DNA from: Sphingomonas sp. | GTDB taxonomy: Bacteria; Pseudomonadota; Alphaproteobacteria; Sphingomonadales; Sphingomonadaceae | NCBI RefSeq assembly: GCF_017304615.1 | Contig: NZ_JAFKLZ010000001.1 | Coordinates: 62,001-126,000, forward strand | Length of the DNA: 64,000 nt | Direction of reading: 5' to 3' | In this document: piece after piece, positions 1 to 64,000 of the stretch | Layout of the letters: every line of letters starts with the position of its first letter | Position numbering within the stretch: the stretch's first letter is position 1 | The notes under the pieces: model-generated | What the model was told of the DNA's origin: nothing | Database searches by the model: none | What the model saw: only the letters and a program-made list of their open reading frames with translations | Translations under genes and position numbers: made by a program

Positions 1-236
1 ACATTCAAAGTCTAATGGTCGGGTCCTCCGAGAAGAGCCAAGTTTGCCAGAGCGATACAGGCGCGCAAAAGGGGCGATCTTGCGAGACATAAATTTCGAG
101 GCGGAGCGACGGCGGGTTCGCGCCCCAGTATCGGTCATTCCGTGCCTTGGCGACTCGTCCTAAAAGCCGCCGATTCTCTTAAATAAGTCTCCTCCGGTGG
201 GTCGCGGCTAACGTTACATCGGCAAGGCCTTTCGCC
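1..236. other. left edge, no gene seen
   Basis: This stretch lies downstream of groEL on the minus strand. I see no convincing coding region and no clear terminator. The island probably continues to the left of the window. Confidence 0.5.
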
Positions 237-1877
<1,641 letters not shown>

Positions 1878-1915
1878 TCATCAGAAGGGTCGCCGGAGAT
1901 CCCGCACCCGCAGCG

Positions 1916-2083
1916 TTAATCGCGCGGCGGAGATTGACGTGTCCCGTTCATACGGTTCTCCGTCCGAAGACGCCGCCGATACGAGCGCCTCCTCGCGTGA
2001 TAAATCCGATGTCCCACGATTGCGGCTGCTAGCAACGCCATAGCCAATATCAGGCCATACGCGATGAGAAGTCGGGTCTCCAT
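1916..2083 (-). CDS. small single-pass membrane protein, 55 aa
   Basis: Not a family I recognise. The ATG at 2083 follows a strong AAAGGGGGG ribosome binding site by five bases. After METR comes one hydrophobic segment (about residues 5-24) and then a very basic, Arg-rich cytoplasmic tail including RRRSYRRRLR. Topology is probably N-out/C-in by the positive-inside rule. It sits between an 86-aa gene (27 bases upstream) and groEL (98 bases downstream) on the same strand, so co-expression with groEL is likely. The strong RBS and TM-plus-basic-tail structure argue that it is real. Confidence 0.7.
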   Translation of the reverse strand: METRLLIAYGLILAMALLAAAIVGHRIYHARRRSYRRRLRTENRMNGTRQSPPRD

Positions 2084-2110
2084 GATCACCCCCCTTTCGT
2101 CGCCGTCGAA

Positions 2111-2371
2111 TCAAAGCCTCGCGTCGGCCTGACCGCGGTCAGGATTTTCGCTCAGCAAACTATCGAGGCTAGGCTGCAACTCGGCCGCGATATTCGCGAT
2201 TGCGCTGCTGCGTAGCTTGCGATCTTCGCGAAGTTTGGAGGCTACGCCCTCCTTGGCCCAAGCGGCCGCGGCTGCAGTTGCGACCGACCTGACATTGTCG
2301 AGTGTAGTTGTGCGGGCGAGCGCATGTTGACGCGCTTCCTGCGTACGGCAGAGACTAGTGGAGGGCTGCAT
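2111..2371 (-). CDS. hypothetical protein, 86 aa
   Basis: The start at 2371 is preceded by GAAAGG with seven bases of spacing; an upstream extension to 2593 would overlap the neighbouring 42-aa gene and has no such site. The protein is Ala/Arg rich and probably helical, with a stretch of five Ala around residues 33-37 and a C-terminal part rich in Leu, Ser and Glu. No motif gives a function. It lies 29 bases after the 42-aa gene and 27 bases before the small membrane protein, in the cluster that ends with groEL. Confidence 0.6.
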   Translation of the reverse strand: MQPSTSLCRTQEARQHALARTTTLDNVRSVATAAAAAWAKEGVASKLREDRKLRSSAIANIAAELQPSLDSLLSENPDRGQADARL

Positions 2372-2400
2372 GGGGCGGCCTTTCAATTGAGTAGGTGTGA

Positions 2401-2529
2401 TCAAGCTTGCCTTGGAGGTTGAACCTGTCCCGTGCCTTTGAGGGAGGGGTTCGAAGCATTCTGCTTCGGAGGGGCCGGCTTCTTCGGCTTGCGTGCTTCG
2501 CGGTTCCCGCGTTGTTGTCCCTTGGCCAT
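2401..2529 (-). CDS. small basic protein MAKGQ...KPKK, 42 aa
   Basis: A very short, Lys/Pro/Gln-rich protein beginning MAKGQQRGNREARKPKK. I recognise this opening from a widespread family of uncharacterised small proteobacterial proteins, so despite its size I consider it real. The ATG at 2529 follows AGAAAGG with correct spacing. It is first in the minus-strand cluster 42-aa protein, 86-aa protein, membrane protein, groEL. Function unknown; the sequence is likely disordered and could bind nucleic acid. Confidence 0.65.
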   Translation of the reverse strand: MAKGQQRGNREARKPKKPAPPKQNASNPSLKGTGQVQPPRQA

Positions 2530-2651
2530 ATCGACCTTTCTTTGATCTGGAGCTGCGTGACGAAGGCTCGTGTGACGGCGGGAGCCGACCCACGGATGGT
2601 CAACCGACATTTTCGAGAGGCGAGGACCTGAGCACGCTGGGAGCAAGGCAC

Positions 2652-2678
2652 TTAAAAATTCCCGCCTCTGAGCGGGAG
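2652..2678 (-). terminator. rho-independent terminator (minus strand)
   Basis: A six-pair stem (TCCCGC/GCGGGA at 2660-2665 and 2672-2677) with a six-base loop is followed on the minus strand by an AATTTTT run. No minus-strand gene is visible just upstream, so it may end a small RNA or attenuate the leader of the groEL cluster, whose first gene starts about 120 bases further on. Confidence 0.5.
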
Positions 2679-3013
2679 CATGAAGGGCTCTCAGTCGCGG
2701 CCAAGCTCGAGAAAGGCGGCGCGATAGTTTGTATGTGGGGTCGGTAACGCAGTCGCGCCAGCCCCCTGAAAAAAGATTCGAACTATGAAACTATGAGATG
2801 CCAAGTGGCCAAGATTTTGTCTGGCCATATATCAGCGAGACAAAGGGGTCAGTGCAGCTTTTGACAAATTACCACAATGAACGGCCGCCGAGATCACGCC
2901 CATTGCAAATGGCTATGTCGCCTACCATTTATCGGCTACCGTTGATCAAAATACAGCAAATGAACGGCTGAGAGATGTCATGCGCTCCCGCTTACACGCA
3001 GAGGAGCATTCTG
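2679..3013. other. intergenic region, no gene seen
   Basis: About 335 A/T-richer bases between the minus-strand groEL cluster and the plus-strand 153-aa gene. It must hold promoters for both directions, but I cannot assign -35/-10 boxes with confidence. I see no coding potential beyond short chance frames. Confidence 0.4.
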
Positions 3014-3475
3014 GTGACAAAATACCAAAATCACGAGAATTCGAACGAGTTGAATTCGCCATCGTGGGAAGACGACGGTGACAGCGTTCAGCACGATTTT
3101 CCCGACGGTGACCTCAACTCATTGCTTGCGCGAGAGCAATCTTCAATCATGAGCGCCGAAACGTCATCGACTCCCGCGCAGTTTGAGTTTCATCGTGACG
3201 CTTCTCGAAGCGCACGGCGGCTTGTAAATGCTACGCCGTATCCTGAGCATGAACCTCATGTTTTTGCCCGAGACCGAACAGCCGCGAGGGAGGATCGAGA
3301 CGAACAGTTCGAGGCGCTGATCGAACTTGTCGAAAGGAATGAAAAGCTGTTGGCCCGCCGGTTCGCGGATGGGGAAGTCAGCTCCATATCACTCCAGCAC
3401 CTCGAACGTTGCCAACGGCAAGACTGCGCACGCTTGCTTGGCACGTCGCGTGTCAACGTTGTGGAGAATGTATGA
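3014..3475 (+). CDS. hypothetical protein, 153 aa
   Basis: Not recognised. I prefer the GTG at 3014, preceded by GAGGAG at seven bases; an ATG at 2975 in the same frame has no comparable site. The N-terminal half is acidic and low in hydrophobics (probably disordered). Residues about 85-125 are charged and helical (RDEQFEALIELVERNEKLL). A pair of Cys occurs near the C-terminus (ERCQRQDCARLL). The stop overlaps the next gene's start (ATGATG at 3472-3477), so the two are probably translated together. Confidence 0.55.
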   Translation: MTKYQNHENSNELNSPSWEDDGDSVQHDFPDGDLNSLLAREQSSIMSAETSSTPAQFEFHRDASRSARRLVNATPYPEHEPHVFARDRTAAREDRDEQFEALIELVERNEKLLARRFADGEVSSISLQHLERCQRQDCARLLGTSRVNVVENV

Positions 3476-3663
3476 TGGTTCGTGAGAACAAGCTCGGCCT
3501 TACAGAACTTACAGAGGCGGAAGAGAGGCAAATGATACAGCTTGGTATCGAACGTCGACCGATTGATTCTTTTAGAATCGGCCCATTCCGATACAGCAAC
3601 CTGAAAGATGCCGTCGCTCAAGCCAAGCGGCAAACTCCAAACCAGCCTGGCGGCGCGCCATAG
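3472..3663 (+). CDS. hypothetical protein, 63 aa
   Basis: Small charged protein starting at 3472 or at the adjacent ATG at 3475; GGAG lies just upstream and the start overlaps the stop of the 153-aa gene, a translational coupling arrangement. It has an amphipathic N-terminal helix (TEAEERQMIQLGIE) followed by PFRYSNLKDAVAQA, which suggests a compact two-helix fold. No known motif. Function unknown; the coupling suggests it works with the upstream product. Confidence 0.55.
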   Translation: MMVRENKLGLTELTEAEERQMIQLGIERRPIDSFRIGPFRYSNLKDAVAQAKRQTPNQPGGAP

Positions 3664-3747
3664 CCCAAGTTTATTGGAGGACCGACCGAGCTAACCGTCG
3701 CTGAACTTTGCAGGCCGCCAGGAATCTTGTGTTTTTTCGCTCCCACT

Positions 3748-3993
3748 ATGCTCTGCCGAAAGCGAGTTGAAATTGCGAGTTCACGTATTCAGGGAGTAAA
3801 AAGCTTCGATTTTACGCTCAACGAATTGGGTATCAATCTGTCCCCTAAGCAAGGTCCGTGGAGATATTTTAAGACTCTGGACCTCGAAAGCGGCCGGTGC
3901 CGCATTGATCTAGATGTTGACGAGGCCTTGGCAAACATACCGGACAAAGGGTTTCACATAGTACCGGCTGACGTAACATTCGCGCTCAAGTAA
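3748..3993 (+). CDS. hypothetical protein, 81 aa (weak)
   Basis: An open frame with protein-like composition (alternating hydrophobic and acidic residues, for example RIDLDVDEALANIP) but no clear ribosome binding site at 3748 or at the earlier alternative 3727. A stem ACCGCC/GGCGGT directly follows the stop and could be part of a terminator, which slightly supports a real gene. No family recognised. Confidence 0.35.
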   Translation: MLCRKRVEIASSRIQGVKSFDFTLNELGINLSPKQGPWRYFKTLDLESGRCRIDLDVDEALANIPDKGFHIVPADVTFALK

Positions 3994-4083
3994 GACCGCC
4001 GAGCAGGCGGTGATACTTGCGACCTGTATTCTTCGCGTCATGTCACCACGCGGAGCGAACGAATCAGCATTAGCGGCTGTTAG

Positions 4084-4751
4084 CTATCTTGGTTTCTCGG
4101 CGAGCCAAATGGTATGCACGGCTCGCTGTCCAATTTCCGTGTCAGGAACGGTTATTTCTTCGACGGCGAATCCTGCTCGGACCAAACGCTCCACAAACTC
4201 GTCGTCCGGGTAAGCCGACCAGATTGCAAGCACGCCAGTCGGTCGTAGAGCCGCGTACGCCGCGCGTAGGCCCCACGCGCTGTATAACCGCTCGTTGGCG
4301 GCGCACACGAACCCATCAGGACCGTTGTCGACATCGAAAATGATGCCGTCGAAAATCTCCTCTGCTTCCTCGATCACGTCGTGCACGTCCCGCATGTCGA
4401 GGAATAGTCGCGGGTCACTCAGTGTTGTGCCGAACAAATGTGCTAATGGTCCCGCTGCCCACTTGACAACTTGCGGTATAAGTTCCGCCACCACGATTTT
4501 GCTGGTCTGGGGCAGAACGGACAAAGCGGCTCCTAGTGTGAACCCCATGCCCAAACCGCCGATAAGAATATTGCCGTGATGGGGTGCCATTCGATCACAC
4601 GCCAGGATCGCAAGCGCCTGTTCAGAATGAGAAGCGAGACTGCCCATCAACTCATCGTCGCCAAGCACGATGGAGAAATCCGAACCCCGGCGCAGCAGCT
4701 GTAAGTGCCCCCGCCCGGAATTTCCGCGCTATCGACGAGTTCGGTCGTCAT
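4084..4751 (-). pseudogene. spermidine-synthase-like methyltransferase-fold protein, frameshifted
   Basis: Polyamine aminopropyltransferase-like protein with a Rossmann core: GGLGMGFTLGAAL is the nucleotide-binding loop, followed by VVAELIP and the acidic IIFDVDNGPDGF. The main frame is open from 4668, but the family N-terminus lies in another frame: MTTELVDSAEIPGGG from ATG 4751, then LQLLRRGSDFSIVL in the main frame. The join is a run of five C on the plus strand (4708-4712); one extra G on the coding strand restores a single protein of about 222 residues. The ATG at 4751 overlaps the stop of the upstream 71-aa gene (ATGA). A sequencing error is possible. Substrate unknown; proteins of this type are often not true spermidine synthases. 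Confidence 0.75.
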
Positions 4752-4963
4752 GAAGGCGTTGACGTACCTGTCGGACGAGGTTGATCGTCGCGACCTTTCC
4801 GAAGGAGGGCGAACAGTTGCTTGCGAATTGACGAACCTGCCAAGTGCGGTGAGACCGAGCTATAACCTTCCGCCGACAATTGGCGGCCAATGTCGCTTCG
4901 GTCCCGGCATCTGCCCTCCCGAGCGATTTCAAAGGCACGCTCGACGGTAGTCAGGTGATGCAT
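4748..4963 (-). CDS. small hypothetical protein, 71 aa (TTVERAFEIAREG type)
   Basis: Short protein containing TTVERAFEIAREGRC, then IGRQLSAEGY and SSIRKQLFALL. I recall this pattern (a possible degenerate helix-turn-helix) from small uncharacterised proteins of sphingomonads. The ATG at 4963 is seven bases after AAAGGG; the ATG at 4969 is too close to that site. Its stop overlaps the start of the spermidine-synthase-like gene as ATGA, so the two form an operon. Confidence 0.65.
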   Translation of the reverse strand: MHHLTTVERAFEIAREGRCRDRSDIGRQLSAEGYSSVSPHLAGSSIRKQLFALLRKGRDDQPRPTGTSTPS

Positions 4964-5085
4964 CGGCATTCCCTTTGATTGATGAAGCCTGACCGGGTCG
5001 CTGCCGACAAGCATTCGTCATAGATTATGCGCCGTCGGCGGCCGAGCATCGCCTAACGATGCCCGCGCCGCGAATCGTGGCGATC

Positions 5086-5295
5086 CTACTCGGCTGGCTT
5101 CAGGTTCACCGCAGCTTGCTTGCCGCGCTTGTCGGCCTCAAGATCAAATGACACGCGATCGTTCTGGTTAGGCGCGCCCATGCCAGAGATTTCTAGCGCC
5201 GAAATATGAACGAACGCGTCTTGCCCACCGCCATCAGGGGCGATGAACCCGTAGCCCTTGTCCGGATTGAAGAACTTCACGGTTCCGATAGTCAT
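5086..5295 (-). CDS. cold-shock protein (CspA family)
   Basis: Single-stranded nucleic-acid-binding OB-fold protein, 69 residues, acting as an RNA chaperone. It carries RNP-1 (KGYGFI) and RNP-2 (FVHIS) and the usual opening GTVKFFNPDKG. The ATG at 5295 follows GAAGGAA. About 370 bases upstream are non-coding, which allows a long cold-responsive leader as in other csp genes, although I see no decisive structure. As part of the accessory region it is probably one of several Csp paralogues in the genome. Confidence 0.95.
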   Translation of the reverse strand: MTIGTVKFFNPDKGYGFIAPDGGGQDAFVHISALEISGMGAPNQNDRVSFDLEADKRGKQAAVNLKPAE

Positions 5296-5662
5296 TATAC
5301 GATTCCTTCTTCTGGCGGGTGACCAAGACGGTCAGCCCGGTGCCGTGGGAGCAGGGAAAGAAGGAGATGGGAGCCGCAAAGCGCCGAAGGCCGTCGATTT
5401 GCACTGTAGCACCATCGATATGGGCGCCACGCCGCGGCTGCGCAAGGTAAGATATTGCGATGCACGCACGACACGTCACGTATCGGCGGGGTCATCCCTG
5501 GCACCGAGCATATGAAAGAGGGAGGTTGGTCCTATGGTACCGGAAGCACCCAGCAGCGGATTGGAACGACACACGAACATGCGGGGAGGGCCGACGAGCT
5601 TACGGCTAGCCCTGAAACAATTATCGAAAGAGCGTCGCCCTTTTTAACCTTTTTCGCACGGC
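5296..5662. other. intergenic region between csp and 123-aa gene
   Basis: About 370 bases separating divergent genes. It should hold the csp promoter and leader. I see no further gene, and no terminator or operator I can name. Confidence 0.4.
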
Positions 5663-6034
5663 ATGGACTCGCATCGGAACCTCTACAGCATGCCGGACAT
5701 TAGGCTTAATCGCCGTGTCTACCTGAGGTTGACGGTTGACGGCGACCGGGTGACGACGCGCTCCCGCCATGGGAGCAAAGCCGTGCCCGTACATTTCTAT
5801 CATCTTTGCGAAGCAAAAACTGTCCTGAAAGATCAAGTGGGCGTGCTCTTGGCCGACGGACGAATGGCGCGTTCCGTCGCAAGCCGCCACATTCGCGATC
5901 TCGTTGCCGGGGAAATCCGATCAAACGGTGTCGTCGATCTCGACCGAAGGCTTCAGGTTTGTCAGCCTACAGACCGCGAATTATTTGTGATCGCCTTTGA
6001 AGAGGCGGTCAGCGTTAGGCCCCGAAAAATTTGA
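5663..6034 (+). CDS. hypothetical protein, about 114-123 aa
   Basis: Open frame with alternating basic and hydrophobic segments: RVYLRLTVDGDRV, HFYHLCEAKTVLKDQVG, and a C-terminal LFVIAFEEAV. Starts at 5663 and 5690 are both possible and neither has a good ribosome binding site. Composition is protein-like and the opposite-strand frames look worse. No family recognised. Confidence 0.45.
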   Translation: MDSHRNLYSMPDIRLNRRVYLRLTVDGDRVTTRSRHGSKAVPVHFYHLCEAKTVLKDQVGVLLADGRMARSVASRHIRDLVAGEIRSNGVVDLDRRLQVCQPTDRELFVIAFEEAVSVRPRKI

Positions 6035-6200
6035 GTTTCGCTCTCAGCTACCGTTGCCGAACCGCTTAATCGCAAGCGTGACAGTCATGGGTCGCTATTT
6101 CCGAGGCGGTGCGCTATGGTGTTTGCATCGCGTCCCCCAGCCAGCAGCATTGGCGCGACTGAGAGTGCTTCATGCTCCCGCTTCGAAGGAGCTTGTCGCC

Positions 6201-6473
6201 ATGATGCCGACCATTCCCGCCACCAACGGCCACGATGCCTGGAGTAATCCCGGCACATCGCGAGCCATCAACGTCACCATGACACGCGCCGAAGTCGAGG
6301 CATTTTGCACCAAGCATAAAACGATCATCAGCGCGATCGAGGCACTGCCCCGCGGCGGCACCCGTGTCGTGATGATGAATGGCGATGAAGCAGCAATCAT
6401 GCGCAAGGCGTTCGGCAAGACATTGATCGAGGGTAAGGTCGAACGCGAGCATTGGGCGACAGTCCGCCGATAA
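6201..6473 (+). CDS. hypothetical protein, 90 aa
   Basis: The start at 6201 (or the next codon, 6204) follows GAAGGAG by nine bases, which is decisive against the longer frame open from 5997. The product has a TRAEVEAFCTKHKTIISAIEAL helix region and a basic C-terminus (EGKVEREHWATVRR). The middle GGTRVVMMNGDEAA resembles a short beta-turn-beta unit. No known domain. It is followed on the same strand by a 78-aa gene and the mreB-like gene. Confidence 0.65.
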   Translation: MMPTIPATNGHDAWSNPGTSRAINVTMTRAEVEAFCTKHKTIISAIEALPRGGTRVVMMNGDEAAIMRKAFGKTLIEGKVEREHWATVRR

Positions 6474-6538
6474 CCGACGGCACGCTATGCCTTTCGGCAG
6501 GCAATAAGCCCAATACTTCGCGAGCGAAGGAGGCGACG

Positions 6539-6775
6539 ATGGACAGGGTGATACCATCGGACATTGTCGAACAATGGATGTCCCATTTGCGCCTGCAGCG
6601 GTCTCGTGCGCGCGACGCCGTTTGGTTGATCGAACACGGCGCAACTTTGCACGACGGCCGTGACGGTACGCCTATGTACGACGCGACAGAGCGTTGGCTC
6701 GCCGAACAGCGCGAGGTCATTGCGGAGGTCGATCGTCTCGTCGCACTCTATGATGGAGTGAACGCCAAGAATTAG
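6539..6775 (+). CDS. hypothetical helical protein, 78 aa
   Basis: The ATG at 6539 follows GAAGGAG with six bases of spacing. The product is mostly helical and charged (VEQWMSHLRLQRSRARDA; a C-terminal ERWLAEQREVIAEVDRLVAL helix that could form a coiled coil). No family recognised. It lies 65 bases after the 90-aa gene and 42 bases before the mreB-like gene on the same strand, so the three may form an operon. Confidence 0.65.
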   Translation: MDRVIPSDIVEQWMSHLRLQRSRARDAVWLIEHGATLHDGRDGTPMYDATERWLAEQREVIAEVDRLVALYDGVNAKN

Positions 6776-7860
<1,085 letters not shown>

Positions 7861-7979
7861 GTGGCATCGTCAGGTCGGTCATCATCCACTTCTCTGATTG
7901 CGCATCATGTTAGAACGGGCGACTAACCGTCGGACCAAGCCATCGTGCGACGTTCGAATCAGCATCTTCCGCTGCCGTC

Positions 7980-8291
7980 TCATGACGTCATTCGGTCCGG
8001 GGTTTCATTAGGGCCGTCGCTGAGCAACGTACGGTTTGCATCGATTGCCAACGCGAGCCTTATCTCCTCTGGTTTAGCGAACCGTGAGAAGGTCTTGCCG
8101 TCGACGCTGACAACCAATTCGACGCTGACGGCGACATATATCGGATCGAACCGGCCCTGGTGCACGTCCTCGTGCGTGTGCAGCGTGTAAATTCCGGGAG
8201 AGAACTCGCGGGAGTCCCGCCCCAGCTTGAACGGATATTTGAACTCGACCTCGGTCTTAATCGAGCGACTTCCTAATACTTCGTGCCCCAT
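7980..8291 (-). CDS. hypothetical protein, 103 aa
   Basis: The start at 8291 has GGGGA six bases upstream. The core is rich in aromatic and charged residues (TEVEFKYPFKLGRDSREF, YTLHTHEDVH) and is followed by VSVELVVSVDGKTFSRF, giving a mixed beta-strand pattern. No catalytic motif I can name. It lies 49 bases downstream of the DUF2384-like gene on the same strand and may belong to that operon. Confidence 0.6.
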   Translation of the reverse strand: MGHEVLGSRSIKTEVEFKYPFKLGRDSREFSPGIYTLHTHEDVHQGRFDPIYVAVSVELVVSVDGKTFSRFAKPEEIRLALAIDANRTLLSDGPNETPDRMTS

Positions 8292-8340
8292 CGCAAATCC
8301 CCGATACGCAGCAGTTTCGCCTAGAAGGGGCTGCCCAGCG

Positions 8341-8628
8341 TCAGCATTCCTGTCCGGACCGCGAGGGCAGCGCAGCTCTGACCGACGCGAACCCGGCTTC
8401 ACTGCCGCCTGCAATCTCGATCGGCCTACCGCCCAAAGTGGGGTGAATGTCGTTCATGAAGCTGCACGCTGCTTCTCGTGTGCCGCAAGCCTGGAACGCC
8501 ATCAGCGCGATCCTCGATTGCCGCGATAACACGTTGGGATCGGGTCCGCCGGCCGCGGAGCGCCGAAACCTGACGCGCTTCACCTCTTCGCTGCTTGCGC
8601 CGGCAAGGATGTGCGTCACGCCGCTCAT
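8341..8628 (-). CDS. DUF2384 / MbcA-ParS-Xre-like protein, 95 aa
   Basis: The C-terminal third (FMNDIHPTLGGRPIEIA, then SEAGFASVRAAL) matches the toxin-binding core of the DUF2384 family, in which an LGGRxP motif precedes a short helix. Members are usually antitoxins paired with RES-domain toxins. No RES or other toxin gene is next to it, and the region N-terminal to the motif is short and basic, so it may have another role or pair with a distant toxin. The ATG at 8628 overlaps the stop of the 58-aa gene (ATGA). Confidence 0.6.
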   Translation of the reverse strand: MSGVTHILAGASSEEVKRVRFRRSAAGGPDPNVLSRQSRIALMAFQACGTREAACSFMNDIHPTLGGRPIEIAGGSEAGFASVRAALPSRSGQEC

Positions 8629-8801
8629 CGAAGCGACGGCTGAAAAGGTGAAAACGCTTCGAGATTGTCTTGCATCGCGCGAATGCGCTGCGCGTAGCCC
8701 CGGGCCAAACCCTGATGCGATGAGCGCGACGGCTGGCACGATGCGGCATCAGCCTTCATCAAAGAAACTTGATGGCGATGAAAAAGGTCATTCAGGTCCA
8801 T
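8625..8801 (-). CDS. small helical protein MDLND..., 58 aa
   Basis: Short protein beginning MDLNDLFHRHQVSLM, then ASCQPSRSSHQGLARGYAQRI. I recall this pattern from small sphingomonad proteins of unknown function. The ATG at 8801 is preceded by GCGAGG. It is translationally coupled (ATGA) to the DUF2384-like gene downstream and starts the three-gene minus-strand group ending at 7980. Confidence 0.65.
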   Translation of the reverse strand: MDLNDLFHRHQVSLMKADAASCQPSRSSHQGLARGYAQRIRAMQDNLEAFSPFQPSLR

Positions 8802-9104
8802 TTTTTGGGCCTCGCAACTAATAAGCGAGAACACGAGGAACCCAGCCAGCGACGCTTGGGGGTAAATTGCCGCTGATATCCTTGATGTAGGTAGTGACCT
8901 GTATATTCGCAACCCGGTCACGAAATAATGTGTGGGCCGACTTATTTTAACCGCGCCCACCAAGGTAGTGGTGAATATTCTCCTTTAGTTTCAGGAATTG
9001 ATGTCTGGTACCGCCATTCTGCGGTGTTTTGGGACCAAGGACTTTAGCCAACCGCTAATGCTGCTAACTAAGAGCACGCGCCATTAAACGCGGGCTGTCC
9101 CTAC
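8802..9104. other. intergenic region, A/T-richer, no gene seen
   Basis: About 300 bases upstream of the MDLND operon and downstream of the phasin-like gene. It should hold the promoter for the minus-strand operon; I cannot place it precisely. No coding potential seen. Confidence 0.4.
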
Positions 9105-9563
9105 TTACTTTTTCGCAAGCCTCCTGGCGTTGGCGGTGGCGATGCGGTGGACGGGGCGCAAGGCACCGTGACCGAGATGGGCACCAGCTGCGATAGCACT
9201 TAGCGCATATTCGACAGTCTGCTCGGCTAAGACAGCGCTCTCGCCGACGGTGGGAAGCCGCCCGGACGTCATAAATGCGCCGACCCGCCGCAAGTAAATC
9301 ATCCATGCGCGATGATTGGCCATCGCTGTTCTGGTTACAAACAATGTGCTGCGGCTGAAGGCATCGATTTTTTCCGGTACCATGCGGGAAAATTCGCCGA
9401 AATCGCCCTGCATCGGCGACGCGATGGCATCCCGCATCTTGTCGGTTCGCGCGGTTATGACCGTTTGAGATGCCTGCAGCGTTTCGACGCCTCGCAACCA
9501 CGTCGACTGCATGTCGAGCCCGGCGCGAACCATGCGCGACCAGACGGTAAATGGATCAATCAT
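9105..9563 (-). CDS. phasin-like protein, 152 aa
   Basis: Mostly amphipathic helices: WSRMVRAGLDMQSTWLRGVETLQAS at the N-terminus, then MVPEKIDAFSRS and a long Ala-rich C-terminal region. This composition and the PEKIDAF pattern resemble phasins, the proteins that coat polyhydroxyalkanoate granules, but no unambiguous motif is present. The ATG follows AAGGAA, and the gene starts 14 bases after the catalase stop on the same strand, so it is co-transcribed with katE. The pairing with catalase may indicate a general stress role. Confidence 0.55.
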   Translation of the reverse strand: MIDPFTVWSRMVRAGLDMQSTWLRGVETLQASQTVITARTDKMRDAIASPMQGDFGEFSRMVPEKIDAFSRSTLFVTRTAMANHRAWMIYLRRVGAFMTSGRLPTVGESAVLAEQTVEYALSAIAAGAHLGHGALRPVHRIATANARRLAKK

Positions 9564-9577
9564 GTTTTTTCCTTGAG

Positions 9578-11647
9578 TCAGGCGAGAGTGCGAAGCGACG
9601 GCTCGCGGCCGTAGAAGCGTTGCGTTGCGGCTTTCGCGAAATCACTGCCCAAACCGGTAATCCCTTCGCCCGGGACCACGCCGGCCTTCTCGAGCAGCGG
9701 CTGCGCTGCCTCACTGGCGCCAATGGCCTTTAGATGACCGAAAGCGTTCATCGCAAAGTCGATCGCGGCGCTCTCCTTGAGCAGCGCTGCGCAGCCCGCG
9801 TCAGACACAATGATCGCGACCGCATCAAAGATCTGGCTCGGCGATCCGGCGAGTTGTCCGTCGGCCTTCTGCTGCGACCCGTCCGATAACTTGGCTCCGC
9901 CGACCTTGGGGGCGACGATGACCGCCTTGCCCTTGGCCTTCGTCACAGCCGTGACGACAGACGTCAGTTCGCCAGCGTCGGTTCCGTCGGCGATCAGGAT
10001 GCCCACCGAACGCCCCTCGAGCGTCGGCTTCATCTTTTTGTGGATCGACAGCGCGTCGGACGGCGCCATCTCGACCGGCTCGCGCGCGGCGGCAGCCCTC
10101 TTCGGCAGGGCGATGCCCAGCCCGTCCGCAACCCGCCTGGCGAGATCCTCGTCGACGTTACGCAGATTGGCGACCATGCGTGGCGGCACCTGGTCGAGCA
10201 GCCCGACCTTCGATAGTTCGAACACGAACGACGAGGCGATGTGCGCCTGTTCGCTTTCGGTTTGCGAGCGGTAGAACAGCCGGGCCTGGCTATAATGGTC
10301 GGCGAACGTCTCCGGCCGAAGGCGCAGCTTGTCGCCCATTTCGTCCGGGCTGCTGGCGGCGTTGGTCGTCGCGAATCCCCCGGGAGTCTCGCGCGGGCCG
10401 CCTTCCTCGCCATGTGCGGCCAGGCTGTTGGGTTCGTAATTGGCGCGGCCGGTCGAGACCATCGTCTGCATCATGCCGTCGCGCTGGAAATTGCCGAACG
10501 GACAGCGCGGTGCGTTGATGGGTATCTGGTGGAAGTTGGTCGTGCCGAGGCGCGACTTCTGTGTGTCCATGTAGCTGAACAGCCGCCCTTGCAGCAGCGG
10601 ATCGTTCGAGAAATCGATCCCCGGGGGTACGTTGGTCGGCAGGAATGCGACCTGCTCGGTCTCGGCGAAGAAATTGTCGACGTTGCGGTTGAGCACCATG
10701 CGACCGATCACGCGAAGCGGTACATCCTCCTCGGGGATTAGCTTGGTTGCGTCGAGCACGTCGTAGGGCTGAGCATCCGCGAACTTCTGGTCGAACACCT
10801 GGATCGCCAGCTCCCATTCGGGAAAGGCGCCGGTATCGATCGCCTCGAACAGGTCGCGGCGGTGATAATCATTGTCGGCCGCCTGGAGCTTGAGCGCCTC
10901 GTCCCAAATCGTCGACTGGATACCGAGCTTAGGCCGCCAGTGGAACTTGACGAAGCTCGACTTGCCGGCGGCGTTGACCAGCCGGAACGTATGGACTCCG
11001 AACCCTTCCATCATGCGCAAGCTGCGCGGCAGCGTGCGATCCGACATCGCCCACATCAGCATGTGCGTCGTCTCGGGCATCAGCGAGGCGAAGTCCCAGA
11101 AGGTGTCGTGCGCGCTGCCCGCCTGCGGATAGCCGCTGTTCGCCTCCATCTTTACCGCGTGGATGAGGTCGGGAAATTTGATGGCATCCTGAATAAAGAA
11201 CACCGGGATGTTGTTGCCGACCAGGTCCCAATTGCCCTCACGGGTATAGAATTTGACGGCGAAGCCGCGCACGTCGCGCGGCGTATCGACCGACCCGGCG
11301 CCCCCCGCAACTGTCGAGAAGCGCGCAAAGACTTCGGTCTTTTCGCCTTTCGTGAAGACGGCGGCCTTCGACAGATCCGAAATATCGTCCGTCGCCTCGA
11401 AGAAACCGTGGGCGCCGCTGCCGCGCGCATGCACGATGCGTTCCGGAATGCGCTCGTGATCGAAGTGAAAGATCTTTTCGCGAAGAACGAAATCTTCCAG
11501 CAGCGTCGGTCCGCGCCATCCGCTTTTCAGGCTATTTTGATTATCGGAAACGGCGACGCCGTGGTTCGTCGTCAGCGCCGGCATGCCAACCTCGGCTTGC
11601 TGATGCGTTTCGCCGCCGTTCGCACGGCGATCGGTAGGATTGGGCAT
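9578..11647 (-). CDS. katE: large-subunit catalase (KatE/HPII type)
   Basis: Haem hydroperoxidase that breaks down H2O2. 689 residues, typical of clade-2 catalases. The distal His lies in [15 protein letters not shown], the catalytic Asn in DLVGNN, and the proximal haem-ligand Tyr in [14 protein letters not shown]. After about residue 540 a DJ-1/PfpI-like domain follows ([16 protein letters not shown]), as in E. coli HPII. No export signal is seen, so it is probably cytoplasmic. It forms an operon with the phasin-like gene and is divergent from the response regulator at 11857, with about 200 bases of shared promoter region. Confidence 0.95.
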
Positions 11648-11856
11648 GGCTGATTTCTCTCAAAGCACGCGCGGCGCTCCGCGGGTTTCGTCAATCCAAC
11701 GCGCAGGCAGCAAGATCGACCCGCGCGAGACGAGATAATTGCACTGATCGAAAGCAGCTTAATTGGCCCTCGCTTGACAGTGACGAAATTTAATTCGGAG
11801 CGGGCGGTGTCACATCACGAAGCTGGCGCGTTGGGTCTCTTATTGGAGAGTCTTCT

Positions 11857-12207
11857 GTGTGCCACGTGCTGATTATCGAAGACGAACCGCTTATTGCGTT
11901 GGATATCGAGGACCTGTTGCGCGAGTACGGCGCGCTGACGTTCAGCTTTGCCGATACGCAAGACGATGCCGTGACACGGTCGCACGAGCAACGGCCCGAT
12001 TTCATCCTATCCGACGTCTGGTTGCTCCAGGGAACCGGCCCGCTCGCGGTCGAGAGTATTCGTCAAGAATACGGAACGGTCCCCGTAATCTTCGTCACCG
12101 CGACGCCAGAAGCTTGTACGCCTTGCGCACCAGGAAGGATATTCCGAAAGCCGCTAAACCGGCCGGCGATCGGGGAGGCGTTCCGGCAGATGCGTGCCGC
12201 GTCCTAA
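11857..12207 (+). CDS. single-domain response regulator, 116 aa
   Basis: Receiver (CheY-like) domain only. Acidic pocket IIEDEP, phosphoacceptor Asp in FILSDVWL, Thr in VIFVTAT and the conserved Lys in FRKPL are all present, with no output domain. The GTG start follows TTGGAGAG. It runs convergently into the histidine kinase gene and their stop codons overlap by three bases. It probably takes phosphate from that kinase and signals by protein-protein contact. Confidence 0.9.
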   Translation: MCHVLIIEDEPLIALDIEDLLREYGALTFSFADTQDDAVTRSHEQRPDFILSDVWLLQGTGPLAVESIRQEYGTVPVIFVTATPEACTPCAPGRIFRKPLNRPAIGEAFRQMRAAS

Positions 12208-13349
12208 AGCGCGACTGGCGATATCTCGCGCAGCGGCATCGTGAACGTGAAGCGCGTCTCGGTCGTCCCGGAATCGACGAGCAGAATTCCGTCATGCGCC
12301 TTCGCAATCTCCGACGCGATGTGGAGCCCGAGTCCGAGACCGACCTGGGTAGCGCGGATGTCGCCGCGAAAGAACGGTTGAAACAGCCGTGCCATTGTCG
12401 CCTCGTCGATCGGAGCGCCACCGTTGGCCACGGTAATACTGAGGGTCTCCGCATCGGTGCGTGCCTCAACGCGGATCGGTTCCGATTTACTCCCGTGCGT
12501 CAAAGCATTGCCGAGCAAGTTGGATAACAGCTGCCCCACCCGTACTCGGTCGCAATCGACCGGCTCGGCGACCGCGAAATCGACGCGGACGTCCCTGTCG
12601 GGATTAACCGACCTCAGCTCTGCGACCACTTGCTGCAATACCGGCGTTAAGGGAGCGACTGCATCCCGGCTCAGCGTCAAGCCACCGCCCAGCCTACCAC
12701 GCGCGAAATCCAGTACATTGTCGATCAATTCGGACGCGCGAATGACGCTGCCCTGCATGAGGGTAAGGACTTGCCGACCGCGCACGCTGAGCGTTTCACG
12801 GGCCCCCAGCAGGCGAACGCCGCTGCTGATCGACGCCAAGGGGTTTCGCAGGTCGTGCCCCAACACGGCGATGAACTGTTCGCGCAAATGCGAGCTCTCC
12901 CGCTCCGTGGCAACGGCGCGCTCAGTTGCGTCATTGGCATCGATCAGCGCCCGCTCGTACTGGCGGCGTGCGGCAGCCCGGAAAATCGCCAGCCTGACGT
13001 TCCGCAGGTCGCCCGCCGCATCGCGGCGCTCCGTGACATTGACCAGGCACTGCACCTTGCCTCCGTCTCCAGCGCGGAAATCCATGGCGACCTCGTCCAC
13101 GAAACCCTGCAGTCGAAGCAGCGGTGACACATTGGTTTCGTAGAAGATTCGAGTAGGCACCGTAAGGACGTCGCTAAGCGGCCTGCCAAATAAGTCTTCG
13201 GCGGCATGACCTATCCACTCAGCAATGCGACGGTTTGCAGCCCTGATCCGATTATCGGCGCCGAGCAAAAGATAGCCGCAGGGGGCTTCGTAGAAGATAT
13301 CGCGGAAATCCTCCAGGGGAACGCCTGCGCGAGATGCCGACTCAGACAA
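12204..13349 (-). CDS. PAS-domain histidine kinase, about 381 aa
   Basis: Soluble sensor kinase. An N-terminal PAS domain (about residues 15-130, FYEAPCGYLLLGADNRI) is followed by a HisKA helix with the phosphorylated His in VLGHDLRNPLAS and an ATPase domain with the N-box LLSNLLGNALTHG and G-box VGLGLGLHIASEIAKAHDG. No membrane segment is visible. The likely start is the TTG at 13349, which overlaps the end of the RsbQ-like hydrolase gene; a longer in-frame extension would lie inside that gene. By analogy with Bacillus RsbQ/RsbP, where a hydrolase supplies the ligand for a PAS domain, the upstream hydrolase probably activates this kinase. Confidence 0.88.
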   Translation of the reverse strand: MSESASRAGVPLEDFRDIFYEAPCGYLLLGADNRIRAANRRIAEWIGHAAEDLFGRPLSDVLTVPTRIFYETNVSPLLRLQGFVDEVAMDFRAGDGGKVQCLVNVTERRDAAGDLRNVRLAIFRAAARRQYERALIDANDATERAVATERESSHLREQFIAVLGHDLRNPLASISSGVRLLGARETLSVRGRQVLTLMQGSVIRASELIDNVLDFARGRLGGGLTLSRDAVAPLTPVLQQVVAELRSVNPDRDVRVDFAVAEPVDCDRVRVGQLLSNLLGNALTHGSKSEPIRVEARTDAETLSITVANGGAPIDEATMARLFQPFFRGDIRATQVGLGLGLHIASEIAKAHDGILLVDSGTTETRFTFTMPLREISPVAL

Positions 13350-14025
13350 AGGCTTTGATCGCGGCGATTTCCTGCTGTGGCGCGCTAAGGTTGGGACAAT
13401 GGCCCGTGGCGTCGAGCACAACCAGTTCGCTGTCGGCGATATGATCCCGGACGTACTCGCCGACTCGTGTCGAGGCGATGGCATCGTCTCGACATTGGAG
13501 GATGAGCGTCCGCGCCGCTACGCCCGCCAAATCCTTGCGATTATCCGAAACAGGCGCCATCATAGCCGACCACCCAGGGTGATTGTCGGCCAGCGACTCG
13601 AGCAGCTCATCGATATCGGCGGCCGAGAAACCGCCATGATACGTAGCATCATCGATGTAACGAGGCGAAGGACACACCAGTACCAGCTCTGAAAACAGCG
13701 TCGGGTCAGAAGCTGCTGCAAAAATGCCGATCATCGCGCTGACCGAGTGCCCAACGAAAATTGCGCCCCGCAGATCGAGCTCGCGACCGATCTCTACCAA
13801 ATCACCAGCATATGCCTGGAGACTGTCGTATTTGACGCTGTCGTAGGCTGAAAGCTGCGAGCCACCGGCACCCACATGGTCAAACAGGACAACTTTGAAC
13901 ATCGCCTCGAAGGCTGGTGCCACGAAGCGCCACATGTTCTGGTCGCAACCAAAGCCATGCGCGAAGACGATCGCGCGATCGCCTTGGCCTGCCACATGAA
14001 CATTGTTGCGAATAAGAACCGACAT
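13342..14025 (-). CDS. RsbQ-like alpha/beta hydrolase, 227 aa
   Basis: Alpha/beta hydrolase of the RsbQ (energy-stress) / KAI2-DWARF14 group. RNNVHVAGQG and FAHGFGCDQNMWR match the RsbQ N-terminus, then LFDHVGAGGS, the nucleophile Ser in GHSVSAMIG, Asp in CRDDAIAS and His in ATGHCPNLS. The start at ATG 14025 aligns with the family; an in-frame extension to 14103 is not needed. It overlaps the PAS kinase gene, showing translational coupling. In Bacillus, RsbQ works with the PAS domain of RsbP; here the partner is a histidine kinase. The small-molecule substrate is unknown. Confidence 0.9.
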   Translation of the reverse strand: MSVLIRNNVHVAGQGDRAIVFAHGFGCDQNMWRFVAPAFEAMFKVVLFDHVGAGGSQLSAYDSVKYDSLQAYAGDLVEIGRELDLRGAIFVGHSVSAMIGIFAAASDPTLFSELVLVCPSPRYIDDATYHGGFSAADIDELLESLADNHPGWSAMMAPVSDNRKDLAGVAARTLILQCRDDAIASTRVGEYVRDHIADSELVVLDATGHCPNLSAPQQEIAAIKAFV

Positions 14026-14235
14026 GCCGCCTCTCTGAAACCCGCTGAGCGGCAAGGTAGACATCGTTAGCATTTCGCCATCAGTCCGCCAATGATTGTG
14101 CAACGCTCTAGAACACGCTTAGCCGTTGACCGTTTTTCCCTCGGGACGGCCAACTGCCATCGGCTCGGCTCTAGGCTTGTCGCCGAACTCAGGATGACGA
14201 TCGCGCCCGGCCAATCAAGGCCGCGGAGAAGAACG

Positions 14236-14868
14236 ATGGGATATTCCAGATACGATCCGGCAATGCAGGGACGCCCTGCGTGGAACGCAGGAAAGATGGT
14301 AGGCACCAAGCGGCCTCTGACACAAAAACAAATATGGGCAGTTCGTTTCTTTCTCGAGCGCGAAGGACGCCTTCGCGACCGCGCGCTGTTCGATCTCGCA
14401 ATCGACAGTAAGCTGCGCGGCTGCGACTTGGTCAAAATAAAGATCGGCGACTTGGTTTCCGGCGCCGAGATCAGAACTCGGGCAATTGTCATCCAGCAGA
14501 AGACTGGGCGCCCTGTCCAATTCGAGCTGACTGCAGATGTCCGGTCCAGCCTCTTGGCGTGGTTAGAGCGACGCGGCGGCTCGATTGAGGACTATGCCTT
14601 TCCGAGCCGCGTCAACCACGCCGGGCACATAAGCACCAGGCAATACGCTCGCTTAGTCGATGAGTGGGTAACCGCAATCGGTCTCAGGCGCGCGGAGTAC
14701 GGCACGCATTCGATGCGTCGGACGAAAGCATCAATGATCTACAAGGCCACCGGCAATCTTCGAGCGATCCAGATCCTGCTCGGTCACACGAAGATCGAAA
14801 ACACGGTCCGGTATCTTGGCGTCGACATCGAAGATGCTTTGCTGCTCGCCGAGCGCACCGAAATCTAA
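14236..14868 (+). CDS. short tyrosine recombinase, 210 aa
   Basis: Catalytic domain of a tyrosine-type integrase. It has the first Arg in DSKLRGCDL, His-x-x-Arg in THSMRRTKAS, the second His in LLGHTKIENT and the Tyr nucleophile in VRYLGVD. The N-terminal core-binding domain is short or absent. The ATG at 14236 follows GGAG with seven bases; a longer frame from 14092 has no site. I recall this short form as common and multi-copy in sphingomonads. A strong terminator follows. It lies about 400 bases upstream of the Hen1-Pnkp operon on the same strand and may be linked to its movement. Confidence 0.88.
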   Translation: MGYSRYDPAMQGRPAWNAGKMVGTKRPLTQKQIWAVRFFLEREGRLRDRALFDLAIDSKLRGCDLVKIKIGDLVSGAEIRTRAIVIQQKTGRPVQFELTADVRSSLLAWLERRGGSIEDYAFPSRVNHAGHISTRQYARLVDEWVTAIGLRRAEYGTHSMRRTKASMIYKATGNLRAIQILLGHTKIENTVRYLGVDIEDALLLAERTEI

Positions 14869-14873
14869 GTTGA

Positions 14874-14903
14874 AGCGGCCCTTCGGTTTGAAGGGCCGCT
14901 TTG
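14874..14903 (+). terminator. rho-independent terminator after the recombinase
   Basis: Ten-pair GC-rich stem (GCGGCCCTTC/GAAGGGCCGC) with a five-base GGTTT loop and a short TTTG tail, six bases after the recombinase stop. Confidence 0.8.
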
Positions 14904-15233
14904 TCAGTTTCGCAGCCTGGAGCCATTCCGAAATCGGCCCAGTTTCGGCCGCTGATTATGAGTCAGCTGCCCAGCGTCCGCTCTGCTCGATCGAACATCA
15001 CAACCTGCCGGTCGGTTATCGGCCCAAGCGTTACCAATCAACAAGCGAGGTTGACGAGCGCGGCAGATAGCTAGATGCTCCACCTCATGGCCTTGCGCTC
15101 GCGCACATTTATCGAATCCAATCGCTTCGCCGAAGCAGCGATGCCGTGTGTCCAGTATCTGCGCCCTGTCGCCAATCACCCTAGCGCTCAGGCTGCGCCA
15201 TAGTCGGATCATCGCTCCACCGACCATGACCCG
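14904..15233. other. intergenic region upstream of hen1
   Basis: About 330 bases between two terminator-like hairpins. Open frames on the minus strand (for example 14904-15227) have unconvincing composition and no ribosome binding site. The position, between a terminator and a hairpin with a T run, would suit a small RNA or a long hen1 leader. Confidence 0.4.
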
Positions 15234-15264
15234 CAGCCCCGTCGAGCCCTCGATGGGGCTTTTT
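15234..15264 (+). terminator. hairpin with T-run just upstream of hen1
   Basis: AGCCCC (15235-15240) pairs with GGGGCT (15255-15260), with an inner CGAG/CTCG pairing in the loop, and is followed by TTTTT. It lies 18 bases before the hen1 ATG on the same strand, so it could either end an upstream transcript or act as an attenuator for the RNA repair operon. Confidence 0.6.
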
Positions 15265-15281
15265 CATACCCGGAACTGACC

Positions 15282-16688
15282 ATGCTTCTGACAATCACGA
15301 CCACGCATCGCCCCGCAACCGACCTTGGTTTCTTGCTGATGAAAAACCCGGCGAACGTGCATGCGGTCGAACTCCCGTTCGGCTCGGCGACCCTTTTCTA
15401 TCCCGAGGCGAGCGAGGAGCGTTGCACGGCGGCGGTGACGCTCAAGATCGATCCGGTTCAGCTCGTGCGCGGAAAGGCGGGACTGGAGGATCAATACGTC
15501 AACGATCGCCCCTATGCGGCTTCGTCGCTGTTGTCGGTTGCGTTGGGGCGGCTAGTCAACACCGCGATGGGCGGCAGGTCGAAAGACCGGCAAGAGCTCG
15601 CCGACGCGGCGATTCCGCTTGAGGCGTTCATCACTCCGCTGCCGGCACGGGGCGGGCCCGATCTGATTGAGCGCCTTTTTGCGCCACTCGGCTACACGGT
15701 CGAGGCGGCACCAATTGCGCTCGATCCGGCGCATCCAGAATGGGGCGATAGCCTCTATGTTGCGCTGCAGCTGAGCGGCACGGTGCGGCTCGCGGCGTTG
15801 CTGACGCACCTGTTCGTGCTGATCCCGGTGCTCGACAATCAGAAGCACTATTACATCGGCGAGGCCGAGGTGGAGAAGCTGCTCCGCAAGGGCGAGGGCT
15901 GGCTTGAAACGCATCCCGACCGCGAGCTGATCGTGCGCCGTTATCTGCGTTTCCGCGGGCTGATGAACCGCGCAAACGCCGCGCTCGAGGATAAGGTCGA
16001 AGCTGAAGCGCCCGAGGAAGCCTCGGCGCGCGATGCCGCCGAAGACGCGATCGAGAAGCCGATCCGGCTCAACGATCAGCGCATGGATCGCGTCATCGGT
16101 CTGCTCAAGGAGCTGGGCGCGGCGAGCGTGCTCGACCTCGGCTGCGGCGAAGGACGGTTGTTGCGCGAATTGCTCAAGGTGCCCGGCGTCCGTAAGATTA
16201 CCGGGGTCGAGGTGGCGCCGCGCGTGCTGGCCGCGGCGGGGGACCGGCTGCGGCTTGAGAGCATGCCCGACATGAAGCGCCAGCGGATCGAGCTGCTGCA
16301 GGGCTCGCTGGTCTATCGCGACGACCGGCTCAAGGGGTTCGACGCCGCCGCGGTGGTTGAGGTGATCGAACACATGGATGCCGAGCGCTTGCCCGCGTTT
16401 GAGGCGGCGCTGTTTGGTCATGCCCGGCCGGCCGCGGTCATCGTGACGACGCCGAACGCCGAATATAACGCGCTATTCGAGAGCCTGCCTGCGGGCAAGT
16501 TCCGGCACAATGATCACCGCTTCGAATGGACCCGCACCGAGTTCCGCCAATGGGCGGAAAGCGTCGCGTTGGCGCACGGCTATGCCGTGCGGTTCGAGGG
16601 CATTGGAAGCGAGGATGCGAGGCACGGCTCGCCGACCCAGGCGGCCGTGTTCACGCGCGCGGAAGCGAGCGAGGGGATGGCGGCATGA
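15282..16688 (+). CDS. hen1: Hen1, 3'-terminal RNA 2'-O-methyltransferase
   Basis: Bacterial Hen1, 468 residues, methylates the 2'-OH at the 3' end of cut RNA before ligation so that the repaired site resists recutting. The N-terminal half (to about 250) is the bacterial Hen1 ligase-activating region. The C-terminal SAM-dependent methyltransferase has motif I VLDLGCGEG (about residue 282) and the Mn-binding signature EVIEH (about 358) with HNDHRFEW (about 408). Its stop overlaps the pnkp start (ATGA), so the two are made together. A hairpin with a T run lies just upstream. Family assignment is strong; the RNA substrate, probably tRNA cut by ribotoxins, is inferred from characterised members. 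Confidence 0.95.
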   Translation: MLLTITTTHRPATDLGFLLMKNPANVHAVELPFGSATLFYPEASEERCTAAVTLKIDPVQLVRGKAGLEDQYVNDRPYAASSLLSVALGRLVNTAMGGRSKDRQELADAAIPLEAFITPLPARGGPDLIERLFAPLGYTVEAAPIALDPAHPEWGDSLYVALQLSGTVRLAALLTHLFVLIPVLDNQKHYYIGEAEVEKLLRKGEGWLETHPDRELIVRRYLRFRGLMNRANAALEDKVEAEAPEEASARDAAEDAIEKPIRLNDQRMDRVIGLLKELGAASVLDLGCGEGRLLRELLKVPGVRKITGVEVAPRVLAAAGDRLRLESMPDMKRQRIELLQGSLVYRDDRLKGFDAAAVVEVIEHMDAERLPAFEAALFGHARPAAVIVTTPNAEYNALFESLPAGKFRHNDHRFEWTRTEFRQWAESVALAHGYAVRFEGIGSEDARHGSPTQAAVFTRAEASEGMAA

Positions 16689-19228
16689 AGATCGAGATCC
16701 CCGAATTCGCGCTCGTCCTGCTCGTCGGTGCGTCGGGCACCGGCAAGTCGAGCTTTGCGGCTAAGCACTTCCTGCCGACCGAAACGGTGTCCTCGGATCG
16801 GATGCGTGGCTGGGTTGCCGATGACGAGACCGATCAGAGCGCGACTAAGGACGCTTTCGACGTGCTGCACTTCGTCGTTGAAAAGCGGCTCAAGGCACGG
16901 CGTTTCACGGTCATCGATGCGACCAACGTCCAGCCGGACGCACGAAAGGGCCTCATCGCGCTCGCCAAGAAATGGCACGCGCTGGCGGTCGCGATTGTGT
17001 TCGATCTGCCAGAGGCGTTGGCGGTTGCGCGCAACGCCGAACGGCCCGATCGCCAGTTCGGCGCCGGCCCGGTGCGGCGTCAGATGCTCAACCTCAAGAA
17101 ATCGATGCGCGGTCTGCAACGCGAGGGACTGCGTTACGTCCATGTGCTGCGCTCGGTCGAGCAGGTCGATGCGGTGGAGATCGTCCGCACCAAGCTGTGG
17201 ACCGATCGCCGCGAAGAAACCGGGCCGTTCGATATTATCGGCGACGTCCACGGTTGCTGCGACGAACTAGAAACGCTGCTCGGCAATCTTGGCTATGCGG
17301 TGACTTGGTCGGGCAAGGACGTGACAGTGGTGCCGCCAGAGGGGCGCCGCACGATCTTTGTCGGTGACCTGGTTGATCGCGGACCGCGTTCGCCTGACGT
17401 GCTGCGCATCGCGCGCCACATGGTCGAGGCAGGAACCGGGCTTTGTGTTGTCGGCAACCATGACGACAAGCTCAAGCGGCATCTGTCGGGCAAGAACGTC
17501 AAGGTCGGGCATGGCCTGGCCGAGACGATCGAGCAGTTCGCGGCCGAGCCGCCGGAGTTCGGGCCGAGCATGCGTGATTGGCTTGACGGCCTGATCAGCC
17601 ACTACGTCCTCAACGGCGGCGACCTCGTCGTCGCGCATGCCGGCGTGAAAGAGGATATGCAGGGTCGCGCGTCGGGCGCGGTGCGCAGCTTCTGCATGTA
17701 TGGCGAGACCACCGGTGAGATCGATGAGTTCGGCCTGCCGGTGCGCTGGGACTGGGCGGCCGAGTACAAGGGCAAGGCCAAGGTCGTGCACGGCCACACG
17801 CCGGTCGTCGAGGCGAACTGGGTCAACGGCACGCTTTGCATCGACACAGGCTGCGTATTTGGGGGCAAGCTCACTGCGTTGCGCTATCCCGAGATGGACC
17901 TGGTCGAGGTGCCGGCGCTCAAGACCTATTACGAGCCGATCCGCCCGCTTGGCGAACCGTCGCCGTCGACCAGCGAAGCACAGCCGCATCAGTTGGATCT
18001 GGCCGACGTTCTCGGCAAGCAGGCGATCGATACGCGGCTCTATGGCATCGTCACGGTGCGCGAGGAAAATGCGGCCGCGGCGCTGGAGGTGATGAGCCGT
18101 CACGCCGTCGATCCGCGGTGGCTGGTCCACTTACCACCGACCATGTCGCCGGCCGAAACCAGCGCGATCGACGGCTGGCTCGAGCGGCCCGAGGAGGCGT
18201 TCGCTTTCTACGGGTCGAAGGGCGTGACCAACCTCGTCGTCGAGGAAAAGCACATGGGGTCGCGCGCGCTGATCGTGCTCGCTCGCAACCAGGACGCTGC
18301 GGCGCGCCGGTTCGGCGTGGCCGATGGGGGGCGCGGTGTCATCGTTACGCGCACCGGACGCCGCTTCTTCACCGATGCCGAGCTCGAAGCGGCAGCGCTT
18401 CATCGCATCGATAAGGCGATGGAGACCGCCGGGATGTGGAACGATCTCGGCACCGATTGGATGCTGTGGGATGCGGAGATCATGCCGTGGAGCATGAAGG
18501 CCGGCGCGCTGATCCGCGATCAATACGCCGCAGTGGGTGCTGCGGCTACCGCTGGGCTCGATGCGGCGTCAGTAGCGTTGGAAGCGGCCCGCGCGCGAGG
18601 CGTCGATGTTGGCGACCTCGCCGATGCAACGACGAAGCGGCTGGACGACGCCTTGCTTTATCGCTCGGCCTACAACCGCTACGTCGCACCATTCGTCGGG
18701 ATCGACGATCTGCGCATCGCGCCATTCCACCTGCTAGCCAGCGAAGGTGCGGTGCATGACGACAAGAACCATGTTTGGCACATGAGCCAAGCGCATCGCC
18801 TTGCCGCGGCCGACCCTGCGCTGATCGTCGCGACCGCGCATCGCCAGATCGACCTGGAGGATGCAACGCAAGTCGCGAACGCGATCGCGTGGTGGGAACA
18901 ACTCACCGCTTCGGGCGGAGAGGGCGTGGTCGTCAAGCCGCTCGAGTTCGTGGCCCGCGTTCGCAAGGGTCTGCTCCAGCCGGCGATCAAGTGCCGCGGG
19001 CGCGAATATCTGCGGATCATCTATGGCCCTGATTACGATCAGCCGGAGAACCTTGCGCGTCTGAAGAAGCGTGGTCTGGGGCAAAAGCGGTCGATGGCAC
19101 TGCGTGAATTCGCGTTGGGGCTGGAGGCACTTCACCGCTTTGTCGAGCATTCGCCGTTGACCCGCGTCCACCAGTGCGTTTTCGGCGTGCTCGCGATGGA
19201 GAGTGAGCCGGTCGATCCGCGACTCTAA
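16685..19228 (+). CDS. pnkp: Pnkp, polynucleotide kinase-phosphatase-ligase
   Basis: Bacterial RNA end-healing and sealing enzyme, 847 residues. Domain 1: 5'-kinase with P-loop GASGTGKSS (about 15-23). Domain 2: 2',3'-phosphatase of the metallophosphoesterase type with GDVHGC (about 186), GDLVDRGPRS and GNHDDK. Domain 3: ligase/adenylyltransferase with motif I EKHMGS, the adenylated Lys being about residue 522, and late motifs GEGVVVKPL and PAIKCRGREYL. The start at ATG 16685 overlaps the hen1 stop. Pnkp alone can adenylylate but needs Hen1 for ligation, which explains the operon. All three catalytic signatures are intact. Confidence 0.96.
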   Translation: MKIEIPEFALVLLVGASGTGKSSFAAKHFLPTETVSSDRMRGWVADDETDQSATKDAFDVLHFVVEKRLKARRFTVIDATNVQPDARKGLIALAKKWHALAVAIVFDLPEALAVARNAERPDRQFGAGPVRRQMLNLKKSMRGLQREGLRYVHVLRSVEQVDAVEIVRTKLWTDRREETGPFDIIGDVHGCCDELETLLGNLGYAVTWSGKDVTVVPPEGRRTIFVGDLVDRGPRSPDVLRIARHMVEAGTGLCVVGNHDDKLKRHLSGKNVKVGHGLAETIEQFAAEPPEFGPSMRDWLDGLISHYVLNGGDLVVAHAGVKEDMQGRASGAVRSFCMYGETTGEIDEFGLPVRWDWAAEYKGKAKVVHGHTPVVEANWVNGTLCIDTGCVFGGKLTALRYPEMDLVEVPALKTYYEPIRPLGEPSPSTSEAQPHQLDLADVLGKQAIDTRLYGIVTVREENAAAALEVMSRHAVDPRWLVHLPPTMSPAETSAIDGWLERPEEAFAFYGSKGVTNLVVEEKHMGSRALIVLARNQDAAARRFGVADGGRGVIVTRTGRRFFTDAELEAAALHRIDKAMETAGMWNDLGTDWMLWDAEIMPWSMKAGALIRDQYAAVGAAATAGLDAASVALEAARARGVDVGDLADATTKRLDDALLYRSAYNRYVAPFVGIDDLRIAPFHLLASEGAVHDDKNHVWHMSQAHRLAAADPALIVATAHRQIDLEDATQVANAIAWWEQLTASGGEGVVVKPLEFVARVRKGLLQPAIKCRGREYLRIIYGPDYDQPENLARLKKRGLGQKRSMALREFALGLEALHRFVEHSPLTRVHQCVFGVLAMESEPVDPRL

Positions 19229-19612
19229 TCGTAGGTTAGCTTTGGCGCCGTTGAGCCTTCAAAACTGATGGGCCGCTTTCGGACCAACGGTGGTCGCTTA
19301 GACGTCATCAGCCGCTTGCGCGTCGCGGGAACAGATCCTTGGCACAGCATCGGTTTCGATGCGCGGCCACACCTTGATTCCCGATAAAAGCGCGATTGGC
19401 GCTGGCGCCGAATCAACTTGCCGCGTACCATCATTACGTCGCTCGGGTCTGAACAGCCTTAGCGGCGCACAACTGCGTGCTGAGCACGGGTCCGCTCATG
19501 TCGGGCGGCCCGCTGAATACAACAGGCTTCGCCGAATAAGCGGGGCGTGCTGCACCCGTGCTCGCACGTGTTCAACCACCCGGCGCCAGCCGGGCGAAAC
19601 ACGGGGCTTGCG
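19229..19612. other. intergenic region after pnkp
   Basis: About 384 bases. A basic 69-residue minus-strand frame (19225-19434) ends against the pnkp stop, but I see no ribosome binding site or family for it and treat it as doubtful. I see no terminator with a T run after pnkp. Confidence 0.35.
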
Positions 19613-20002
19613 ATGACTAACTCACTGCTGGTGCTGATCGTTTTGATATTGCTTTTCGGCGCAGGCGTCGTTCGCGGTGTGCTGCTGAATTTCGTTGGCC
19701 TGATCGTTTTTGCCTTATTGGTGGTTGCGATATTCATGACCGTGCCGCCGATTGTCTTTGCGATCATAGGCTCTGTAGCTGGCACTATAATCGTCGCCCT
19801 GTTGGTTCGGGATCATCGCACGAATGCGCGACGTGAGCGGGCGATGGCTATATTTCGCAAATACGAGGATGCGCGTTTGGCGGAAGAGCGTCGGCGGCGT
19901 CTGGAAGCTCAAATGGTTGAGGCGGAGAAAAAGCGGATGCGCTTCCACAATATCGCACCGGACAAGGCCGCGCGTCGCGCGATTAAGAGACATTTTCGGT
20001 GA
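19613..20002 (+). CDS. membrane protein with charged C-terminal helix, 129 aa
   Basis: Starts MTNSLLVLIVLILLFGAG and has about three hydrophobic segments (residues roughly 3-20, 24-42 and 48-68), followed by a long charged helix (residues about 70-129, RRERAMAIFRKYEDARLAEE) that is probably cytoplasmic. No family recognised. It may anchor a partner at the inner membrane. An extension to 19547 adds residues unlike the rest. Confidence 0.6.
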   Translation: MTNSLLVLIVLILLFGAGVVRGVLLNFVGLIVFALLVVAIFMTVPPIVFAIIGSVAGTIIVALLVRDHRTNARRERAMAIFRKYEDARLAEERRRRLEAQMVEAEKKRMRFHNIAPDKAARRAIKRHFR

Positions 20003-20407
20003 GCCTTGTGTGTGGCTGGACATTCAATCGAGCCAAAACTTGAGCCGAAACGACTACTCTAATCGCATTTGGCTTTTGGTGGGATCCGGTGAACAGACAA
20101 GCGGGACCAGCCCCGCCTTAGAATGGCGAAGCCGATCCCGCTAATCTCAATGTCGCTTTGGCTTTTGGAGCCGACCGGCGTTTTTGAGACCCCGAGCGAC
20201 GCAGATGAGACGCGCCCGGATCGCCGCCTTCTTAACGAGATGGCTCATCCCACCCCGGAGATCCATGGGCATGCGGCTTCAGCGGTGCCCTTCGGGTTTA
20301 TGATCTCAGCCCCACAGTACCCGATATCAATCGCCGAGCTGCCGTCTTTAAGCCGAACCTCGGGTTGATCCGCCGATCATGCGACGGTCATTGGGGTCGC
20401 GACAACG
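20003..20407. other. intergenic region, possible gene remnant
   Basis: About 400 bases without a clear gene. On the minus strand, between roughly 20245 and 20385, a 43-codon open stretch reads like the end of a protein (SSAIDIGYCGAEIINPKG) but has no start codon, so it may be a decayed remnant. The rest shows nothing I can name. Confidence 0.35.
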
Positions 20408-20581
20408 CTAACTGCTGTCGTTGCCGTCCGTCAGTGCATGAAGGGATGAGACGCGGATCAAGGTTCGTCGGCCGATCTTTACAGTGGCGAGCTTACCTTG
20501 GCCGATCAGCCTGTATAACGTCGATCTGCCGATCGAAAGTAGAGTCGATGCATCGGCGATCGACACCAGCATATTGTCCAT
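20408..20581 (-). CDS. AlpA-like excisionase / helix-turn-helix, 57 aa
   Basis: Small MerR/excisionase-type DNA-binding protein. SIADASTLLSIGRSTLYRLI is the winged helix-turn-helix and KLATVKIGRRTLIRV the wing. Proteins of this type control excision of islands with P4-like integrases. The start at 20581 fits the family; the longer frame to 20662 does not. It is the third gene of the minus-strand integrase module. Confidence 0.8.
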   Translation of the reverse strand: MDNMLVSIADASTLLSIGRSTLYRLIGQGKLATVKIGRRTLIRVSSLHALTDGNDSS

Positions 20582-20670
20582 TTCGTTTTCCGTTCGGGAA
20601 TGACAAGGCGCGCTGAGCGCTGCCGGGACATGCTGGGAGACGAAATTGATAAAAAGCGCCAAACGAATGG

Positions 20671-21327
20671 CTAGCTGGCGCTTTTTTTGGGCCTGCCCCG
20701 ATCGCGAATGCTTTCAACAAGAACATCAGGTTCTAGTTCAAGACCGAAGTACATCACCATTTCCGGAGCAGCGGGCAAAATGTATCCACGCTGCCTCGCG
20801 CCTTTTTTACCTTCTCTGATTGCCTTTTTTGTGCCCTCATCACCAGACGAAATCTTACCTAGAGCCTCTCGGGCGCTATCTCGCGCTTCTTCGGCACGCA
20901 TCCCCAAGTTTTGATTTCCGGTTGCGAGATAAACCATCGCCGCCGCCGACCCAGCTTTGGCACGCTCACGTCTTGCTTGACCGCCGTCGGGCAAGTCTGC
21001 GTCTTCGCGGTGTGCTAGTGTTAATTTGAAAGGTTGATCAATGCTTGGCTTGGTTAGATCGATCAAATGCCTGGCTGTCGATTTCCCGACACGTTTTGCC
21101 AAAGCGCGTATTGCGCGAAACCGAACTGAGGCATGAACAGGATTTGCCAAAGCGCCGGCCATCCAAGCTAAATCTCTGGTGAGCTCAACGCGGTCGAGAA
21201 TGTCCTCATCGGACGGGGCTTTCTGACGGCGCTCCGAGGTTTGAGGACCAGTGAGAGCACCGATGTCCCGAAAGATTGCCTTGGCGTCGGGGCTCAAATG
21301 CGTAGCAATGGACGCCTTTTTGTTCAC
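20671..21327 (-). CDS. integrase-associated hypothetical protein, 218 aa
   Basis: Not recognised. The GTG at 21327 overlaps the integrase stop (GTGA), so it is translated with the integrase. The middle is Ala/Arg-rich and helical (FRAIRALAKRVGKSTARHL), and the C-terminus is basic (DRGRPKKSAS), which suggests nucleic acid contact. The coupling suggests a role in recombination control or island maintenance. Confidence 0.65.
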   Translation of the reverse strand: MNKKASIATHLSPDAKAIFRDIGALTGPQTSERRQKAPSDEDILDRVELTRDLAWMAGALANPVHASVRFRAIRALAKRVGKSTARHLIDLTKPSIDQPFKLTLAHREDADLPDGGQARRERAKAGSAAAMVYLATGNQNLGMRAEEARDSAREALGKISSGDEGTKKAIREGKKGARQRGYILPAAPEMVMYFGLELEPDVLVESIRDRGRPKKSAS

Positions 21328-22499
21328 GATGCGAGTCTCACGACATTTCGTATCGGGCCGCCGCAAAAAGCACCCCACGCGGCCATGAGTTGTCGGCGTT
21401 TTTCGAGAAAGTCTGTGCGGCGATATGCCGCCACCACTTTGTCAGCGACGACGTGTGCCAACGCCGCCTCGGCAACCTCTCCAGGAAAGCTGGTTTGATC
21501 GGCAGCCCAGTCTCGAAAGCTGGAGCGAAAACCATGCGGTGTAGCGACGACTTTCATATCACGCATGATTTTTACCAGCGTCATGTCCGACATTGGCGTA
21601 TCTCGCTTTGCTCCTGGGAAGACGAGATCAGTGCCTCTTATCCGCAAGCTTGACGCTGTTTCAAAAACGCGGACAGCTTCTTTCGAAAGCGCAACCACAT
21701 GATGCTTTCCGGCTTTCATGCGCTCAGCCGGGATGGTCCACGTCTTCGACTCAAGGTCTAGTTCTGGCCAGCGAGCTCCACGAACTTCGCCAGATCGAAC
21801 GGCGGTTAGGATCAGCGCTTCCAAGGCGAGGCGACCGAATGTTTGGCGACCTGCTTGTAGACTTGTCAGAAACGGCGGAACCTCGTCATACGGTAGGGCT
21901 GCATGGTGCGCGATTTTGCGCGGCTGCCGCGGAAGGCCCTTGGTAATCGAGCGCACCGGTGCTTCCGCGTCGCGCCACCCTTTCGAATAAGCCCAGTCCA
22001 ATACAGCGCCGACACGCTGTCGCACTCGGCGAGCTGTTTCCGGCTTTGTCAGCCAAATATCGGCCAGCAGATCGCGAACCATCGGACCAGTGATGTTGGA
22101 TACGGGCAGATCGCCAATCGCAGGAAACGCGAACATCTCTAACGTTCGCAGCCACTGCCATTGATGATGTCCGTTCTTCCAAGTTTTGCGGTTCTGCTCG
22201 AAAACCTGCGCCGCGGCTTGACGAAAGGTCGGTACGCCATTGGCTTTCTGGCGTTCTGCGACAGGATCCAGCCCCGCTTCTATTTCAGCGCGCACTTTCG
22301 ACGCTTTGGCTCGCGCGTCAGCCAGACTTACCTTGGATGCGCTGCCTAGCCCTATGTCACGTCGACGCCCCGCCTTCTGGACACGGACGATCCAACTCTT
22401 GCTTCCGTTAGACCCCACTTGCAAAAACAGGCCGTCTCCATCGCCATAACGACCCGGCTCCTTGACAGTCCTGACAGCGATGACGGTGAGCTTGCCCAA
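21324..22499 (-). CDS. P4-type tyrosine integrase, 391 aa
   Basis: Site-specific recombinase of the P4/DUF4102 type. The N-terminal arm-binding domain carries the family motif GRYGDGDGLFLQV; the catalytic domain has Arg in ILTAVRSGEVRGARW, His-x-x-Arg in TPHGFRSSFRDW and Tyr in VVAAYRRTDFLEKRR. The start appears to be TTG at 22499. It begins about 140 bases from the 3' end of tRNA-Tyr and reads away from it, so the tRNA 3' end is the likely attachment site. The product would catalyse integration and, with the AlpA-like protein, excision. Confidence 0.95.
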   Translation of the reverse strand: MGKLTVIAVRTVKEPGRYGDGDGLFLQVGSNGSKSWIVRVQKAGRRRDIGLGSASKVSLADARAKASKVRAEIEAGLDPVAERQKANGVPTFRQAAAQVFEQNRKTWKNGHHQWQWLRTLEMFAFPAIGDLPVSNITGPMVRDLLADIWLTKPETARRVRQRVGAVLDWAYSKGWRDAEAPVRSITKGLPRQPRKIAHHAALPYDEVPPFLTSLQAGRQTFGRLALEALILTAVRSGEVRGARWPELDLESKTWTIPAERMKAGKHHVVALSKEAVRVFETASSLRIRGTDLVFPGAKRDTPMSDMTLVKIMRDMKVVATPHGFRSSFRDWAADQTSFPGEVAEAALAHVVADKVVAAYRRTDFLEKRRQLMAAWGAFCGGPIRNVVRLAS

Positions 22500-22641
22500 G
22501 CCTCGTTTCCCACATTTCTCCCCACATCATGAGGGCGATGCCGGGAAACTTCAAGGGACGTTGGGAGACATTACATGCCTATTTCCTTCGGCAGGCAGGT
22601 CTTCAGCGAACGTCTACGAATTTTTAGAAACTCGGAAATGG
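22500..22641. other. probable attachment-site region between integrase and tRNA-Tyr
   Basis: Contains the integrase promoter region and borders the tRNA 3' end, whose last 20-25 bases are the usual crossover site for this integrase class. The matching copy at the far end of the island was not seen in the window. Confidence 0.5.
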
Positions 22642-22725
22642 TGGACAGGGCTGGATTCGAACCAGCGTACGGGAAACCCGGGCAGATTTACAGTCTGCTG
22701 CCTTTAACCACTCGGCCACCTGTCC
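22639..22725 (-). tRNA. tRNA-Tyr (GTA)
   Basis: Class II tRNA with a long variable arm, 87 bases with encoded CCA (TGG at 22639-22641 on the plus strand). The acceptor stem GGACAGG/CCTGTCC, the anticodon stem GCAGA/TCTGC with loop CTGTAAA (anticodon GTA, complement at 22689-22691), and the T-loop GGTTCGAATCC are all readable. It marks the boundary between the island and the core-like region. Confidence 0.97.
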
Positions 22726-22880
22726 CCAGGTCGTCGCCCGTGTGGGCGGGTCGCTCGTGGAAAGCGAGGGCGCCCCATGCCCAAGCGCAGCCTCGCTGTC
22801 AACGCGCCTCGCCACCCTTGCGCACAACGTGGCGCGGCAATAGCGTACGCGCCGTTCGTCGCTCCCAGGGGACTTCATTC

Positions 22881-24473
22881 ATGCGCAAACGCCTGCTCGC
22901 CGCCCTCGCGGCCACTGCCCTTCTCATTCCCGCCGCGTCGCAATCGACCGACCTGACCATGACCACGCGGATCATGGACGAAGGGTTCAACCGCAGCCGG
23001 GTGATGCTGACCGCCGAATACCTTTCCGACCAGATCGGCCCGCGGCTGACCAACTCGCCGGGGATGCGCAAGGCGGAAGGCTGGACGATGGGCAAGTTCA
23101 GCGAATGGGGGCTGACCAACGTCCATAAGGAAGGGTTCGAATTCGGCCGCGGCTGGTGGATCGAAAGCTCGTTGGTGAAGATGGTCAGCCCGCGTCCGAT
23201 CCAGCTGACCGCGATCCCGATCGCCTGGACGCCTGCGACCAACGGCACGGTGACCGGGGAAGTGATCGTCGCGCCGATCGGCAATCCCGGCGACTTCGCC
23301 AAGTGGAAGGGCAAATTGCGCGGTAAGATCGTGCTGGTGACGAAGCCCGACACCGGCTCCGAACCCGGCCAGCCCGCGTTCAAGCGCTGGACCGACGACG
23401 AACTGGCGAAGATGGACCAGTTCCAGCAGCCTACCTACGATCCCGACGCCGCCGACCGCCGGATGAAGCGGCTGGGCTTCGCGAAGGCGATGGACGCGTT
23501 CCTGCAGGAGGAAGGGGCCGTCGCTTATGCCACCAAGTCGCGGCTCGACGGCAAGCTGGTCCATGGCGAGGGGTATCTGTTCGGGGTCGGCGACACGGTG
23601 AAGACGCCGGGTGTCGAGATCGCGGCGGAAGATTATCGCCGTCTCGTGCGGCTCGCCGGTCTCGGCGTCGCGCCGACCGTGTCGATCAACAACGACGTTC
23701 GTTTCGACGACAGCGATACCAAGGCCTATGACGTCATCGCCGACGTTCCCGGCACCGCCAAGGACGGCAGCTATGTGATGGCCGGTGCCCACCTCGATTC
23801 GTGGGTGGCCGGCGACGGGTCGGCGGACAACGGCGCGGGCACCGCGATGATCATGGAAGCCGCGCGCATCCTGTCGAAGATGCCCAAGCCCAAACGCACG
23901 ATCCGCTTCGCGCTTTGGGCCGGCGAGGAGCAGGGCCTGCTCGGCAGCCTCGCTTATGTCGAGAATCACTTCGCGACGCGTGGTGGTGCCTCGACCGCGA
24001 CCGGCATGGCGCGCTATTACGGCTGGGATAACCGCTGGCCGATCACGACCAAGCCGGAATGGTCGAAGATGGCGGCTTATTTCAATATCGACAACGGATC
24101 GGGCAAGCTGCGCGGCATTTATGCCGAGAACAATCCGGCGGTCGTGCCGATCTTCAAGGACTGGCTGACGCCGTTCAATTCGATGGGCGCGTCGTCGGTG
24201 GTGATCCGCAAGACCGGCGGTACCGATCACGTCTTCATGCAGGCGGTTGGCTTGCCGGGCTTTCAGTTCATCCAGGACCCGCTCGATTATGGCAGCCGCA
24301 TCCACCACACGTCGATCGACACGTTCGATCACCTGAAGGGTGAGGACATGCGCCAGGCCGCCGTGATACTGGCGGCGTTCCTGTGGAACGCGGCGAACGG
24401 CGACGCCTTGCCGCGCCCACCGCTCCCCACGCAGCCGACGAAGACCGATCCGTTCGCGTATCCGGACGAGTAA
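22881..24473 (+). CDS. secreted M28-family metallopeptidase, 530 aa
   Basis: Aminopeptidase-type zinc peptidase. An N-terminal signal peptide (MRKRLLAALAATALLIPAAS) directs export. Zinc ligands appear as His-x-Asp in GAHLDSW, Asp in GSADNGAG, Glu-Glu in WAGEEQGLLGS, Asp in GGTDHVF and His in IHHTSIDTFD. A PA-like insert precedes the catalytic part. The ATG at 22881 follows AGGGGA; the open frame extends upstream through the tRNA but that part is not coding. First core-like gene right of the island, two bases before rlmB. Confidence 0.9.
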   Translation: MRKRLLAALAATALLIPAASQSTDLTMTTRIMDEGFNRSRVMLTAEYLSDQIGPRLTNSPGMRKAEGWTMGKFSEWGLTNVHKEGFEFGRGWWIESSLVKMVSPRPIQLTAIPIAWTPATNGTVTGEVIVAPIGNPGDFAKWKGKLRGKIVLVTKPDTGSEPGQPAFKRWTDDELAKMDQFQQPTYDPDAADRRMKRLGFAKAMDAFLQEEGAVAYATKSRLDGKLVHGEGYLFGVGDTVKTPGVEIAAEDYRRLVRLAGLGVAPTVSINNDVRFDDSDTKAYDVIADVPGTAKDGSYVMAGAHLDSWVAGDGSADNGAGTAMIMEAARILSKMPKPKRTIRFALWAGEEQGLLGSLAYVENHFATRGGASTATGMARYYGWDNRWPITTKPEWSKMAAYFNIDNGSGKLRGIYAENNPAVVPIFKDWLTPFNSMGASSVVIRKTGGTDHVFMQAVGLPGFQFIQDPLDYGSRIHHTSIDTFDHLKGEDMRQAAVILAAFLWNAANGDALPRPPLPTQPTKTDPFAYPDE

Positions 24474-24475
24474 AC

Positions 24476-25231
24476 ATGGTGAAGCGCCGCGGCCATCGAC
24501 CATCGCAGGGAACCAACAACCGCCCCCGTTTGTGGGGGCGGCATCCCGTGCTGGCGGCGCTCGCCAACCCGGAGCGGACGGTGCGCAAGATGTGGGCGAC
24601 GCGCGAGGCGCTGGCCGGGCTCGACATCCCGCCGGTGATCCCGATCACCTATGCCGACGTCGCAGACCTCGGGCGGCTGGTGCCCAACGACGCGCCGCAT
24701 CAGGGGCTGGTGATCGAAGTCGAGCCGCTCGAGGACATCTGGCTCGGCGATTTGCTCGAACAGGGAATGGGCGAGGGCGACGAGCGGCCGCTGCTGGTCC
24801 TCGACCAGGTAACCGACCCGCACAATGTCGGCGCGATCCTGCGCTCGGCGGCGGCGTTCGACGCGCTCGGCATCGTGACGCAGGACCGCCATTCGCCACC
24901 CGAAAGCGGGGCGCTCGCGCGCTCGGCGTCGGGCGCGCTGGAGATCGTGCCGTGGGTGCGCGTGGTCAACCTGTCGCGGGCGCTGGAAGAGATTTCAGAG
25001 GCCAATTTCTGGCGGATCGGCCTGGCGGGCGAGGCGAGCGATACGCTGGGCAAGGCGATCGGCAAGGCGCGCGTCGCTTTGGTCCTGGGTGCGGAGGGCG
25101 AGGGGATGCGGCACAACACGATGCAGCATTGCGATCAGCTCGCCCGCCTGCCGATCTCCCCCCGGATGGAAAGCCTCAACGTGTCCAATGCCGCCGCGAT
25201 CGCGCTCTACGCCGTGGCGGCGCGTTCTTGA
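24476..25231 (+). CDS. rlmB: TrmH-family 23S rRNA methyltransferase (RlmB-like)
   Basis: SpoU/TrmH methyltransferase with a knotted SAM fold, 251 residues, probably making Gm2251 in 23S rRNA. The family motifs NVGAILRSAAAF, VLGAEGEGM and ISPRMESLNVSNAAAIALY are present. The short N-terminal domain (GRHPVLAALANPER) matches RlmB substrate-binding domains. It starts two bases after the peptidase stop. A large inverted repeat follows the gene. Confidence 0.9.
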   Translation: MVKRRGHRPSQGTNNRPRLWGRHPVLAALANPERTVRKMWATREALAGLDIPPVIPITYADVADLGRLVPNDAPHQGLVIEVEPLEDIWLGDLLEQGMGEGDERPLLVLDQVTDPHNVGAILRSAAAFDALGIVTQDRHSPPESGALARSASGALEIVPWVRVVNLSRALEEISEANFWRIGLAGEASDTLGKAIGKARVALVLGAEGEGMRHNTMQHCDQLARLPISPRMESLNVSNAAAIALYAVAARS

Positions 25232-25235
25232 TTGA

Positions 25236-25314
25236 CGGCACCGGCCCGCTCCCCACCCGACCGCCCATAGAATAAACTGATTGGGCGGTCGGGTGGGGGA
25301 GCGCGCCGGTGCCG
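25236..25314. repeat. long inverted repeat between convergent genes
   Basis: Arms of about 32 bases (25236-25267 and 25282-25314) pair almost perfectly around a 14-base loop. It lies between the ends of rlmB and the ferredoxin gene, so it may act as a bidirectional terminator, but it is longer than most terminators and has no strong T run; a mobile or REP-like origin is possible. Confidence 0.85.
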
Positions 25315-25342
25315 CATACCGCGCGTGAGCGCGGCAAAAAAA

Positions 25343-25660
25343 TCAATCTTCCGCCGCGATCCGCACCTTCAGGCCGTCGAGCTTGTCGGTAAATTCGATC
25401 TGGCACGACAGCCGGCTGGTCGCGTCACGGTCGGCGGACGAATCGAGCAGGTCGTTCTCGTCCTCGCTCATCGGGTTGACCATCTCCGCGAAGAACGGAT
25501 CGACATGGACGTGGCACGTCGCGCAGCTGCAGCATCCGCCGCACAGCGCGAGGATCTCGTCGATCCCGGCGTCACGGATGACCTCCATCACCGATAGCCC
25601 GGCCTCGCCGGTGATTTCCTGTTCTTCCCCGTCGCGCGTCACGACGATAAGCTTGGGCAT
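25343..25660 (-). CDS. 2Fe-2S ferredoxin (adrenodoxin type), 105 aa
   Basis: Electron carrier with a [2Fe-2S] cluster held by Cys in [13 protein letters not shown] and a later Cys in SRLSCQIEF, the pattern of ISC- and P450-type ferredoxins. The ATG at 25660 gives the usual MPKLIVV start. No ferredoxin reductase is adjacent. It could serve P450s such as the partial one at 63035, but that is far away. Confidence 0.92.
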
Positions 25661-25729
25661 GGCTATCCTTCCTGATCTCGTCGCCCGACGCCATGCCGCG
25701 CCAGGCCCCCGCAATCAAGGGCGCTGCCT

Positions 25730-26353
25730 GTGGTAACGACGGCGGAGACGATGCGGGCGGCGTGCGACGCGCTGGCCACGCTCGACCCGGCCTTTGCGCG
25801 GGCGATCGAGCGTGCAGGCTATCCCGAACCACGCGTGCGCGAACGCGGCTATGGCACGTTGCTCCGCACGATCGTCGGCCAGCAGGTCAGCGTCGCCGCG
25901 GCGGCGTCGATCTGGCGCAAGCTGGAGGGGCAATGCGGCGACCTTGAGGACCCGGCGAACGTCGCGAAGGCGACTGACGAGCAGCTGCGTGCCGCCGGTC
26001 TGTCGCGCCAGAAGGCGAGCTATGCGCGCAGCCTGGCGGAGGAAGTGACGAGCGGCCGCCTCGACCTCGCCGACCTACCGGCGGATGACGAGGAAGCGAT
26101 CGCCAAGCTGGTCCAGGTCAAGGGCATCGGCCGCTGGTCGGCGGAAATCTACCTGTTGTTCGCGGAAGGACGCCCCGACGTCTGGCCCGCCGGCGACTTG
26201 GCGGTCCAGATCGAGATCGGCCGCATCCTCGGCCATGCCGACCGCCCCAGCGAAAAGGCGATTCGCGACCTGGCCGAAAAGTGGCGCCCCCATCGTGGCG
26301 CCGCGGCGATCGTGGCGTGGCACCATTACAAGGTCGACATGGACGTGATCTGA
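25730..26353 (+). CDS. DNA-3-methyladenine glycosylase II (AlkA-like)
   Basis: HhH-GPD base-excision repair glycosylase, 207 residues, removing alkylated bases. The helix-hairpin-helix VKGIGRWSAEIYLLF is followed by the catalytic Asp in WPAGDLAVQ. TIVGQQVSVAAAASIWRKL is the standard N-terminal family motif. It is shorter than E. coli AlkA because it lacks the N-terminal TBP-like domain, which is normal in this subgroup. The start is GTG at 25730 or ATG at 25751. Confidence 0.92.
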   Translation: MVTTAETMRAACDALATLDPAFARAIERAGYPEPRVRERGYGTLLRTIVGQQVSVAAAASIWRKLEGQCGDLEDPANVAKATDEQLRAAGLSRQKASYARSLAEEVTSGRLDLADLPADDEEAIAKLVQVKGIGRWSAEIYLLFAEGRPDVWPAGDLAVQIEIGRILGHADRPSEKAIRDLAEKWRPHRGAAAIVAWHHYKVDMDVI

Positions 26354-26383
26354 ATCGTTCTGCGTCCGCGGAACACCGCTTCT

Positions 26384-26414
26384 CCAATCGCAAGCGGCTC
26401 CCGCTCGCGATTGG
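26384..26414. terminator. stem-loop between convergent alkA-like and DUF2147 genes
   Basis: CCAATCGCAAGCGG pairs with CCGCTCGCGATTGG with one mismatch and a three-base loop, in the gap between two convergent genes. It probably serves both as a terminator, although T runs are weak. Confidence 0.6.
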
Positions 26415-26421
26415 CGTTGCG

Positions 26422-26829
26422 CTATCCTGCCGGCGTCCACATCATCGTCCGGCAGAACAAGGCCACGCACCCCTGCACCTTGAGCTTGCCGCCATCGCGG
26501 GCGACGACGGCGCGATAGGTCTTGCCCGTCTTGGGGTCATAGATCTGGCCCGTCCATCCGTCGCCGTCGGGCGTCAGGCCTGTCAGGATCGCCAGCCCGA
26601 CTAGCGGGCGGGTCTTGAGCTTGGGGTCGGGATTGAGCGCATCGACCGGCGGACCGGAGGGTGGCCCCTTGATCACCTTTGCAATGCGACCGCACAGCGT
26701 CGCGCCACAGGGCCCGATCGCGACGACCGCACCGCCGTCCGTGGTCAGCCAGCGCCCGGCGATCGGTTGCGCGGCCAAGACCGGGAGGGTGACGGCCAGC
26801 GCGAGGCAGGCAACCAGGGGACGAATCAC
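26422..26829 (-). CDS. DUF2147 secreted protein, 135 aa
   Basis: Signal peptide (ACLALAVTLPVLAAQ) then a small beta-barrel domain. Family marks are GRWLTTDGGAVVAIGPCG, LCGRI, GWTGQIYDPKTGKTY and the C-terminal VQGCVALFCRTMMWTP, with paired Cys suggesting disulfides in the periplasm. The GTG start is at 26829. Function is unknown for the family. Divergent from mntH. Confidence 0.88.
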   Translation of the reverse strand: MIRPLVACLALAVTLPVLAAQPIAGRWLTTDGGAVVAIGPCGATLCGRIAKVIKGPPSGPPVDALNPDPKLKTRPLVGLAILTGLTPDGDGWTGQIYDPKTGKTYRAVVARDGGKLKVQGCVALFCRTMMWTPAG

Positions 26830-26912
26830 GATACGCTCTCCATCAATTATCGTGCAGTCCGCTTGGACGACTCCACGCCATGTTCCAAGAGGGTTGGCCG
26901 CGACCGTGTTTC

Positions 26913-26928
26913 GCCGCTAGCTAGCGGC
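26913..26928. promoter_or_regulatory. 16-base perfect palindrome upstream of mntH
   Basis: GCCGCTAGCTAGCGGC lies 25 bases before the mntH GTG, in the 124-base divergent promoter region shared with the DUF2147 gene. It is a candidate operator for a metal-responsive regulator; it does not match the Fur/Mur or MntR boxes I know, so the regulator is unassigned. Confidence 0.45.
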
Positions 26929-26953
26929 AACGATTGCCGAGGAAGCGCGCAAA

Positions 26954-28279
26954 GTGCCACCACCGCCGACCAGTGACGCGATCAACGGCAAGGGTTTTGG
27001 CGCGTCGCTGTCCGAAAGCCATGCCAGCGTGTCGGTGCCGCGCCGCGGATTCTGGCGGCGGCTGATGGCATTTATCGGGCCGGGCTATCTGGTCGCGGTC
27101 GGTTATATGGACCCCGGAAACTGGGCGACCGATCTCGCCGGCGGATCGGCGTTCGGCTACACCCTGCTCGCGGTCGTCCTGCTGTCCAGCCTGATGGCGA
27201 TCCTGCTGCAGACGCTGTCGGCGCGGCTCGGAATCGCGGCGGGGCTGGACCTCGCCCAGGCGTGCCGCGCGCGCTATTCGCGCCCCGTCACGTTGGTCCT
27301 CTGGCTGTTGTGCGAACTCGCGATCATCGCGTGTGATTTGGCCGAGGTGCTCGGCACTGCGATCGCGCTCAAACTGCTGTTCGGACTCCCCTTGCTTGCC
27401 GGCGTGTTGATCACGGCATTCGACGTTATGCTGTTGCTTGCGCTCCAGCGTTTCGGTTTCCGCAAGCTCGAGGCGTTCGTCGCGACGCTGCTGGTCGTGA
27501 TCGCCGGGTGCTTTGTCTATGAATTGTGGCTGGCGCGGCCAGACTGGCTCGCGGTGGCGGGCGGCTTCGTACCGACCGGGCAAATCGTGACCAACCCGGC
27601 GATGCTCTATATCGCGATCGGCATTCTCGGCGCGACCGTAATGCCGCACAACCTCTATCTCCATTCCTCGGTCGTGCAGACGCGCGCGTTCGAGCCGGGC
27701 GACAAACGAGGCGCGATCCATTTCGCGACGATCGACACGGTGGTGGCGCTCGGTTTCGCGTTGCTGATCAACGCCGCAATATTGATTCTTGCCGCGGCGA
27801 CCTTCCACGTCGCGGGGCGCACCGACGTGGCGGAGATCGAGGACGCCCATCGCCTCCTGTCGCCGATGTTGGGCGCGAGCGCGGCGAGCGTGGTGTTCGC
27901 GCTGGCGCTGCTCGCGTCCGGCCAGAACTCGACGATTACCGGCACGCTCGCGGGGCAGATCGTGATGGAGGGTTTCCTCGACATCAAGCTTCCCGTCTGG
28001 CTGCGCCGGATCGTCACGCGCGCGATCGCGATCGTCCCCGCCGCGCTCGTCATCGCTCTGGTCGGGGAGGGGGCGACAACCAACCTGCTGGTGCTGAGCC
28101 AGGTAGTGTTGAGCCTGCAATTGCCGTTCGCGGTGATTCCGCTGGTGGCGTTCACGGCCGACCGCAAGCTGATGGGCGAGTTCGCCAGTCCGCTGGCGTT
28201 GCGGGTCGTGGCCTGGGTCGTCGCGGCGGCGATCGTCGGGCTGAACGTGAAATTGCTGGTCGGGATCGCTGCGGGCTAG
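26954..28279 (+). CDS. mntH: Nramp-family Mn2+/H+ transporter (MntH)
   Basis: Inner-membrane divalent metal importer, 441 residues, about 11 membrane segments. The metal-binding DPGN motif is in [15 protein letters not shown] on TM1 and the second, [10 protein letters not shown], on TM6; [18 protein letters not shown] is the conserved transporter signature. The GTG at 26954 follows GAGGAAG. Manganese uptake supports oxidative stress resistance. Confidence 0.95.
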
Positions 28280-28359
28280 TCGAGCCTGGCGAAACCATTT
28301 TCCTACAGGAAACCATATAGGATAACTCCATTGGTTAAATTCAACCAAGGAGAACGATC

Positions 28360-28773
28360 ATGGCTATCCTCGATGCGATCGTCGGTCCGATTGCCGGGCT
28401 ACTCGACAAGCTGATCCCAGACCCCAAGGCGCGCGACGAGGCCAAGCTCAAGCTGCTCGCCTTGCAGGGCAGCCAGGAGATGGAGGCGACGCGCACGCAG
28501 ATTTCCGCGATCCTAGCAGAGGCGCAGTCCGTTGACCCCTGGACCAGCCGGGCGCGGCCGAGCTTTCTCTATGTGATGTATGCGCTGTTGCTCTGGGCGA
28601 TTCCGATGGGGCTGATCGCGGCGGTGCAGCCGCAAATGGCGAGGGACATCGCGGCCGGCATGAACGCCTATCTCAACGGAATCCCGGAGCCGCTCTATGC
28701 GCTCTTCGGGACCGGTTACCTTGGTTACACCGTCGCGCGGCAATGGGGGAAAGCCAAGGGGGTCGACAAGTGA
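28360..28773 (+). CDS. 3-TM holin family protein (gene-transfer-agent type)
   Basis: 137 residues. An N-terminal amphipathic section (LDKLIPDPKARDEAKLKLLALQ) is followed by SRARPSFLYVMYALLLW and two further hydrophobic stretches, matching the GTA_holin_3TM family that releases gene transfer agents or phage from the cell. The ATG follows AAGGAG. No endolysin or capsid genes are nearby, so it is either a detached release gene of a GTA encoded elsewhere or a lone phage remnant. Confidence 0.8.
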   Translation: MAILDAIVGPIAGLLDKLIPDPKARDEAKLKLLALQGSQEMEATRTQISAILAEAQSVDPWTSRARPSFLYVMYALLLWAIPMGLIAAVQPQMARDIAAGMNAYLNGIPEPLYALFGTGYLGYTVARQWGKAKGVDK

Positions 28774-28888
28774 TCGCTTGGACGCGGCGTCCCATATCAA
28801 GTGAGCCGTAGGGGGTATCAGTCGCCGAGCTAGCGGCATGCTCCAAATACAGTGACGTTCGTGAAACTTGGGAGCGGCGCATCCCGGG

Positions 28889-28924
28889 CAAAAGAAAACC
28901 GCGGCGACCTTTCGGTCACCGCGG
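28889..28924 (-). terminator. terminator of the PEP-CTERM gene
   Basis: Eleven-pair GC-rich stem (28899-28909 with 28914-28924, one wobble) and a four-base loop. On the minus strand it is followed by TTTTCTTTT, about 40 bases after the PEP-CTERM stop. Confidence 0.85.
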
Positions 28925-28963
28925 CAATCTTTCCCATGATCGACCCGAAGGTCGATCGCGGTC

Positions 28964-29629
28964 TTAGGCGAAGCGGACGCGCGGCGTCTGACGACGCGTG
29001 CGGAGCAGGCCGCCCATCGCGCCGAAGCCGAGGAGCATCAGGCCCCAGGTCGCCGGCTCCGGAACCGCCGTCAGGTTGGCAGTGCCGTTGAAGTTCGAGC
29101 CGTTGCCGCCCGTGAAGTTCAGGCTGTACTTGACCGTCTCCGACCAAGGACCCGCCACCGAGATGGCGTTGCCTGCGCTGAGAACGCCGGGGCCGGTGAA
29201 GACACCCTGCTGCAGCTGCGTGCCCGAGAACAGCGCGTTGGCGGCGCTGTAGTACGAGGTCAGCGTGGCCGTCGCACCCGAAATGGTGTTCGAGGTCAGC
29301 GTGCTGAGCAGACCGTTGGTGGCCGACGTGATGCCCTGCTGCGTGATGTACACGTCGATCAGAGCGTTGGAGCCACCCTGGCTCTGGATGTTGATCGACT
29401 GCGTGAGCAGCGTCGCCGCCGAGAGCAGCGGATTGCCGGTCGCGCCGACATTGTAGAAATAGCCGCCGGTGGTCGTGTTGTAGTTGACCGAACCGGTGCC
29501 GCCGTCGCAGCCAACGTTGGTGATGGCGCCGCCGTTAACGGCGATGCCGATGCAGATGGTCGCATTGGCGGCCGGCGCCAGCGCGATGGTGGCCACCGTG
29601 GCCGCCAAACCGAGTACAAAACGCTTCAT
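28964..29629 (-). CDS. PEPxxWA-CTERM exosortase-sorted protein, 221 aa
   Basis: Secreted protein with signal peptide (MKRFVLGLAATVATIALAP...NA), a Ser/Thr/Gly/Asn-rich body, and the C-terminal sorting signal VPEPATWGLMLLGFGAMGG followed by RTRRQ. Such proteins are processed by exosortase/archaeosortase systems at the membrane. The ATG at 29629 follows GAGGGGAA. The body resembles no enzyme; a surface or matrix role is likely. Confidence 0.92.
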   Translation of the reverse strand: MKRFVLGLAATVATIALAPAANATICIGIAVNGGAITNVGCDGGTGSVNYNTTTGGYFYNVGATGNPLLSAATLLTQSINIQSQGGSNALIDVYITQQGITSATNGLLSTLTSNTISGATATLTSYYSAANALFSGTQLQQGVFTGPGVLSAGNAISVAGPWSETVKYSLNFTGGNGSNFNGTANLTAVPEPATWGLMLLGFGAMGGLLRTRRQTPRVRFA

Positions 29630-30031
29630 TAGTATTCCCCTCTTCAATCTCAAAACATCGGTTGCGACGGGCCGCCCTCTGGATGGGGCGAATCGCGTTT
29701 GATCCCATTAACACCCTATTAATCTTTCGAAGCAGGTCAATTGCGGGGAATCCCGGCATGGGACAGATCGGTGCTGTTTTTGGGCAGATTCCTCAAGATT
29801 CCAGTGCCTTGATAAAACCACCCCCGGGAAGAATCTTTTCCATTAACTTACATTAAGTTCCTGTGGCGACTTGCCACGACTGTTGTGTGTTACGGAACCA
29901 CGAAGACTAGGTTTCAATAGAATTGCACAAATACGACATCGCCCCGTGGTAGCGAACAGTAAACGGTCGATATCGGCTTGGTCGTGGTCCGAACGAACGC
30001 TCGCACTTGGGAGACGAATCCACCGTAACGA
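29630..30031. other. intergenic region, A/T-rich promoter region
   Basis: About 400 bases upstream of the PEP-CTERM gene and downstream of the Yip1 gene, with several A/T-rich tracts (for example around 29705-29730 and 29840-29860). It should hold the PEP-CTERM promoter. No gene or repeat recognised. Confidence 0.4.
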
Positions 30032-30775
30032 TCACCCCTTTGCTGCGGGCTTGCCGGTTTCGATAGTCGTCGCGCCGATCGTCAGGGTGCCGCCGGGCGT
30101 GGTGATGCTGGAGGCAGGGCTCATCGCGAACATCGTCGACGCGAGCGCCGCCGCGACCGCGATGACCACCCAATTGACGACGATACCGACAACCACCGCG
30201 ACCACGACATAGACCGGTCGCTGATCGTCCGGCACCTTCATCATCACCGGCACGCCAACCCAGAACAGGTAGACGCTGTACAATCCCAGGATCGCCAGCG
30301 GCGCGGTCGGCCAGGTGAGCTGGAATATCCCGCACAGCCAGGCCGCGGTTGCGGAGAAGGCGACGAGTTTCAGTGCGGCGATCGGGTTCTTCGTCCCCTT
30401 GAAACTGGGGGCGAGTGCGTCGAGCAGCAAACTCCACAGCCATACGCCCAGCATGGACAACCCGATGGCGATCACCGCCTGGACGATCGAACCGACCAGC
30501 GACGGGCGGAAGCTGACCCCGAACAGCGTCAGCGGAAACAGGATGTTGCGGATCAGCCCGGCGATCGGGCCGATCGCGGCCAGCGGCAGCACCCAGCTCG
30601 TCATGACGCCCTGCACCGTCATCGGCTCGGCCTCGATCGCCGGCCATTCGGCGGCGGGGCTCATCAGCAAGCGCTTGATCCGATCGATCATGTTGCGCGC
30701 CGCGGGCGGCGGTCCGGGAGGGGGTGGAGTCGGCGCCGCTGTTTCGGGCGTGTCGTTGGGAAATTCGCTGGCCAT
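30032..30775 (-). CDS. Yip1-domain membrane protein, 247 aa
   Basis: N-terminal Pro-rich cytoplasmic part (PTPPPPGPPPAARN) then a Yip1 domain with about five membrane segments, including GLSMLGVWLWSLLLDALAPSF and GLYSVYLFWVGVPVMMKVP, typical of the family. Function in bacteria is unclear. The ATG at 30775 follows GAAGGGGGAA; an extension to 30865 runs into the repeat region and is rejected. Confidence 0.88.
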   Translation of the reverse strand: MASEFPNDTPETAAPTPPPPGPPPAARNMIDRIKRLLMSPAAEWPAIEAEPMTVQGVMTSWVLPLAAIGPIAGLIRNILFPLTLFGVSFRPSLVGSIVQAVIAIGLSMLGVWLWSLLLDALAPSFKGTKNPIAALKLVAFSATAAWLCGIFQLTWPTAPLAILGLYSVYLFWVGVPVMMKVPDDQRPVYVVVAVVVGIVVNWVVIAVAAALASTMFAMSPASSITTPGGTLTIGATTIETGKPAAKG

Positions 30776-30867
30776 GATCGTTCCCCCTTCTATCGCGGGC
30801 GCCGCCCGCATGTCGGCAGCGACCATGCAACCGGCCCCCGCGGATTGATTGGACAGGAGCGACATTG

Positions 30868-30933
30868 CGCCGCGCTGTCGCGCAGAGCAACCTCAAACGG
30901 CGCCGCGCTGTTGCGCAGAGCAACCTCAATCGG
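30868..30933. repeat. 33-base tandem duplication upstream of hslV
   Basis: Two adjacent 33-base units (30868-30900, 30901-30933) differ at two positions. They lie in the divergent gap between the Yip1 gene and hslV, ending 42 bases before the hslV ATG, so they probably overlap the promoter or leader of hslVU. Confidence 0.9.
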
Positions 30934-30975
30934 CCATCTGTTGCGCGGGTGAAACCGATGCCTACATGCACGGCC

Positions 30976-31527
30976 ATGAGTGACACTATCAAATGGCACG
31001 GCACCACCATCCTGTCGGTGCGCAAGAACGGCAAGGTGATCGTGATCGGCGACGGCCAGGTTTCGGCGGGGCAGACCGTGATGAAACCCAATGCGAAGAA
31101 GGTCCGGCGGCTGGGCGACGGCAGCGTGATCGGCGGGTTCGCCGGCGCGACCGCCGACGCGTTCACCCTTTTCGAACGTCTGGAGGCGAAGCTGGAGCGC
31201 GCCAACGGCCAGCTGATGCGCGCCGCGGTCGAGCTCGCCAAGGACTGGCGGACCGACAAGTATCTTCGCAACCTGGAGGCGATGATGATCGTCGCCGACA
31301 AGGAAGTGACGCTGATCCTGACCGGCAATGGCGACGTGCTGGAGCCGGAGAACGGCGTCGCGGCGATCGGCTCCGGCGGCAATTACGCGCTCGCCGCCGC
31401 GCGCGCCCTGGTCGAATACGAGGAAGACGCCGAGACGATCTGCCGCAAGGCGATGGCGCTCGCCGCCGACCTCTGCGTCTACACCAACGACCGCGTCACG
31501 GTCGAAGCGCTCGACAGCGTCAACTGA
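30976..31527 (+). CDS. hslV: HslV, ATP-dependent protease subunit
   Basis: Threonine protease of the HslUV (ClpQY) complex, 183 residues. The catalytic Thr is at [10 protein letters not shown] (residue 10 or 11), exposed after removal of a short propeptide as in other alphaproteobacteria. [17 protein letters not shown] and [13 protein letters not shown] are family motifs. It lies 16 bases before hslU in the same operon. Confidence 0.96.
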
Positions 31528-31543
31528 TTTTCAAAGAGACACC

Positions 31544-32836
31544 ATGAACGATTCCCTGACTCCCAAAGCCATCGTCGCTGCGCTCGACGCGCACATCATC
31601 GGCCAGACCGACGCCAAGAAGGCCGTTGCGGTCGCGCTGCGCAATCGCTGGCGGCGGCAACGGCTCGGCGCCGATCTGCGCGACGAAGTAACGCCCAAGA
31701 ATATCCTGATGATCGGCCCGACGGGATGCGGCAAGACCGAGATCAGCCGCCGCCTGGCGAAGCTGGCCGACGCGCCGTTCGTCAAGGTTGAGGCGACCAA
31801 GTTCACCGAGGTCGGCTATGTCGGCCGCGACGTCGAGCAGATCGCGCGTGACCTGGTCGAGGAAGCGATCCGGCTGGAAAAGGAACGCCGCCGCTCGGCG
31901 GTGAAGGACAAGGCGGAGGAAGCGGCGATGAACCGCCTGCTCGACGCGCTGACCGGCAAGGATTCGTCGACCGCCACGCGTGAGGCGTTCAAGCAGCGGT
32001 TCCGCGACGGCGTGCTCGACGCGACCGAGATCGAGATCGAACTCGAAGCCGCGCCGCAAATGCCGTTCGACATCCCCGGCGCGGGGCCGCAGATGATCAA
32101 TCTCGGCGAGATGATGAAGGGGTTCGGCGGCCCGCAATTGAAGCGCCGCAAGCTGACCGTGCCGATGGCGTGGGACAAGCTGGTCGAGGAAGAGGCCGAC
32201 AAGCGCCTCGACCAGGACGAGGTATCGCGCCAGGCGCTGGCCGATGCGGAAGCCAACGGCATCGTCTTCCTCGACGAGATCGACAAGATCGCGGTCAGCG
32301 ACGTGCGCGGCGGATCGGTCAGTCGCGAGGGCGTTCAGCGCGACTTGCTCCCGCTGATCGAGGGCACCACGGTAGCCACCAAATACGGGCCGATGAAGAC
32401 CGACCACATCCTGTTCATCGCGTCGGGCGCGTTCCACGTCGCGAAGCCGTCGGACCTGCTGCCCGAGCTGCAGGGCCGCCTGCCGATCCGCGTCGAGCTG
32501 AAGGGCCTGACCGAGGACGATTTCGTCGCGATCCTGTCCGACACCAAGGCGTCATTGCCCGAGCAATACAAGGCGCTGATCGGCACCGAGGGCGTGACGA
32601 TCGATTTCACCGACGACGGCATCCGCGCGGTCGCCCGGATCGCGGCCGAAGTGAACGGCGCGATCGAGAATATCGGCGCGCGGCGGCTGCAGACGGTGAT
32701 GGAAAAGCTGCTCGAGGACGTCAGCTTCGACGCGGAGGATCGCGCCGGTACGTCGCTGACGATCGACGCTGCCTATGTGGAAAGCCAGCTCGCCAGCATC
32801 GCGCGCAACACCGACCTCAGCCGGTTCGTGCTCTAA
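31544..32836 (+). CDS. hslU: HslU, ATPase subunit of HslUV protease
   Basis: AAA+ unfoldase, 430 residues, that feeds proteins to HslV. Walker [10 protein letters not shown], the pore motif GYVGRD, Walker [11 protein letters not shown] and the sensor region [14 protein letters not shown] are present, with the I-domain insert around residues 110-230. The start at 31544 gives [15 protein letters not shown] as expected. The stop abuts the convergent downstream gene. Confidence 0.96.
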
Positions 32837-33211
32837 CTATTTCGTCGGCAGATCGTACGGCGTGAACTTGCCCAGTCGGCAATAGGGGCCGGGAATGATC
32901 GATCCCGGCTCCTGCGCCCGGAAGCGGTCGTTGCGGCACAATTGGCTGCCAAAGACTTCGACGATCAGCGTCGCGGTCGGCCGCAGCCCGGGACATGTCC
33001 CCTCCAGATCGTTGCGCCAGATCCGCTTGAGCGACTGGCGGTAGAGGATCGTGCGGTTGTCGATAATATCCGGCCCCATGATCCGCGCCTGATCGACACA
33101 ATCGACGGGCGCGCCGGCGACGCGGCCCGCGAGCGGGTCCTTGGCCGGCGCGGCAGGCGCCGCGGAACCGGCGACCCCCGCCAGCAAGACCGGTAGGAGC
33201 GCGAGCCGCAT
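32837..33211 (-). CDS. secreted hypothetical protein, 124 aa (paralogue A)
   Basis: Signal peptide (MRLALLPVLLAGVAGSAAP). Cys-containing mature domain with VDCVDQARI, NRTILYRQ, QLCRNDRF and a C-terminal PGSIIPGPYCRLGKFTPY. It shares this architecture and the final motif with the next gene (33213-33629), so the two are tandem paralogues. Periplasmic, function unknown. The stop abuts hslU. Confidence 0.75.
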   Translation of the reverse strand: MRLALLPVLLAGVAGSAAPAAPAKDPLAGRVAGAPVDCVDQARIMGPDIIDNRTILYRQSLKRIWRNDLEGTCPGLRPTATLIVEVFGSQLCRNDRFRAQEPGSIIPGPYCRLGKFTPYDLPTK

Positions 33212-33212
33212 C

Positions 33213-33629
33213 CTATTTGCGATAGGCGGTGAACGACCCAAGCGCGCAACTACCGCTTGGGACGGTCGATCCCGGTGTCACGGTGCGCCCGATGTCACCG
33301 CGGCACAGGCGGCCCGCATTCGACCTCGTGATCAGAATGTCGCCGCGTTCCACTGCTTCGCAGCCGCCACCGGTGTCGTTGACGTAGATCAGCCTGTCGC
33401 TGACGCGATACACCAAGGCAGGACCATAAGCCGACAGCGACGCGGGCGCCGTGCGGTAATTGTCGAGGCAGTCGGTTTTCTCGGCCGGGCTCAGCCCCGC
33501 GAGTTGCTTGCCGAGCGCCGCGCGATCGGCTTCGGCGCGGGCCTGCGCACGCGCGGTTTCGGCGGGGGACATCGCGCAGCCGGTCAGCGCCAGCGCGGTT
33601 AGGGCTATCGTGGGAACAAGGACACGCAT
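33213..33629 (-). CDS. lipoprotein-like hypothetical protein, 138 aa (paralogue B)
   Basis: Lipoprotein signal with lipobox ALALTGCAM, then a charged helix (ARAQARAEADRAALGKQ) and a domain with DCLDNYRTA, RLIYVNDTGGGC, RLCRGDIG and PGSTVPSGSCALGSFTAY. The ATG at 33629 is preceded by GGAG. The C-terminal domain is similar to the downstream paralogue one base away, which together suggest an operon made by duplication. Confidence 0.75.
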   Translation of the reverse strand: MRVLVPTIALTALALTGCAMSPAETARAQARAEADRAALGKQLAGLSPAEKTDCLDNYRTAPASLSAYGPALVYRVSDRLIYVNDTGGGCEAVERGDILITRSNAGRLCRGDIGRTVTPGSTVPSGSCALGSFTAYRK

Positions 33630-33681
33630 CGGCGACTCCATCGCATCAACCCCCTATTGTGGAGATATAACGCGCTGGAGC

Positions 33682-34407
33682 TCAAAAAGCATCCTTGGCG
33701 GCGCGGCGTTCGGCAAATTGCTCCACCGACGTCGCGCGCATGAAAGGGTTGGTCGCGCGTTCCTCGCCGATCGAGGTCGGGACGGTCGGCTCACCCTTTT
33801 CGCGCATCAGCTCGACCGTGACGAGGCGCTGGGCAATGGCGTCATTGTCGGGCTCGGCGACATGCGCGAACCTGGCGTTCGAAAGGGTGTATTCGTGCGC
33901 GCAATAGACCTGCGTCTCCCGCGGCAACTTGGCGAGCCGTTGCAGATTGGTGTGCATCTGCTCGGCGGTTCCTTCGAAAAGCCGCCCGCATCCCATCGCG
34001 AACAACGTGTCGCCAGGGAACAGCGCGGCGTCGTCGGCGAAGTAATAAGTGATGTGTCCTGCCGTGTGCGCCGGCGTCTCCAGCACGCTCGCGACATGAT
34101 TGCCGATCGTCACCGTATCGCCCTCCGCAACCAGCCGGTCGGCGGTCGGGATCTTCGCGGACTCGGCGGCGGGGGCGATGACGTGCGCGCCCGTCGCCTC
34201 CTTGATCGCTTGGTTTCCCCCGGTGTGGTCGGGGTGCCAGTGCGTATTCCAGATCGCCGAGATCGTCCATCCGCGCCGCTCCGCCTCGGTCAGCACCGCG
34301 GTCGCCTCGCCGGGATCCACCACGATGGTTTTCTGGCTGTCGGGGTCGTGGACCAGCCAGATATAATTGTCGCTGAACGCGGGAATACGGACGATTTCCA
34401 GGGCCAT
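33682..34407 (-). CDS. gloB: hydroxyacylglutathione hydrolase (glyoxalase II)
   Basis: Metallo-beta-lactamase-fold enzyme, 241 residues, that hydrolyses S-lactoylglutathione to lactate and glutathione. The zinc motif is THWHPDHTGGN, with TPAHTAGHI, FPGDTLFAMGCGRLFEG and CAHEYTLSNARFA completing the site. The start overlaps the upstream nitronate monooxygenase stop (TGATG). Last gene of the glyoxalase operon. Confidence 0.95.
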   Translation of the reverse strand: MALEIVRIPAFSDNYIWLVHDPDSQKTIVVDPGEATAVLTEAERRGWTISAIWNTHWHPDHTGGNQAIKEATGAHVIAPAAESAKIPTADRLVAEGDTVTIGNHVASVLETPAHTAGHITYYFADDAALFPGDTLFAMGCGRLFEGTAEQMHTNLQRLAKLPRETQVYCAHEYTLSNARFAHVAEPDNDAIAQRLVTVELMREKGEPTVPTSIGEERATNPFMRATSVEQFAERRAAKDAF

Positions 34408-35450
34408 CAGGCGGTCTCCAGCAGGGAAAGAGTTTCGGCGGCGAGGCGACGAGTCAGCGCTTCGGCGGGTTCGGGGCGCACGCGCGCCGCGCCGGTCCCG
34501 GCCCAGAGCGGCGAATAATCGCCGCGGCCATCGGCTTCGGCCTTCGCGCGGAGCGGTGCGAGCGCGGCGCTTGCGTAGGGAAAGGGCGGGGCGGCGGGAT
34601 TGACCGGCCCGATCGCGTCGATCAGCCGGTTGCGCAGCCCGCGCGCGACGCCGCCCGAAAACAGGTTGGTGAACACCGTTTCCGTCGCGGTGCCGAGCAG
34701 CGCGCGGTGTGGCGCGCTGGCATTGCTTTCGGGTGACGCGAGAAAGGCTGTGCCGATCTGCACAGCACTCGCGCCTGCTTTCAGCGCCGCCGCAATCCCA
34801 ATCGCATCGACGATTCCGCCCGCCGCGATCGTCGGCACCGCGACCTCGACGCGCAAGAGGTCGGCGAGCGGCGTCGGCCGGTGGTGGCCGAGGAACCAGC
34901 CGGCATGGCCCCCGGCCTCGGCGCCCTGCAGGATGATCGCGTCCGCGTCGGCTTCGGCCAACCAGCGGACTTCGGCGGGCGTGGTGGCGTTGCCGACCAT
35001 CAAGGCGCCGGTGGCCATCACGCGCTCGATCAGGTCGGGGGAGGGCAGCCCGAAGTGGAAGCTGACGATGTCGGGTCGTACCGCCTCCACCGCTTCCGCC
35101 ATCATGGCGTCGAACGGCCGGCGGAGCGGCGGAGGCGGGGCAGGGTTCACCCCTTCGGCATCGTAGAATGGTTGGAGCAAGGCCCGCCACGCACTGTCAT
35201 CGGGCGCGGGGCCGAGACGGTGGCAGAAGAAGTTGAGGTTGAGCGGCCCGCTCGCTCTTGCGCGCACCTCGGCCGACTGTGCGATCACTTGCTCGGGCGT
35301 CAGCATTGCACAGGGCAACGATCCGATCGCACCGCCGCGCATCGCCGCGACGGCCAAAGCAACTCCGCTCGCCCCGGCCATCGGCGCCTGGACGATCGGG
35401 ACACTCGCGCCCGTCAGGTCCAGAAACCGGGGGTCGGGCCAGCCGCTCAC
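34407..35450 (-). CDS. nitronate monooxygenase / 2-nitropropane dioxygenase family
   Basis: FMN-dependent TIM-barrel enzyme, 347 residues. VPIVQAPMAGASG, LNLNFFCHR, ILQGAEAGGHAGWF and VPTIAAGGIVDA with GASAVQIGTAFL are the family's flavin-binding motifs. The GTG start is four bases after gloA and the stop overlaps gloB. It may detoxify nitronates; its place between gloA and gloB suggests a wider electrophile or aldehyde defence role. Confidence 0.92.
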   Translation of the reverse strand: MSGWPDPRFLDLTGASVPIVQAPMAGASGVALAVAAMRGGAIGSLPCAMLTPEQVIAQSAEVRARASGPLNLNFFCHRLGPAPDDSAWRALLQPFYDAEGVNPAPPPPLRRPFDAMMAEAVEAVRPDIVSFHFGLPSPDLIERVMATGALMVGNATTPAEVRWLAEADADAIILQGAEAGGHAGWFLGHHRPTPLADLLRVEVAVPTIAAGGIVDAIGIAAALKAGASAVQIGTAFLASPESNASAPHRALLGTATETVFTNLFSGGVARGLRNRLIDAIGPVNPAAPPFPYASAALAPLRAKAEADGRGDYSPLWAGTGAARVRPEPAEALTRRLAAETLSLLETA

Positions 35451-35454
35451 CGTC

Positions 35455-35904
35455 CTACCATTCGCCAGTATTCTGCATCGACGCCCAGGGCTCGGCAGGT
35501 TCCAGCACGCCGTCCTGCAGGATCTCGATCGAGATGTTGTCGGGGGTGCGCACGAACGCCATGTGGCCGTCGCGCGGGGGGCGGTTGATCGTGACGCCCG
35601 CGTCCATCAGCCGCTGGCACGTCTCGTAGATATTCTCGACGCGATAAGCGAGGTGCCCGAAATTGCGCCCGCCGGTATAGGTTTCGGTGCTGCCGTCTTC
35701 CGCCGGCCAGTTATAGGTCAGCTCGACCTCCGCCCGGCGCTTTTCGCCCAGTTCCGCATTGTCGTCGGGCGTGGCGAGGAAGATGAGCGTGAAGCGCCCC
35801 TTCTCGTTGTCGAACCGGCGCACTTCCTTGAGGCCGAGCAGTTCGAAGAATCTGACGGTCGCGTCCGGGTCGCTGACGCGGATCATCGTGTGGAGATAGT
35901 TCAT
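35455..35904 (-). CDS. gloA: lactoylglutathione lyase (glyoxalase I)
   Basis: VOC-fold enzyme, 149 residues, that turns the methylglyoxal-glutathione hemithioacetal into S-lactoylglutathione. [28 protein letters not shown]-like [25 protein letters not shown] and [14 protein letters not shown] carry the metal ligands His/Glu of the family. The ATG follows AAAGGGAG. First gene of the gloA-nmo-gloB operon. Confidence 0.94.
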
Positions 35905-35968
35905 CTGGCGCGCTCCCTTTGGGTTGAGCGGGAGATAGGACTCCGGCTTCCGTCATACCACCCTTACC

Positions 35969-36041
35969 GTGCTCCGGCGCAGGCCGGAGCGCTGGAGAGG
36001 TCACGCGTCGGTTGCCAGCGCTCCGGCCTGCGCCGGAGCAC
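35969..36041. repeat. perfect 27-base inverted repeat (REP-like)
   Basis: Arms at 35969-35995 and 36015-36041 are perfect reverse complements around a 19-base loop. Each arm contains the nested palindromic core CTCCGGCGCAGGCCGGAG. It lies between the 5' end of gloA and the 3' end of the TPR gene. GC-rich hairpins of this kind resemble dispersed intergenic repeats I associate with sphingomonads. Confidence 0.92.
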
Positions 36042-36045
36042 CATA

Positions 36046-36804
36046 TTACTTGACGGGCGGTGCGGACACAGGCGCAGGCGCATCGAACTGTGCCAGCGCC
36101 GCTCGGGCGTTCTGGCCCGCGGAACTCGTCGGCGCGATCTTCACCGCGGCTTCCCACGCCCTCTTCGCCGCGTCGCCATCGCCCGCCATCGCGGCGATAT
36201 TGCCCGCCTCGAGTTGCACCGAGGCGTCGTCCGCGGACAGCTTGAGCGCTTGTGCGATGTCGTTCTGCGCGCGCGGCAAGTCCTTCGTCCGCCGCGCCAG
36301 CGTCGCCGACAACAGCCACGCCAGCGGGTCGTTCGGCGCGCTCTCCAGCGCCGCGTCGAGATCGGTCCGCGCGCCTGCCAGCTGCCCCGCCGCGACCAGC
36401 GACCGCGCGCGGTCGAGCAATGCTTCGCCCCTGTCTTGGCCCGCCAACGTCCCGCCTGCGAGCGCGTTGTTCAATGCGGCATAGGCCTTCACCGGCTCGC
36501 CCGTCGCCAGCCAGGCGTTGCCCGCCTGCGCCCAGTATCGCGTCGCGAGCGGGTCCTTTGCCGTCGCCGCCTCCTGCGCTGCTGCTTCGAACGCGATCGC
36601 GGCATCGCGCCACTTTTCCTGCATTGCATAGGCCAGACCCAGGCATTGCCGCGCCTTCGCCCCGCCACCCGCCAGCCGGAACCGTTCCGCCTCGTTCTGC
36701 GCGGCCTCAGCGTTGCTCGTCGCGAGGTCGAGGCACGCATGGTATCGCGCCTCCATCGGACCGTTCGTGTCGGCGGCTTGCAGCGCGAGGGGGAGGAGGA
36801 TCAT
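36046..36804 (-). CDS. TPR-repeat protein, 252 aa
   Basis: Helical tetratricopeptide-type scaffold with several Ala-rich helix pairs (AIAFEAAAQEAATAKD, ALLDRARSLVAAGQLAGARTD, AQNDIAQALKLSADDASVQ). The N-terminus MILLPLALQAADTNG looks like a short export signal. The C-terminus is Pro-rich. The ATG overlaps the hydrolase stop (TGATG), so it is translated after that gene. Probably a periplasmic scaffold; partner unknown. Confidence 0.8.
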   Translation of the reverse strand: MILLPLALQAADTNGPMEARYHACLDLATSNAEAAQNEAERFRLAGGGAKARQCLGLAYAMQEKWRDAAIAFEAAAQEAATAKDPLATRYWAQAGNAWLATGEPVKAYAALNNALAGGTLAGQDRGEALLDRARSLVAAGQLAGARTDLDAALESAPNDPLAWLLSATLARRTKDLPRAQNDIAQALKLSADDASVQLEAGNIAAMAGDGDAAKRAWEAAVKIAPTSSAGQNARAALAQFDAPAPVSAPPVK

Positions 36805-37511
36805 CAAAGGCTTTCGACGGTGCGGATCAGGAGCGCGATGTCGCTGTCGCGCGACAGGCGGTGGTCGCCGTCCTTGATCAACGTCGCCTGAATGTCGGCT
36901 GACTTGATCATCTGGATCAGGTGCATCGTGCGCTCCGCCGGCACGTCGCGGTCGCCGAGGCCGTGGATCAGCCGCACGGGGCAGAAGATCGGGATCGCCG
37001 CCGCCGTCATCCGCGACGCCTCTCCCGATTGCCAGAACCGGCTGGTGAAGACGGTCGGCTGATCCGAATAAGGCGAGGGGCGCTCGATCCGGCCGTCCTG
37101 CAGCAGCTTCATCTTCTCCTCCATGGAGAAGCCCCAGTCGGTGAAGTCCGCCGCCGCCGCGATGCCGACCAACGCTGCGACCTTCTCCGGATGGTCGCGC
37201 GCGATCATCAGCGCGATCCACCCGCCCATCGACGATCCGATCAGGATCGCGGGCTCTCCGAACAAGTCGAGAATCGCGAGCGCATCGTCGCGCCAGCCAG
37301 TCAGCGTCTGATCCTCGAACAGGCCTTCGCTCTGTCCGCATCCGGCATAGTCGAACCGGACGAAGGTGCGTCCCGCCGCCTTCGCCCACGCCTCCAGCGC
37401 GAGCGCCTTCGCGCCCTCCATGTCGGAGGCGTAGCCGGGGAGGAAGATCACCGGCGGACCCTTGCCGGTGGTCAGGCGATAGGCGGGCATGGGGCGGGGA
37501 GCGGCAGTCAT
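36804..37511 (-). CDS. alpha/beta hydrolase, 235 aa
   Basis: Small serine hydrolase. FLPGYASDMEG (oxyanion region), FDYAGCGQSEG, the nucleophile Ser in LIGSSMGGWIAL, Asp in GLGDRDVP and His in IKDGDHRLSR form the catalytic triad. It resembles the ABHD10/palmitoyl-thioesterase-like group. The ATG at 37511 gives MTAAPRPMPAYR; an extension to 37553 has no support. Coupled to the TPR gene. Confidence 0.88.
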   Translation of the reverse strand: MTAAPRPMPAYRLTTGKGPPVIFLPGYASDMEGAKALALEAWAKAAGRTFVRFDYAGCGQSEGLFEDQTLTGWRDDALAILDLFGEPAILIGSSMGGWIALMIARDHPEKVAALVGIAAAADFTDWGFSMEEKMKLLQDGRIERPSPYSDQPTVFTSRFWQSGEASRMTAAAIPIFCPVRLIHGLGDRDVPAERTMHLIQMIKSADIQATLIKDGDHRLSRDSDIALLIRTVESL

Positions 37512-37726
37512 GATAGCGGCTTTATGCAGGCATTCTGCAAACGCAAACCCCACAGGATCCTGCGGCCGCCCGATGCAACGGCGTGGGTTGGCCCCAAACC
37601 ACAGGGGAAATCTTTACTGTTTCGACAATATCGTTTCGCCGCGGAACTTTGACGGCCGGCGCCGGTTTCAACCGCCAGTCTTCAGGTACGCGTTACTTCG
37701 CCTCGCATGCCGAGGCAGGGGTTCTG

Positions 37727-37767
37727 GCGCACCGGTAGCAGACTTTGATCCCCTGCTACCGGTGCGC
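37727..37767 (-). terminator. 15-base inverted repeat after the exported hydrolase
   Basis: GCGCACCGGTAGCAG (37727-37741) and its exact reverse complement (37753-37767) lie directly downstream of the minus-strand hydrolase stop at 37774. Probably a terminator, although the T run is weak. Confidence 0.6.
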
Positions 37768-37773
37768 TGGTTC

Positions 37774-38694
37774 TTATCGCGCGAACGCCGCGACCGCCTT
37801 CGCGAATGCTTCTGGCTGATCCAGCATGATGAAATGCGCGCTGTCGTCGATGCGGACATAGGTGACGTGCGGCGCGGCGGCATAAGCGCCCTTGTAGAAC
37901 GGATCGGCCATCGCCGCGGGCAGCCCTGCCGAACTCGGATAGAGCAGCGTGATCGGCGTCGCGATGTCCTTCAAGTCGCCGCGCAGGTCGGTCGTGATGT
38001 CTTCATACATCGCCTGCGCCGACACGCGCGCATCGGCCTTCATGACCCAGCCGGCCACCGCCGCCTGGCTTTCCGGCTTGAGCGCCAGTGTCTTCGCGGT
38101 GCGCTCTGCGCTCGCCGCGTCGGGCTTGCCATAGGTCGCCGCCATCTGGTCGCGCATCGCCTTGGCCTGCGGCTCGACCGCCGCAACCGTCGCGGTCGGC
38201 CCGAACAGCATCCCGAACCACGGCAGCGAATCGACGATCATCAGCTTGCCCAGATCAGCCGGGTGCGCCTTTGCCAGCATCAGGCCCACAAGTCCGCCCA
38301 TCGAATGCCCGATCACCGCCGCGCCCTGCAGCTTGTTCTTCGCGATATAGGAGTCCAGGTCCGCGACGATCCCGTCGAGCACGCCGGGCTTCAGATTGTC
38401 GCCGGGGTCGTCGCCGGCAAAACCGTTGACCTGGACCAGCACAACCCGGTGCGTCTTGGCGAGTTCTGGCCAAACACCGTCCCATACGGACGATGGCGAC
38501 GACAAACCGGGGATCAGGATGATTGTCGGGTTGCTGGCGGAACCCCGCGTCTCGATCGAGATATGGGGCATGCGGACCACCGGGGCCGGCGTGACGCAAG
38601 CCGGGTCGGCCGGCTGTGCATGCGCATGGCCGGGGTTCAGCACCAGCAGCGGGGCCAGGCACGCGGCGGCGATGCGCAGGGGAATATATTTCAT
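37774..38694 (-). CDS. exported alpha/beta hydrolase, 306 aa
   Basis: Signal peptide (LRIAAACLAPLLVLNPGHAHAQ) then a hydrolase domain with LIPGLSSPSSVWDG, nucleophile Ser in VIGHSMGGLVGLMLA, and His in RIDDSAHFIMLDQP. Substrate unknown. It follows the Xre regulator by three bases and belongs to the operon membrane protein, Xre, hydrolase. Periplasmic. Confidence 0.88.
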   Translation of the reverse strand: MKYIPLRIAAACLAPLLVLNPGHAHAQPADPACVTPAPVVRMPHISIETRGSASNPTIILIPGLSSPSSVWDGVWPELAKTHRVVLVQVNGFAGDDPGDNLKPGVLDGIVADLDSYIAKNKLQGAAVIGHSMGGLVGLMLAKAHPADLGKLMIVDSLPWFGMLFGPTATVAAVEPQAKAMRDQMAATYGKPDAASAERTAKTLALKPESQAAVAGWVMKADARVSAQAMYEDITTDLRGDLKDIATPITLLYPSSAGLPAAMADPFYKGAYAAAPHVTYVRIDDSAHFIMLDQPEAFAKAVAAFAR

Positions 38695-38697
38695 GGG

Positions 38698-38901
38698 TCA
38701 GGCTTCCTTGGAGGGAGAAACGAAAATCTGTTCGATGGCGAGTTCGAACAGCTCGGCGATCTTGAATGCGAGGGGGAGCGAGGGGTCGTACCGCCCGGTC
38801 TCGATCGCGTTGACGCTCTGGCGCGACACTTCGAGCCGGTCGGCCAGGTCGCCCTGGCTCCAGTTGCGCTCGGCGCGCAGCACGCGGAGGCGGTTTTCCA
38901 T
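38698..38901 (-). CDS. Xre-family regulator (YozG-like), 67 aa
   Basis: Minimal helix-turn-helix repressor: RLRVLRAERNWSQGDLADRL, then EVSRQSVNAIETGRYDPSLPLAFKIAELF. Proteins of this type usually sit beside a small membrane protein and autoregulate. Its start overlaps the membrane protein stop (TGATG). The repeated operator-like boxes upstream of the operon (39307-39381) are its likely binding sites. Confidence 0.93.
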   Translation of the reverse strand: MENRLRVLRAERNWSQGDLADRLEVSRQSVNAIETGRYDPSLPLAFKIAELFELAIEQIFVSPSKEA

Positions 38902-39308
38902 CAACCCCTCCCGATCGTCAGCTTGTTGATGAAGGCTCCGATACCGAGTCCGGCGAACCACAGGACGGAGGCCCAGTAGGCCGGGATGTGGCTGACCATA
39001 TCGAAGCTTTCGAGGAAGCCCCAGATCGTCGCCAGGCTGAGCATGATGCCCGACGCCCAGAGCGTCTGGCGCACCGTCATCATCCGCAGATATTCGTCTG
39101 TTTCTTCAACCAGATAAAGTCCGATCGCGGCGAAGATGCCGACGATCGGTAACGCCGGCAGCACGGCGACTACCCAGGCCAGCCCCCCGCCGATCAGGTG
39201 ATGCTTGAACGCATAGACCGCGGGCAAAAGGAACGCGCAGTAGATCAGGCTGAGCACGATGACCCGCACGCTGTATCGCTTGGCCGCGGGAGAGAAATTG
39301 CCGTTCAT
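38901..39308 (-). CDS. four-TM membrane protein paired with Xre regulator, 135 aa
   Basis: Four hydrophobic segments: about VIVLSLIYCAFLLPAVY, WVVAVLPALPIVGIFAAIG, ASGIMLSLATIWGFLE and ASVLWFAGLGIGAFINK, separated by VEETDEYLRMMTVR in the middle loop. This membrane protein/Xre pairing is widespread in bacteria; the role is unclear. The ATG at 39308 follows GAAAGGAGG. First gene of the operon. Confidence 0.88.
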   Translation of the reverse strand: MNGNFSPAAKRYSVRVIVLSLIYCAFLLPAVYAFKHHLIGGGLAWVVAVLPALPIVGIFAAIGLYLVEETDEYLRMMTVRQTLWASGIMLSLATIWGFLESFDMVSHIPAYWASVLWFAGLGIGAFINKLTIGRG

Positions 39309-39381
39309 GTAAAGCCTCCTTTCGAATCAGTGAGGGAAGCTTTACATGGAAAGCGTGCTTTACGTCAAGGGAGCTTTACAT
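39307..39381 (-). promoter_or_regulatory. repeated GCTTTACAT operator boxes and promoter
   Basis: GCTTTACAT occurs at 39339-39347, again at 39373-39381, as GCTTTACGT at 39357-39365, and inverted (ATGTAAAGC) at 39307-39315. Box starts are 18 and 16 bases apart. On the minus strand a TTGACG -35 and a TGTAAA -10 with 16 bases between overlap the boxes, just upstream of the operon's RBS. This fits autorepression by the Xre protein. Confidence 0.65.
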
Positions 39382-39448
39382 TGCAGTTTGTAGATCGAAG
39401 CGTAAAATGCCTCCGGTCGTGCGACTTACCTGCGCAAAAGGTTGAAAA

Positions 39449-40033
39449 TTGATCCCGAACCCCCGTGACATAACTCCCGAGGAGCGCTCTTTCTGCGAGA
39501 TGTTGGGCATCGCGGTAATGCGTTGGAATTACGTGGAAGCTCTATTCAAAACACTTGTGTTCGGCGCCGTTAATCCGCCACGCCCAGGTTATCGCGTTGA
39601 CACGCTGATCGCGCATCTAGGTAGTGCTGAACTATCGGACTCGTTGAAGGCCATTGCCGACAATTATGACGAGCCAATGCGCTCTCACATGAAGCACTGC
39701 TCGCGAATGTTTGATAGTGAACGATCGCATCGCAATCATTTAGTCCATGGGTGCCAGCTCTTTGGCTATGAGGAGGGAGGCGATGAGCCTCACGCCTTGA
39801 CCGAAATAGTGTCTGCAAAGGGCGGTCAGCTTCGTATTACGCAACCCAAGGTGTCGAATGACGATCTTGAAAGCTTCGTTTCAAAAACAGAAGAGGCGAG
39901 AAAATACTTCACCGCCGTTTTGTTAATTTTGTGGGGGGGTAAGTCGGCTGACGGGCTCCGCGAACTCGAAAAACCGCCAGTCCGAAAACCCATTGAGCGC
40001 AGCTACAGTCCACTGATTCCCGCCGGTGCGTAG
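39449..40033 (+). CDS. HEPN-like hypothetical protein, 194 aa
   Basis: Helical protein with RNHLVH near residue 95 (SERSHRNHLVHGCQLF), which fits the RNxxxH signature of HEPN RNases and nucleotidyltransferase partners. An earlier RWNYVEALFKTL helix resembles other HEPN-like families. The TTG at 39449 follows AAAGG by seven bases. Its base composition is more A/T-rich than its neighbours, hinting at transfer. No partner toxin, antitoxin or nucleotidyltransferase is adjacent. Assignment rests on the motif and should be treated with caution. Confidence 0.6.
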   Translation: MIPNPRDITPEERSFCEMLGIAVMRWNYVEALFKTLVFGAVNPPRPGYRVDTLIAHLGSAELSDSLKAIADNYDEPMRSHMKHCSRMFDSERSHRNHLVHGCQLFGYEEGGDEPHALTEIVSAKGGQLRITQPKVSNDDLESFVSKTEEARKYFTAVLLILWGGKSADGLRELEKPPVRKPIERSYSPLIPAGA

Positions 40034-40113
40034 TTGGGGTCGGCGTGCCCTTGCCTCCACCCCCCAACAAGCGCACCCTCCTCCCGCCCTCCAGGCAAAG
40101 AAGGATTAGGACC

Positions 40114-40299
40114 ATGCGTACCCTGTTTCTCGCGCTCGCCGTCGTTTCACTGTCCGCCACGCCCGCGCTCGCCGCGCCGTGCAAGGACGCCAAGGGCAAG
40201 TTCATCAAATGCCCGGAAAAGAAGCCGGTGGCCGCCAAGAAATGCCGGTTGAACGGCAAGTTCGCCAAGTGCGGAACGCCGGGCGCCAAGCCGGTCTGA
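40114..40299 (+). CDS. small exported Lys/Cys protein, 61 aa
   Basis: Signal peptide (MRTLFLALAVVSLSATPALA) followed by a 40-residue Lys-rich mature part with four Cys (CKDAKGKFIKCPEKK, CRLNGKFAKCG) in two similar units. I recall similar small exported proteins in sphingomonads, function unknown. The paired Cys could form disulfides. The ATG follows AAGGAT. Confidence 0.75.
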   Translation: MRTLFLALAVVSLSATPALAAPCKDAKGKFIKCPEKKPVAAKKCRLNGKFAKCGTPGAKPV

Positions 40300-40639
40300 T
40301 CGAGTCTTGCAGGAGGTTCGCCGGCGACTCGCCCCCCGCGAGTCGCTGGCGGACATGTCGCGGTCGGGGCTTCCAATGTAGGGTTTCGGCTGACATTGCC
40401 GTGACGTTCTTTGACATCGCGACCGTCTTAGCCCCACCCGTGTCCTGCTGCCGCGGCACCGGAAAAATTTTCGCGACTAATGTCGTCGGGCGGAGGTCGC
40501 GCCGGCGTGGTTGAGACTTGCGCTTCAGTGTGACCCTGGTGTGACGTTAGCCGCGAGCGAAGGGTGGCCGACGCGGAATATTCCGCGTCGTCGGACGGCG
40601 CTTTGGGCGCCGCCGGCCGGCCCCGGCTCGAACTCGGAT
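40300..40639. other. intergenic region with a 22-base palindrome
   Basis: 340 bases between the small exported protein gene and the end of mpl. It holds a perfect 22-base palindrome (40569-40590) and other short GC-rich dyads; these may be terminators or repeats. No gene seen. Confidence 0.5.
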
Positions 40640-42091
40640 TTAGCTGGCGCCAGATCCTGCGTCGCCGGGGCGTTCCGCGATTGCGGCCAATATGTCGCCC
40701 GCGACCTGGCTCAGCGTGTCGTCGCGCGCGCCCATCACGATGGTGCGGTCGCCGCCCTGCGCCAGCCCGGCGATCGCCGCCGCGGCCTCCGTCCGGTCGG
40801 CGATGTGGCGCGCGTCGCACCCCTTGGCGACCAGATCGGCGACGATGTCCGCACTGGTCACTTCGCGCTCGACAGTGCCCCCGTAATAGGCCGGGTCTGG
40901 CAGGATCAGCACGTCGCCGGATTTTAGGTTGGCAGCGAACGCCTCGACCAGTTCGCGGCGCATGACCTTCAACGGCCCGTACCCATGCGGCTGGAACAGG
41001 ACCAGCAGCCGCCCGGGAAAGGCGTGGAGCGTCGTCAGGGTCGCGGCGATCTTGTCGGGGTTGTGGCCGAAATCGTCGAGCACCGCGACGCCCTGCGTCT
41101 CGCCGACCAGCTCGAAGCGGCGGCGCAGCCCCGTGAACCCGCCGATCGCCACCGCTGCCTCGTCCAGCGCGACCCCGGCGGCGTGCGCGGCCGCGATTGC
41201 GGCGAGCGCGTTGGAGATGTTGTGGCGGCCGGGCACTTGCAGCTCGACCGGGATCGGGTCGTGGTCGCGCACCGCCAAGGTGAAGGCCGCACCGAACGGC
41301 CGCTCCTCGATCCCCGTCGCCATCACCTCGGCATCGGCGTTGATCGAGAACCCGACGACACGCTGCTCCGACAACGTCCGCGTCAGCGCCGCGCCGTCGG
41401 GATTGTCGAGGTTGATCACCGCGACCTCTGCCTTGGCGATAAAGTCGCCGAACAACTGGTTGAGTTCCTCGAGGCTCTTATGGTCGAGGCTGACATTATT
41501 GAGCACCGCGACGCGCGGCGCGAATAAAGCGATCGACCCGTCGCTTTCGTCCACCTCGCTGACGAAGGCGTCGCCGCCGCCGACCAGCGAACTCGCGAAC
41601 GGCGCGTTGGGGGTGGCGAAGTTCTTCATCACCGCGCCGTTCATCACGGTCGGGTCGCGGTTGGTCGCGTGCAGGATCCAGCCGATCATGCCGGTCACGG
41701 TCGACTTGCCGCTGGTTCCCGCGACGCCGATCGGCATCGTGCTGTCGTTGAACAATTCGGCCAGCATCTCCGCGCGGGTGCGCCGCTCGCAGCCCAGCCG
41801 CTCGGCGGTGACCATGTCGGGCACGGCCGCCTCGATCGCGGCGGAGGCCACGACGATCTGATCGGGCGATGTTATCCCGCTGCCATCCTGGGGGAACAGG
41901 TCGACGCCCAGGTCGCGGAGGTAATCGAACTTTGCGGGCAATCGCGACTGGTCGAGACTGCGGTCCGATCCCGCGACGCTGCGCCCCCGCGCGGCCAGGA
42001 TCATCGCCAGCGGCATCATGCCGGACCCGCCGATCCCGACGAAGAATGCGGGTTTGTCGGACGGTTCGGTTTGGGAGTTGGCGTCGGGCAT
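40640..42091 (-). CDS. mpl: Mpl, UDP-N-acetylmuramate:tripeptide ligase
   Basis: Mur-ligase-fold enzyme, 483 residues, that attaches recycled murein tripeptide to UDP-MurNAc. FFVGIGGSGMMPLA is the UDP-binding loop, GTSGKSTVTGM the ATP loop, followed by VSEVDESDGS and the central VPGRHNISNALAAIA, with late FQPHGYGPLK and DPAYYGG. The split from MurC rests on the Mpl-like SAAIEAAVPD and NAPFASSLVGGG regions and on the divergent ldcA gene next door, a murein-recycling partner. Confidence 0.88.
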   Translation of the reverse strand: MPDANSQTEPSDKPAFFVGIGGSGMMPLAMILAARGRSVAGSDRSLDQSRLPAKFDYLRDLGVDLFPQDGSGITSPDQIVVASAAIEAAVPDMVTAERLGCERRTRAEMLAELFNDSTMPIGVAGTSGKSTVTGMIGWILHATNRDPTVMNGAVMKNFATPNAPFASSLVGGGDAFVSEVDESDGSIALFAPRVAVLNNVSLDHKSLEELNQLFGDFIAKAEVAVINLDNPDGAALTRTLSEQRVVGFSINADAEVMATGIEERPFGAAFTLAVRDHDPIPVELQVPGRHNISNALAAIAAAHAAGVALDEAAVAIGGFTGLRRRFELVGETQGVAVLDDFGHNPDKIAATLTTLHAFPGRLLVLFQPHGYGPLKVMRRELVEAFAANLKSGDVLILPDPAYYGGTVEREVTSADIVADLVAKGCDARHIADRTEAAAAIAGLAQGGDRTIVMGARDDTLSQVAGDILAAIAERPGDAGSGAS

Positions 42092-42147
42092 AGGAAGCGG
42101 CTATCCCCGCTTTCGGTTATGTCGGCAAGCATGGGACGGCGGGACAA

Positions 42148-42987
42148 ATGAAAATCGCGGTGATGGCCCCCGCCAACCGAGTCGACGAACACGCGCTCGA
42201 CGCCGTGCCCGCGCTCGCCGCCGAATATGGCGTGGAGCTCGTGATCGACCCGCAATGCTGGGCGTCGGGCGGCGGACACACCTGGGCGGGGCCGGACCAG
42301 CTACGTGCCGACACTTTCCTGAAATATGCCAACGACCCCAGCTATCACGCGATCTGGTTCGCGCGCGGCGGCTACGGCTCGAACCGGCTGTTCCCGCTGA
42401 TCTTCCCGCATCTGGAGGAAGCGGCGAAGCACAAGGCCTATATCGGCTATTCGGACATGGGGTTCCTGCTCGGCGCGCTCTACGCCCGCAAGATCGGGAA
42501 GCCGATCCACGGGCCGATGCCGGTCGACATCAACCGCAAGGTGGGCGGGCGCGAATGCGCGGCGCGGACGCTGGCCTGGCTTACTCGCGGCGACAAGTCG
42601 GCGCTCGAACCCGGCATCATCGGCACCGGCAAGCCGGCGGCGGCGTTCAATCTGTCGATTCTGGCGGCGATGATCGGGACCAAGTGGCTCCCCGATCTCG
42701 CCGATCACGATCTGCTCGTCGAGGAAGTCAGCGAGCATCTCTACCGCGTCGATCGCATGATGTTCACCGTCGCGAACGCGACTCAACTTGCGGGGATCAA
42801 TTCGCTCCGGGTCGGGACGATCACGCTGCCTGACGCCGACGGCCAGGCCGATTTCGGCCATACCCCCGATCAGATCGCCTGGGACTGGTCGAAGCTTATG
42901 AAGAAGCCCTATGAGGGCCGTGCGCTGATCGGTCACGACGCCGCCAATCATGTCGTTCCGTTCGGGCAAGTAATACCGAAAATTTGA
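42148..42987 (+). CDS. ldcA: LD-carboxypeptidase (LdcA, peptidase S66)
   Basis: Cytoplasmic serine peptidase, 279 residues, that removes the terminal D-Ala from murein tetrapeptides during recycling. The catalytic Ser is in IGYSDMGFLL, Glu in VEEVSEHLYR and His in LIGHDAANH. FARGGYGSNRLFP is the conserved S66 motif. Divergent from mpl with a 56-base promoter region, so the two recycling enzymes may be co-regulated. Confidence 0.92.
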   Translation: MKIAVMAPANRVDEHALDAVPALAAEYGVELVIDPQCWASGGGHTWAGPDQLRADTFLKYANDPSYHAIWFARGGYGSNRLFPLIFPHLEEAAKHKAYIGYSDMGFLLGALYARKIGKPIHGPMPVDINRKVGGRECAARTLAWLTRGDKSALEPGIIGTGKPAAAFNLSILAAMIGTKWLPDLADHDLLVEEVSEHLYRVDRMMFTVANATQLAGINSLRVGTITLPDADGQADFGHTPDQIAWDWSKLMKKPYEGRALIGHDAANHVVPFGQVIPKI

Positions 42988-43081
42988 CCCTATTTTACAA
43001 GTAGTGGGCTTGTTCCCCGACGGTTCCGAACTTCTTGCTAACCAATTGGCGCTAGCGCTGGTCCTTGCAGGAGGGCGCTAC

Positions 43082-43540
43082 GTGCCGCAGTCGTTAGAAG
43101 CATACCACGCCGAAATCGAAGCAATGATCGTCGAGGGCGAGGGACTCGTCGCCGCCCGCGATCCCGCGACAGTCAGGCACCTCAAGCGCCGCATCGCCGA
43201 TTCGATGCTGGTGGTCGCGTCCTACCAATTGTTCATCCACCGCAACGTTTTCGCGCCGTTGCTCGGCCAGTCGGACCCCGCGCTGCGTTCGCGCGTCAAC
43301 GAAGTGAAAGTCGAATGCATTGCGCTGACCGAGGATTTGCGTTTCAACGTCAGGGATTTCCTGGCCGATGATGCCCCGCTTAACTGGGATGCTACTGCAG
43401 CCAAGATGGCGTGGTTCAACGGGCGCATGAAAAAGCACATCGCCGACGTCCGCCAATTGATGTCGCCGGACCTTAGCGACAAGCAGCACGCGGCGCTGAT
43501 CGCGCGCCGCACCGGCGTCATCGGACCGGTTGCCGCCTGA
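43082..43540 (+). CDS. hypothetical helical protein, 152 aa
   Basis: The GTG at 43082 has an excellent AGGAGG at seven bases; the frame is open from 43004 but without such a site. The product is strongly helical: RHLKRRIADSMLVVASYQLFIHRNVF and SRVNEVKVECIALTEDLRFNVRDFL, with a His/Arg-rich middle. A helical-bundle fold is likely; I cannot assign a family. Confidence 0.65.
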   Translation: MPQSLEAYHAEIEAMIVEGEGLVAARDPATVRHLKRRIADSMLVVASYQLFIHRNVFAPLLGQSDPALRSRVNEVKVECIALTEDLRFNVRDFLADDAPLNWDATAAKMAWFNGRMKKHIADVRQLMSPDLSDKQHAALIARRTGVIGPVAA

Positions 43541-43597
43541 CCTTGACAGTGGGGAGCGACGCCGCGACGGGGCGTCAACACCAATTTCAAGGGTAAT

Positions 43598-43870
43598 ATG
43601 ATGGACGACATCGCCGATTTGCAGGCCCAATTGGTCGCGTTGCGCTTGGCGGTCGAGGGTGCGTGGCTCTCGCTGTTAAGCAATGACCCCGATCCGGTGG
43701 CGCAGGCAGGCCAACTCAAGGACGCCAATGTCGCATCGGTGGATCAACTCGACGCTTCGACTCCCAACGCAAAGGCCTTGCGTGACGCGGTGGCGACGCA
43801 CACCGCTCATATCTGGGGCTCGATCGAATGGCAGCTCAAGACGATCCGAGACGAGCAGGGGAAAGCGTGA
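43598..43870 (+). CDS. hypothetical helical protein, 90 aa
   Basis: Starts at 43598 or 43601 (ATGATG) after AAGGGTA. Helical with a C-terminal ATHTAHIWGSIEWQLKTIRDEQ segment. No family recognised. The stop at 43870 falls two bases before the promoter-like boxes of the thrS leader. Confidence 0.6.
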   Translation: MMDDIADLQAQLVALRLAVEGAWLSLLSNDPDPVAQAGQLKDANVASVDQLDASTPNAKALRDAVATHTAHIWGSIEWQLKTIRDEQGKA

Positions 43871-43871
43871 C

Positions 43872-43900
43872 TGGCGTCACTCACCCATCCGTCCTATATA
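43872..43900 (+). promoter_or_regulatory. promoter of the thrS leader
   Basis: TATATA (43895-43900) is a good -10 box; TGGCGT (43872-43877) is a weak -35 with 17 bases between. The expected start of transcription falls close to the leader ATG at 43908, so the leader mRNA may begin at or near its start codon (leaderless). Confidence 0.55.
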
Positions 43901-43907
43901 AGCGCCG

Positions 43908-43982
43908 ATGAGCCGCGCTTTCGCCGTGACGACTACTACCACCCTCCCGGGTTTCCGGGGGGCTGTCGGCACGCGCCTCTAA
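43908..43982 (+). CDS. threonine-rich leader peptide of thrS, 24 aa
   Basis: ATG to TAA encodes MSRAFAVTTTTTLPGF..., with five consecutive Thr codons (ACG ACT ACT ACC ACC, codons 8-12) and another Thr at position 22. A run of five Thr in a short leader just upstream of threonyl-tRNA synthetase is the mark of a class I attenuator, as pheM is for pheST. The start is so close to the -10 box that translation would be leaderless. The stop codon lies within a hairpin of the regulatory RNA. Confidence 0.85.
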   Translation: MSRAFAVTTTTTLPGFRGAVGTRL

Positions 43983-44038
43983 CCGCGCCGACGACCTCGC
44001 CCGGGAACGGGTGAGGCTGGCGTCCGCTTTCCCGTTCC
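43943..44038 (+). promoter_or_regulatory. attenuator RNA of thrS: competing hairpins
   Basis: Several overlapping stems are readable: CCTCCCGG/CCGGGGGG (43943-43962) just after the Thr run; GTCGG..CGCG/CGCG..CCGAC around the leader stop (43965-43992); CCTCGCCCG/CGGGTGAGG (43995-44016); and GGAACGGG/CCCGTTCC (44004-44038). The last two share bases and exclude each other, as expected of an antiterminator/terminator pair. The final T run is weak, so which stem is the terminator is uncertain. Confidence 0.65.
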
Positions 44039-44095
44039 GTCTTCCAACCGGACGCCGCCGCGTGCATAGGCGCGCGCAACGCAACAGGAACGACG

Positions 44096-46096
44096 ATGAA
44101 CATGCTTTCGATCACGCTCCCCGATGGCTCCGTGCGCGAGGTCGCGCCCGGCACCACGCCGGCGGACCTTGCCGCGGCGATCGGCCCGGGCCTCGCCAAG
44201 GCGGCGATCGCCGCGCGGGTCGATGGCGAGCTGCGCGACATCACGCGGCCGTTCGACGGGAGCGCCAACCTCGCGCTGGTGACGAGCCGCGACGAGGAGG
44301 ACGCGCTCGAACTTGCCCGCCATGATTTCGCGCACGTGCTGGCGGAGGCAGTGCAGAACCTGTTCCCGGGCACGCAGATCACGTTCGGCCCGGCCACGGA
44401 TGACGGCTTCTATTACGATTTCGCGCCGAAGGATCGTCCGTTCACCGAGGAAGACCTCCCCGCGATCGAGACAGAGATGCGCCGGATCATCGCCAAGGAC
44501 GAGCCGCTGATCCGAGAAGTGTGGAGCCGCGCCGACCTGATCGCGCGCTGGAACAAGCAGGGCGAGACGTTCAAGGCCGAATGGGCGGCCGAACTGCCCG
44601 AAGGCGAGGAACTGACCGTCTACAAGGCAGGCAACGGCCCCGACGCCTGGCTCGACATGTGCCGTGGGCCGCACCTCGCTTCGACTGGCAAGCTCGATCC
44701 CAACGCCTTCAAGCTTACGCGCGTGTCGGGCGCCTATTGGCGCGGCGACCAGAACAATGCGATGTTGAGCCGCATCTATGGCACGGGCTGGCTCAACAAG
44801 AAGCAGCTCGACGAGCACCTCTTCCGGCTGGAGGAAGCCGCCAAGCGCGACCACCGCAAGCTGGGGCAGGAGATGGACCTGTTCCACCTCCAGGCCGAAG
44901 CGCATGGCAGTGTGTTCTGGCACCCGCACGGCTTCACGATCTGGCGCGCGCTGGAGGCCTATATGCGCCGCGCGATCGACGGCGCCGGCTATCAGGAAGT
45001 GAAGACGCCGCAGGTGATGGACGCGCGCCAGTGGGAGCAGTCCGGCCACTGGGGCAAGTATCGCGAGAACATGTTCGTCATTCCCGACGAAGTCCCGAAC
45101 GTCGAGGACGAAGGGCCGATCGTGTCGAACGACGCGCAATGGATGGCGCTCAAGCCGATGAACTGCCCGGCGCACGTCCTGATCTTCCGCCAGGGGATCA
45201 AGTCGTATCGCGACCTGCCGCTGCGCCTCTACGAAAACGGCTGCTGCCACCGCAACGAGCCGCACGGCGCGCTCCACGGCCTGATGCGCGTGCGCCAGTT
45301 CACGCAGGACGACGCGCACATCTTCTGCCGCGAGGACCAGATCGTCGCCGAGGTACAGGATTTCTGCCGCCTGGCCGACCGCATCTACAAGGACTTCGGC
45401 TTCAAATATTCGATCAAGCTGGCGCTGCGTCCCGACAATCGCTTCGGCACTGAGGAGATGTGGGACAAGGCCGAGGCGGAGCTGCGCGACGCCGTGGTCC
45501 GTGCCGGCATGGCGACGGAAGAATATGGCTGGGAAGAGCTGCCGGGCGAGGGGGCGTTCTATGCGCCCAAGCTCGAATGGCATTTGACCGACGCGATCGG
45601 GCGGACATGGCAGGTCGGGACGATCCAGTCCGACCGCGTGCTGCCCGAACGGCTCGACGCGAGCTATGTCGGAGAGGATGGCGAGCGGCACCGGCCGGTG
45701 ATGCTCCACCGCGCGATCTTCGGCAGCTATGAGCGCTTCATCGGCATCCTGATCGAGCATTTCGCCGGCAAGTTGCCGGTGTGGCTGGCGCCGACCCAGG
45801 CGGTGGTCGCGACGATCGTGTCCGACGCGGACGATTATGCGGTTCAGGTTGCGGCGGAGCTCAGGAAGGCCGGATTGCGTGTCGAAACCGATCTTCGCAA
45901 CGAGAAGATCAACTACAAGGTGCGCGAACATTCGCTGGCCAAGGTTCCGAACCTGCTCGTCGTGGGTAAGCGCGAGGCCGACGAGGGCACGGTCGCGCTG
46001 CGTCAGCTCGGATCTGAGCGGCAGCAGGTGCTGAGCCTCGCCGCTGTAGTCGAACAACTGGCGAAAGACGCGCTGGCGCCCGACCTCGCCGTTTAG
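44096..46096 (+). CDS. thrS: threonyl-tRNA synthetase
   Basis: Class II synthetase that charges tRNA-Thr, 666 residues. TGS domain (about residues 5-65), editing domain with [14 protein letters not shown] and the SAD pattern [10 protein letters not shown], catalytic core with the zinc ligands [13 protein letters not shown] and motif 2 [12 protein letters not shown], and an anticodon-binding C-terminus ([19 protein letters not shown]). About 110 bases of attenuator RNA lie between the leader peptide and the start. A strong bidirectional terminator follows the gene. Confidence 0.97.
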
Positions 46097-46104
46097 CAAA
46101 AATC

Positions 46105-46139
46105 GGCGGGCGGCCGAAACCGCCCGCCGCCCCCTTTTT
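46105..46139. terminator. bidirectional terminator between thrS and torF
   Basis: Nine-pair stem GGCGGGCGG/CCGCCCGCC with loop CCGAAA, followed on the plus strand by CCCCCTTTTTA and preceded by AAAAAT, which is a T run on the minus strand. It serves both convergent genes. Confidence 0.9.
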
Positions 46140-46950
46140 AAAACGCGGCACTCACCGAGAACACCACTGTCGGCCCCGCGATGGAAGATCCGTTCTTGGT
46201 CGACGAGAAATTCGGCAAAAGATACGCCGACTTCGCCTTGGTGATGTCGGTATCGACGTAGGATACGCCGAGCGTCACCGGTCCGAGCACGTAGTCGAGC
46301 CCGGCCGACCAATCGAAATAGTCCCCGGTCGGGGCGACGCTGGTGCCGTTCGGACCGAGACCGGGATTGCCGTTCGAATGGCCGAGATGCACCTTGGCAG
46401 TCAGCGGCGTCTTCGGAATGCCGACGCTGGCATCGCCCCAGATGTACAGATTGTCCTGCGATTGCCCGCGGCTTTGCGGCGTGTTGGAGAAGTTGCCGAG
46501 TGCCTTCTGCTTGGGCGCATAGGCGACGCCCGCCAACAGGCTGGCGGGACCGATCGTGGTACCCAGCTTGACATAGGGTTCGGCGAAATCGGTCAAATCG
46601 GCACCGCCAGGGTACATGTACCAGGTCAGGCCGACGTCGATCGTCGTGCCGCTGGCGACTTCCTTCTTGAACCCGGCATACAGGTCGAGTTCCAGGTTGG
46701 CGCCGCCGAACGTGCCCCAGCCAGCCAAGTTCGATCCCCAGGTGCCGATATAAAGGCCGCTCTCATGCGCGACACTGACTCCGCCTTGCACGGCGATCTG
46801 CTTGTCGGTTTGCGAAACACCGCGAAAGCGATAGTCGCTGACGACGGCCACACCGCCCGACACCGTAATGGGCTTGGGCGGTTCTTCCTGCGCGAACGCG
46901 GGGGTGGCAGTGCATAACAACGCCGAAAACACGGCCAGACGATATTTCAT
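46138..46950 (-). CDS. TorF-family putative porin (Gcw_chp), 270 aa
   Basis: Outer-membrane beta-barrel. Signal peptide MKYRLAVFSALLCTATPAFA, then GGVAVVSDYRFRGVSQTDKQ, the family hallmark, and repeated aromatic strand patterns ending in VVFSVSAAF with a terminal Phe for barrel assembly. Substrate unknown. The ATG at 46950 follows AGGGGGAA. Confidence 0.92.
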   Translation of the reverse strand: MKYRLAVFSALLCTATPAFAQEEPPKPITVSGGVAVVSDYRFRGVSQTDKQIAVQGGVSVAHESGLYIGTWGSNLAGWGTFGGANLELDLYAGFKKEVASGTTIDVGLTWYMYPGGADLTDFAEPYVKLGTTIGPASLLAGVAYAPKQKALGNFSNTPQSRGQSQDNLYIWGDASVGIPKTPLTAKVHLGHSNGNPGLGPNGTSVAPTGDYFDWSAGLDYVLGPVTLGVSYVDTDITKAKSAYLLPNFSSTKNGSSIAGPTVVFSVSAAF

Positions 46951-47190
46951 GGAACATTCCCCCTGCTTTTATTGAGGTGGTGAACGTTCCGCCTGCGGGC
47001 CGCCCGGCTGCGCCTTCTCTGGGACCATGAGACGACATGCCGGACGACACGCTTTGGCTATCCTCCGGGTGGGAGCGGGGAGTTGCTGGATTGTGACGAA
47101 GTGTTTCTGGCGTGCCTTCGTCCACGCCCGCTTTCCAAGTCGATGCCGAAAGCTTATATCGGCGCTCCCGTAACCACAGGAGCATCACCT

Positions 47191-47736
47191 ATCCCACCGC
47201 CCAATATGCGCCGGCCTTTGCAGGCGCCGCCGATGAACGGCCCCCGATTCAACGAATTCATCCAGTCGCCCAAGGTCCGCGTAATCGACCATGAGGGCGA
47301 GAATCTCGGCGTGATGTACACGCGCGAAGCGATGGAGCAGGCCGCCGAACTGGGTCTGGACCTGGTCGAAGTGTCGCCCAACGCGGACCCGCCGGTCGCG
47401 AAGTTCCTGGATGTCGGCAAGTTCAAGTACGAGGCCCAGAAAAAGGCCAACCTTGCCCGCAAGAGCCAGAAGACGCAGGAGATCAAGGAGATCAAGATGC
47501 GTCCGAACATCGACGATCATGACTATGAGACGAAGATGAAGGCCGTCCACAAGTTCATCGGCGAAGGCGACAAGGTGAAGATAACGCTGCGCTTCCGCGG
47601 TCGCGAATTGTCGCACGGTCAGCTGGGCATGAACCTGCTCAAGCGCGTTCAGGAAGACACGGTCGAGGACGCCAAGGTCGAATCCTATCCGCGCATGGAA
47701 GGCCGGCAGATGCTGATGGTGCTGGCGCCCAAGTGA
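47191..47736 (+). CDS. infC: translation initiation factor IF-3, probable AUC start
   Basis: Binds the 30S subunit and checks the initiation codon; about 181 residues. The N-domain carries [14 protein letters not shown] and [16 protein letters not shown]; the C-domain [20 protein letters not shown] and [15 protein letters not shown]. The only good ribosome binding site, AGGAG at 47178-47182, lies eight bases before ATC at 47191, in frame; the first ATG (47206) is 15 bases later. infC genes often use AUU/AUC/AUA for autoregulation, so ATC is the favoured start. rpmI and rplT do not follow. Confidence 0.9.
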
Positions 47737-47797
47737 AATAGCGAAAGCTATTTCGCGTCTCGTCGGCCACGCCGACGGCGTCGCGTAGCGACAACCG

Positions 47798-47825
47798 ACG
47801 GCGCGGATTTACTCCGCGCCGTTTT
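47798..47825 (+). terminator. terminator of infC
   Basis: ACGGCGCGGA/TCCGCGCCGT with a five-base loop, followed by TTTTG, about 60 bases after the infC stop. A second hairpin AAATAGC/GCTATTT lies nearer the stop (about 47738-47755) without a T run. Confidence 0.75.
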
Positions 47826-47834
47826 GCGTTTCGG

Positions 47835-48218
47835 TTATGCTACCGGCTGCTCCCACAGCTCGATCGCATTCCCCTCCGGATCATGAATCCGCGCAAACTG
47901 TCCGGTGGCCGGGTCGCTCCACTCGGGCTTTGTGATCACATCGATCCCGTCCGCCTTCAGCTTCTCGATCAAGCCGTCGATATCGCGCACCCGCAAGTTG
48001 AGCATGAACTGCTTGTCGGCTGCGAAATAGTCTGTGTCGGCCTTGAACGGCGCGAACACCATCGGGCCGCCCTGCACGGTCCAGGTCCATTCATCCGCCG
48101 GCCCGGTATCGTCCGCCGAACAGCCCGCGCCGACGCCCAGATTGTCGCGATACCAGGCATTGAGCGCGTCGGGGTCCTTCGCGCGGAAAAAGAAGCCACC
48201 CATCCCCAAAACCGGCAT
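47835..48218 (-). CDS. VOC-family (glyoxalase-like) protein, 127 aa
   Basis: Two beta-alpha-beta modules of the VOC superfamily: GGFFFRAKDPDALNAWYRDNLG and FMLNLRVRDIDGLIEKLK, ending with RIHDPEGNAIELWEQ, the usual last strand with a metal-ligand Glu. Unlike gloA it stands alone, so the substrate cannot be inferred; antibiotic-resistance or dioxygenase roles are alternatives. Confidence 0.88.
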   Translation of the reverse strand: MPVLGMGGFFFRAKDPDALNAWYRDNLGVGAGCSADDTGPADEWTWTVQGGPMVFAPFKADTDYFAADKQFMLNLRVRDIDGLIEKLKADGIDVITKPEWSDPATGQFARIHDPEGNAIELWEQPVA

Positions 48219-48307
48219 CGTCGATCTCCCTGTTGAGTCGTTCCTGCTTATCGCCGGTCGACGGGTGTCGCGCCATCACCCGAACGGGGGGTTTTCGCGA
48301 ATATGCG

Positions 48308-51058
48308 TCATGCCGCCTCGCGAATGGCCTCGCCCGACGCTGCCTCGACCATCCGCCGCTCGAGCGCTTTCACGCGGCTCGCCGTGTCGATCTTGTCGCC
48401 GGTCAGATCGGTTACATAGAAGGTATCGACCGCGCGCTCGCCATAGGTCGCGACATGTGCCGAATGGATCGTCACCTTCGACTGGAACAAGGCGTGCGCC
48501 AGTTGGTGGAGCAACGCGGGGCGGTCGCGGGCATTGACCTCCACCACCGTAAAACGGTTGGACGCGTGGTTGTCGATAAACGCCGCGGGGCTGATGTCGA
48601 ATGCTTCGGCGCGCGGGCGGGGCAGGGGTTTGGCCTTCAACCGTTCGGCCAGCTTGTTGCGATTGGCCAGCGAATCCTCGATCGCCCGCTTTAGCCGTGC
48701 GATCTGCCCGGCATCGTCGAACGGCCGACCCAAAGGATCCTGAACCAGGAAATTATCGAGCGCCATGCCGTCACGCGTCGTGTGGATGTGCGCGTCGATG
48801 ATGTTGCCGCCCGCGATACTGATCGCACCCGCGATGCGATAGAACAGCCCCGGATGGTCGGCGGCGTAGATCGTCACCAGAGTCGCGCCCCGGTCGCTCT
48901 TGACCGATATGGCGATCGATAGCGGCGCATCGCCGGCTTCGGCGACCAGGCGAAGGTTCGCCGCGAGCACGTCTTCCGGCTCGGCGACCCAATAGGATTC
49001 GGGCAGCTTCTTGACGACCCGAGCGAAGGACTTCGCGTCCCAGCCGAGCGTCGCGGCGACCGTTTCCTGTTTGGCTGCGATGCGTTCGCCGCGTCCCTTC
49101 TGCTTGTGCCCGAGCCGCAGCACTTCCTCGGCCGCTTCGTACAGGTCGGTCAGCAACTGCCGTTTCCACCCGTTCCACACACCGGGTCCGACAGCGCGAA
49201 TGTCGACCACGGTCAGCGTCAGCAGCAGGCGCAGCCGCTCGGGGCTTTGCACCACTTCGCAGAAATCGAGAATCGTCTTGAAGTCCGACAGGTCGCGCTT
49301 GAACGCGGTCGCCGACATGAGAAGGTGATAGCGCACCAGCCAAGCGACGGTCTCGGTCTCTGCGGCGGTCATGCCGAACCGAGGGCATAGCCGTTCGGCC
49401 ACGCCCGCCCCCAGGATCGAATGGTCGCCGCCGCGTCCCTTGGCGATGTCGTGGAGCAGGACAGCGACAAAGAGCACACGCCGCGACGCGATCTGCTTCA
49501 TGATCGCGTGGGCGAGCGGATGGTCGTCCTGCAACTCGCCCTTTTCGATCCGGCTGAGCAAGCCGATCGCGTGGATCGTGTGCTCGTCGACCGTGAAATG
49601 GTGATACATGTCGAACTGCATTTGCGCGACGACGCGGCCGAAATCGGGTACGAAACGGCCGAACACCCCCGCCTCGTTCATCCGGCGCAGCGCCGTTTCG
49701 GGATGGCGGTGGCTGGTCAGCACGTCGAGGAACAGGGCGTTGGCGTCGGGGTCTCGGCGGATGTCGTCGACCAGCTTCGCGTCGCGCGCTGCGGCGCGCA
49801 TCGCGAGTGGGTGGATTTCCAGGTCATGCCGGTCGGCCAGCGCGAACATCTCGATCAACCGGGTCGGTTTTTCGGCGAGAAAATTGTCGTTGGGGAGCGC
49901 GAGGCGCCCGCGATCGAGAACGAAGCCGTTGAGCTTCCATGGCCGCCGCCGCAGAGTCGGCAGCCCGAACCGCCGCCCGCGCGCCGCAAACTTCTCATCG
50001 AGGTGCGCCAGGAACACACCCGTCAGGTCGCCGACCGCCTTCGCCTGCAGGAAGTAGTAATGCATGAAGCGTTCGACCTTGGACTTGCCCGGCCGGTCGG
50101 CGAACCGCATCCGCTCCGCAATGTCACGCTGCATGTCGAAGGTCAGGCGATCCTCCGCGCGGCCCGCGATCGAATGCAGGTGGCACCGGACCGCCCAGAG
50201 GAAATTGTCGGCGCGGTGGAATTGGGCATATTCGGAAGCGGAGAACAGGCCGGTCTCGACCAGTTGCGACGCGGTCTGGACGTTATAGACATACTTGCCG
50301 ATCCAAAAGAGCGCGTGGAGGTCGCGCAACGACCCCTTGCCCTCCTTGACATTGGGTTCGACGACGTAGCGTGTGTCGCCCATCCGTTTGTGGCGCTGGT
50401 CGCGTTCGGCGAGCTTCTCCGCGATGAAGGTGCGCTCGGTATTGTTCTGGACCTCGGCCTTGAAGCGGCGTGCCGCCTCGTCGTACAGATTCTGGTCGCC
50501 CCAAACGTAGCGCGCCTCGAGCAACGCGGTGCGGATCGTCACGTCGCCCTTCGCCTGGCGCACCATTTCGTCGACGCTGCGGATCGACTGACCCACCTTC
50601 AGCCCCAGGTCCCACAGCGAATAGAGGATCGATTCGACCACCTGTTCGTGCCACGGCGTTTCCCTCCACGGCGTCAGGAAGCCGATGTCCACGTCCGAAT
50701 AGGGCGCCATTTCGCCACGCCCATAGCCGCCGACCGCAATCAGCGTGAGCCGTTCAGCGGCGGTGGGGTTGCTGAGCGGGTAGAGCCGCTGGACGGTGAA
50801 ATCGTAGAGCAGGCGCAGAATCTGGTCGATCAGGAACGCCTGGGACGCGGCGATCTCCAGTCCGCGCGACGGGTGCGCGATCAGCCGCGCCTCGATCTCC
50901 GCACGACCCGCCGCCAGCGCCGCCTTCAATTCTCTGGTTGCCGCCTGGCGCAGCCTGCCGCTGTCGTTGCCCTCGATCGCGGCGGCCAATGTATCGGCCA
51001 AGGCGCGCCGATCGATGATCGCACGGCGTTGCGGCAACGTGTCGAAGCGCGAGGACAT
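48308..51058 (-). CDS. glnD: GlnD, PII uridylyltransferase/uridylyl-removing enzyme
   Basis: Bifunctional nitrogen sensor, 916 residues, that uridylylates PII at low glutamine. N-terminal nucleotidyltransferase with GGYGRGEMAPYSDVDIGFL (catalytic Asp pair), a central HD phosphohydrolase with LHDIAKGRGGDHSILG, and two C-terminal ACT domains (VTIYAADHPGLFYRIAGAI and VVEVNARDRPALLHQLAHAL) that bind glutamine. The start at 51058 gives MSSRFDTLPQRR. Length and domain order are normal. Confidence 0.96.
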   Translation of the reverse strand: MSSRFDTLPQRRAIIDRRALADTLAAAIEGNDSGRLRQAATRELKAALAAGRAEIEARLIAHPSRGLEIAASQAFLIDQILRLLYDFTVQRLYPLSNPTAAERLTLIAVGGYGRGEMAPYSDVDIGFLTPWRETPWHEQVVESILYSLWDLGLKVGQSIRSVDEMVRQAKGDVTIRTALLEARYVWGDQNLYDEAARRFKAEVQNNTERTFIAEKLAERDQRHKRMGDTRYVVEPNVKEGKGSLRDLHALFWIGKYVYNVQTASQLVETGLFSASEYAQFHRADNFLWAVRCHLHSIAGRAEDRLTFDMQRDIAERMRFADRPGKSKVERFMHYYFLQAKAVGDLTGVFLAHLDEKFAARGRRFGLPTLRRRPWKLNGFVLDRGRLALPNDNFLAEKPTRLIEMFALADRHDLEIHPLAMRAAARDAKLVDDIRRDPDANALFLDVLTSHRHPETALRRMNEAGVFGRFVPDFGRVVAQMQFDMYHHFTVDEHTIHAIGLLSRIEKGELQDDHPLAHAIMKQIASRRVLFVAVLLHDIAKGRGGDHSILGAGVAERLCPRFGMTAAETETVAWLVRYHLLMSATAFKRDLSDFKTILDFCEVVQSPERLRLLLTLTVVDIRAVGPGVWNGWKRQLLTDLYEAAEEVLRLGHKQKGRGERIAAKQETVAATLGWDAKSFARVVKKLPESYWVAEPEDVLAANLRLVAEAGDAPLSIAISVKSDRGATLVTIYAADHPGLFYRIAGAISIAGGNIIDAHIHTTRDGMALDNFLVQDPLGRPFDDAGQIARLKRAIEDSLANRNKLAERLKAKPLPRPRAEAFDISPAAFIDNHASNRFTVVEVNARDRPALLHQLAHALFQSKVTIHSAHVATYGERAVDTFYVTDLTGDKIDTASRVKALERRMVEAASGEAIREAA

Positions 51059-51099
51059 GGCTGGTCAGATAGGGACGAAATGCCGCCCCGTCACGCACG

Positions 51100-51486
51100 T
51101 TAGCGCCGCTTGAATTGCGCGGCGCGGACGCGCCGTGCCGGCTGGCCGCTCCAGCCGAGATCGAAGCGATCGCGCGCGTCGAACTGTTCGGTGATCGCGT
51201 CACGCAGGCAATCGGTGATCCAGTCGCGCGAGACGCCGACCATTCGGGCGTAATTGCGCGCGAAACCGATCGCATAGACCGAGGCCGCGAAGCCGTCGAA
51301 CCGGCCTTCCTCGATCGCGGCGAGGTGGCGGACGGCGATGCGCGTCTCGCCGGCTACATCCTGCAGCGTCATGCCCATGCGCTCGCGCGCGGTGCGCAAG
51401 GTTGGGCCGGCGACCGTCGGTGAGGGAACTGGCATCGCCAGCATGCCCGGTCCCGACGCCGGGAACAGCCCGTCCTGGATTTCCAT
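51100..51486 (-). CDS. helix-turn-helix protein (RodZ-like HTH), 128 aa
   Basis: Contains a Cro/CI-type HTH of the RodZ N-terminal kind: TLRTARERMGMTLQDVAGETRI and RHLAAIEEGRFDGF, then SVYAIGFARNYARMVGV. No membrane segment or C-terminal extracellular domain is present, so it is not a full RodZ. The ATG at 51486 follows GGGGAG by nine bases; an upstream ATG overlaps the RBS. Lies between glnD and mutS on the same strand. Confidence 0.85.
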   Translation of the reverse strand: MEIQDGLFPASGPGMLAMPVPSPTVAGPTLRTARERMGMTLQDVAGETRIAVRHLAAIEEGRFDGFAASVYAIGFARNYARMVGVSRDWITDCLRDAITEQFDARDRFDLGWSGQPARRVRAAQFKRR

Positions 51487-51549
51487 GAGTCGCATCTCCC
51501 CGCCCGCGCAAACTCGCACTAATGTGTGGATCGCGCAACGATCGCGGGA

Positions 51550-54153
51550 TCAGGCGTCGCGAGCGAGTGTCTTGAGGCGGTACAGAATCTCCAGCGCGTC
51601 TCGGGGGGAGAGGGCATCGACGTCCAACGCTTCGACTTCGGCGCGGATCGCGTCGCATTCCTCTTCCTCGGCCTCGACTGCGGCCGCGAACAGCGGGAGA
51701 TCGTCGAGTCCGGCTGCCAGCCCGCCGGTCTTGGCACGGCCGGCTTCCAGCTTGGCGAGCACCGCCTTCGCGCGGGCGATGGTCGCGGGCGGCAGACCGG
51801 CGAGCCGCGCGACGGCGAGGCCATAGCTGCGGTCGGCGGGGCCGTCGGCCAATTCGTGCAGCAGGACGAGGTCGCCCTTCCATTCGCGCGCGCGGACGTG
51901 GTGCAGCGTTAGGGCGTCGCAGCGTTCTGCGAGGCGGGTCAGTTCGTGATAGTGCGTCGCGAACAAGCAGCGGCAGCGATTGTCCTCGTGGATCGCCTCG
52001 ACCACGGCCCAGGCGATGGCCAGACCATCGTACGTGGACGTGCCGCGCCCGACCTCATCGAGGATCACGAACGACTGCGGCGTCGCTTGCGCCAGGATCG
52101 CGGCAGTCTCGACCATCTCGACCATGAAGGTCGATCGCCCGCGCGCCAGATTGTCGGACGCGCCGACGCGGCTGAACAGGCGATCGACAAGGCCGAGCGT
52201 TGCGCTCGTCGCTGGCACGAAGCTGCCTGCCTGGGCGAGCACGGCGATCAGCGCGTTCTGGCGCAGGAAGGTCGATTTGCCGCCCATGTTGGGGCCGGTA
52301 ACGAGCCACAGCCGGTTGGTTTCGGACAGGCCGCAATCGTTGGCGACGAACCGCTCGCCGGTGCGGCGGACGGCGTCTTCGACGACCGGGTGCCGCCCTC
52401 CCTCGATGTCGAAACACGCGTGATCGGCGAGATGCGGCCGCGCCCAGCCACCCTCGGCGGCGCGTTCGGCCAAGCCCGCCGCTACATCGAGCCGCGCCAG
52501 CGCGTCGGCGGTCGCGGCGATCGCTTCGCGACTGGCGAGCGCCGTTTGCGTCAGATCCTCCAGGTGCGCGGCTTCCGCAGCGAGCGCGTGGCTGCCGGCC
52601 TGCGTCACCTTCATCGCGAGTTCGTGCAGTTCGGGCGCGTTGAACCGCACCACGCCCGCCAGCGTCTGGCGGTGGGTAAACCCGCTGTCCGCCGCCATCA
52701 GCGCGTCGGCGGCCTTTGCCGGCACCTCGACATGATAGCCGAGCACGCCGTTGTGGCGGATCTTGAGCGCCGTCGCCCCGGTCCGGCCGCGATATTCGGC
52801 CTCCAGCGCAGCAATCGCGCGCCGCCCGCCCGCGCCGATGTCGCGCAGATCGTCGAGCGCGCTGTCATACCCTTCCGCGATATAGCCGCCGTCCGAGGCG
52901 TCGATCGGCGGCATCGGTACCAGCGCGCGCTTGTAGAGGTCGATCAGCGCGCCATGACCGCGCAGCCGCGGTGCGATTTCGGCTAGGAGCCGGGGCAGCT
53001 CGGCCAATCTGTCGATTCGCTCGCCGAGTAGCCATGCGCCGTCGAGGCCGTCACGTAACTGGCCAAGATCGCGCGGAGAGCCGCGGCCCGCCGCAATCCG
53101 CCCGAGCGCGCGTCCGATGTCAGGCAGGCTGCGCAGCGTCGCGCGCAGGCTTTCGCGCAAACCGCCATCGTCGTGCAGCCGTTGCACCAGATCCAGCCGC
53201 GCCTCGATAGCCGCCTTGTCCATCAACGGCGCGCCAACATCCGCCGCCAGCAACCGCGCGCCCGCGCCCGTCACCGTACGATCGACCGCGTCGAGCAAGC
53301 TGCCCTTGCGCTGGCCGGTCTGCGTTTGAGTCAGTTCCAGGCTCTCGCGCGTCGCAGCGTCGATTGCCATCGTCTGCGCCGCGCTGGCGATGCGCGGTGG
53401 GCGCAGGAAGGGGAGCGAACCCTTCGCGGTATGCTCCAGATACGCGACCAGTCCGCCTGCCGCGGCCAGCCCCGCACGGCTCAACTGCCCGAAGCCGTCG
53501 AGCGTCGCGACGCCGTAGACGCGTTTCAATCGCGTTTCGGCGGTGGTCGAATCGAACTCGCTTTTGGGGCGCAGGGTCGTGGCGTATTGCTCGACCGCGC
53601 TGCCCTCGCTGGCGATGACCTCCGCCGCGCTCAACCGCGCGAGTTCGGCCGCCAAACCGCCTGCATCCGTCTCCACCAGTTCGAACCGCCCGGTCGACAC
53701 GTCCGCCGCCGCGACCGCGATGGCGCCCGCCGCCTCGCCGATCGCGACGCACCAGTTCGCGGCGCGCGCGTCGAGCAACGCTTCCTCGGTCAGCGTCCCC
53801 GCCGTCACCACGCGCACGATCGCGCGCGCGATCAAAGCCTTCGAACCGCCGCGCTTCTTCGCCTCGGCCGGGCTTTCGGTCTGGTCGGCGATCGCGACGC
53901 GATGCCCCGCCTTGATCAACCGTTGGAGATAACCGACCGCGGCATGCGCAGGCACGCCGCACATCGGGATCTTCTCGCCCGCATGCTCGCCGCGCGCCGT
54001 CAGCGCGATGTCGAGCACGGCGCTCGCGACTTTGGCGTCGTCGAAGAACAGTTCGAAGAAATCGCCCATCCGATAGAATAGCAGGCAATCGCCGGCTTCC
54101 GCCTTGAGCGCGAGATATTGCGCCATCATCGGGGTGGGGGCGGCGTCGGCCAT
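51550..54153 (-). CDS. mutS: DNA mismatch repair protein MutS
   Basis: Mismatch sensor and ATPase, 867 residues. The mismatch-reading Phe-x-Glu is in GDFFELFFDDA near the N-terminus, KIPMCGVPAHA follows, and the ATPase has Walker A GPNMGGKST and Walker B FVILDEVGRGTST with FATHYHELT. The start at 54153 gives MADAAPTPMMAQYLALK as usual; longer upstream frames lack support. Divergent from maeB. Confidence 0.97.
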   Translation of the reverse strand: MADAAPTPMMAQYLALKAEAGDCLLFYRMGDFFELFFDDAKVASAVLDIALTARGEHAGEKIPMCGVPAHAAVGYLQRLIKAGHRVAIADQTESPAEAKKRGGSKALIARAIVRVVTAGTLTEEALLDARAANWCVAIGEAAGAIAVAAADVSTGRFELVETDAGGLAAELARLSAAEVIASEGSAVEQYATTLRPKSEFDSTTAETRLKRVYGVATLDGFGQLSRAGLAAAGGLVAYLEHTAKGSLPFLRPPRIASAAQTMAIDAATRESLELTQTQTGQRKGSLLDAVDRTVTGAGARLLAADVGAPLMDKAAIEARLDLVQRLHDDGGLRESLRATLRSLPDIGRALGRIAAGRGSPRDLGQLRDGLDGAWLLGERIDRLAELPRLLAEIAPRLRGHGALIDLYKRALVPMPPIDASDGGYIAEGYDSALDDLRDIGAGGRRAIAALEAEYRGRTGATALKIRHNGVLGYHVEVPAKAADALMAADSGFTHRQTLAGVVRFNAPELHELAMKVTQAGSHALAAEAAHLEDLTQTALASREAIAATADALARLDVAAGLAERAAEGGWARPHLADHACFDIEGGRHPVVEDAVRRTGERFVANDCGLSETNRLWLVTGPNMGGKSTFLRQNALIAVLAQAGSFVPATSATLGLVDRLFSRVGASDNLARGRSTFMVEMVETAAILAQATPQSFVILDEVGRGTSTYDGLAIAWAVVEAIHEDNRCRCLFATHYHELTRLAERCDALTLHHVRAREWKGDLVLLHELADGPADRSYGLAVARLAGLPPATIARAKAVLAKLEAGRAKTGGLAAGLDDLPLFAAAVEAEEEECDAIRAEVEALDVDALSPRDALEILYRLKTLARDA

Positions 54154-54344
54154 CGCGTCCGAGTTAGCCGACGCTCGCCATGCCGCAAACCCGTCGCGCG
54201 GCTTTGCTGTGGTAAAATGTGCGGATAATCGCACGGTCCGGCTTTCATGATCGAGCAATCGGCACGGCGCAGGAGGGCGGCAAGCCGGTTCCCTTATCGG
54301 CATGCGGCTCCTAAGGGTGAGCCGACAGAGAGGTTGCTCCACCA

Positions 54345-56603
54345 ATGACCGAGAAGAAGTCCGCCCAGTTTTCCGACCGCGAAGCATTGCTGTTCCATTC
54401 GGAGGGACGGCCCGGCAAGATCGAGATCATCGCGTCGAAGCCGATGGCGACGCAGCGCGACCTCGCGCTCGCCTATTCGCCGGGCGTGGCGGTGCCGGTC
54501 GAAGCAATCGCGGCCGATCCAGCGACGGCGTATGATTACACGGTCAAGGGCAATCTGGTCGCGGTCATCTCGAACGGCACCGCGATCCTTGGCCTCGGCA
54601 ATCTTGGCGCGCTGGCGTCGAAGCCGGTGATGGAAGGCAAAGCGGTACTGTTCAAACGCTTCGCCGATGTGGATGCGATCGACCTGGAGGTAGAGACCGA
54701 GGATGTCGATCGATTCATCGGCTGCGTGGAACTCCTGGGCGCCAGCTTCGGCGGGATCAACCTTGAGGACATCAAGGCGCCCGAATGCTTCATCATCGAG
54801 CAGACGCTGCGCGAGCGGATGAACATCCCGGTCTTCCATGACGACCAGCATGGCACCGCGATCATCACCGCCGCCGGTCTCATCAACGCGTGCCTGCTGA
54901 CCGGACGGCAGCTGTCGGAGATCAAGGTCGCGGTGAACGGCGCGGGCGCGGCGGCGATCGCCTGCACCGCGCTGATCAAGGCGATGGGCGTGCGCAACGA
55001 GAACGTCATCATGTGCGACCGGTCGGGCGTGATCTATCAGGGCCGCGAGAACATCAATCAATGGCAGTCGGCGCATGCGGCCGTAACCGAAAAGCGGACC
55101 CTTAAGGAAGCGCTGGTGGGGGCCGACCTGTTCCTCGGCCTGTCGGCGGCCGGCGCTGTCACGCCGGACATGGTGAGGGACATGGCTCCCGCGCCGATCA
55201 TCTTCGCGATGGCCAACCCGGTCCCCGAAATCCTGCCCGAACTGGCGAAGGAAGCGCGTCCCGACGCGATCATCGCCACAGGGCGGTCGGACTATCCGAA
55301 CCAGGTAAACAACGTGCTCGGCTTCCCGTTCATCTTCCGCGGTGCGCTCGACGTGCGCGCGACCGAAATCAACGAGGAAATGAAGATCGCCGCCGCCCAG
55401 GCGATCGCCGAACTCGCACGCGAACAGGTGCCGGAGGAAGTCGCCGCGGCGTACGGCGTGCGCCACACGTTCGGTCCCGAATACATCATCCCCGCGCCCT
55501 TCGATCCGCGGTTGATGGAGGTCGTTCCCGCCGCGGTCGCCAAGGCGGCGATGGACACCGGCTTCGCGACGAAACCAATCCTCGACATGGCGGCCTATCG
55601 CCAGCAGCTCCGCGCACGGCTCAATCCGACCACGTCGGTGCTGACGCTCGCTTACGAAGGCGCGCGCGCGCAGCCCAAGCGCGTGCTGTTCGCGGAAGGC
55701 GAGGAGGAAGTGGTACTGCGCGCCGCCGTTGCGTTCCGCGAGGGCGGCTATGGCACCCCGGTGCTGGTCGGCCGCGACGACGTCCACGATCGCCTCCGCG
55801 CGCTCGGCGTCAAGGACGTCGAGGAATATGAAGTCCATAATAGCCGCATTTCGCCGCTCGTGCCGCGCATGATCGATTTCCTGTACCAGCGGTTGCAGCG
55901 GCGCGGCTATCTGCGCCGCGACGTCGAGCGGATGATCAACCAGGACCGCAATACATTCGGCGCGGTGCTGCTCCAACTCGGCGAGGCCGATGCGATGATC
56001 ACCGGCGTCACGCGGACCTACGCCCAAACAATGCGCGACGTTCGCCGCGTGATTGACGTCGAGGCGGGGCGGACGGCGTTCGGCATCCACGTCATGGTCG
56101 GGCGCAGCCATACCGTCTTCATGGCCGACACCACGATCAACGAGCGGCCGACGGCTGAGGAACTTGCCGACATCGCCGAGCAGACTGCGGCGGTCGCGCG
56201 GCGGATGGGGCACGAACCGCGCGTCGCGTTCCTCAGCTATTCGACGTTCGGCAATCCCGAGGGGCGCTGGCTGGAAAATCTGCGCGACGCGATCGGGGTG
56301 CTCGACAAGCGTCAGGTGGGGTTCGAATATGAAGGCGAAATGGCGCCCGACGTCGCGCTCAACCCCCGGCAGCTCGCCAACTATCCGTTCGCACGCCTGT
56401 CCGGCCCCGCCAACGTGCTGATCATGCCGGGTCTGCAGTCCGCCAACATCTCGGCGAAACTGCTCCGCGAACTGGGCGGCGATTCGGTGATCGGCCCCAT
56501 GCTGGTGGGCATGGAAAAGCCCGTCCAAATCGCCCCGATGACCTCGACCGCGAGCGAACTGGTGACGCTGGCGGTGCTCGCAGCGGGAGGGATTGCAGGG
56601 TAG
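54345..56603 (+). CDS. maeB: NADP-dependent malic enzyme with PTA-like domain (MaeB)
   Basis: Oxidative decarboxylation of malate to pyruvate with NADPH production, 752 residues. Residues 1-430 form the malic enzyme core (LAYSPGVAVPVEAIA, NIPVFHDDQHGTA with metal-binding acids, VAVNGAGAAAIAC for NADP). Residues 430-752 resemble phosphotransacetylase (PTA_PTB), usually catalytically inactive and regulatory. It carries its own ribosome binding site after the divergent mutS promoter region. Confidence 0.95.
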   Translation: MTEKKSAQFSDREALLFHSEGRPGKIEIIASKPMATQRDLALAYSPGVAVPVEAIAADPATAYDYTVKGNLVAVISNGTAILGLGNLGALASKPVMEGKAVLFKRFADVDAIDLEVETEDVDRFIGCVELLGASFGGINLEDIKAPECFIIEQTLRERMNIPVFHDDQHGTAIITAAGLINACLLTGRQLSEIKVAVNGAGAAAIACTALIKAMGVRNENVIMCDRSGVIYQGRENINQWQSAHAAVTEKRTLKEALVGADLFLGLSAAGAVTPDMVRDMAPAPIIFAMANPVPEILPELAKEARPDAIIATGRSDYPNQVNNVLGFPFIFRGALDVRATEINEEMKIAAAQAIAELAREQVPEEVAAAYGVRHTFGPEYIIPAPFDPRLMEVVPAAVAKAAMDTGFATKPILDMAAYRQQLRARLNPTTSVLTLAYEGARAQPKRVLFAEGEEEVVLRAAVAFREGGYGTPVLVGRDDVHDRLRALGVKDVEEYEVHNSRISPLVPRMIDFLYQRLQRRGYLRRDVERMINQDRNTFGAVLLQLGEADAMITGVTRTYAQTMRDVRRVIDVEAGRTAFGIHVMVGRSHTVFMADTTINERPTAEELADIAEQTAAVARRMGHEPRVAFLSYSTFGNPEGRWLENLRDAIGVLDKRQVGFEYEGEMAPDVALNPRQLANYPFARLSGPANVLIMPGLQSANISAKLLRELGGDSVIGPMLVGMEKPVQIAPMTSTASELVTLAVLAAGGIAG

Positions 56604-56663
56604 TCGAGCCACTGGCGAAGCCGCGTCAGCCGCCATACATCTGTGCCATGGCAGATACGCGGC

Positions 56664-57284
56664 ATGGCTGACGGGTTGGGTGGATCGACGCAGCTTTATC
56701 TGCTGATCGGCGGCGCAGCGGTCGTCCTGCTGCTGGCGCAGCGTTTTCGCGTGGTCGGGCGGATCGTGTCGTTCGTGTTCATGCTGGGAGCGATCGCGCT
56801 GGCGGCGCTGCTGATCGGCGAGCGCGGCCGGTTCGACCCGACATTTGCGCGGATCGCGTCCTTCCTCCAGCTCGATCGAAACCAGGAAGTCGTCGGCAAG
56901 GAAATGCGCGTGCCGATGGCGAGCGACGGGCATTTCTGGGTGACGGTGAAGTTCGGCGACGTCGAGCGGCGGATGCTGGTCGACAGCGGCGCGACGGTCA
57001 CCGCGCTATCGGCGGCAACCGCCGAGGCCGTTGGTCTCAAGCCTGACCGAAGTCCGTTCCCGATGATCGTTCAGACCGCGAACGGATCGATCCGCGCGAC
57101 CACTGCTACCGCGCCCGAAATCCGCATCGGCAATATCGTCGCGCGCGACTTACCCGTCGTTACCTCGCCTGCGTTCGGCGACATGGACGTGATCGGGATG
57201 AACTTCCTGTCGCGGCTCAAGAGCTGGCGGGTGGAGGGGCGGACGCTGATCCTGACTCCGAACCACCCGCAACCCGAAAGCTAG
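56664..57284 (+). CDS. membrane-anchored retropepsin-like aspartic protease, 206 aa
   Basis: Two N-terminal membrane segments (YLLIGGAAVVLLLAQ; FVFMLGAIALAALLIG) then a clan AA protease domain with the catalytic motif MLVDSGATVTALS and, later, DMDVIGMNFLSRLKSWRVEG, as in the TIGR02281 family. Such proteins act at the inner membrane or in the periplasm; substrates are unknown. The ATG at 56664 is preferred over 56643. Its stop overlaps the convergent SDR stop. Confidence 0.88.
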   Translation: MADGLGGSTQLYLLIGGAAVVLLLAQRFRVVGRIVSFVFMLGAIALAALLIGERGRFDPTFARIASFLQLDRNQEVVGKEMRVPMASDGHFWVTVKFGDVERRMLVDSGATVTALSAATAEAVGLKPDRSPFPMIVQTANGSIRATTATAPEIRIGNIVARDLPVVTSPAFGDMDVIGMNFLSRLKSWRVEGRTLILTPNHPQPES

Positions 57285-58069
57285 GCGTCGATCGAGACGC
57301 CCAGCGAGGCGTTGACCAGCCCGCCGTCGACCACCAGCGTATCGCCGACGACATAGTCCGACGCGCGACTGGCAAGGAAGATCGCGGCGCCCGCCATATC
57401 CTCGTCGGTGCCGATCCGGCGCATCGGGATCCGCTTGGCGACTTCGTCACCATGGTCGCGCGCAGCCTTGTTCATTTCGCTGGCGAACGCACCGGGAGCG
57501 AGGCTGGTGACGATGATCGCGTCGTTGATCAGTCGCGCCGCCATTCGCTTTGTCAGGTAGATCAGCGCCGATTTGGAGGCGTGGTAGCTGTAGGTTTCCC
57601 AGGGATTGAGCCGCAGGCCGTCGATCGAGGTGATGTTGATGACCTTTGACGGCCTGTCGTAGCTCGCCTTGGCCTTGAGCATCCCATGCAGCGCCTGTGT
57701 CAGGAAAAAGGGCGACTTGACGTTGAGGTCCATCACTTTGTCCCAGCCGCTCTCCGGGAACTCCTCGAACGGCACGCCCCACGCCGCGCCGGCGTTGTTG
57801 ACCAGAATGTCGAGGTGATCCTCATGCTCCGCCATCTTCGCCGCGAGCGCCTTGCATCCTTCGACCGTCGAAACGTCCATAGGAATGGGAATGCAGTTTG
57901 GTCCGAGCTCGGCGGCGGTTTCCTCGCATGCCGGGGCCTTGCGCGAGGAGATATAGACCTTCGCCCCCTGCGCGATATAGCCCGCCGCGATCATCTTGCC
58001 GATGCCGCGCGACCCGCCGGTGATAAGGGCGACGCGTCCCTCCAGGCTGAAGAACTTGCTCGTGTCCAT
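57281..58069 (-). CDS. SDR-family oxidoreductase, 262 aa
   Basis: Short-chain dehydrogenase with cofactor loop TGGSRGIGKMIA, NNAG motif, catalytic Ser in NITSIDGL and Tyr-x-x-x-Lys in YSYHASKSALIY, ending GDTLVVDGGLVNASLG. The overall pattern resembles 3-oxoacyl-ACP-reductase-like and rhamnolipid-type SDRs. It follows the acyl-CoA dehydrogenase by about 40 bases on the same strand, suggesting shared acyl metabolism. Confidence 0.92.
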   Translation of the reverse strand: MDTSKFFSLEGRVALITGGSRGIGKMIAAGYIAQGAKVYISSRKAPACEETAAELGPNCIPIPMDVSTVEGCKALAAKMAEHEDHLDILVNNAGAAWGVPFEEFPESGWDKVMDLNVKSPFFLTQALHGMLKAKASYDRPSKVINITSIDGLRLNPWETYSYHASKSALIYLTKRMAARLINDAIIVTSLAPGAFASEMNKAARDHGDEVAKRIPMRRIGTDEDMAGAAIFLASRASDYVVGDTLVVDGGLVNASLGVSIDA

Positions 58070-58109
58070 GTCGGTCTCCTGAGTGTGATGGCTTGCCCTG
58101 GGGAGGAGG

Positions 58110-59255
58110 TCAGCCGCCGCGCTTGATGGTTTCGCGCGCGATGATGAGTTGCTGGATCTGGCTGGTGCCTTCGTAGATCCGGAACAGGCGTACGTCGCGA
58201 TAGAGGCGTTCGATGCCGTAATCGGCGATATAGCCCGCGCCGCCGTAGATCTGGACCGCGCGGTCGGCGACGCGGCCGACCATCTCGCTGGCGAAGTATT
58301 TGGCGGCCGCCGATTCCATCACGACGTCCTTGCCGGCGTCCTTGGCGGCGGCGGTTTCGAGCACCATCGCTTTTGCGACCAACGCTTCGGTCTTGGAGTC
58401 GGCGATCATCGCCTGGATCAACTGGTGCTCGGCAATCGGTTTGCCGAACTGCTTGCGCTCGGTTGCATACGCAACGCAATCGGCGATCAGCCGCTCGGCC
58501 ACCCCGACGCACACCGCGCTGATGTGCAGCCGCCCGCGATCGAGCACGCGCATCGCGATCTTGAACCCTTCGCCTTCCGCGCCGAGCCGGTTTTCGACCG
58601 GGACGATCACGTCATCGAAGATCACATCGGCGACCTTCGCGCCCTTCTGCCCCATCTTCTTCTCGGGTTCGCCGATCGATACGCCGGCCAAATCGCGGGG
58701 TACCAGGAATGCCGACACCCCGCGCGCGCCCGTATCGTCGCCAGTACGCGCCATGACGGTGAACAGGTCGGCCTTGTCGGCGTTCGTTATGTAGCGCTTG
58801 GTCCCCGACAGGCGATAGGCCTGCCCATCCCACACCGCCCGGGTCTTCACTGCGCCCGAATCCGATCCGACATCCGGCTCGGTGAGCGCGAAGCTGGTGA
58901 TGATCTCGCCGCTCGCGATCCGGTGCAGCCACTCGGCCTTCTGCGCGTCGTTGCCCGCCATCACTAGGCCCTGGCTGCCGATCCCGACATTGGTGCCGAA
59001 GCTCGACCGGAACGCGGGCGTGGTGCGGCCAAGCTCGATCGCGACCTTCGCCTCTTCCAGCATCGTCAGCCCGAGCCCGCCATATTCCTCGGCGATCGAC
59101 AGGCCGAAAAGTCCCATCTCCTTCATCTCTGCGATGACGTCGTTGGGAAGCGCATCGTTCGCCTCAACCTCGGCCTCCAGGGGGCGCAACCGTTCTGCCA
59201 CGAACCGGCGGACCGTATCGATCAAAGCGTCGAAGGTTTCGGCGTCAAGCGCCAT
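58110..59255 (-). CDS. acyl-CoA dehydrogenase, 381 aa
   Basis: FAD enzyme of beta-oxidation. SFALTEPDVGSDSGAVKT is the FAD/substrate signature, with RYITNADKADLFTVMART, the family's ERKQFGKPIAEHQLIQAMIAD helix and the C-terminal QIYGGAGYIADYGIERLYRDVR carrying the catalytic region. Substrate chain length cannot be told. Followed by an SDR in the same direction. Confidence 0.94.
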   Translation of the reverse strand: MALDAETFDALIDTVRRFVAERLRPLEAEVEANDALPNDVIAEMKEMGLFGLSIAEEYGGLGLTMLEEAKVAIELGRTTPAFRSSFGTNVGIGSQGLVMAGNDAQKAEWLHRIASGEIITSFALTEPDVGSDSGAVKTRAVWDGQAYRLSGTKRYITNADKADLFTVMARTGDDTGARGVSAFLVPRDLAGVSIGEPEKKMGQKGAKVADVIFDDVIVPVENRLGAEGEGFKIAMRVLDRGRLHISAVCVGVAERLIADCVAYATERKQFGKPIAEHQLIQAMIADSKTEALVAKAMVLETAAAKDAGKDVVMESAAAKYFASEMVGRVADRAVQIYGGAGYIADYGIERLYRDVRLFRIYEGTSQIQQLIIARETIKRGG

Positions 59256-59391
59256 CGTGGCTCTCCTGTCTTTCCCGCGATCCGATGCATCAAAGCATCG
59301 TGGCTCGCAAACCCGAAATTCGAAAAACGCCGATTGACCACCCTTTGTGCACCCTTATGCTGATCCGAAAACAAGGACGCAGGAGAAGTTG

Positions 59392-60222
59392 ATGCGGTTT
59401 CAGGGCAAGCGCGCGGTCGTCACCGGCGGCGCTTCGGGCATCGGACGCGCGACGGCGCTGCGCCTGGTCGATGAAGGCGCGGACGTGCTGATCGGCGACC
59501 TCGACGTCGCGGGCGGCCAGGAACTCGCCGACACCTCGAACGGCCGCATCCGGTTCCAGCGCACTGACGTCACGCAAGCCGCCGAGATCGAAGCATTGAT
59601 GGCGGCGGCCGACGCCGCAGGCGGGATCGACGTGCTGTTCAACAATGCCGGTGCGGCGGGCAGCCGGGAGAAGATCGACGAGATTTCGCCCGACGACTGG
59701 GACCGCACGATGGCGCTGCTGCTCCGGTCGGTGGCGATGGGTATCCGATACGCCGCGCCGTTGATGGCGAAGCGCGGCGGCGGGGCGATCGTCAACACAT
59801 CGTCGGTGTCGGCGCTGGGCAGCGGCTATGCCCCGACCGCTTATTCGACCGCGAAGGCCGGCGTGCTGCACCTCACCAAGATAGCCGCTGCCGACCTCGC
59901 CAAGCATAATATTCGCGTCAATGCGGTGATCCCCGGCTTCATCACGACCAACATCTTCACCTCCGCACTCGGGCTGGAGGGGGCGGCGCGCGACCACGTC
60001 AACGGCGTGATCGCGCAGACCGCCGCAAAGGCGCAGCCGGTCCAGCGCGCCGGACGGCCTGAAGACATTGCGGCGGCCGTCGCCTACCTCGCGAGCGACG
60101 ACGCGGCGTTCGTCACCGGCACGGATATTCTCGTCGATGGCGGGATGCTGATCGGCACGCGAGCGAGCTGGGACGACAGCGTGCCGGGCATCTTCTCCGC
60201 GCTGGAGGCAGCCTCGGCGTGA
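59392..60222 (+). CDS. SDR-family oxidoreductase, 276 aa
   Basis: Cofactor loop TGGASGIGRATAL, NNAGAAG, Ser in NTSSVSALG and Tyr-x-x-x-Lys in YSTAKAGVLHL; the end is GTDILVDGGMLIG. The ATG at 59392 follows GCAGGAG, and an upstream start at 59347 is not needed. The stop overlaps the GTG start of the transporter (GTGA), so the enzyme and transporter are translated together, hinting that the transported sugar or steroid-like compound is its substrate. Confidence 0.92.
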   Translation: MRFQGKRAVVTGGASGIGRATALRLVDEGADVLIGDLDVAGGQELADTSNGRIRFQRTDVTQAAEIEALMAAADAAGGIDVLFNNAGAAGSREKIDEISPDDWDRTMALLLRSVAMGIRYAAPLMAKRGGGAIVNTSSVSALGSGYAPTAYSTAKAGVLHLTKIAAADLAKHNIRVNAVIPGFITTNIFTSALGLEGAARDHVNGVIAQTAAKAQPVQRAGRPEDIAAAVAYLASDDAAFVTGTDILVDGGMLIGTRASWDDSVPGIFSALEAASA

Positions 60223-61698
60223 GCGACGCGCAGGTCGATGCAGCGGGCGGCATCGCCGTCCCGGTCCGGCGACGCCTGAAGACGGGCGTGACGCTGGCCT
60301 ACGGGTTCGGGTCGGTGGCGTACGGCGCGAAGGACGCCGCGTTCGGTACCTTTCTGCTGATCTATTACAATCAAGTGCTCGGACTGAATTCGTTCAAGGT
60401 CGGGTTGGTGATCATGGCCGCGCTCGTCTTCGACGCGTTCATCGATCCGATGGTCGGCATCCTGTCCGACCGCACGCGCAGTCGCTGGGGACGGCGGCAT
60501 CCCTGGCTCTACGCCTCCGCCGCGCCGATCGCGATCGGCTGGTTGTTGCTGTGGAACCCGCCGGCGGGGAGCGAGGCCTTCCGGCTCGGCTGGCTGTTCG
60601 TCACCGCCGTCATCACGCGCAGCGCGGTCAGTTGTTTTGAGGTGCCCAGCCAGGCGCTCACCCCCGAACTGACCACCGATTATGACGAACGGACCCGGAT
60701 TACCGCATACCGTTACTTGTTCGGCTGGGCGGGGGGGATTGAGCATCGTGCTGCTCGCGTATGGCGTGCTACTGCTGCCGTCCGACGATTATCCGGTCGG
60801 GCTGCTCAACCTGACGGGCTATCATAGGCTGGCGTTGGCTGCGGCGTTACTGATGGTCGTGGGCGTGCTGGTCTCGGCAATCGGTACGCATGGCGAGATC
60901 CAGCGCTTGCCCAAGGTCGAGGTCGAATCGCAGTCGTTCGGCGCGGTACTGCGTGAATTGTGGGGGACGCTGCATAATCGCGGGTTCGTGATCCTGATCC
61001 TCGCGGGCGTATGCGCTTACACCAATCAGGGGATCGGGTACGCGCTCGCCAATTATTTCTATGCCTATGCCTGGAAGCTCAGTCCCGGCGCGCTGCAACT
61101 GCTGCCGCTGACGCTATTCGCGGGAGCGATGGCCGCCTTCATCATCGCGCCGCGCATCGGTCGCAACACCAGCAAGCCGAAGGCGGCTAGCGCATTCGTG
61201 TTGCTGGGGGCGGGGTCGTATATCGTTCCCTACGCGATGCTTATGCTTGACGTGTTGCCGCCACCGGGTTGGACGCGAGTAGCCATATTATATCCGATGT
61301 TCGCGACGACGACGGCGCTCAACGTGTCGTCGTTCATCCTTGGCGCGTCAATGATGGCCGATGTCGTCGAGGAATCGCAGTCACGCACCGGGCGGCGGAA
61401 CGAGGGCGTGTTTTTCGCCGGATCGTTCTTCGTCCAGAAATGTACGTCCGGCCTCGGCATCGCCGCCGCGGGTGCGATCCTGGCGCTCGCTGGATTGCAG
61501 GAAAAGATGGATCCGGCGACGGTGTCGCAGGCGAAGGTCAATCATCTCGTCCTGATGTTCATCCTCATCTATGCCACGCTGGGGTCGATTGCAGCGTTCC
61601 TGTTCACCCGTTTCCCGTTCGGCCGCGCCGAGCACGAGGCACGACTGGCAGGGCTGGCGGCCGCGGAAAACGAAGGACTTCCGCACGTTTCCGATTGA
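60219..61698 (+). pseudogene. GPH-family MFS transporter, frameshifted at a G7 run
   Basis: Glycoside-pentoside-hexuronide:cation symporter type. Frame 1 (GTG 60219) carries TM1-5 with AYGAKDAAFGTFLLIYYNQ, DAFIDPMVGILSDRTRSRWGRRHPWL and FEVPSQALTPELTTDYDERTRI. Frame 2 continues LSIVLLAYGVLLLPS to the stop at 61698, with ASMMADVVEESQSRTGRRNEGVFF. The frames join at seven G (60731-60737); six G would give a single protein of about 493 residues reading FGWAGGLSIV. Either a one-base insertion, a sequencing error or a slippage site. Confidence 0.85.
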
Positions 61699-61875
61699 CG
61701 ATTCGCCATGCTGCGCTTGCGAAATAGGACAGCGTTCCCTCCTCAATAGGGCGCTCATCGGCGACTCCACACAGTTCGTCGTGAAAGCCTCCGTTCATCC
61801 CCGCGACAGGGTTTCCATGTCGGATTTGTCCATCTAGCCCATCATCAACAGTTCACGACGACCTTCGGGGGGTCC

Positions 61876-62430
61876 ATGAAATTTGGTGTTTTGACAGCGC
61901 GTTTTGCGCTGGCGGCGGTGTGCGCCCTGATGACGGTGGTTCCCGCCCAAGCTCGCTTCTGGCAGTGCGCGCCTTACGCCCGGGAAGTTTCCGGCATCCA
62001 GATCTTCGGTAACGCCAACACCTGGTGGTCGCAGGCCGCCGGAAAGTATGAACGGGGCAATGCGCCGAAGGTCGGCGCGGTGCTCTCGTTCCGGTCGACC
62101 GGCAAGATGCGCCTCGGTCATGTTGCGACAGTTGCGGCGATCGTCAGCGATCGCGAAGTACTGCTCAACCATGCCAATTGGTCGCGCCGCGGCGGCATCG
62201 AATATACCGCGCGCGCGGTCGACGTGTCGGCGGCGGGCGACTGGAGCGAGGTTCGCGTATGGTACGGGCCGCAGGGCGGCCTCGGCACTTCGGTCTATCC
62301 GACCAACGGCTTCATCTACGCCAACGGCGCGCCGAGCGACGACCGGATGGATGACGAACCCAAGCTGCCCTCGCTGCAAATGGCGAGTGTCGCCGCCGGC
62401 ACCGGCCGCATGGTGGGTGTGCGCGACTAA
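61876..62430 (+). CDS. secreted CHAP-domain protein, 184 aa
   Basis: Signal peptide (MKFGVLTARFALAAVCALMTVVPAQA) then a CHAP (cysteine amidohydrolase) fold: catalytic Cys in FWQCAPYAREVSG, His in MRLGHVATVAAIV and NHANWSRRGG near the end of the core. The role may be peptidoglycan remodelling or amidase action. A long C-terminal tail after the domain has no known motif. Confidence 0.88.
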   Translation: MKFGVLTARFALAAVCALMTVVPAQARFWQCAPYAREVSGIQIFGNANTWWSQAAGKYERGNAPKVGAVLSFRSTGKMRLGHVATVAAIVSDREVLLNHANWSRRGGIEYTARAVDVSAAGDWSEVRVWYGPQGGLGTSVYPTNGFIYANGAPSDDRMDDEPKLPSLQMASVAAGTGRMVGVRD

Positions 62431-62455
62431 GCCGATCCAGCGCAGGTTTTCGAAA

Positions 62456-62490
62456 GCCCCGTCCCGGACAGCCGGGGCGGGGCTTTTTCT
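62456..62490 (+). terminator. terminator of the CHAP gene
   Basis: GCCCCGTCCCGG pairs with CCGGGGCGGGGC (one wobble) with a four-base loop and a TTTTTC tail, 26 bases after the CHAP stop. It ends just before the convergent msrB stop. Confidence 0.9.
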
Positions 62491-62982
62491 TCATGCCTTG
62501 CCCGGTGCGAAGGTCATCGCGACGCCGTTCATGCAGTATCGCAACCCGGTCGGCTTCGGCCCGTCGTTGAATACATGGCCCAGATGCCCGCCACAGCGGC
62601 GGCAATGCACTTCGGTCCGTGACATGCCTAGCGATCCATCGGCGCGCGTGCGGATCGCGTTGGGCAACGGCTTCCAGAAGCTGGGCCAGCCGGTGCCGCT
62701 GTCGAATTTGGTCGCTGACGAATAGAGCGCCAGCGCGCAGCCCTTGCACGAAAACGTGCCCGCGCGGTGCTCGTCGTTGAGTGGGCTGGAAAAGGGTCGT
62801 TCGGTATCTTCGTGGCGCAGCACTTCGTACGCCGCCGGACCGAGCTTTTTGCGCCATTCGGCGTCGGTCATCGTCACTTCGAACTTTTCGGGCGGCTGGG
62901 CGGGAGCCGCGCGGCAGCCGAAAAGGACGATGCTGGCGGTGCCGGCGCTCGCAAGGCTCAGGAATTCGCGTCGATTGGTCAT
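62491..62982 (-). CDS. msrB: peptide-methionine (R)-S-oxide reductase, exported
   Basis: Repairs oxidised Met-R-sulfoxide. Zinc-binding CysxxCys pairs in TFSCKGCAL and HCRRCGGHLGHVFNDG, catalytic Cys in LRYCMNGVA. The N-terminus MTNRREFLSLASAG is Tat-like (RREFL) and is followed by LFGCRA, a possible lipobox, so the enzyme works outside the cytoplasm. 163 residues. Confidence 0.93.
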   Translation of the reverse strand: MTNRREFLSLASAGTASIVLFGCRAAPAQPPEKFEVTMTDAEWRKKLGPAAYEVLRHEDTERPFSSPLNDEHRAGTFSCKGCALALYSSATKFDSGTGWPSFWKPLPNAIRTRADGSLGMSRTEVHCRRCGGHLGHVFNDGPKPTGLRYCMNGVAMTFAPGKA

Positions 62983-63034
62983 ATCGGGTCTCCGTCGTTC
63001 ATAGATACGAGCGACGGACGCATTTTGTTACCCG

Positions 63035-64000
63035 TCAGTATTTGCTGAGTTCGACCGGCAGCTTGCGATAACCGTGGACGAAACAGGCGGACACGCGCTC
63101 CGGCTCGCCGACCACGTTCACGCGCATGCGGCGCTTGGCCATTTCCTCCAGCAGAACGCTGACCTGCAATTCGGCGAGGCGCGCGCCGACGCAGCGGTGG
63201 ATGCCGTGCCCGAACGCCAGGTGGCGCCGCGCATTGGGGCGATCGACCTGAATGTCGTCGGCGTTGTCGCCGAACACGCTCGCGTCGCGATTGGCCGATA
63301 GATACCACAGGGCCAGCTTGTCGCCCGCCTTGATGAGCTGGCCTTCGAGTTCATGATCCTGCGTCGCGGTGCGGCGCATATGCGCGAGCGGGGTCTGCCA
63401 GCGGATGATTTCCTGGACCGTATTGGCGATCAGCGACGGGTCGCCCTCCACCTTGGCGCGCTCGTCGGGAAATTTGTCGAGGCCATAGGCGATCGCGCTC
63501 ATCGTGTTGCGCGTCGTGTCGTTGCCGCCGACGATCAGCAGGATCAGGTTCCCCAGGAATTCGTACTGGTCCATTTCCGACATCGCGTCCGAATGGATCA
63601 TCATGCTGATGAGGTCGGGGGTGGGTTCCTTGCCGACCTTCTGGTTCCACAGATTGCCGAAATAGGCCCCGCACTCGAACATGTGCTTCAGGCGTTCCTC
63701 ACGCAGTTCGGGCGTCTTCACCAGTTCGATATCGCCCGCCCAGTCGGACCAGAAGGTCAGCTTGCGCCGGTCCTCCCACGGGAAATCGAAAAGGATCGCC
63801 AGCATCTGCGTGGTCAGTTCGATCGACACGGTATCGACCCAATCGAACTCCCTGCCATATTCGAGACTGTCGAGAATCTCTGCGGTGCGGCGGACAATGT
63901 CGTCCTTCATCCGCACCATCTCGCTCGGCGTGAAGGCGGGGGCGACGGTACGACGCTGGCCGGTGTGTTTCGGCCGATCCATCGCGATGAACATCGGCAT
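63035..64000 (-). CDS. cytochrome P450, CYP153-like (5' part outside window)
   Basis: Haem monooxygenase; the 321 residues seen are the C-terminal part and the N-terminus lies beyond the right edge. FIAMDRPKHTGQRRTVAP and WVDTVSIELTTQMLAILFDFPWEDRRKLTFWSD resemble CYP153 alkane hydroxylases. The oxygen-activation helix is VGGNDTTRNTMSA, ExxR is EIIRW and the haem-ligand Cys is in FGHGIHRCVGARLAE. Its usual ferredoxin and reductase partners are not adjacent here. Confidence 0.92.
   Translation of the reverse strand: MPMFIAMDRPKHTGQRRTVAPAFTPSEMVRMKDDIVRRTAEILDSLEYGREFDWVDTVSIELTTQMLAILFDFPWEDRRKLTFWSDWAGDIELVKTPELREERLKHMFECGAYFGNLWNQKVGKEPTPDLISMMIHSDAMSEMDQYEFLGNLILLIVGGNDTTRNTMSAIAYGLDKFPDERAKVEGDPSLIANTVQEIIRWQTPLAHMRRTATQDHELEGQLIKAGDKLALWYLSANRDASVFGDNADDIQVDRPNARRHLAFGHGIHRCVGARLAELQVSVLLEEMAKRRMRVNVVGEPERVSACFVHGYRKLPVELSKY

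Follow-up and report, generated by a model that had tools for sequence, protein, structure and literature searches.

Within the window (the whole stretch of Sphingomonas sp. DNA analysed here, 64,000 nt long), the gene thrS encodes a threonyl-tRNA synthetase (ThrRS) with TGS, SAD, class II core and anticodon-binding domains, and this product is the one ThrRS match in the genome. On its 3' side, a strong hairpin at 46104-46129, flanked by five Ts on either side (reading CCCCCTTTTT on the strand of thrS and ATTTTTGCTA on the opposite one), lies between thrS and a minus-strand gene and is probably a two-way terminator. That gene, a member of the Gcw_chp family (46138-46950, minus strand), separates thrS from infC (initiation factor IF-3; 47083-47736, plus strand), two genes that are neighbours in E. 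coli. Upstream of thrS, a short threonine-rich open reading frame is followed by a series of potential RNA helices, and the features to which we refer below are as follows.

43871..43876, plus strand: probable -35 element CTGGCG, 18 nt 5' of the -10 box, a weak match to TTGACA
43895..43900, plus strand: -10 box TATATA, implying that the transcript starts at the leader ATG or 1-2 nt 5' of it
43908..43982, plus strand: leader ORF of 24 codons plus stop, from the ORF reading and the leaders of relatives
43929..43943, plus strand: five Thr control codons, the predicted stall site, from the sequence and an in-silico ribosome walk
43943..43962, plus strand: hairpin A (segments 1:2), with a 5' arm that touches the final Thr codon, from folding
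43951..44008, plus strand: helix 2:3, predicted with a ribosome on the Thr codons and consuming the 5' arm of C
43995..44016, plus strand: hairpin C, CCUCGCCCG-GGAA-CGGGUGAGG, from covariation in relatives and RNAalifold
44004..44011, plus strand: segment X, GGAACGGG, covering the loop and the 3' arm of C, the putative 5' side of an antiterminator
44018..44057, plus strand: hairpin D, UGGCGUCCG-22 nt-CGGACGCCG, the presumed OFF structure, from covariation in relatives
44031..44038, plus strand: segment Y, CCCGTTCC, inside the loop of D, the putative 3' side of the antiterminator
44060..44075, plus strand: small hairpin GCGUGC-AUAG-GCGCGC between D and the thrS ribosome-binding site, its link to the switch putative
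44086..44089, plus strand: Shine-Dalgarno (SD) sequence of thrS, AGGA, from the sequence
44096..46096, plus strand: thrS, the proposed controlled gene, from domains and profile matches

The leader ORF encodes MSRAFAVTTTTTLPGFRGAVGTRL, in which codons 8-12 are consecutive Thr codons (ACG ACT ACT ACC ACC), and its stop lies 113 nt before the thrS start at 44096. The first-pass annotation had described a 24-codon leader with five threonines in a row next to a TATATA -10 box; both were confirmed, the box lying 7 nt 5' of the leader ATG. A weight-matrix program chose a different promoter for the window (GTCACT/TATAAG, spacing 15), and the leader promoter is absent from the output of a promoter consensus search of the window. 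The CTGGCG hexamer recurs, identical or nearly so and at spacing 18, in three related loci (L086, L100 and L030), and because of the first two of these we consider CTGGCG (43871) with TATATA (43895) the likelier pair. Promoters were scored with a weight matrix of our own across 81 loci (the 75 parsed loci described below, plus six); the best sigma-70-like one has a spacer of 17 nt in 63 loci and outscores its own shuffles in 77. In 68 of these 81 loci the first in-frame start follows the -10 box after a gap of 6-8 nt, and a Shine-Dalgarno-like motif precedes the leader start in three. A transcript beginning 6-7 nt past the -10 box would open at the start codon, suggesting that the leader peptide is translated leaderless, as the first-pass annotation had supposed; the fixed promoter gap strengthens that proposal, and it is from this gap that we infer the transcription start itself.

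We compared the upstream regions (up to 400 nt before thrS) of relatives, scoring as a Thr leader any ORF of at most 60 codons with its stop 260 to 60 nt 5' of thrS and at least four Thr in eight codons. Such leaders were found at 54 of 141 family loci (four rejected by eye; 149 genomes searched, seven yielding fragments and one no match), at 18 of 59 genus loci (one rejected by eye; 61 genomes searched) and at 18 of 79 loci from the best 80 of 587 relatives, 79 of which had at least 300 nt upstream. In all, 89 distinct loci qualified, of which five (L136, L222, L262, L265 and L278) were rejected by eye, L222 being a possible weak leader. Less pronounced leaders, for instance those of L096 and L097, escape the criterion, as does the element in three genomes where some 575-590 nt separate it from thrS. 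When runs of at least five of one residue in eight codons were counted in 279 upstream regions, Thr gave 75, Arg 17 and Ala 14. The Thr run thus recurs, as the first-pass annotation had anticipated, and the loss of conserved Thr codons and stems that it had named as the danger to its reading did not occur, although most relatives have no leader. It is because of this conservation, and not of folding energy, that the observation exceeds chance.

On a ThrRS tree of 115 rows, 36 of them with a leader, at least 15 changes are needed, against a shuffled mean of 30.8, and well-supported branches force at least seven (on a quick tree with SH-aLRT support only). The leader trait, as judged from these upstream regions, is patchy across the family. 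Three loci (L223, L226 and L228) have no recognised Thr leader, yet carry CTTTTCGTCGC after a GC-rich stretch; these are possibly decayed attenuators. Outside the family, 142 genomes of the class were searched and 87 upstream regions examined with a looser limit (four in eight codons, stop 300 to 30 nt before thrS). Thr leaders were found at three of these 87 alphaproteobacterial loci, no more than other residues predict (Arg 20, Ala 18 and Ser 14 under the same limit); because those residues are commoner, the three rest on their layout and not on enrichment.

Downstream of the Thr codons, the window contains a chain of structures, namely 1:2, 2:3, C, X:Y and D, in which X and Y are exact 8-bp complements. 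Hairpin D is followed by CCGCGUGC, with no U-tract, and its loop, CUUUCCCGUUCCGUCUUCCAAC, has 18 pyrimidines among 22 nt. The overlapping, mutually exclusive hairpins proposed by the first-pass annotation are present, with compensatory changes in relatives; the chain, however, exceeds the classical four segments. The folding energy of the leader stretch is unremarkable (z -1.64, with 13 of 200 shuffles folding at least as well), and D is absent from the output of a terminator consensus search of the window. A search against Rfam (4227 families) of window positions 42000-47000 and of 20 of the 84 accepted leader loci gave no match at gathering score to a known leader or a T-box, the best matches falling far below. 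By eye, a motif or small hairpin (GTGCATAGGCGCG, TGTGCCATGGCGC, GGCATAAGCC) lies 5' of the thrS ribosome-binding site in loci both with and without a leader.

Of the 84 accepted loci, nine were left out of the folding analyses, seven because they were poorly parsed (L020, L048, L055, L079, L123, L172 and L220) and two as copies (L145 of L020, and L188 of L035), giving 75 parsed loci. In these, the leader is followed by C and then by D, whose loop usually holds a Y complementary to X; the stems were selected for pairing in this parsing, so that these pairs are no evidence of covariation. An example in which both sides have changed relative to the window is L037, where X is GAGACGGG and Y is CCCGTCTC. 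Covariation was assessed in an alignment, A1, of 39 of the 75 loci, picked by eye for similar layout and alignability, with L001 as the only one of the window's close kin. The loci are akin, so the p-values and shuffles given here and below overstate their independence. In A1, C and D together have 94.3% standard pairs, against 35-57% for slid structures, and 32 cells are changed on both sides, against a shuffled mean of 12.0 (0/500 as high). Two of the five measures for C and D are weak: pairs changed on both sides (6 vs 3.9; 16/500) and pair types (16 vs 15.0; 142/500). X:Y has 88.8% standard pairs in A1, with 14 cells changed on both sides against 5.1 (0/500). RNAalifold recovers C and D unaided from A1; from an alignment of 77 loci, in which the 3' arm of D is misaligned, it recovers only part of C.

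These pairings were also examined with a word test on 77 loci (the 75 plus two), in which the 3' side is not aligned. For D, the species' own complement of the 5'-arm 6-mer was found downstream in 41 of 69 loci, against 5.0% for the words of other species; among species with a non-modal word, 26 of 39 had their own complement and two of 39 the modal one. For X:Y, the own complement was found in 27 of 71 (vs 5.7%), and among species with a non-modal word in 15 of 51, against seven of 51 for the modal complement. A different 6-mer frame for X:Y was weaker (12/71 vs 4.4%), a 7-mer was similar (26/71 vs 3.7%), and seven control columns gave 0 to 6 hits each. The mean X:Y duplex energy is -15.1 kcal/mol for a locus's own segments, compared with -11.8 for swapped and -10.5 for shuffled ones, and the own duplex beats the swapped mean in 65 of the 75 loci. 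The stems C, D and X:Y therefore covary, bearing out the compensatory changes that the first-pass annotation had expected in relatives.

An RNA model, R1, trained on A1 matches 55 of the 149 family genomes at E ≤0.01, a count that is not independent evidence of presence because most rows of A1 come from the genomes searched. The position of the matches next to thrS is independent evidence: all 51 matches at E ≤2.3e-5 lie upstream of thrS and on its strand, and five weaker ones do not. In three genomes (G066, G119 and G159) the match lies about 575-590 nt before thrS. At the G066 locus (L397), a complete ORF lies between the attenuator and thrS, and the start of the same ORF is seen at the G159 locus (L396); at both, D stands directly 5' of the start of this ORF. 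The intervening ORF (MRYYIDTEFNGTDGQ...) resembles a DEDD exonuclease by eye, with no Pfam match. Among 289 genomes of the class, six had an R1 match, of which the three strong ones are all in this family and the three weak ones are at loci that show no ThrRS.

We then modelled a ribosome moving codon by codon along the 75 leaders, excluding from pairing every base as far as 10 nt beyond the A-site codon, and calculated P(D), the chance of D forming, for transcripts extending just far enough to include all of D. Averaged over the leaders, P(D) stands at 0.51 when the ribosome is four codons short of the run's last Thr, falls to 0.24, 0.26, 0.22 and 0.18 on the last four Thr codons, and rises after the run to 0.42 one codon on, 0.66 two codons on and 0.80 at the stop. 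X:Y pairing mirrors this dip: there are 4.27 pairs with the ribosome on the last Thr codon but 0.73 after two further codons, and in 45 of 75 loci the maximum falls on one of the final four Thr codons. A second, shallower dip (0.38-0.42), at which X:Y is about 1, occurs five to eight codons past the run. In 69 of 75 loci, P(D) on Thr falls short of its value at the stop by over 0.05; it is lower than without a ribosome in 46, and rises on Thr in three (L037, L207 and L279); two loci (L110 and L125) have no equilibrium switch, with P(D) of 0.98-0.99 on Thr. When the sequence separating the Thr run from C was shuffled, X:Y dropped from 3.95 to 1.57 pairs (own higher in 51/75) and P(D) rose to 0.33 from 0.22 (own value lower in 54/75). 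Taken together, the walk and the shuffles suggest that the RNA is on average tuned to a ribosome on the Thr codons, such that shortage would give read-through, and that, in the model and on the family average, the position of the ribosome on the control codons decides which helix forms.

The window is a weaker case. Once D is complete, equilibrium folding gives P(D) of 0.86 on Thr and 0.94 at the stop, and shuffling segment 2/3 drops P(D) from 0.84 to 0.67, opposite to the expected rise. In a window transcript ending before the 3' arm of D, 5.2 X:Y pairs form with the ribosome on the first Thr codon and 11.3-11.7 on Thr codons 2-5, and the pairing is not confined to Thr, since there are 10.7 pairs on Leu13 and 11.8 on Pro14; from Gly15 to the stop there are 0.1-3.2. 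X:Y already has 5.8-7.4 pairs on codons 4-7, before the Thr run. According to this model, the switch in the window needs X:Y to form first and to hold while D is made, and such holding is something that equilibrium folding cannot show.

From this comparison and modelling, we consider that the element is most likely a ribosome-mediated attenuator of thrS that senses Thr-tRNA, with a probability of roughly 0.85. Transcription would start at the leader ATG, and a ribosome would load on the leaderless 5' end. When charged tRNA-Thr is short, the ribosome would stall on the Thr run and block A, whereupon the 5' arm of C would be taken up by segment 2; the 3' arm of C (X), thus freed, would pair with Y, and with X:Y standing D could not close and transcription would continue into thrS. 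When Thr-tRNA is plentiful, the ribosome would advance, C would form, Y would stay in the loop of D, and the closed D would cut thrS expression. Because many relatives keep the same layout, the switch probably raises thrS expression when Thr-charged tRNA runs short. Comparison and in-silico folding support the leader and its codons, the structures C, X:Y and D, their mutual exclusivity, and the tuning to Thr codons, and so favour the first-pass proposal of attenuation responding to charged tRNA-Thr, the response itself being predicted; the transcription start, the stall and the ending of transcription at D are steps that we infer.

The least certain element is how D acts in the window, because D there has no U-tract. 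Across loci, D has a 5-11 bp stem, a loop of mostly 20-30 nt and a poor U-tail: UUU follows it in 23 of the 75 loci and at least five U in 8 nt in 10, and the window has neither. Mapped terminators of Zymomonas, also a sphingomonad, are described in the accessible part of their report as having about 11 bp, a 4-nt loop and a U-tract (PMC7566282). The stem, loop and U-tail of D are unlike these, indicating that in most of the 75 loci D is no terminator of the ordinary kind; the absent U-tract lowers the claim of intrinsic termination, not the claim of a switch. In L086, L100 and their near kin, X:Y together with the following GUCUUUUCC was considered as a terminator, but a stall would on that reading turn thrS off, for which reason it was rejected; the stem of D is kept there in changed form. 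A fuller account, in which a patchily inherited, family-wide thrS attenuator combines a leaderless leader with a five-helix relay and a D that acts via Rho or via pausing and RNA decay, is one that we hold tentatively, at a little under even odds.

That D in the window has no U-tract is equally what one would expect if termination there were Rho dependent, with the pyrimidine-rich D loop (18 of 22) and the untranslated stretch past the leader stop admitting Rho when X:Y is not formed. This we consider doubtful, given that the pyrimidine-rich stretch is short in a leader otherwise rich in G, that the arms of D covary, which Rho alone would not need, and that 10 of the 75 relatives do have a U-rich tail. 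The same missing U-tract would suit translational attenuation, in which Y (CGUUCC) pairs with the SD region AGGAACG and X:Y releases it, so that the switch hides or frees the thrS SD. Y in the window is indeed complementary to AGGAACG, strong Y:SD duplexes are predicted in L086 (-13.5 kcal/mol), L108 (-12.7), L207 (-13.9) and L216 (-17.5), and over the 75 loci Y:SD pairing beats that of shuffled Y (-9.97 vs -8.53, p 0.0005). In addition, the SD is predicted to be freer on Thr than at the stop in L101 (0.50 vs 0.25) and L207 (0.41 vs 0.10), and in L396 and L397 D lies directly before the start of another ORF. Y:SD pairing is, however, no better than with the Y of other species (swapped -9.24, p 0.08; own beats the swapped mean in 38/75). 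In folds that cannot represent a loop-SD pseudoknot, the SD has a mean accessibility of 0.42 with the ribosome on Thr and of 0.43 with it at the stop; accessibility is higher on Thr in 11 loci and lower in 21 of 75, and in the window it goes in the wrong direction (0.57 on Thr, 0.86 at the stop). Sequestration of the SD is thus unsupported, accessibility being independent of ribosome position in these folds, outside which pseudoknots lie, and we regard translational attenuation as unlikely.

The recurrence, by eye, of the motif or small hairpin before the SD in loci with and without a leader would fit control of an E. coli-like kind, with ThrRS binding its own mRNA and the leader secondary. 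Such autoregulation is a step that the logic of the leader does not need, and as the principal control it seems to us quite unlikely, although both could coexist. The ordinary folding energy (z -1.64) and the many relatives without a leader are, lastly, what would be expected if leader and hairpins were incidental, a GC-rich stretch encoding Thr by chance; the enrichment of Thr over other residues, the compensatory changes, the fixed promoter gap, the folds tuned to Thr codons and the restriction of strong R1 matches to thrS make this very improbable.

Classical ribosome-mediated attenuators, such as those of trp, his, thrA and pheST in E. coli, share with the proposed thrS attenuator a leader peptide with cognate codons, competing helices and read-through upon stalling. 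The thrS element differs from them in being apparently leaderless, in its longer chain (2:3 frees X, and X:Y blocks D), in a D that departs from the standard terminator in most of the 75 loci, and in its target. The thrS operator of E. coli likewise controls thrS but is protein mediated and translational, ThrRS binding its own mRNA and thereby autoregulating its translation. In the accessible portion of Naville and Gautheret (PMC2965389), ThrRS is mentioned only as the E. coli protein-regulated case.

The nearest precedent is thrL of Streptomyces lividans TK24, which the available text of that study describes as a leaderless ORF (MKRVRPFLETTPGFVPAR) before thrS, followed by one hairpin without a U-rich tract for which its authors call termination unclear (PMC8079986). 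As far as that text goes, which offers neither a comparison nor covariation, the likeness is one of layout (a leaderless Thr leader before thrS and a hairpin without a U-rich tract); thrL differs in belonging to an actinobacterium and in having two Thr codons, where the leaders here have at least four in eight. The sequence TTPGF stands right after the Thr codons both in the leader of L095 and in S. lividans thrL as given there; the window has TTLPGF. Among alphaproteobacteria, the consulted sections on Sinorhizobium meliloti trpL describe a leader ORF that starts at the mRNA 5' end (PMC7298713, PMC10117765), likewise a leaderless attenuator but one concerned with tryptophan and trpE. The S. 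meliloti small ORF SEP5, with six Thr codons, is suggested in a section of the second of these to encode a leader peptide (PMC10117765); it differs in having three Lys codons too and in lying before a gene for aspartate dehydrogenase. In Caulobacter crescentus, a leader CDS is reported to precede trpS (PMC4117421), again in the same class and before a synthetase gene, though for trpS and, in the portion available, with no mechanism given. One locus of another alphaproteobacterial family (L300) has, as here, a Thr leader (MFKRPTIETTATTTLLEGP) before thrS, but with a terminator of textbook type (GACCCTCC...GGAGGGTTTTTT, T6); its genome (G271) is not among the six genomes of R1 matches listed, and on its layout L300 is apparently a separate, simple classical attenuator.

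No report of a thrS attenuator in alphaproteobacteria was found in the literature searched, of which subscription papers were mostly not part. The suggestion in the first-pass annotation of a poorly described synthetase attenuator fits that literature, but a leader CDS before another synthetase gene, trpS, is described in the accessible part of the Caulobacter report (PMC4117421). On the present comparison and modelling, the thrS element would be a variant of ribosome-mediated attenuation apparently not previously described in alphaproteobacteria.

If this reading is true, alphaproteobacteria have leader-peptide control of a synthetase that is regulated otherwise in E. coli. A ribosome that starts on a bare 5' end would face a timing problem unlike that of the classical attenuator. 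How the OFF state works is a clear, testable question posed by a U-tract that is weak or absent. The dozens of natural variants constitute ready-made compensatory mutants, and the switch could serve as a reporter of threonine starvation in sphingomonads.
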